14,603 bases of DNA, taken from assembly GCA_016928995.1 (NCBI GenBank), contig JAFGJS010000129.1, positions 1 through 14,603 on the forward strand, given 5' to 3'. Origin of the DNA: Candidatus Sumerlaeota bacterium. Lineage in GTDB: Bacteria > Sumerlaeota > Sumerlaeia > JAFGJS01. The translations under genes were made by a program, and so were the position numbers. The notes under the pieces were generated by a model, which was not told the origin of the DNA, did no database searches, and was given only the letters and a program-made list of their open reading frames with translations. Of this stretch, positions 1 to 14,603 are shown one piece after another (position 1 is the first letter of the stretch; each line of letters starts with the position of its first letter).

Positions 1-66
1 CGCTTGGCTTCGCCACGCCAGCAGTTGTATTCTCAAAGAACACGTGACCACCCCGTGGGGGGGGGC
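1..66. repeat. Possible repeat-derived 3' end with G9 tract and small palindromes
   Basis: The first 66 bases contain a TGGC-TTC-GCCA hairpin near the left edge (positions 5-15), a CCCC-GT-GGGG palindrome, and a run of nine G at 57-65. They encode a low-information tail for the leftmost gene. The composition and palindromes look more like an interspersed repeat than the neighbouring coding sequence. Only one copy is visible, so calling it a repeat is an inference. Confidence 0.25.
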
Positions 67-445
67 ACTTGGAAGTTGAATCCGGGTGATACAACAGCGA
101 CTCATCCTTCACATAATGGCTGCTGCACCGCAGCTGAATCACCGACCGCCCTTGATCCACATCCTCCACAAACAGATGAATCCACCGGGGAACCTTGCCC
201 TTGCGCCAAAGAAAATCCACCGCCTGCTCCGCGCTCCACGGCCCCAGCGACTGGCCGGCGGGCAGCGCATCCTCGGGGAAAGTCATGATCGAAGGATTGA
301 TGCAAGGCGAGCTGATCCGCGACTGATTCGGCGTCACCCGGAACACATGCTCATCCGGAATCGCCTCCTCGATATACTCGCGCGTCATCGGCAGCAGCTC
401 CTCGACCGCCCGCGCCAAATTGCACACAAAAGCCTCTCGCTCCAT
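1..445 (-). CDS. Unrecognised protein, 3' end cut by the window edge
   Basis: An open frame of 148 codons runs from an ATG at 445 to the left edge with no stop. A second in-frame ATG lies at 451, but the GAGAGGG Shine-Dalgarno sits directly against it and 6 nt from the 445 ATG, so 445 is preferred. The N-terminal half is acidic and amphipathic; the middle has WRKGKVPRWIHLFVED, then IQLRCSSHYVKDESLLYH, which looks like a compact alpha/beta protein with no signal peptide or membrane segment. I do not recognise a named family. From about residue 122 the composition changes (Pro-Pro-Pro-Arg-Gly-Gly, then FFENTTAGVAKPS), coinciding with a run of nine G at 57-65 on the plus strand; this tail may be repeat-derived or frameshifted. 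It lies 59 bp downstream of the SDR gene and may be co-transcribed with it. Confidence 0.6.
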   Translation of the reverse strand, partial: MEREAFVCNLARAVEELLPMTREYIEEAIPDEHVFRVTPNQSRISSPCINPSIMTFPEDALPAGQSLGPWSAEQAVDFLWRKGKVPRWIHLFVEDVDQGRSVIQLRCSSHYVKDESLLYHPDSTSKCPPPRGGHVFFENTTAGVAKPS

Positions 446-504
446 AGCCATCCCTCTCGCTGAATGAATTGAGTGTTCATCGTCGTGAACGGATTCTTCC
501 ATCG

Positions 505-1290
505 CTACACATTCCTCGCGTTGATCCCGCCGTCCACGTCCAGAATCGCGCCCGTGGTCCAGGCCGACTCGTCGCTCATAAAATACGCCGCGGCCCAGGC
601 GATTTCCTCCGGACGCCCCACGCGCCCCAAAGGATGCATCGGACCCATCCGCTCCAGCGACTCGCGCCGCTTCTCCGGATCCGGATGATGAATCGGCGTG
701 TCCACCGCCGCCGGCGCGATCCCATTCACCCGAATCTGATGCGGCGCCAGCTCCAGCGCCCAGGCGGCTGTGAAATTATCCAGCGCCGCCTTCGACGCGC
801 TATACACCGTGCACCCCTTGTTCGGCCGCGAACCCAGCGTGCTGGAAATATTCAGGATCGACCCGCCCTCGCCGCGCTCGATCATCCGCCGCGCCGCAGC
901 CTGCGCCATCAGCAGCGCGCCGCGCACATTCACATCGAACACTCGCGCCAGCTGCTCGCTCGACGCGTCGAACAATCCGCCCGGTTCGAACACGCCCGCA
1001 TTATTCACCAATCCATCGAGTCCGTCGAGGTCTTCGACCGCCTCGCGCACGATCCGCTCCGCATCATCCTCGCGCGAAACATCGCCCAGAATCGCAACCG
1101 CCGTTCCCGAACCGCGCTCCTGGTTGATCGCCTCCGCTGTTTCGCGCAACGGCTCCGCTTGGCGGCCCGCGACAGCCACGCGCGCCCCCTGCGCCGTGAA
1201 AAATTCCGCGCAACTCCGCCCGATCCCCGTCCCGCCGCCCGTGATTAAAATCCGCTTGCCCGCCAGACGATTGCCCGCCGCATGTCCCAT
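505..1290 (-). CDS. SDR-family NAD(P)-dependent oxidoreductase
   Basis: A classical short-chain dehydrogenase/reductase of 261 residues, the usual length for the family, acting in the cytoplasm on an unknown alcohol/ketone substrate. Residues 17-24 are the TGGGTGIG dinucleotide-binding motif; NNAG is at 96-99; the catalytic tetrad is Asn121, Ser150, Tyr163 and Lys167; the C-terminal DVDGG is typical of FabG/glucose-dehydrogenase-like members. Arg43 after the second beta strand (VAGRQ) favours NADP(H). The frame stays open upstream to 1425, but that extension would read back through a promoter and a terminator hairpin and has no family resemblance, so the ATG at 1290 is chosen, with AAGGCGG upstream. 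A good promoter lies about 35 bp upstream. The substrate cannot be told from sequence. Confidence 0.93.
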   Translation of the reverse strand: MGHAAGNRLAGKRILITGGGTGIGRSCAEFFTAQGARVAVAGRQAEPLRETAEAINQERGSGTAVAILGDVSREDDAERIVREAVEDLDGLDGLVNNAGVFEPGGLFDASSEQLARVFDVNVRGALLMAQAAARRMIERGEGGSILNISSTLGSRPNKGCTVYSASKAALDNFTAAWALELAPHQIRVNGIAPAAVDTPIHHPDPEKRRESLERMGPMHPLGRVGRPEEIAWAAAYFMSDESAWTTGAILDVDGGINARNV

Positions 1291-1323
1291 GATTGCACCG
1301 CCTTCGCATTCTTGCTGTCCGGC

Positions 1324-1352
1324 ATCGTACCCATTTATCCCCGCAAAGTCAA
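1324..1352 (-). promoter_or_regulatory. Sigma-70-type promoter of the SDR gene
   Basis: On the minus strand TTGACT (1347-1352) is followed after 17 nt by TACGAT (1324-1329): 5/6 and 4/6 matches to the -35 and -10 consensus at ideal spacing. Transcription would start near 1316, giving a leader of about 25 nt before the ATG at 1290. This supports the short start of the SDR gene and makes it a separate unit from the FHA gene upstream. Confidence 0.5.
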
Positions 1353-1382
1353 TTGCGGCGAGGACAGATTTTCCGCCGTTCA

Positions 1383-1416
1383 AAACAAGGCAGGCCGCCG
1401 GATGAACCGGCGGCCT
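1383..1416 (-). terminator. Terminator-like hairpin after the FHA/TPR gene
   Basis: A perfect 10-bp GC-rich stem (AGGCCGCCGG at 1392-1401 pairing with CCGGCGGCCT at 1407-1416) encloses a 5-nt loop, 38 bp past the stop of the gene ending at 1455. In the direction of transcription it is followed by GCCTTGTTTTG, a short interrupted T tract. It fits the 3' end of the Tad-like cluster; the T tract is weak, so it may be a strong pause or rely on other factors. Confidence 0.65.
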
Positions 1417-1454
1417 ATATTTCAATGCCTCTATCTCAGAAATTCGCGGAAAAA

Positions 1455-3782
1455 CTACAACTGCTTGATCTGCGCCTGCGCGTCGCGATGCGGCTTGCTG
1501 TCTTCCGGCGTGTTCTCAATGATCGACTCATACAAATGGATCTTCTGCAGCCGCTCATCATCCGACATCTGATAAATCTGGAAAATCAACTGCGACGCCA
1601 GCTGCTCGCAGCTCGAGCGTGAATCCTTGAAATTCGGCTCCACCTTCCAAGCCTCGAAATATTTCTTCAAAGCCTCGAATTCCTTCCCCTCTGCGCGCAG
1701 CTTGCGCCCTTCGGCCAGCAGTTCATTGGCCTTCTTGCGCAGCTCGTTAATGATCGAATCCTTCTGCTTGCGCGCCTCGATGTTGTACCAAATCGAAGTG
1801 TTCGGCTCGAGCATCAGCACCGCCTCGAAATCCTCGGATTTCGTGCTCTGCATCGCCTTTTCATACGCCTCGGAAACATCCTTGGCCTGATTCACCAGCG
1901 CCTCCAGCTCGCGATAGCGGCTGTAATCCTCGGGGATCGTCTTGAAAATATCGAACAAGCGATCCGCCTGGCCGGCCTGATACATGCGATACATGCTGGC
2001 GTGTTTCAGCAAGCTCTCCTTCATCGATTCAAAACGCTTCACTTCCTCCAGCGCTTCATCGGTAAGACCAGCAGTGTTATACTCCGTTATCTTGTCGATC
2101 TCCTCGTAGGCCTTCTCGATCTGGCGTTTTTTCAGCAGATCCTCCACGGCCTCGATCTGCGGCATGTAGTGCAGATGAATCGCCACTTTGGAAATATAAA
2201 GTTTCGTGTCCTTATAGCCGGGATAGATTTCCTCGGCTTTCTCAAAATATGTCTTCGCCGAAGCGTAATCCTCGCGCTTAAAGCTGCGCACGCCTTCATT
2301 ATATTGCTTGCCGGCGTTGTCCTCCAGCGCCTCTTTATATTTGCGCTTATCACGCTGCACGATGTCCAGCTGCTGCGAACGGCCCGCAGGCAGATCTTGC
2401 AGCGCGAGCCAGGCGTTGTAATAGTCCGTTTTCTGAAACGCGCGCTGACCCTGATCCAGTTTCGTGATCGTCTCCAGCGCGTTCTGCACTTCCTCCGGAA
2501 TCGTGTAACTCTCGCCCTTCTGCTTCGCCACTACGGAGTTCTTCCGGTATACTTCAATCTGCTCTTCGGCTTGCTTGAACATCTCGCGCTCAACCAGCGT
2601 CCAGATTTCATCCGGAGTGATGGTCTGAGCCATCTCGGTCGGAATCTCCTCGACGGTTCCGGTCGCCGCGCCGCCGCCCGTCGTTGTCGCCGCGCCCGTT
2701 CCGCTGCCGCTGGCCTGCCCGCCGCCGCCCGGAGCTTTCTTGTCATCACCGCCAGAAACCAACAATCCGACAAGGACGATAAACACAAACAGCAACACGC
2801 CGCCGACGATCATCACCTTGCGCCCGATCAACGGCTTCTTCTCTGAAAAAACCGGCATTTCCCTCAGCCGGAAGTAATAAGCCATTTCGCCGAACTCAAG
2901 CGAGTCCCCATCCTTGATGTATTGCGTCTTATAGGCTTTGCCGTTCACCTTCAGCGTCGCGTTGTTGTTCAGCAGCTTGACCTGAATCCTGCCGCCCTGC
3001 ATAAAAGTGATCTGAGCGTGCTGCTCCGCCACTGTGTCGTTCTTCACCACAACGGCGCATTGATCCGGATTGCTGCCGATGACGCTCTCAATGGAAGTCA
3101 ACGGAAGCACCTGCTTCCTCGCCTGGAGCGTCTTCTCCTCCAGCTCGGCGAAAATCTTGCCATGAATCACGCCCAGGATCGTCGGCGACGGACCCAGCAT
3201 CGTCGGCATCGACTGGATGTTGCCCATCACCGTCTTCTCGCCGGAGCCGACGGCCTTCGAGCCCTTCGCAGGAGCCGCAGGCGCCTCTTGCTGCGCTCCG
3301 CCTCCCATCATATTCTTAAAAGCGTCGTCGCTGAATCCGCCGAAAGCGTCCTCGCCGCCCACCGCGCTGAAGTCCGCCGTGGTCTTGTCCGGAGCCGGAC
3401 CTGCTCCGGAGCCGAATGCGATCGTCGCCTCGCCGCCGGGCTGCTGGCCGCCGCCGAAAAGCATCGTCGGCTCGTCGTATACCTCTTTGGCCTGCACGAC
3501 CTTGAAAACATACTCCGGACGGCCGAAGCGAATCACATCGCCGGCCTTCAGCTGGACCGAACCGCTGATTTTTTCGCCCCCGACAAATGTCCCGTTAGTC
3601 GAGCCGGTGTCTTCAAGGGTCCACTCATCCCCCTGACGACGGATCACCGCATGGCGGCTGGAAATCTCGGCAAAGCCAAAGTGAAGATCATTCGACGGCG
3701 AACGCCCAATGCTCACCTCGTCTTTTTTCAGATCGAACCGGTCCCCTTTTTCAACGCTTTCAAGATACGCTTCCGAAGCCAT
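1455..3782 (-). CDS. Membrane protein: FHA, degenerate FHA, TM segment, TPR-like domain
   Basis: A 775-residue protein. Residues 22-97 form a canonical FHA domain (Gly26-Arg27, SSRH at 41-44, STNG at 61-64), expected to bind phosphothreonine peptides. A Gly/Ala/Pro-rich linker (about 100-215) holds five similar Thr motifs (Thr106, 120, 184, 194, 201, each followed by M/I/V). Residues 228-306 look like a second FHA fold with lost binding residues (Ser237 for Arg, NNNA for STNG). Residues 322-343 are one hydrophobic helix after a basic stretch, so FHA is predicted inside and the C-terminus outside. After a Gly/Thr linker, about 385-775 is helical with TPR-like repeats (around 493-530 and 683-720). 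The ATG at 3782 has GAGGA 7 nt upstream. It is the last gene of the Tad-like cluster and probably a scaffold or sensor for it; the exact role is inferred. Confidence 0.9.
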   Translation of the reverse strand: MASEAYLESVEKGDRFDLKKDEVSIGRSPSNDLHFGFAEISSRHAVIRRQGDEWTLEDTGSTNGTFVGGEKISGSVQLKAGDVIRFGRPEYVFKVVQAKEVYDEPTMLFGGGQQPGGEATIAFGSGAGPAPDKTTADFSAVGGEDAFGGFSDDAFKNMMGGGAQQEAPAAPAKGSKAVGSGEKTVMGNIQSMPTMLGPSPTILGVIHGKIFAELEEKTLQARKQVLPLTSIESVIGSNPDQCAVVVKNDTVAEQHAQITFMQGGRIQVKLLNNNATLKVNGKAYKTQYIKDGDSLEFGEMAYYFRLREMPVFSEKKPLIGRKVMIVGGVLLFVFIVLVGLLVSGGDDKKAPGGGGQASGSGTGAATTTGGGAATGTVEEIPTEMAQTITPDEIWTLVEREMFKQAEEQIEVYRKNSVVAKQKGESYTIPEEVQNALETITKLDQGQRAFQKTDYYNAWLALQDLPAGRSQQLDIVQRDKRKYKEALEDNAGKQYNEGVRSFKREDYASAKTYFEKAEEIYPGYKDTKLYISKVAIHLHYMPQIEAVEDLLKKRQIEKAYEEIDKITEYNTAGLTDEALEEVKRFESMKESLLKHASMYRMYQAGQADRLFDIFKTIPEDYSRYRELEALVNQAKDVSEAYEKAMQSTKSEDFEAVLMLEPNTSIWYNIEARKQKDSIINELRKKANELLAEGRKLRAEGKEFEALKKYFEAWKVEPNFKDSRSSCEQLASQLIFQIYQMSDDERLQKIHLYESIIENTPEDSKPHRDAQAQIKQL

Positions 3783-3838
3783 AATTATTCCTCAAATCAT
3801 TAAGATCCATTGCGTCAAACTGCCCGACTCATGCTTCT

Positions 3839-3867
3839 TTTATCGCGCTCGCGCCGCGCGATGTCAA
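3839..3867 (-). promoter_or_regulatory. Strong promoter of the FHA/TPR gene with a spacer dyad
   Basis: On the minus strand a perfect TTGACA (3862-3867) is followed after 17 nt by GATAAA (3839-3844, 4/6). The spacer is almost wholly occupied by a 21-bp dyad, ATCGCGC-n7-GCGCGAT (3842-3862), with perfect 7-bp arms overlapping the edges of both hexamers. This could be an operator for a dimeric regulator, or could form a hairpin in read-through RNA. The 3' end of the preceding FHA gene is at 3899, so the gene can be expressed separately from the rest of the cluster. Confidence 0.5.
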
Positions 3868-3898
3868 GCGCTCACAAGCCCCCTCGGCGCGCCCAACC

Positions 3899-5371
3899 CT
3901 AGCGCAGGCTCTCCTGATCGCCGATGTATTGCTGCTTCTTGAAATATTCATACTTGTAATGCGCCCATTGATTCCAGTCCTCATCCTCGTCAGACACGAT
4001 GTCCATCAAACTCTCGCAGCTCTCCAGCGCCGGCTTATACGAATTCCGGTCGTCCATGATTTGGATGTCCCGCCGGTACGTCTCGAAATGCTCCTGCAAA
4101 ATCCGCTGCACTTCGATCAGCTGCTTCATCGCCTGATCCGCCTCGTAAGGCGCCTCCTCCAGACGTTTGTACAGCAGCACTGCCTGGCGGAACAGGCGAT
4201 AGCCCTTGTACAGGTTGCGCTTGTCCTCCGGCCGCCGCGCATGCACCAGGCCCAACTGATACGACCGCTTGGCCTTCGAAGTGATTTCCGCGGTGGTCAT
4301 GTCCTCGATCGCATGCTCCGGACGCTTCGCCCGGAAAGTGTCCAGCAGCCGGTCCACCGACTCCTTCTCCTGAAGCCGCTGATATGTCTTCTCGCTGCAT
4401 AGAATCGTGATCGTATAGCGGTTTCCGAAAGCGCAATAACCCCGCTCGCGAGTGACGATTTTATCGCCGGTGCTGCCGATGAACGATCCCTGTATTTCCT
4501 CGCCAATCCCGCCGCTGGCCCAATCCATGCCAGTAATTTCTTTCAGCGTGGAAATCTTCTGTATGATCTGATTGAAATACTTTGGAAAGTCTTCCTTCAA
4601 CACGGAGTAGCTCTTGATGTCGCTCTCCTGGCTCACGCCCTCCAGCACTTCCACCAGCAGCGTCACACGATATTCCCGCCGGCCGAAATAATCCTTGAAC
4701 CAAAAGTGCGTATGGCGGCCGTTAAACAGCTCATTGCCGAAAATCATCCCATTGGCGATTTCCGGCGGATGGGTTTCCCAATCCCGCCGCGTCACATGCA
4801 GGTCCATCGCGTCTTGCCAGCCCTCGTCGGCCGGAAGCTGCAGTTCAAAGCCATACTCCGACGAGAAAAACGGCTGCTCCTGAAGTTTCCAGTCGATCGG
4901 CGACTCATGAATCTTGTTCGTATACTTCTGCCAGATCGCCATGCCGAACAGCGCGCCCATCATGATCACCCCGAGCATCATCAGCATCCGCATCCGTTGC
5001 TTGGGATTCATTTTCTTTTTCGGACCGCGCCGCTTGCCCGGCAGCAGATCATCGTCCGCGCGTTCCTTGATCGGCTTGCTGTCCTCGGCGACGTCGAAAT
5101 CCACGTCGCCGAAGCGCAGCCGGTCGCCATGGACCAGATCGCCTTCCTTCACCCGCTTGTTGTTGTGGAACACGCCATTCGTCGAGCCGAGATCGCGGAA
5201 GTAAAACACATGATCCTTCATGTAGACCTCGGCGTGCTTGCGAGAAATGCTCAAGTGATCCAGTTGAATCTCACATTCATCGCCCCGCCCCACCGACGCT
5301 TTGTCCGTAATGACGTACTCCGTGCCCTTTTCGATGCCCTCATAGGCCACTAATCGAATTTTGTGAGCCAT
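3899..5371 (-). CDS. Membrane protein: FHA, TM segment, PsbP/Mog1-like and helical C-terminus
   Basis: A 490-residue protein. Residues 5-95 are a canonical FHA domain (Gly28-Arg29, SISRKH at 41-46, STNG at 63-66). A Lys/Arg-rich stretch (113-128) precedes one hydrophobic helix (about 129-147), so FHA should be cytoplasmic and the rest outside. Residues 168-348 start with EYGFELQLP and end with SVDRLLDTFRA, a pattern I associate with PsbP/Mog1/DUF1795-type alpha/beta domains; this is recognition by eye. Residues 360-490 are helical and TPR-like. The ATG at 5371 has GGCGGGA just upstream; an in-frame TTG at 5383 has its AGGA directly against it and is disfavoured. It lies between the DUF192 gene and the longer FHA protein and shares their layout, so the two are likely diverged partners acting with the Tad-like machine. 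Confidence 0.88.
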   Translation of the reverse strand: MAHKIRLVAYEGIEKGTEYVITDKASVGRGDECEIQLDHLSISRKHAEVYMKDHVFYFRDLGSTNGVFHNNKRVKEGDLVHGDRLRFGDVDFDVAEDSKPIKERADDDLLPGKRRGPKKKMNPKQRMRMLMMLGVIMMGALFGMAIWQKYTNKIHESPIDWKLQEQPFFSSEYGFELQLPADEGWQDAMDLHVTRRDWETHPPEIANGMIFGNELFNGRHTHFWFKDYFGRREYRVTLLVEVLEGVSQESDIKSYSVLKEDFPKYFNQIIQKISTLKEITGMDWASGGIGEEIQGSFIGSTGDKIVTRERGYCAFGNRYTITILCSEKTYQRLQEKESVDRLLDTFRAKRPEHAIEDMTTAEITSKAKRSYQLGLVHARRPEDKRNLYKGYRLFRQAVLLYKRLEEAPYEADQAMKQLIEVQRILQEHFETYRRDIQIMDDRNSYKPALESCESLMDIVSDEDEDWNQWAHYKYEYFKKQQYIGDQESLR

Positions 5372-5466
5372 GGTTCCCGCCAATCCTCATGATGTAATAA
5401 ACCGCTTTGCGCTATTGCGACACGTTCAGTTCTCTTTTTCTCAAGCGGATGGAACGCCGCGCTCCC

Positions 5467-5814
5467 TCACTCCTCAATCGCCAGGCGATCTCCCGTCTGC
5501 GTGCCCGTCGCCCGGATGACGCCAGCAGGCAGTTCCAGCACGCTTTGCGCGCCCACCGGCCCCCAGCTGAAGTTCCAAGGCCGCAACGCCGGCTCCATCC
5601 GCACCACGCGTTGCTCGCGGTCGAGATACAGCACGTCGATCGCAAACTGCATGAACAGCGTATGTATCGAGCCGCAAGGGACGATCCACATCCCCTCGCC
5701 TCGCGACAGCCTGCGCCGCCCCAACAATCCGCGCGTCCGGGCGCCCTTCGTCCGGGCGACATCCACCGAATCGCCCAGCAGCGTCCCCTGCGTCGTGTTC
5801 CGCACTCTCGCCAT
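5467..5814 (-). CDS. DUF192 family protein
   Basis: A 115-residue protein matching the DUF192 (PF02643) pattern along its whole length: ARTRGLLGR (25-33), RGEGMWIVPC (38-47), SIHTLFMQFAIDVLYLD (49-65), then LRPW (77-80) and VLELPAGVI (92-100) before a TGTQTGDR end. The biochemical function of the family is unknown. There is no signal peptide, although many DUF192 proteins elsewhere are exported, so this one is probably cytoplasmic. The start is taken as the ATG at 5814; an in-frame TTG at 5826 has no better ribosome site, and the only SD-like GGCGG is rather far upstream. It begins 37 bp after tadC and ends 95 bp before the FHA/PsbP-like gene, so it is probably in the same transcript as the Tad genes. 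Confidence 0.85.
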   Translation of the reverse strand: MARVRNTTQGTLLGDSVDVARTKGARTRGLLGRRRLSRGEGMWIVPCGSIHTLFMQFAIDVLYLDREQRVVRMEPALRPWNFSWGPVGAQSVLELPAGVIRATGTQTGDRLAIEE

Positions 5815-5851
5815 TAAAATAATCAACCGCCGTTTTCCGCCCGCGCCCGCT

Positions 5852-6772
5852 TTACATCTTGGCGAAATGCTTGATGAAAATCGGACCCAGGATCACGATG
5901 AAAATCGACGGGAAAATGAAAATCAGCAGCGGGAAAAGCATCTTCACCGGAGCCTCGTTGGCCAGCGTCTCCGCGATCTGCGAACGCTTCGTCCGCAGCA
6001 TATCCGACTGCAAGCGCAACACCGGACCCAGACTCGCCCCCAGCAGCGTCGCCTGGATCAGAGCCGTCACCACGGAAGTCATATCCGGCATATTCACCCG
6101 CTCCTTCATCTGCTGCAAAACCTCCACGCGCGTCTTGCCCAGCTGCATCTGCTGCAACATCCGGCTGATCTCCTCGCGCAACGGAGACTGCGGCGTCTGA
6201 CGGCTCACGCGCTGCAAGCCGCCCAGAAAGTCCAAGCCAGCCTCCACCGAAACCGTCAGCAAATCCAGCGTATAAGGCAACGCCCGGAAAATCTTCTTCT
6301 GACGCATCCGCACATTGCGGCTCAGCCAGCTATCCGGATAGACCATCCCGATCAGCCCGCAAAACAGCGGCATCCCGATCAGCATCATCAGGCCCTTGCC
6401 CATGTCGCCGCTTTTCACCAGAAAAATAAAACCGATAAAGCCGCCCAGCGCCGCTCCCGCAATTCCGGCCAATGGGATCATCGCCATGTATTCCTCCGTC
6501 TTCACCTGATCCTCGAGGCCGCCCATGACCAATTTGCGGGCCGCATCCTGGCGGTACTTTTCAATCGCGCCGGAGCGGAAGCTGCTGGTGATCGGCATCA
6601 ACATCGCCAGAAAAGGCGTAATCAGCCAGAAAATGCCGGTTTTATGCGCCTCCACCTGGGACAGATCTTCGCCCAGGTCGAGCATCGTTCGCGGAAAGAA
6701 AACATAAATCGCGCACATCATCGCGAGGGCGCCCATAATCCCCGCGGCATAAATCATTGTGTCGCCTTCCAT
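5852..6772 (-). CDS. tadC: TadC-like inner-membrane platform protein (type II secretion F domain)
   Basis: A 306-residue integral membrane protein, the usual length for TadC. Hydrophobic segments lie at about 8-26, 46-64, 95-117, 127-146 and 276-299. Between the last two groups a cytoplasmic helical region (about 160-275) has the T2SSF-domain signature, including LPYTLDLLTVSVEAGLDF (165-182) and LGASLGPVLR (244-253). With TadB it would form the inner-membrane platform on which the CpaF/TadA ATPase acts to assemble a Tad/Flp pilus or secrete substrate. The ATG at 6772 has a strong AAAGGAG 8 nt upstream. It is separated from tadB by an unusual 417-bp spacer, although these two genes are normally adjacent and tightly spaced. 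Confidence 0.9.
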   Translation of the reverse strand: MEGDTMIYAAGIMGALAMMCAIYVFFPRTMLDLGEDLSQVEAHKTGIFWLITPFLAMLMPITSSFRSGAIEKYRQDAARKLVMGGLEDQVKTEEYMAMIPLAGIAGAALGGFIGFIFLVKSGDMGKGLMMLIGMPLFCGLIGMVYPDSWLSRNVRMRQKKIFRALPYTLDLLTVSVEAGLDFLGGLQRVSRQTPQSPLREEISRMLQQMQLGKTRVEVLQQMKERVNMPDMTSVVTALIQATLLGASLGPVLRLQSDMLRTKRSQIAETLANEAPVKMLFPLLIFIFPSIFIVILGPIFIKHFAKM

Positions 6773-6792
6773 GCTGTGACGCTCCTTTATTC

Positions 6793-7190
6793 GGGTTTGG
6801 GGTCTAGGGTCTGGGGTATGGAGCGGCTGACGCCGTAAAAGATCTCTCCATCGCAGCTATCATGCCCCTTTTATCATTCACCCCAACTTCACTTAAGTTT
6901 CATTAGTCAAGAATCAAATGACTGTTTTTCTCGGGTTGATCAGGATCATGGTAAATCCTATTTCCAACTTCATTGATCCACCATCGATCACAAATTTCTC
7001 CCTCATTTGTGATCAAAGAAAGCCAGCGATCAGCGCAATCCGGATTTCCATATATACCATCTCTCCAAGTCGGGTCGACTATCGGGCTTCAATTCCCGGC
7101 CACAGTCTGGGCAATCCATCATCAATCACCCTTTTCCAGAATCTGGATCGGATCGCTCTGTCAGACAACCAGACCCTAGACCCCAAACCC
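6793..7190. mobile_element. MITE-like element with 22-bp inverted repeats between tadB and tadC
   Basis: The 417 bp between tadC and tadB hold no convincing gene. The interval is bounded by perfect 22-bp inverted repeats at 6793-6814 and 7169-7190, each built from telomere-like heptamers TTTGGGG, TCTAGGG and TCTGG reading inwards. Inside, a second inverted repeat (GATCACAAAT at 6986-6995 with ATTTGTGATC at 7005-7014) forms a 10-bp stem with a 9-nt loop. The interior looks more AT-rich than the neighbouring genes. The right arm starts at the last base of the tadB stop codon, and the left arm ends close to the tadC ribosome site. I see no clear target-site duplication and no transposase, so a non-autonomous element is an inference; a processed RNA or regulatory leader is the alternative. 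Confidence 0.55.
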
Positions 7191-8074
7191 TAAATATCAA
7201 TCGTACAGATCTTCACGATAATCTTGTAGCCGATCCACTGCCAAAAAAACATGAAACCGGTCGCAATGCAGCCGGGCCAGGTCTGCCACATCACCTCGAT
7301 CAATCCGCTGTCGATCACATAAATCGCCGCCGCGATGAAAAACGGCAATGCGCAGACGATGATCGCCTGCAGCCGGCCCGTGGATGTCAGCGAATTGATC
7401 TTCCCCTGAATTTTAAAGCGATCGCGCACCGTCAGCGACAGCGACTCGAACACCTCGGCCAGATTGCCGCCCGATTTGCGCACGATGATGATCGCCGTAA
7501 CCATGATCTGGATGTCCTCCAGCGGCACGCGCTCCGCCAATTCCTGCAGCGCCTCGTCCATCTCCTTGCCCAGGCGCACGTCCTGCGTCACCTGGCGGAA
7601 CTGCACCGCGATCGGATCCTCCATCTCACGCGTCAGCACGTCCAGCGCCTGATTGAAGCTCATGCCCGAACGCAAGGCGTTGGCCAGAATCGAAAGGCCG
7701 TCGATCAGCTGCTCATTGATCCGGTCCAGCCACTTGTTGTACTTCTTCTTGTAATACCGGTCCGGAACATAGTAGCAATAAAAGCCGATGATGATCGCCG
7801 CCACTACGCGCGCCAAGAGCGGGCTTTGACCCAGCGTCATCATCCCAAAAATAAAACCGGCGCCCACGCACACGCTGATCAGCTTGTACGACGCCAGCTG
7901 CGCTGGATTCACCTGCAGCCACATCGACTTGAACTGATGCGCCCGCTCATCAGTGAAGCCTTCCTTGCTCTTCTCCATCTGCTGCTTGGCGGTGCTTTGT
8001 ACGAACCATAAAATGGTGACAACGGCAACGAACACGCATATCACAATAGCAATCATGAATTGTGTCTCGGTCAT
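7190..8074 (-). CDS. tadB: TadB-like inner-membrane platform protein (type II secretion F domain)
   Basis: A 294-residue membrane protein with hydrophobic helices at about 7-26, 64-80, 88-104, 236-255 and 266-288. The cytoplasmic T2SSF domain (about 119-240) contains the conserved pattern seen in RINEQLIDGLSILANALRSG (118-137) and the VRKSGGNLAEVFE (198-210) typical of TadB. It should pair with TadC as the platform for the FHA-CpaF ATPase. Among starts, the ATG at 8074 has GGAG at 8 nt; an ATG at 8080 is only 3 nt from it, and the longer frame from 8155 adds residues unlike the family. The stop codon TAG shares its last base with the inverted repeat of the adjacent element, so the C-terminus could have been set by an insertion. 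Confidence 0.9.
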   Translation of the reverse strand: MTETQFMIAIVICVFVAVVTILWFVQSTAKQQMEKSKEGFTDERAHQFKSMWLQVNPAQLASYKLISVCVGAGFIFGMMTLGQSPLLARVVAAIIIGFYCYYVPDRYYKKKYNKWLDRINEQLIDGLSILANALRSGMSFNQALDVLTREMEDPIAVQFRQVTQDVRLGKEMDEALQELAERVPLEDIQIMVTAIIIVRKSGGNLAEVFESLSLTVRDRFKIQGKINSLTSTGRLQAIIVCALPFFIAAAIYVIDSGLIEVMWQTWPGCIATGFMFFWQWIGYKIIVKICTIDI

Positions 8075-8204
8075 TCTCATGTCTCCATTAAGCGGTAAAC
8101 CACGACGGCACAAGCAACTGCCCGCCGTGCTGCCCTGATGCCGCATTGATTGCAAGATCGCCCTGCGCGACGATGCACAGCGGTCTTGTCTTTGCTTATT
8201 TCAG

Positions 8205-8227
8205 ATAAATGAACTTAGCTCATTTAT
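8205..8227. repeat. AT-rich inverted repeat in the cpaF-tadB spacer
   Basis: ATAAATGA (8205-8212) and TCATTTAT (8220-8227) form a perfect 8-bp stem with a 7-nt loop in the 234-bp spacer between the cpaF-like stop and the tadB start. It is too AT-rich and lacks a T tract for a convincing terminator. It could be a processing site or a protein-binding dyad. The rest of this spacer holds nothing I recognise. Confidence 0.3.
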
Positions 8228-8308
8228 GCAAGCATTATTTCCGTTTGCGCATCGTCCAGACGCGTTCCCGCGCGCCGCTCGGATGCGACAACCCAATCAC
8301 ATGGCGGA

Positions 8309-10096
8309 TCAATACGCCGCGCCCTGGAACATATCCATCGGCACTTCCTCGCCCTTCTGCCGCATCTCCTCGATGAATTTCGGAATGATGCCCGTCGGCA
8401 TGTAATAACCGCTGATCCTTCCGTTCTCATCAAAACCCGTCTGCTGATACTCGAAGATCGACTGCATCGTGATGATCTCGCCCTCTGTGCCCGTCACTTC
8501 CGACACCTCGATCACGCGCCGCGATCCGTCCGGCAAGCGCGTCTGCTGGATGATCAGGTTGATCGCCGAAGCCATCTGCTCCCGGATCGCCTTCACCGGC
8601 AGCTCCATCCCTGACATCAGCACCATCGTCTCCAGACGCGAAAGCATGTCGCGCGGGCTGTTCGCGTGGCCCGTCGTCAGCGAGCCGTCATGGCCCGTGT
8701 TCATCGCCTGCAGCATGTCCAAAGCCTCGCCGCCGCGGCACTCGCCGACCACAATGCGGTCCGGCCGCATGCGCAAGCAGTTCTTCACCAGATCGCGGAT
8801 CGTCACCGCGCCCTTCCCCTCGATGTTCGGCGGACGCGTCTCCAGGCTCACCACGTGCGGCTGACGCAGCTGCAGTTCCGCCGCGTCCTCCACCGTCACG
8901 ATCCGCTCGTCTTCGCCGATGAAACTCGAAAGCACGTTCAGCAGCGTCGTCTTGCCCGAACCCGTGCCGCCCGAAATCACGATGTTCTGATGATGCTCCA
9001 CAGCCAGCTGGAAAAAACTCGCCATCTGATCCGTGAATGAGCCGAACTTGACCAAATCCGCCACCGTCAGCGGCTTCTCGCTGAATTTACGAATCGTGAT
9101 CGAAGAGCCCTTCAGCGCCAGCGGCGGAATCACCGCGTTCACACGGCTGCCGTCCTTGAGTCGCGCATCCACCAGCGGCGAGGACTCATCAATACGGCGG
9201 CCCAGCGGCGCAACGATCCGGTCGATCACCGAGCGCACTTGCGCCTCGTTGATGAACCGCTTGTCCGTCAGCGTCAGTTTGCCCTTGCGCTCCACATAAA
9301 CCTGGTCCTTGTGATTCACCATCACTTCCGTCACTGACGGATCGGCCAGCAGATCCTCCAGCTGCCCCAGTCCCAGCGCTTCGTCCAGCACATCCTTATG
9401 CAGCCGCTGTTTGTCGAATTTGTCCGGAATCTCGCCGGCGATATCGAGAATGATCTGCTCGATCGCGCGGCTGGTTTTCTCGCGCAATTCCGCGTCCTGC
9501 AGGTCAAGAATATTCACCTGATGCAGATCCATCCGGTCCAAAAGGATGTCATGAATCGTCCGGCGAATGTTCACATACTCATCGCTGAATAAATCCTCCG
9601 CTGTCGAAGCCTTGCCGCCCGACTTCATCTGCTTCAAATCCAGATTCGTGATCTCCTTCGGACGCGGCGGCATGCCGGACGGAGCCGTCGATTTCGCCGC
9701 CGGCCCCTTCTTCCCGCCCGCCGCCATGGTCTGGGCCACATTCGGCAACGGCGGCTCATCCTCCACCATCGTCGAGCCTGCGTCCTCGCCATCGCCCTCG
9801 CCCTGCATCTGAAACAACATCATGAACTCGCCCATCATCAGCTTGTCGTTGGGCTTGAGCGCCTGCTCCCGCACGCGCTTGCCGTTCACGATCACCCCGT
9901 TCGTCGAGCCCAGATCCTGCACTTTATACACGCCGTCCGTCACGGAAATCTGCGCATGCAAACGCGACACGCTGCCCCGCGGCAAAACAACGTTCGCATC
10001 ATCGCTCCGGCCGAACGAAAGAACCATCCCCTCGTCCAAGTCCACGATTTTCTCAAATTGACGATCCTGCGTTAAAATGAATAATTTTGCGCCCAT
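8309..10096 (-). CDS. cpaF: FHA-CpaF/TadA fusion: secretion ATPase with N-terminal FHA domain
   Basis: A 595-residue cytoplasmic ATPase, longer than ordinary CpaF/TadA because of an N-terminal FHA domain. The FHA domain (about 5-96) has Gly29-Arg30, SRLH (44-47) and STNG (64-67). A linker (100-165) carries Thr109 and Thr123 in T-M contexts. The ATPase follows: helical region 175-240, ADPSVTEVMVN (251-261), Walker A GGTGSGKTT (376-384), acidic TVEDAAEL (401-408), Walker B RIVVGECRGGEA (447-458) and the His box TGHDGSLTTGHANS (467-480), all intact. It would power pilus assembly or secretion through the TadB/TadC platform encoded next. The ATG at 10096 has AGGTG 7 nt upstream. The fusion implies that phosphothreonine binding gates or recruits the ATPase; this is inferred. 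Confidence 0.95.
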   Translation of the reverse strand: MGAKLFILTQDRQFEKIVDLDEGMVLSFGRSDDANVVLPRGSVSRLHAQISVTDGVYKVQDLGSTNGVIVNGKRVREQALKPNDKLMMGEFMMLFQMQGEGDGEDAGSTMVEDEPPLPNVAQTMAAGGKKGPAAKSTAPSGMPPRPKEITNLDLKQMKSGGKASTAEDLFSDEYVNIRRTIHDILLDRMDLHQVNILDLQDAELREKTSRAIEQIILDIAGEIPDKFDKQRLHKDVLDEALGLGQLEDLLADPSVTEVMVNHKDQVYVERKGKLTLTDKRFINEAQVRSVIDRIVAPLGRRIDESSPLVDARLKDGSRVNAVIPPLALKGSSITIRKFSEKPLTVADLVKFGSFTDQMASFFQLAVEHHQNIVISGGTGSGKTTLLNVLSSFIGEDERIVTVEDAAELQLRQPHVVSLETRPPNIEGKGAVTIRDLVKNCLRMRPDRIVVGECRGGEALDMLQAMNTGHDGSLTTGHANSPRDMLSRLETMVLMSGMELPVKAIREQMASAINLIIQQTRLPDGSRRVIEVSEVTGTEGEIITMQSIFEYQQTGFDENGRISGYYMPTGIIPKFIEEMRQKGEEVPMDMFQGAAY

Positions 10097-10185
10097 ATCG
10101 ACACCTGTTCCGTGGAATTGACGGCCCGTTTGCCATGGCTGAGAAGATCAATCCATCCGCGCGGAATCCGCTTCACGTCCTCATT

Positions 10186-10214
10186 TACATAGACTAATCA
10201 TCCCGCCGGTTCAA
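10186..10214 (-). promoter_or_regulatory. Possible promoter of the FHA-Tad cluster
   Basis: On the minus strand TTGAAC (10209-10214) is followed after 17 nt by TATGTA (10186-10191). The match is modest (4/6 and 3/6) but it lies in the only spacer upstream of the cpaF-like gene, downstream of the cstA terminator, and would give a leader of about 80 nt. Confidence 0.25.
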
Positions 10215-10345
10215 TACAAAAATGCTTCAGGCGCCCGATTCAACCGCGATTTTCCAAAACCAACCGCTCGTTCCGGCAATAATCAACGCTCAATTGACAA
10301 CTGATAATCGCGCATTGTGAATTGCCGCGGATCGAAACGCTCCTT

Positions 10346-10364
10346 AAAAAACACCGTCGGCGCT
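10346..10364 (-). terminator. Weak intrinsic terminator of cstA
   Basis: Directly at the cstA stop codon the minus strand reads AGCGCC-GAC-GGTG followed by six T. The core is a short G/C stem with a 3-nt loop, extended by a G-U wobble and an A-U pair. Small but correctly placed between cstA and the FHA-Tad cluster. Confidence 0.4.
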
Positions 10365-12282
10365 AAGCCGGAGAAGCATCCACCGCGCTGGCTTCCTCGC
10401 CCAACACCGGCGCATTGCAGAAGACAATCACGGCTTCGATCACCATCCAAAGCTCCAGCGCCAGAATCGCGCCCCCCAACAGCAACAGGTGCAGCTTCTT
10501 CCCCGCAACATCAGGATCCGCCGGAAAAGCCTCGTGAAAAAAACCGCCCAGCTGAATGACCATCGCCCAACCCGTCATCACCGCCATGAAGAGCAACGGC
10601 GGCAATGTGAACGCCATCGAGCGCCCCGTGCGCTTCAGCCAGATCGTGATCACCAGCAATGCCAGGCAAGCCAGCAGCTGGTTCGTCGCGCCAAACAGCG
10701 GCCACAGCGTCATGCCTCCGCTCCCGACCGATCCATCCGGCCCCTTGATGCCCAGCGCCAGCCACCCGCCCGTGATCACGGCGATCGTCGTCGCCGCATG
10801 CTTCCCGGAAAGCGGTTTAATATTCAATGAATTCGCCAACTCGCTCACCACGTAGCGCTGCAAGCGCGTCGCCGTGTCCAGCGTCGTCGCCGCGAAACTC
10901 ACCACGAACACCCCCATCAGCGTCAAAGCATACGCATGCGGGATGCTCCACGAGCCGGCCCCGATCCGCTCCATCATTTTCGCCGAACCATTAATGAACG
11001 CCCCGACCTTCGGACCCAGCCCATTCGCCGCGTTCCAACTCGCGTAATGCGACGCCCAGACCGCGCTTCCGCTCAATCCGCTCTCATCAGTCGCCAAACC
11101 CAAGCCCGCGCAACACGCCAGGATCACCAGCGTGGCCAGCAATCCCTCCATCAACATGCCCCCATACCCGATGCTCAGCGCATGCGACTGCTTATCCAGC
11201 TGCTTCGACGTCGTGCCGCTCCCCACCAGAGAATGAAAGCCGCTGATCGCCCCGCAAGCGACCGTGATGAATAAAAACGGCCACACCGGCGGAGCATCCT
11301 GAACCTCTCCGATGCGCAGCGCCGGCGCCACAAACTCCGGATGCGCCGCGATGATGCCAAGCATCAGCAAACCCAGCGCAATGAACAGCTGATGGCTATT
11401 TAGGTAATCCCGCGGCTGCAGCAACAGCCACACCGGCAGCGTCGAAGCCACATAAGCGTAAATCAGCAGCAGAATCGTCCAGAACGCCACCGCGTTCATC
11501 CAGCCCAACGACGGCATGCGCAGCAAAACGCGATACCCCGGCTCGCCCGGAATCCCGATGCCCAGCTCCAGATGCGTGTGCGCAGGCAGATTGCCCTCCG
11601 CGTCCTTCACCGGCGCCGCCCACTCCGTCCCCTGACGCACGACGTTCTGCGTCGAAACCGGATACACCGCCCCGATCTGAATCGCGATATACAGCGCCGC
11701 CACGCCGGTCAACGAAAGCGGCAGCGCCCGCCAATCCCGGCGATACACCAGCCAGCCGATCAAAATCGCAATCGGCAACTCAATCCACACCGGAATCACC
11801 GACTGCGGATAAAGCTTAAACAGCACCGCGATCACCAGGCCGAAGATGGCGATCACGATCGCCAGCGCGAAAAAAATCACGAGCAGAAACAGCAGCCGCG
11901 CCCGCGGATTGATCACGTCCCGCGCAATATCGCCAATCGTCCGCCCCTGGTACCGCGCCGACAGCGCGATGCTGCTGAAATCATGCACTGCCCCCATCAA
12001 AATCGAGCCGAACAGCACCCATAGCAGCGCCGGCAGCCAGCCCCAGATCACCGCGATCGCCGGACCGACAATCGGCCCCGTCCCCGCGATGCTCGTGAAA
12101 TGGTGCCCGAACAGCACCTCCTTGCTCGCCGGACAATAATCCACGTCGTCGCGCAACGCATGCGCCGGCGTCTCGATGGAATCATCCAGCTGAAACAATT
12201 TTCGCGCCAGAAACTTGCCATAAGTGTTGTAGGCGATAAGATAAAGCACGCCCACCCCGAAGGCGATCAGAATCGAAGTCAT
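10363..12282 (-). CDS. cstA: Carbon starvation CstA family transporter
   Basis: A 639-residue polytopic inner-membrane protein of the CstA family, members of which take up peptides or pyruvate when carbon is scarce. Family signatures include HHFTSIAGTGPIVGPAIA (60-77) with WGWLPALLWVLFGS (80-93), CGAISGFHSLVGSGTTSKQL (343-362), TLDTATRLQRY, and WPLFGATNQLLA towards the C-terminus. Most of the rest is hydrophobic helices. The length is between the compact form (about 600) and the enteric form (about 700). A soluble loop at about 208-255 (TEWAAPVKDAEGNLPAHTH) is a likely periplasmic or cytoplasmic insertion. The ATG at 12282 has AGGAG 8 nt upstream. It is flanked by spacers on both sides and seems to be its own unit. 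I cannot tell peptide from pyruvate specificity. Confidence 0.95.
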   Translation of the reverse strand: MTSILIAFGVGVLYLIAYNTYGKFLARKLFQLDDSIETPAHALRDDVDYCPASKEVLFGHHFTSIAGTGPIVGPAIAVIWGWLPALLWVLFGSILMGAVHDFSSIALSARYQGRTIGDIARDVINPRARLLFLLVIFFALAIVIAIFGLVIAVLFKLYPQSVIPVWIELPIAILIGWLVYRRDWRALPLSLTGVAALYIAIQIGAVYPVSTQNVVRQGTEWAAPVKDAEGNLPAHTHLELGIGIPGEPGYRVLLRMPSLGWMNAVAFWTILLLIYAYVASTLPVWLLLQPRDYLNSHQLFIALGLLMLGIIAAHPEFVAPALRIGEVQDAPPVWPFLFITVACGAISGFHSLVGSGTTSKQLDKQSHALSIGYGGMLMEGLLATLVILACCAGLGLATDESGLSGSAVWASHYASWNAANGLGPKVGAFINGSAKMMERIGAGSWSIPHAYALTLMGVFVVSFAATTLDTATRLQRYVVSELANSLNIKPLSGKHAATTIAVITGGWLALGIKGPDGSVGSGGMTLWPLFGATNQLLACLALLVITIWLKRTGRSMAFTLPPLLFMAVMTGWAMVIQLGGFFHEAFPADPDVAGKKLHLLLLGGAILALELWMVIEAVIVFCNAPVLGEEASAVDASPA

Positions 12283-12403
12283 CCTTCCCGCTCCTCATGA
12301 ACATTTCACAGATCAAAAGAAATCAAAGGCCGTGAATTTCAGCGAACAGTATGCGCATGATCGTAAATAACCGCAAGAACAAATCACCCCGCAATCCTGC
12401 CCT

Positions 12404-12450
12404 CACTCTTGCTCATGCTCTTGCTCATGCTCTTGCTCTTGCTCTTCTTC
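12404..12450. repeat. Hexamer/dodecamer simple tandem repeat
   Basis: Two perfect copies of CTTGCTCATGCT (12408-12431) are followed by two copies of CTTGCT (12432-12443) and a CTTCTTC end. It lies upstream of cstA in the corA-cstA spacer. It behaves like a slippage-prone microsatellite and is not part of any gene I can support. Confidence 0.75.
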
Positions 12451-12503
12451 AAACAACAAAGAAAGAAATCACCCGCGCAATCATCGCAAACAATCCGCCC
12501 CAT

Positions 12504-12534
12504 AAAAAAACGTCGTGCCGTCGTGTCGTTGTGG
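12504..12534. repeat. Degenerate 8-bp tandem repeat next to A tracts
   Basis: After a run of seven A (12504-12510) come GTCGTGCC, GTCGTGTC and GTTGTGG (12512-12534), three related units in tandem, followed closely by a run of nine A (12537-12545). On the minus strand this is a CACGACGG-type repeat just downstream of corA. Its composition differs from the flanking genes. Confidence 0.5.
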
Positions 12535-12536
12535 TG

Positions 12537-12556
12537 AAAAAAAAACGAAAAGCGTT
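12537..12556 (-). terminator. Possible weak terminator of corA
   Basis: Immediately after the corA stop the minus strand has a 4-bp stem AACG-CTTTT-CGTT running into nine T. The T tract is excellent but the stem is very short, so termination efficiency is uncertain. Confidence 0.35.
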
Positions 12557-13535
12557 ACAGCATTTTATTGCGCCGGAACAAATAGATCATCCCGCAGATC
12601 AACAATCCCATGAAACCCATCAGCGCCCAAAAACCATAGCGCCAATGCAGCAATGGCATCTGGACGAAATTCATCCCGAACAGGCCCGTGAGGAAGCTCA
12701 GCGGCAGCATGATCGTCGCGATGATGCTCAGCAGCTTCATCACCTCGTTCATCCGCTGCGACAGCTGCGAAAGGTAAGTGTCCATCAACGCGCCAAGAAG
12801 CTCGCGATAGCTCTCAAGATTGTCGTTGATCAACATCACGTGGTCCAACACGTCGCGCAGATGCGTTTGCGTGACGGACGAAATGAGCGGCTGGGGATTA
12901 TACACCAATGAACGCAAAGCCTCCCGCTTCGGCCCCATCGAACGGCGCAAATGGGCAAACCGGCGTTTGCACTGCATGATCCGGCCTTGCACGCCATCCT
13001 CTAACGCCATCACATCCAACTCCAGCGCATCGATCTCATCCTCCAATTCATCCATCACATCGAAGTAGCGATCGATCACACCGTCCAGCAGCTGATAATA
13101 AAGAAAATCCGGACCCGTCTGGCGAATATCGCAGGTCTTCTCCATCACCTGAATGACCTGCTCCACGGACTTGAGCGGCTTGCAGTGTGTCGTGACCAAA
13201 AATTTCGGCGTGAGAAAGAGATTTAAATTGATTGTATCGAGAATATCCTCGCCCGGATTCAGGTTCACCGCGCTGAACACCGTGAACAGCATCCCGTCGT
13301 ACGTCTCCTGCTTCGGACGCGTCTCATTATTCATCACATCGCTCAGCGCCAGCGCATGAAACCCGAAAACCCGGCCCAGCCACTCTGTGTCCTTCATCCG
13401 CGGATTCAAGATGTCGATCCAGAAGTTGGCGCCCTCCTGCAGAAAATCCGGCGCCAGGCTCGCGTCCGCCGGCGACATGCACGACTCCCCGGGAAACTGC
13501 GCATAGCACGTGATCCGCGTTTCATTTTCTCTCAT
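12555..13535 (-). CDS. corA: CorA family divalent metal ion transporter
   Basis: A 326-residue CorA-type channel (Mg2+, possibly Co2+/Ni2+). The large N-terminal cytoplasmic domain and long helices (about 140-265, with the acidic DELEDEIDALELD at 162-174) precede two C-terminal membrane helices (about 268-287 and 301-320). The family-defining Gly-Met-Asn motif is at 287-289, just after the first helix, and the protein ends with a basic RRNK tail, as expected for a CorA pentamer with both termini inside. The periplasmic loop reads MPLLHW, where many CorA proteins have MPEL, so the usual acidic residue is absent. The ATG at 13535 is 5 bp after the larE stop, with GGGAGAATAA overlapping that stop, so the two genes are almost certainly co-transcribed. 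Confidence 0.93.
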   Translation of the reverse strand: MRENETRITCYAQFPGESCMSPADASLAPDFLQEGANFWIDILNPRMKDTEWLGRVFGFHALALSDVMNNETRPKQETYDGMLFTVFSAVNLNPGEDILDTINLNLFLTPKFLVTTHCKPLKSVEQVIQVMEKTCDIRQTGPDFLYYQLLDGVIDRYFDVMDELEDEIDALELDVMALEDGVQGRIMQCKRRFAHLRRSMGPKREALRSLVYNPQPLISSVTQTHLRDVLDHVMLINDNLESYRELLGALMDTYLSQLSQRMNEVMKLLSIIATIMLPLSFLTGLFGMNFVQMPLLHWRYGFWALMGFMGLLICGMIYLFRRNKML

Positions 13536-13540
13536 CTCGG

Positions 13541-14395
13541 TTATTCTCCCGAATCGGTCTCGCGTCCGAGCGCCTCATTCAACGAACCGCTGCGGAATCC
13601 CCTCAAATCGATGGTAACATATATAAAACCCGCGCCCTTGATGTTTTCAATGATGAATTCCCGCAAACCACGCTCCAAAAAGACGCGCGGCATTTCATCC
13701 GTTGGCAGCTCGATCCGCGCCGTGTCGCCGCAATGCCGCACACGCACCTGCGAAAAACCGTTCTCGCGCAGGAAACGCTCGCACGCCTCAACCTGCCCCA
13801 GGCCTTCGCGCGTGATCCGGCGGCCATACGGAAAGCGCGACGAAAGGCACGGATCCGACGGCAGATCCCAGTTCGGCAATCCCAGCCGCTTCGCCCACTC
13901 GCGGATCTGCGCCTTTCTGATGCCGAGTTCCTTCAACGGCGAACGCACGCCCTTCTCCCGCGCCGCTTGCATCCCCGGACGATAATCATCCTCATCGTCC
14001 CGATTGCTCCCCTCGACCACCACATTCGCGCCCCGCTCCTTGGCGATCGCCGCCAGCCGCTGATACAGCTCCTTCTTGCAGTAGTAACAACGATTCACCG
14101 AATTCGCCGCATAGCTCTCGAGCTCCAAATCGGAGTACTCGATGATCTCATGGCGGAAGCCCTGCGCCCGCGCCACCTCCTGCGCGATGATCAGCGCCTC
14201 CTCCGAAAGCGACTCCGAGCAGCTCGTGACGCCAACCACCCGCTCCGGACCGAGCGCCTCTGTCGCCGCCTGAAGCAGCAAGCTCGAATCCACCCCGCCC
14301 GAATACGCCACAATCACGGCCCGAAACTTCCGGAACCAATCGCACAGCTCTTTATACTTCGCATCGGACAATATATTTTGTTTTGATTGAGTCAT
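13541..14395 (-). CDS. larE: LarE-type ATP-dependent sulfur transferase, three-cysteine form
   Basis: A 284-residue PP-loop enzyme of the LarE family, which transfers sulfur to a pyridinium dicarboxylate mononucleotide during synthesis of the nickel-pincer cofactor of lactate racemase. The ATP pyrophosphatase loop SGGVDSS is at 32-38. NRCYYCKKEL (101-110) gives Cys103 and Cys106, and PSDPCLSSR (179-187) gives Cys183. Lactobacillus LarE has only the last cysteine and sacrifices it; proteins with all three are thought to hold a [4Fe-4S] cluster that carries the sulfur. So this enzyme is predicted to be the cluster-dependent, reusable type. The frame opens at a TTG at 14434, but the ATG at 14395 with AAGAGAAACA upstream matches the family start. 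No larA, larB or larC is in the window. The true substrate may differ. Confidence 0.9.
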   Translation of the reverse strand: MTQSKQNILSDAKYKELCDWFRKFRAVIVAYSGGVDSSLLLQAATEALGPERVVGVTSCSESLSEEALIIAQEVARAQGFRHEIIEYSDLELESYAANSVNRCYYCKKELYQRLAAIAKERGANVVVEGSNRDDEDDYRPGMQAAREKGVRSPLKELGIRKAQIREWAKRLGLPNWDLPSDPCLSSRFPYGRRITREGLGQVEACERFLRENGFSQVRVRHCGDTARIELPTDEMPRVFLERGLREFIIENIKGAGFIYVTIDLRGFRSGSLNEALGRETDSGE

Positions 14396-14411
14396 TGTTT
14401 CTCTTTTTTCT

Positions 14412-14438
14412 GACAGGATTAACAGGATGGACAAGATT
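14412..14438. repeat. Three tandem 9-bp units in the larE leader
   Basis: GACAGGATT, AACAGGATG and GACAAGATT lie in tandem directly upstream of the larE ribosome site. On the minus strand the pattern is of the AATCCTGTC type, which I remember as a common interspersed intergenic repeat in many bacterial genomes; this is memory, not a search. It overlaps the larE leader and ends inside the stop codon of the small upstream frame. Confidence 0.6.
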
Positions 14439-14562
14439 ATTTTGAGGTCATGATGTAAATTTGAACAACGCTTGTCAAAACTAGACTAATCGTAGCAAAC
14501 GCTAAAATCCATGTCGCAAGAGCTAATTTAAAAATAGGCCAAACGTCGAATTTTAAAGACAT
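14437..14562 (-). CDS. Possible 41-residue single-span membrane peptide
   Basis: An ATG at 14562 opens 41 codons ending in TAA at 14437-14439, with an in-frame stop (TGA) nine codons upstream, so it is a self-contained small frame. It starts MSLKFDVWPIFK, followed by a hydrophobic helix at about residues 10-38 and a short polar end with one Lys. The distribution (charges at the ends, a continuous hydrophobic core) is what a small membrane protein would show. No clear Shine-Dalgarno is visible before the ATG (an in-frame TTG at 14565 is an alternative), and AT-rich sequence can give hydrophobic frames by chance. The proposed larE promoter lies inside it. Function unknown. Confidence 0.4.
   Translation of the reverse strand: MSLKFDVWPIFKLALATWILAFATISLVLTSVVQIYIMTSK
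14450..14478 (-). promoter_or_regulatory. Promoter of the larE-corA unit
   Basis: A perfect TTGACA on the minus strand (14473-14478) is followed after 17 nt by CATCAT (14450-14455, 4/6). The start point would be near 14443, giving a leader of about 45-50 nt that contains the 9-bp tandem repeats. The only conflict is with the small membrane-peptide frame that covers the same bases. Confidence 0.4.
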
Positions 14563-14603
14563 CAATTGGAGAGTCTGCTTGATTCAGCCCCAGCCTTACG
14601 CCA

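Follow-up and report, generated by a model that had tools for sequence, protein, structure and literature searches.

The window, a 14,603-nucleotide stretch of contig JAFGJS010000129.1 from a Candidatus Sumerlaeota bacterium, carries six consecutive genes on its minus strand. Read from 10096 to 1455, they encode FHA-CpaF, TadB, TadC, a DUF192 protein, a single-span FHA membrane protein (FHA-TM), and an FHA-FHA-TM-TPR protein of 775 aa (Table 1). Pfam searches confirmed the order and the domains that a first-pass annotation had read from the letters, with E values far beyond chance, and the CpaF/TadA ATPase together with TadB and TadC platform genes supports its description of a Tad-type machine with FHA receptors. 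Against the TadA family model TIGR03819, FHA-CpaF scored 342.6 bits, below the cutoff of 373; its ATPase region shares 69% identity with that of the Auribacterota locus L067. The true start of TadB is likely at 8074 or 8080, and ATG starts are likely at 5814 for the DUF192 gene and at 5371 for FHA-TM. Each of the two FHA membrane proteins has one predicted transmembrane segment. The genes are consecutive, as claimed, but not tightly packed: an inverted-repeat insert of ∼400 bp separates tadB from tadC and lies outside the Tad machine proper. An Rfam search of the window returned no RNA family, and promoter and terminator scans came out close to shuffled expectation.

Table 1. Features of the six-gene module, with positions in the window
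Feature	Position	Strand	Evidence or remark
FHA-CpaF (TadA-type secretion ATPase, 595 aa)	8309..10096	-	Pfam FHA 5.6e-17; T2SSE 8.8e-64
FHA-CpaF, N-terminal FHA	about 9821-10021	-	
FHA-CpaF, disordered linker		-	
FHA-CpaF, T2SSE ATPase	8543-9373	-	
TadB-type inner-membrane platform protein	7190..8155	-	Pfam T2SSF 1.4e-19
Non-coding insert, tadB/tadC gap	6790..7193	-	flanked on both sides by inverted 25-nt arms made up of GGGTYTR heptamers
TadC-type inner-membrane platform protein	5852..6772	-	Pfam T2SSF 1.1e-16
DUF192 protein	5467..5826	-	PF02643 3.3e-22
FHA-TM (single-span FHA membrane protein)	3899..5383	-	Pfam FHA 3.6e-19; TM prediction
FHA-TM, FHA	about 5108-5296	-	
FHA-TM, TM	about 4931-4987	-	
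FHA-TM, extracytoplasmic C-terminal part		-	∼340 aa
FHA-FHA-TM-TPR protein (775 aa)	1455..3782	-	Pfam FHA 4.7e-31; two FHA stretches, 107.5 bits
775-aa protein, intact FHA	about 3522-3716	-	
775-aa protein, Thr-motif linker	about 3165-3473	-	
775-aa protein, degenerate FHA	about 2883-3086	-	
775-aa protein, TM	about 2760-2816	-	
775-aa protein, TPR	about 2217-2303	-	weak

FHA domains and outer domains of the module

How many FHA domains does the module contain, and are they intact? Three had been counted initially; there are four, one of which is degenerate, the 775-aa protein's second FHA having lost the phosphothreonine-binding Arg and the Ser. In the window, each of the three N-terminal FHAs still has Arg, Ser, His, and Asn (G-R-S-H-N-G in FHA-CpaF). 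Because the Arg of the second FHA is absent in all 11 of the 11 clusters that have such a 775-aa-type protein, each system has at least one structural FHA. In Lentisphaerota/Verrucomicrobiota, A, T, G, or I stands in place of the Asn in the CpaF FHA, and most FHA-TM proteins there lack the Asn as well, a point that weighs against control by phosphorylation. The modelled FHA of FHA-TM is nearest to OdhI/GarA (Foldseek E about 1e-10). In the 775-aa protein, a T-hydrophobic-hydrophobic motif, which was picked post hoc with the sequence already seen, occurs 5 times versus 0.41 expected. Candidate phosphothreonine sites in the linker of the window protein are EPTMLFG, EATIAFG, EKTVMG, MPTMLG, and SPTILG.

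The PsbP-like outer domain proposed at first finds support only in the Lentisphaeria protein of the same slot; the AlphaFold model of the window's FHA-TM outer domain has a pLDDT below 50 and is not interpretable. Between lineages, hhalign matches of the outer domains were weak at most. Because they do not align across lineages, these domains are at most putative homologues.

Gene order and the remaining Tad components

The order FHA-CpaF, TadB, TadC, (DUF192), FHA-TM, FHA-TM was found again in Auribacterota, Planctomycetota, and Lentisphaerota/Verrucomicrobiota, and in two members of the class to which the window belongs, which was represented in the sample by 39 genomes; Myxococcota keep it in part. 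The arrangement is conserved in relatives across phyla, contrary to the refuting condition set by the first-pass annotation, an order not kept in relatives or FHA membrane genes that mostly occur independently of the Tad genes. The place of TadB beside CpaF is conserved across loci, and Flp pilins come after the FHA genes in the Lentisphaerota/Verrucomicrobiota clusters. The DUF192 gene does not mark the FHA module: Tad operons often include it as an accessory, and it is present within 38 of 80 CpaF loci, many of them without any FHA.

A reduced or split system had at first been suggested as a possibility. Further Tad parts lie on other contigs of the same genome. Contig C155 encodes a Flp-like pilin candidate (with G/QAQTEY; no Pfam match), the prepilin peptidase CpaA (Peptidase_A24, 3.6e-9), the only copy of CpaB/RcpC in the genome (2.2e-20), and the secretin CpaC, which was assigned by position and a profile built for this analysis, not by Pfam. 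Contig C118 encodes CpaF2 and putative TadE, TadG, and TadE, the TadE/TadG matches being near the Pfam cutoffs. The system is therefore split, and the "reduced" reading is rejected because further Tad parts lie elsewhere in the genome. A search for contig-end joining found no k-mers common to the window contig and C155.

Kinases, phosphatases, a second ATPase, and TadZ

In 7 of 16 clusters, a Hanks kinase, a PP2C phosphatase, or both were encoded on the same strand, compared to 0 of 10 control FHA-CpaF/CpaF loci. Kinases alone occurred in 6/16 clusters (1.5 expected) and PP2C in 5/16 (0.17 expected), each with 0/10 in the controls; related clusters are not independent, and the kinase linkage covers three CpaF lineages and the PP2C linkage one. 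In G028, a genome of the window's class, a single strand carries consecutively FHA-TM, FHAx2-TM, two Hanks kinases, a lipoprotein-like gene, a kinase-like TM protein, and CpaF2. A kinase directly follows the Planctomycetota cluster L075, and cluster L100 has both a kinase and PP2C. The arrangement PP2C-CpaF2-kinase recurs in G047 and G052, and PP2C-CpaF2 in G053.

CpaF2, a second CpaF without FHA, forms its own clade (SH-aLRT 100). It accompanies 8/16 clusters versus 0/10 controls and is present in the window genome too, which thus has two CpaF-type ATPases. Neither a kinase nor PP2C was found in the window or in the stretch examined at the end of the genome's CpaF2 contig, on which the closest kinase lies ∼19 kb away. 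Control by a Ser/Thr kinase, as suggested initially, deserves to be taken seriously as a hypothesis, since the clusters of relatives include kinases and PP2C, although no cluster kinase was found in the window organism.

TadZ is the recruiting hub of other Tad systems (PMC6668835). FHA was found on CpaF at 43 loci and TadZ adjacent or fused at 41, with both at none and neither at one; this exclusivity corresponds to 1 to 3 tree events, and an independent-pairs test had too few independent pairs to reach significance. The window genome (92% complete) has no full-length TadZ, which in the window's class is restricted to non-FHA genomes. The other FHA-CpaF genomes searched were missing TadZ too, so we take its absence as a feature of the subgroup.

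Threonine phosphorylation as a candidate control of Tad pili

Taken together, our data suggest that the window probably encodes the core, motor and platform, of a complete, genomically split Tad (Flp-type) pilus under threonine-phosphorylation control, with FHA in TadZ's place as hub. The FHA-CpaF hexamer would power pilin polymerisation via TadB/TadC. The FHA of CpaF and the intact FHAs of both single-span proteins may bind partners phosphorylated on threonine, of which the Thr-rich linkers of one another or a TM kinase are the likeliest, and this binding would assemble or place the motor beneath the envelope complex. A Hanks kinase would write the threonine mark and a PP2C phosphatase erase it; binding between kinase and FHA is inferred. 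The outer domains (PsbP-like, TPR-like) may touch pilus or envelope parts and possibly sense them. The phospho-FHA link would fill the role of TadZ, a ParA-like hub, and CpaF2 may act as an additional motor, for instance in retraction or in the handling of minor pilins.

The threonine-phosphorylation pathway of type VI secretion systems consists of PpkA, PppA, and Fha. The module would resemble it in placing a secretion machine under kinase, phosphatase, and FHA protein logic (described in part in PMC11217815). It differs in the machine and in its FHAs, which are fused to proteins that span the membrane and to the ATPase of the motor. Type VII secretion system (T7SS) variants likewise combine an FHA-bearing ATPase with clustered genes for a kinase and a PPM phosphatase (here in relatives only), but with an FtsK-type ATPase, WXG100 substrates, and Gram-positive hosts (PMC11217815). 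Could the FHAs instead be phosphorylation-independent structural docking modules, the kinases being chance neighbours or acting elsewhere? The FHA domains of T7SSb EssC, which have no binding site and associate with a pseudokinase (PMC11217815), are a precedent, and both the Arg-less second FHA and the kinase-like proteins that also adjoin CpaF2 fit such a role. The residues retained in the three N-terminal FHAs and the enrichment of intact kinases and PP2C near the clusters argue against it, and we consider this explanation rather doubtful.

FHA-CpaF and the Kil system are already known. In the Kil system of Myxococcus xanthus, KilF is FHA-fused, the FHA protein KilD is encoded directly downstream, and the Tad genes are spread over clusters (PMC8460266). 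The module shares the FHA-fused ATPase and the spread of its Tad genes; the counterpart of KilD may be the FHAx2-TM protein, which in the window is separated from cpaF by four genes. A Kil-type machine for contact-dependent killing, in place of a pilus for adhesion, would also agree with locus L071, where FHA-CpaF is followed by an FHAx2-TM gene, and with the position of the window CpaF close to Myxococcus in the tree. We nevertheless judge it unlikely: the branch uniting the two is poorly supported, and the outer domains are not alignable. Unlike Kil, the window's motor cluster includes tadB/tadC and two single-span FHA proteins, its fourth FHA is degenerate while Arg is retained in the second FHA of the Myxococcus protein, and its genome has two CpaF-type ATPases where Kil is described as single-ATPase; ATPases resembling CpaF2 score in genomes of Myxococcus as well. 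The module could finally be an ordinary class III (FHA) CpaF Tad pilus followed by two unrelated FHA genes by chance. FHA-CpaF is common in Pseudomonadota, and the betaproteobacterial class III pili (PMC12019362) match the module in FHA-IDR-CpaF, in the order CpaB-CpaC-CpaF-TadB-TadC-DUF192, and in that no TadZ was found at the sampled loci. They differ in being without FHA membrane proteins, cluster kinase, or PP2C, and the control genomes examined have only one CpaF. The two FHA-TM genes are absent from every Pseudomonadota FHA-CpaF locus sampled, and the FHA-TM slot is kept in several other phyla, alike in order and architecture. This reading is already disfavoured and, in our view, very improbable.

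A broader proposal, which we advance tentatively, is that Tad machines are of two exclusive kinds, one built on a ParA-like TadZ hub (separate or CpaF-fused) and the other on phosphothreonine-FHA contacts with a dedicated kinase and phosphatase. The FHA kind would include a two-CpaF subgroup and hence possibly have distinct ATPases for assembly and for retraction (or secretion) rather than one bifunctional motor.

If phosphorylation control of the split pilus is correct, a widespread pilus would be switched or positioned through reversible threonine phosphorylation, and the exchange of FHA for TadZ would be a simple rule to read Tad operons. The linked kinase, PP2C, and CpaF2 genes are named, testable parts. 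In the Kil system, FHA proteins accumulate where prey is contacted, and the model would then supply the signalling logic that is suspected there.

Gene order and FHA domains of the cluster

The window, which is the whole of contig C15 in a 92%-complete genome of 4.55 Mb, carries six Tad-like genes, and all six assignments were upheld by Pfam. The neighbouring genes are unremarkable: a short-chain dehydrogenase at one flank and CstA, CorA, and LarE at the other. The first-pass annotation had described a same-strand six-gene machine with three intact FHA domains. Gene order and Pfam agree with this description, which proved right and understated. A single transmembrane (TM) segment is predicted in each FHA membrane protein, and all six checked positions are intact in each of the three N-terminal FHA domains. 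The 775-aa protein encoded by the last gene, however, carries two FHA domains, the second of which has lost the phosphothreonine-holding Arg and Ser. This Arg is absent in 11 of 11 comparable clusters.

Features of the window and of a Myxococcus locus
Feature	Location	Position	Strand
FHA-CpaF, TadB, TadC, DUF192, FHA membrane protein, second FHA membrane protein (in this order)	window		minus
Insert of ~400 bp with 25-nt inverted arms of GGGTYTR heptamers	window, between tadC and tadB	6790-7193	
12-bp tandem repeat CTCTTGCTCATG	window, between CstA and CorA genes	12406-12446	
CpaF2-like ATPase	Myxococcus L219 (G042 C40)	8965	same as kinase, ~5 kb apart
TM Hanks kinase	Myxococcus L219 (G042 C40)	4172	same as ATPase

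Is this gene order conserved? Among 80 CpaF loci drawn from the genomes of 84,980 species, the order FHA-CpaF, TadB, TadC, (DUF192), and two single-span FHA membrane (FHA-TM) genes recurs in Auribacterota (L067), Planctomycetota (L075, DUF192 included), and Lentisphaerota/Verrucomicrobiota (L082, L092, L099, L100, L107, and L110). L101 keeps DUF192 plus one FHA protein, and Myxococcota L090, L094, and L120 have related or partial versions. Within the window's class, CpaF of this kind was found in only 7 of 39 genomes at the threshold used, and two of those seven (G028 and G035) have the cluster. FHA membrane genes are absent from the sampled Pseudomonadota FHA-CpaF operons.

The insert between tadC and tadB folds strongly (z -7.1). 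Its 22-mer arm has 27 copies in the genome versus 1 in the control. A sub-terminal hairpin is shared by at least eight convergent arm pairs, spaced 89 to 538 bp apart; these heptamer-armed inserts are a dispersed repeat family. One heptamer-bounded insert (L279, on C104 of the window genome) encodes an ORF of ~120 aa, presumably resembling four-helix-bundle (23S intervening-sequence) proteins.

Outer domains and linkers

The window FHA-TM protein itself gave no usable model of the proposed PsbP-like outer domain, but such a domain was modelled in the same slot for a Lentisphaeria protein (L110), which comprises an FHA domain, a TM helix, a PsbP/MOG1-like domain (residues ~262 to 425; 2xb3, Z 13.4, rmsd 3.2 Å over 146 residues), and a helical tail. 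Eag chaperones and DcrB also match this outer domain model, and outer domains were not alignable between lineages. In L110 and its relatives, the juxtamembrane region has a conserved Thr-rich stretch, ETIAMQTRMASAEE, whose invariant Thr immediately ahead of the TM helix is a candidate phosphosite. The modelled FHA domain of the window FHA-TM protein is closest to GarA and OdhI, which are substrates or targets of PknB-type kinases. Five T-hydrophobic-hydrophobic motifs occur in the 775-aa protein's linker versus 0.41 expected, and proteins of other loci, many of them related, contain 15 versus ~6.2 expected, for a motif picked after inspection of the sequence.

Kinases, phosphatases, and a second ATPase

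The G028 cluster extends, with no change of strand, to a pair of Hanks kinases (Pkinase, 1.3e-54 and 1.7e-48) followed by a lipoprotein-like gene, a kinase-like TM protein, and CpaF2, a second, FHA-less CpaF-type ATPase. A kinase (5.8e-50) directly follows the cluster in L075. The L100 cluster is flanked upstream by a kinase and downstream by PP2C, a kinase-like protein, and CpaF2. G047 and G052 have these genes in the order PP2C, CpaF2, kinase, and G053 has PP2C followed by CpaF2. Within ~20 kb, same-strand kinases accompany 6 of 16 clusters, PP2C 5, and either or both 7, versus 0 of 10 controls, of which nine are FHA-CpaF loci lacking FHA membrane genes and one is an FHA-less CpaF. Genome-wide counts predict 1.5 clusters with a kinase (P = 0.0024) and 0.17 with PP2C (P = 3.8e-7), expectations that are too high rather than too low where contig ends cut the surveyed stretches and that include generous placeholders for G048 (60 kinases, 5 phosphatases), with P values that overstate independence because the clusters are related. 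Kinase linkage is spread over three CpaF lineages and PP2C linkage lies in one.

CpaF2 occurs in 8 of 16 clusters and 0 of 10 controls, whose genomes have a single CpaF match each. The CpaF2 sequences form one clade (SH-aLRT 100) in a quick-search tree in which they are long-branched; the second CpaF within the G048 cluster is ordinary by profile score and falls in this clade by tree.

FHA-fused CpaF is already known as class III (PMC12019362), and the Tad-like Kil apparatus of Myxococcus combines FHA-KilF with FHA proteins for which a signalling role was guessed (PMC8460266). The KilD gene directly follows kilF (PMC8460266); the KilD slot of Myxococcus L071 holds an FHAx2-TM protein. Kil was described with a single ATPase (PMC8460266); Myxococcus genomes also have a CpaF2-like ATPase by profile score, with a same-strand TM kinase ~5 kb from it.

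FHA domains and TadZ

The suggestion that the system is reduced or split stands as to split, but not as to reduced. Contig C155 encodes the genome's one RcpC/CpaB copy together with a secretin, a prepilin peptidase (Peptidase_A24), and a pilin candidate; contig C118 has a short FHA-less second CpaF-type ATPase followed by TadE, TadG, and TadE genes. The search for Tad parts elsewhere in the genome recovered all of these but not a full-length TadZ.

Within the 80 loci, TadZ is adjacent or fused in 0 of 39 FHA-CpaF, versus adjacent in 25 and fused to CpaF in 14 of 41 non-FHA loci; of the two exceptions, L104 has neither FHA nor TadZ and L118 is without upstream sequence. In FHA operons the secretin is usually directly upstream of CpaF, leaving TadZ no gap. 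Genome-wide, full-length TadZ (E below 1e-140) was found in G001, G034, and G038, class members with non-FHA CpaF; in every FHA-CpaF genome searched, among them the window genome, G028, and G035, matches were limited to partial receiver or ParA ones. Tree totals are 43 FHA, 41 TadZ, and 1 neither, a pattern of few events only. A partial literature search returned no paper describing this exclusivity or the kinase/PP2C/CpaF2 association. N-terminal TadZ-like domains are fused to CpaF in L083, L087, L097, L098, L102, L105, and L109, and also in L113, L123, L128, L130, L137, L138, and L145; hosts are Bdellovibrionota, Omnitrophota, WOR-3, and others.

The Ser/Thr kinase control first proposed for the window is matched by linked kinases and PP2C in relatives, and phospho-FHA control, as judged from gene neighbourhood and residue conservation, is a well-supported hypothesis. 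Because TadZ has been described as an early hub recruiting other Tad parts (PMC6668835), a natural reading is that a putative phospho-FHA hub would take the place of TadZ.
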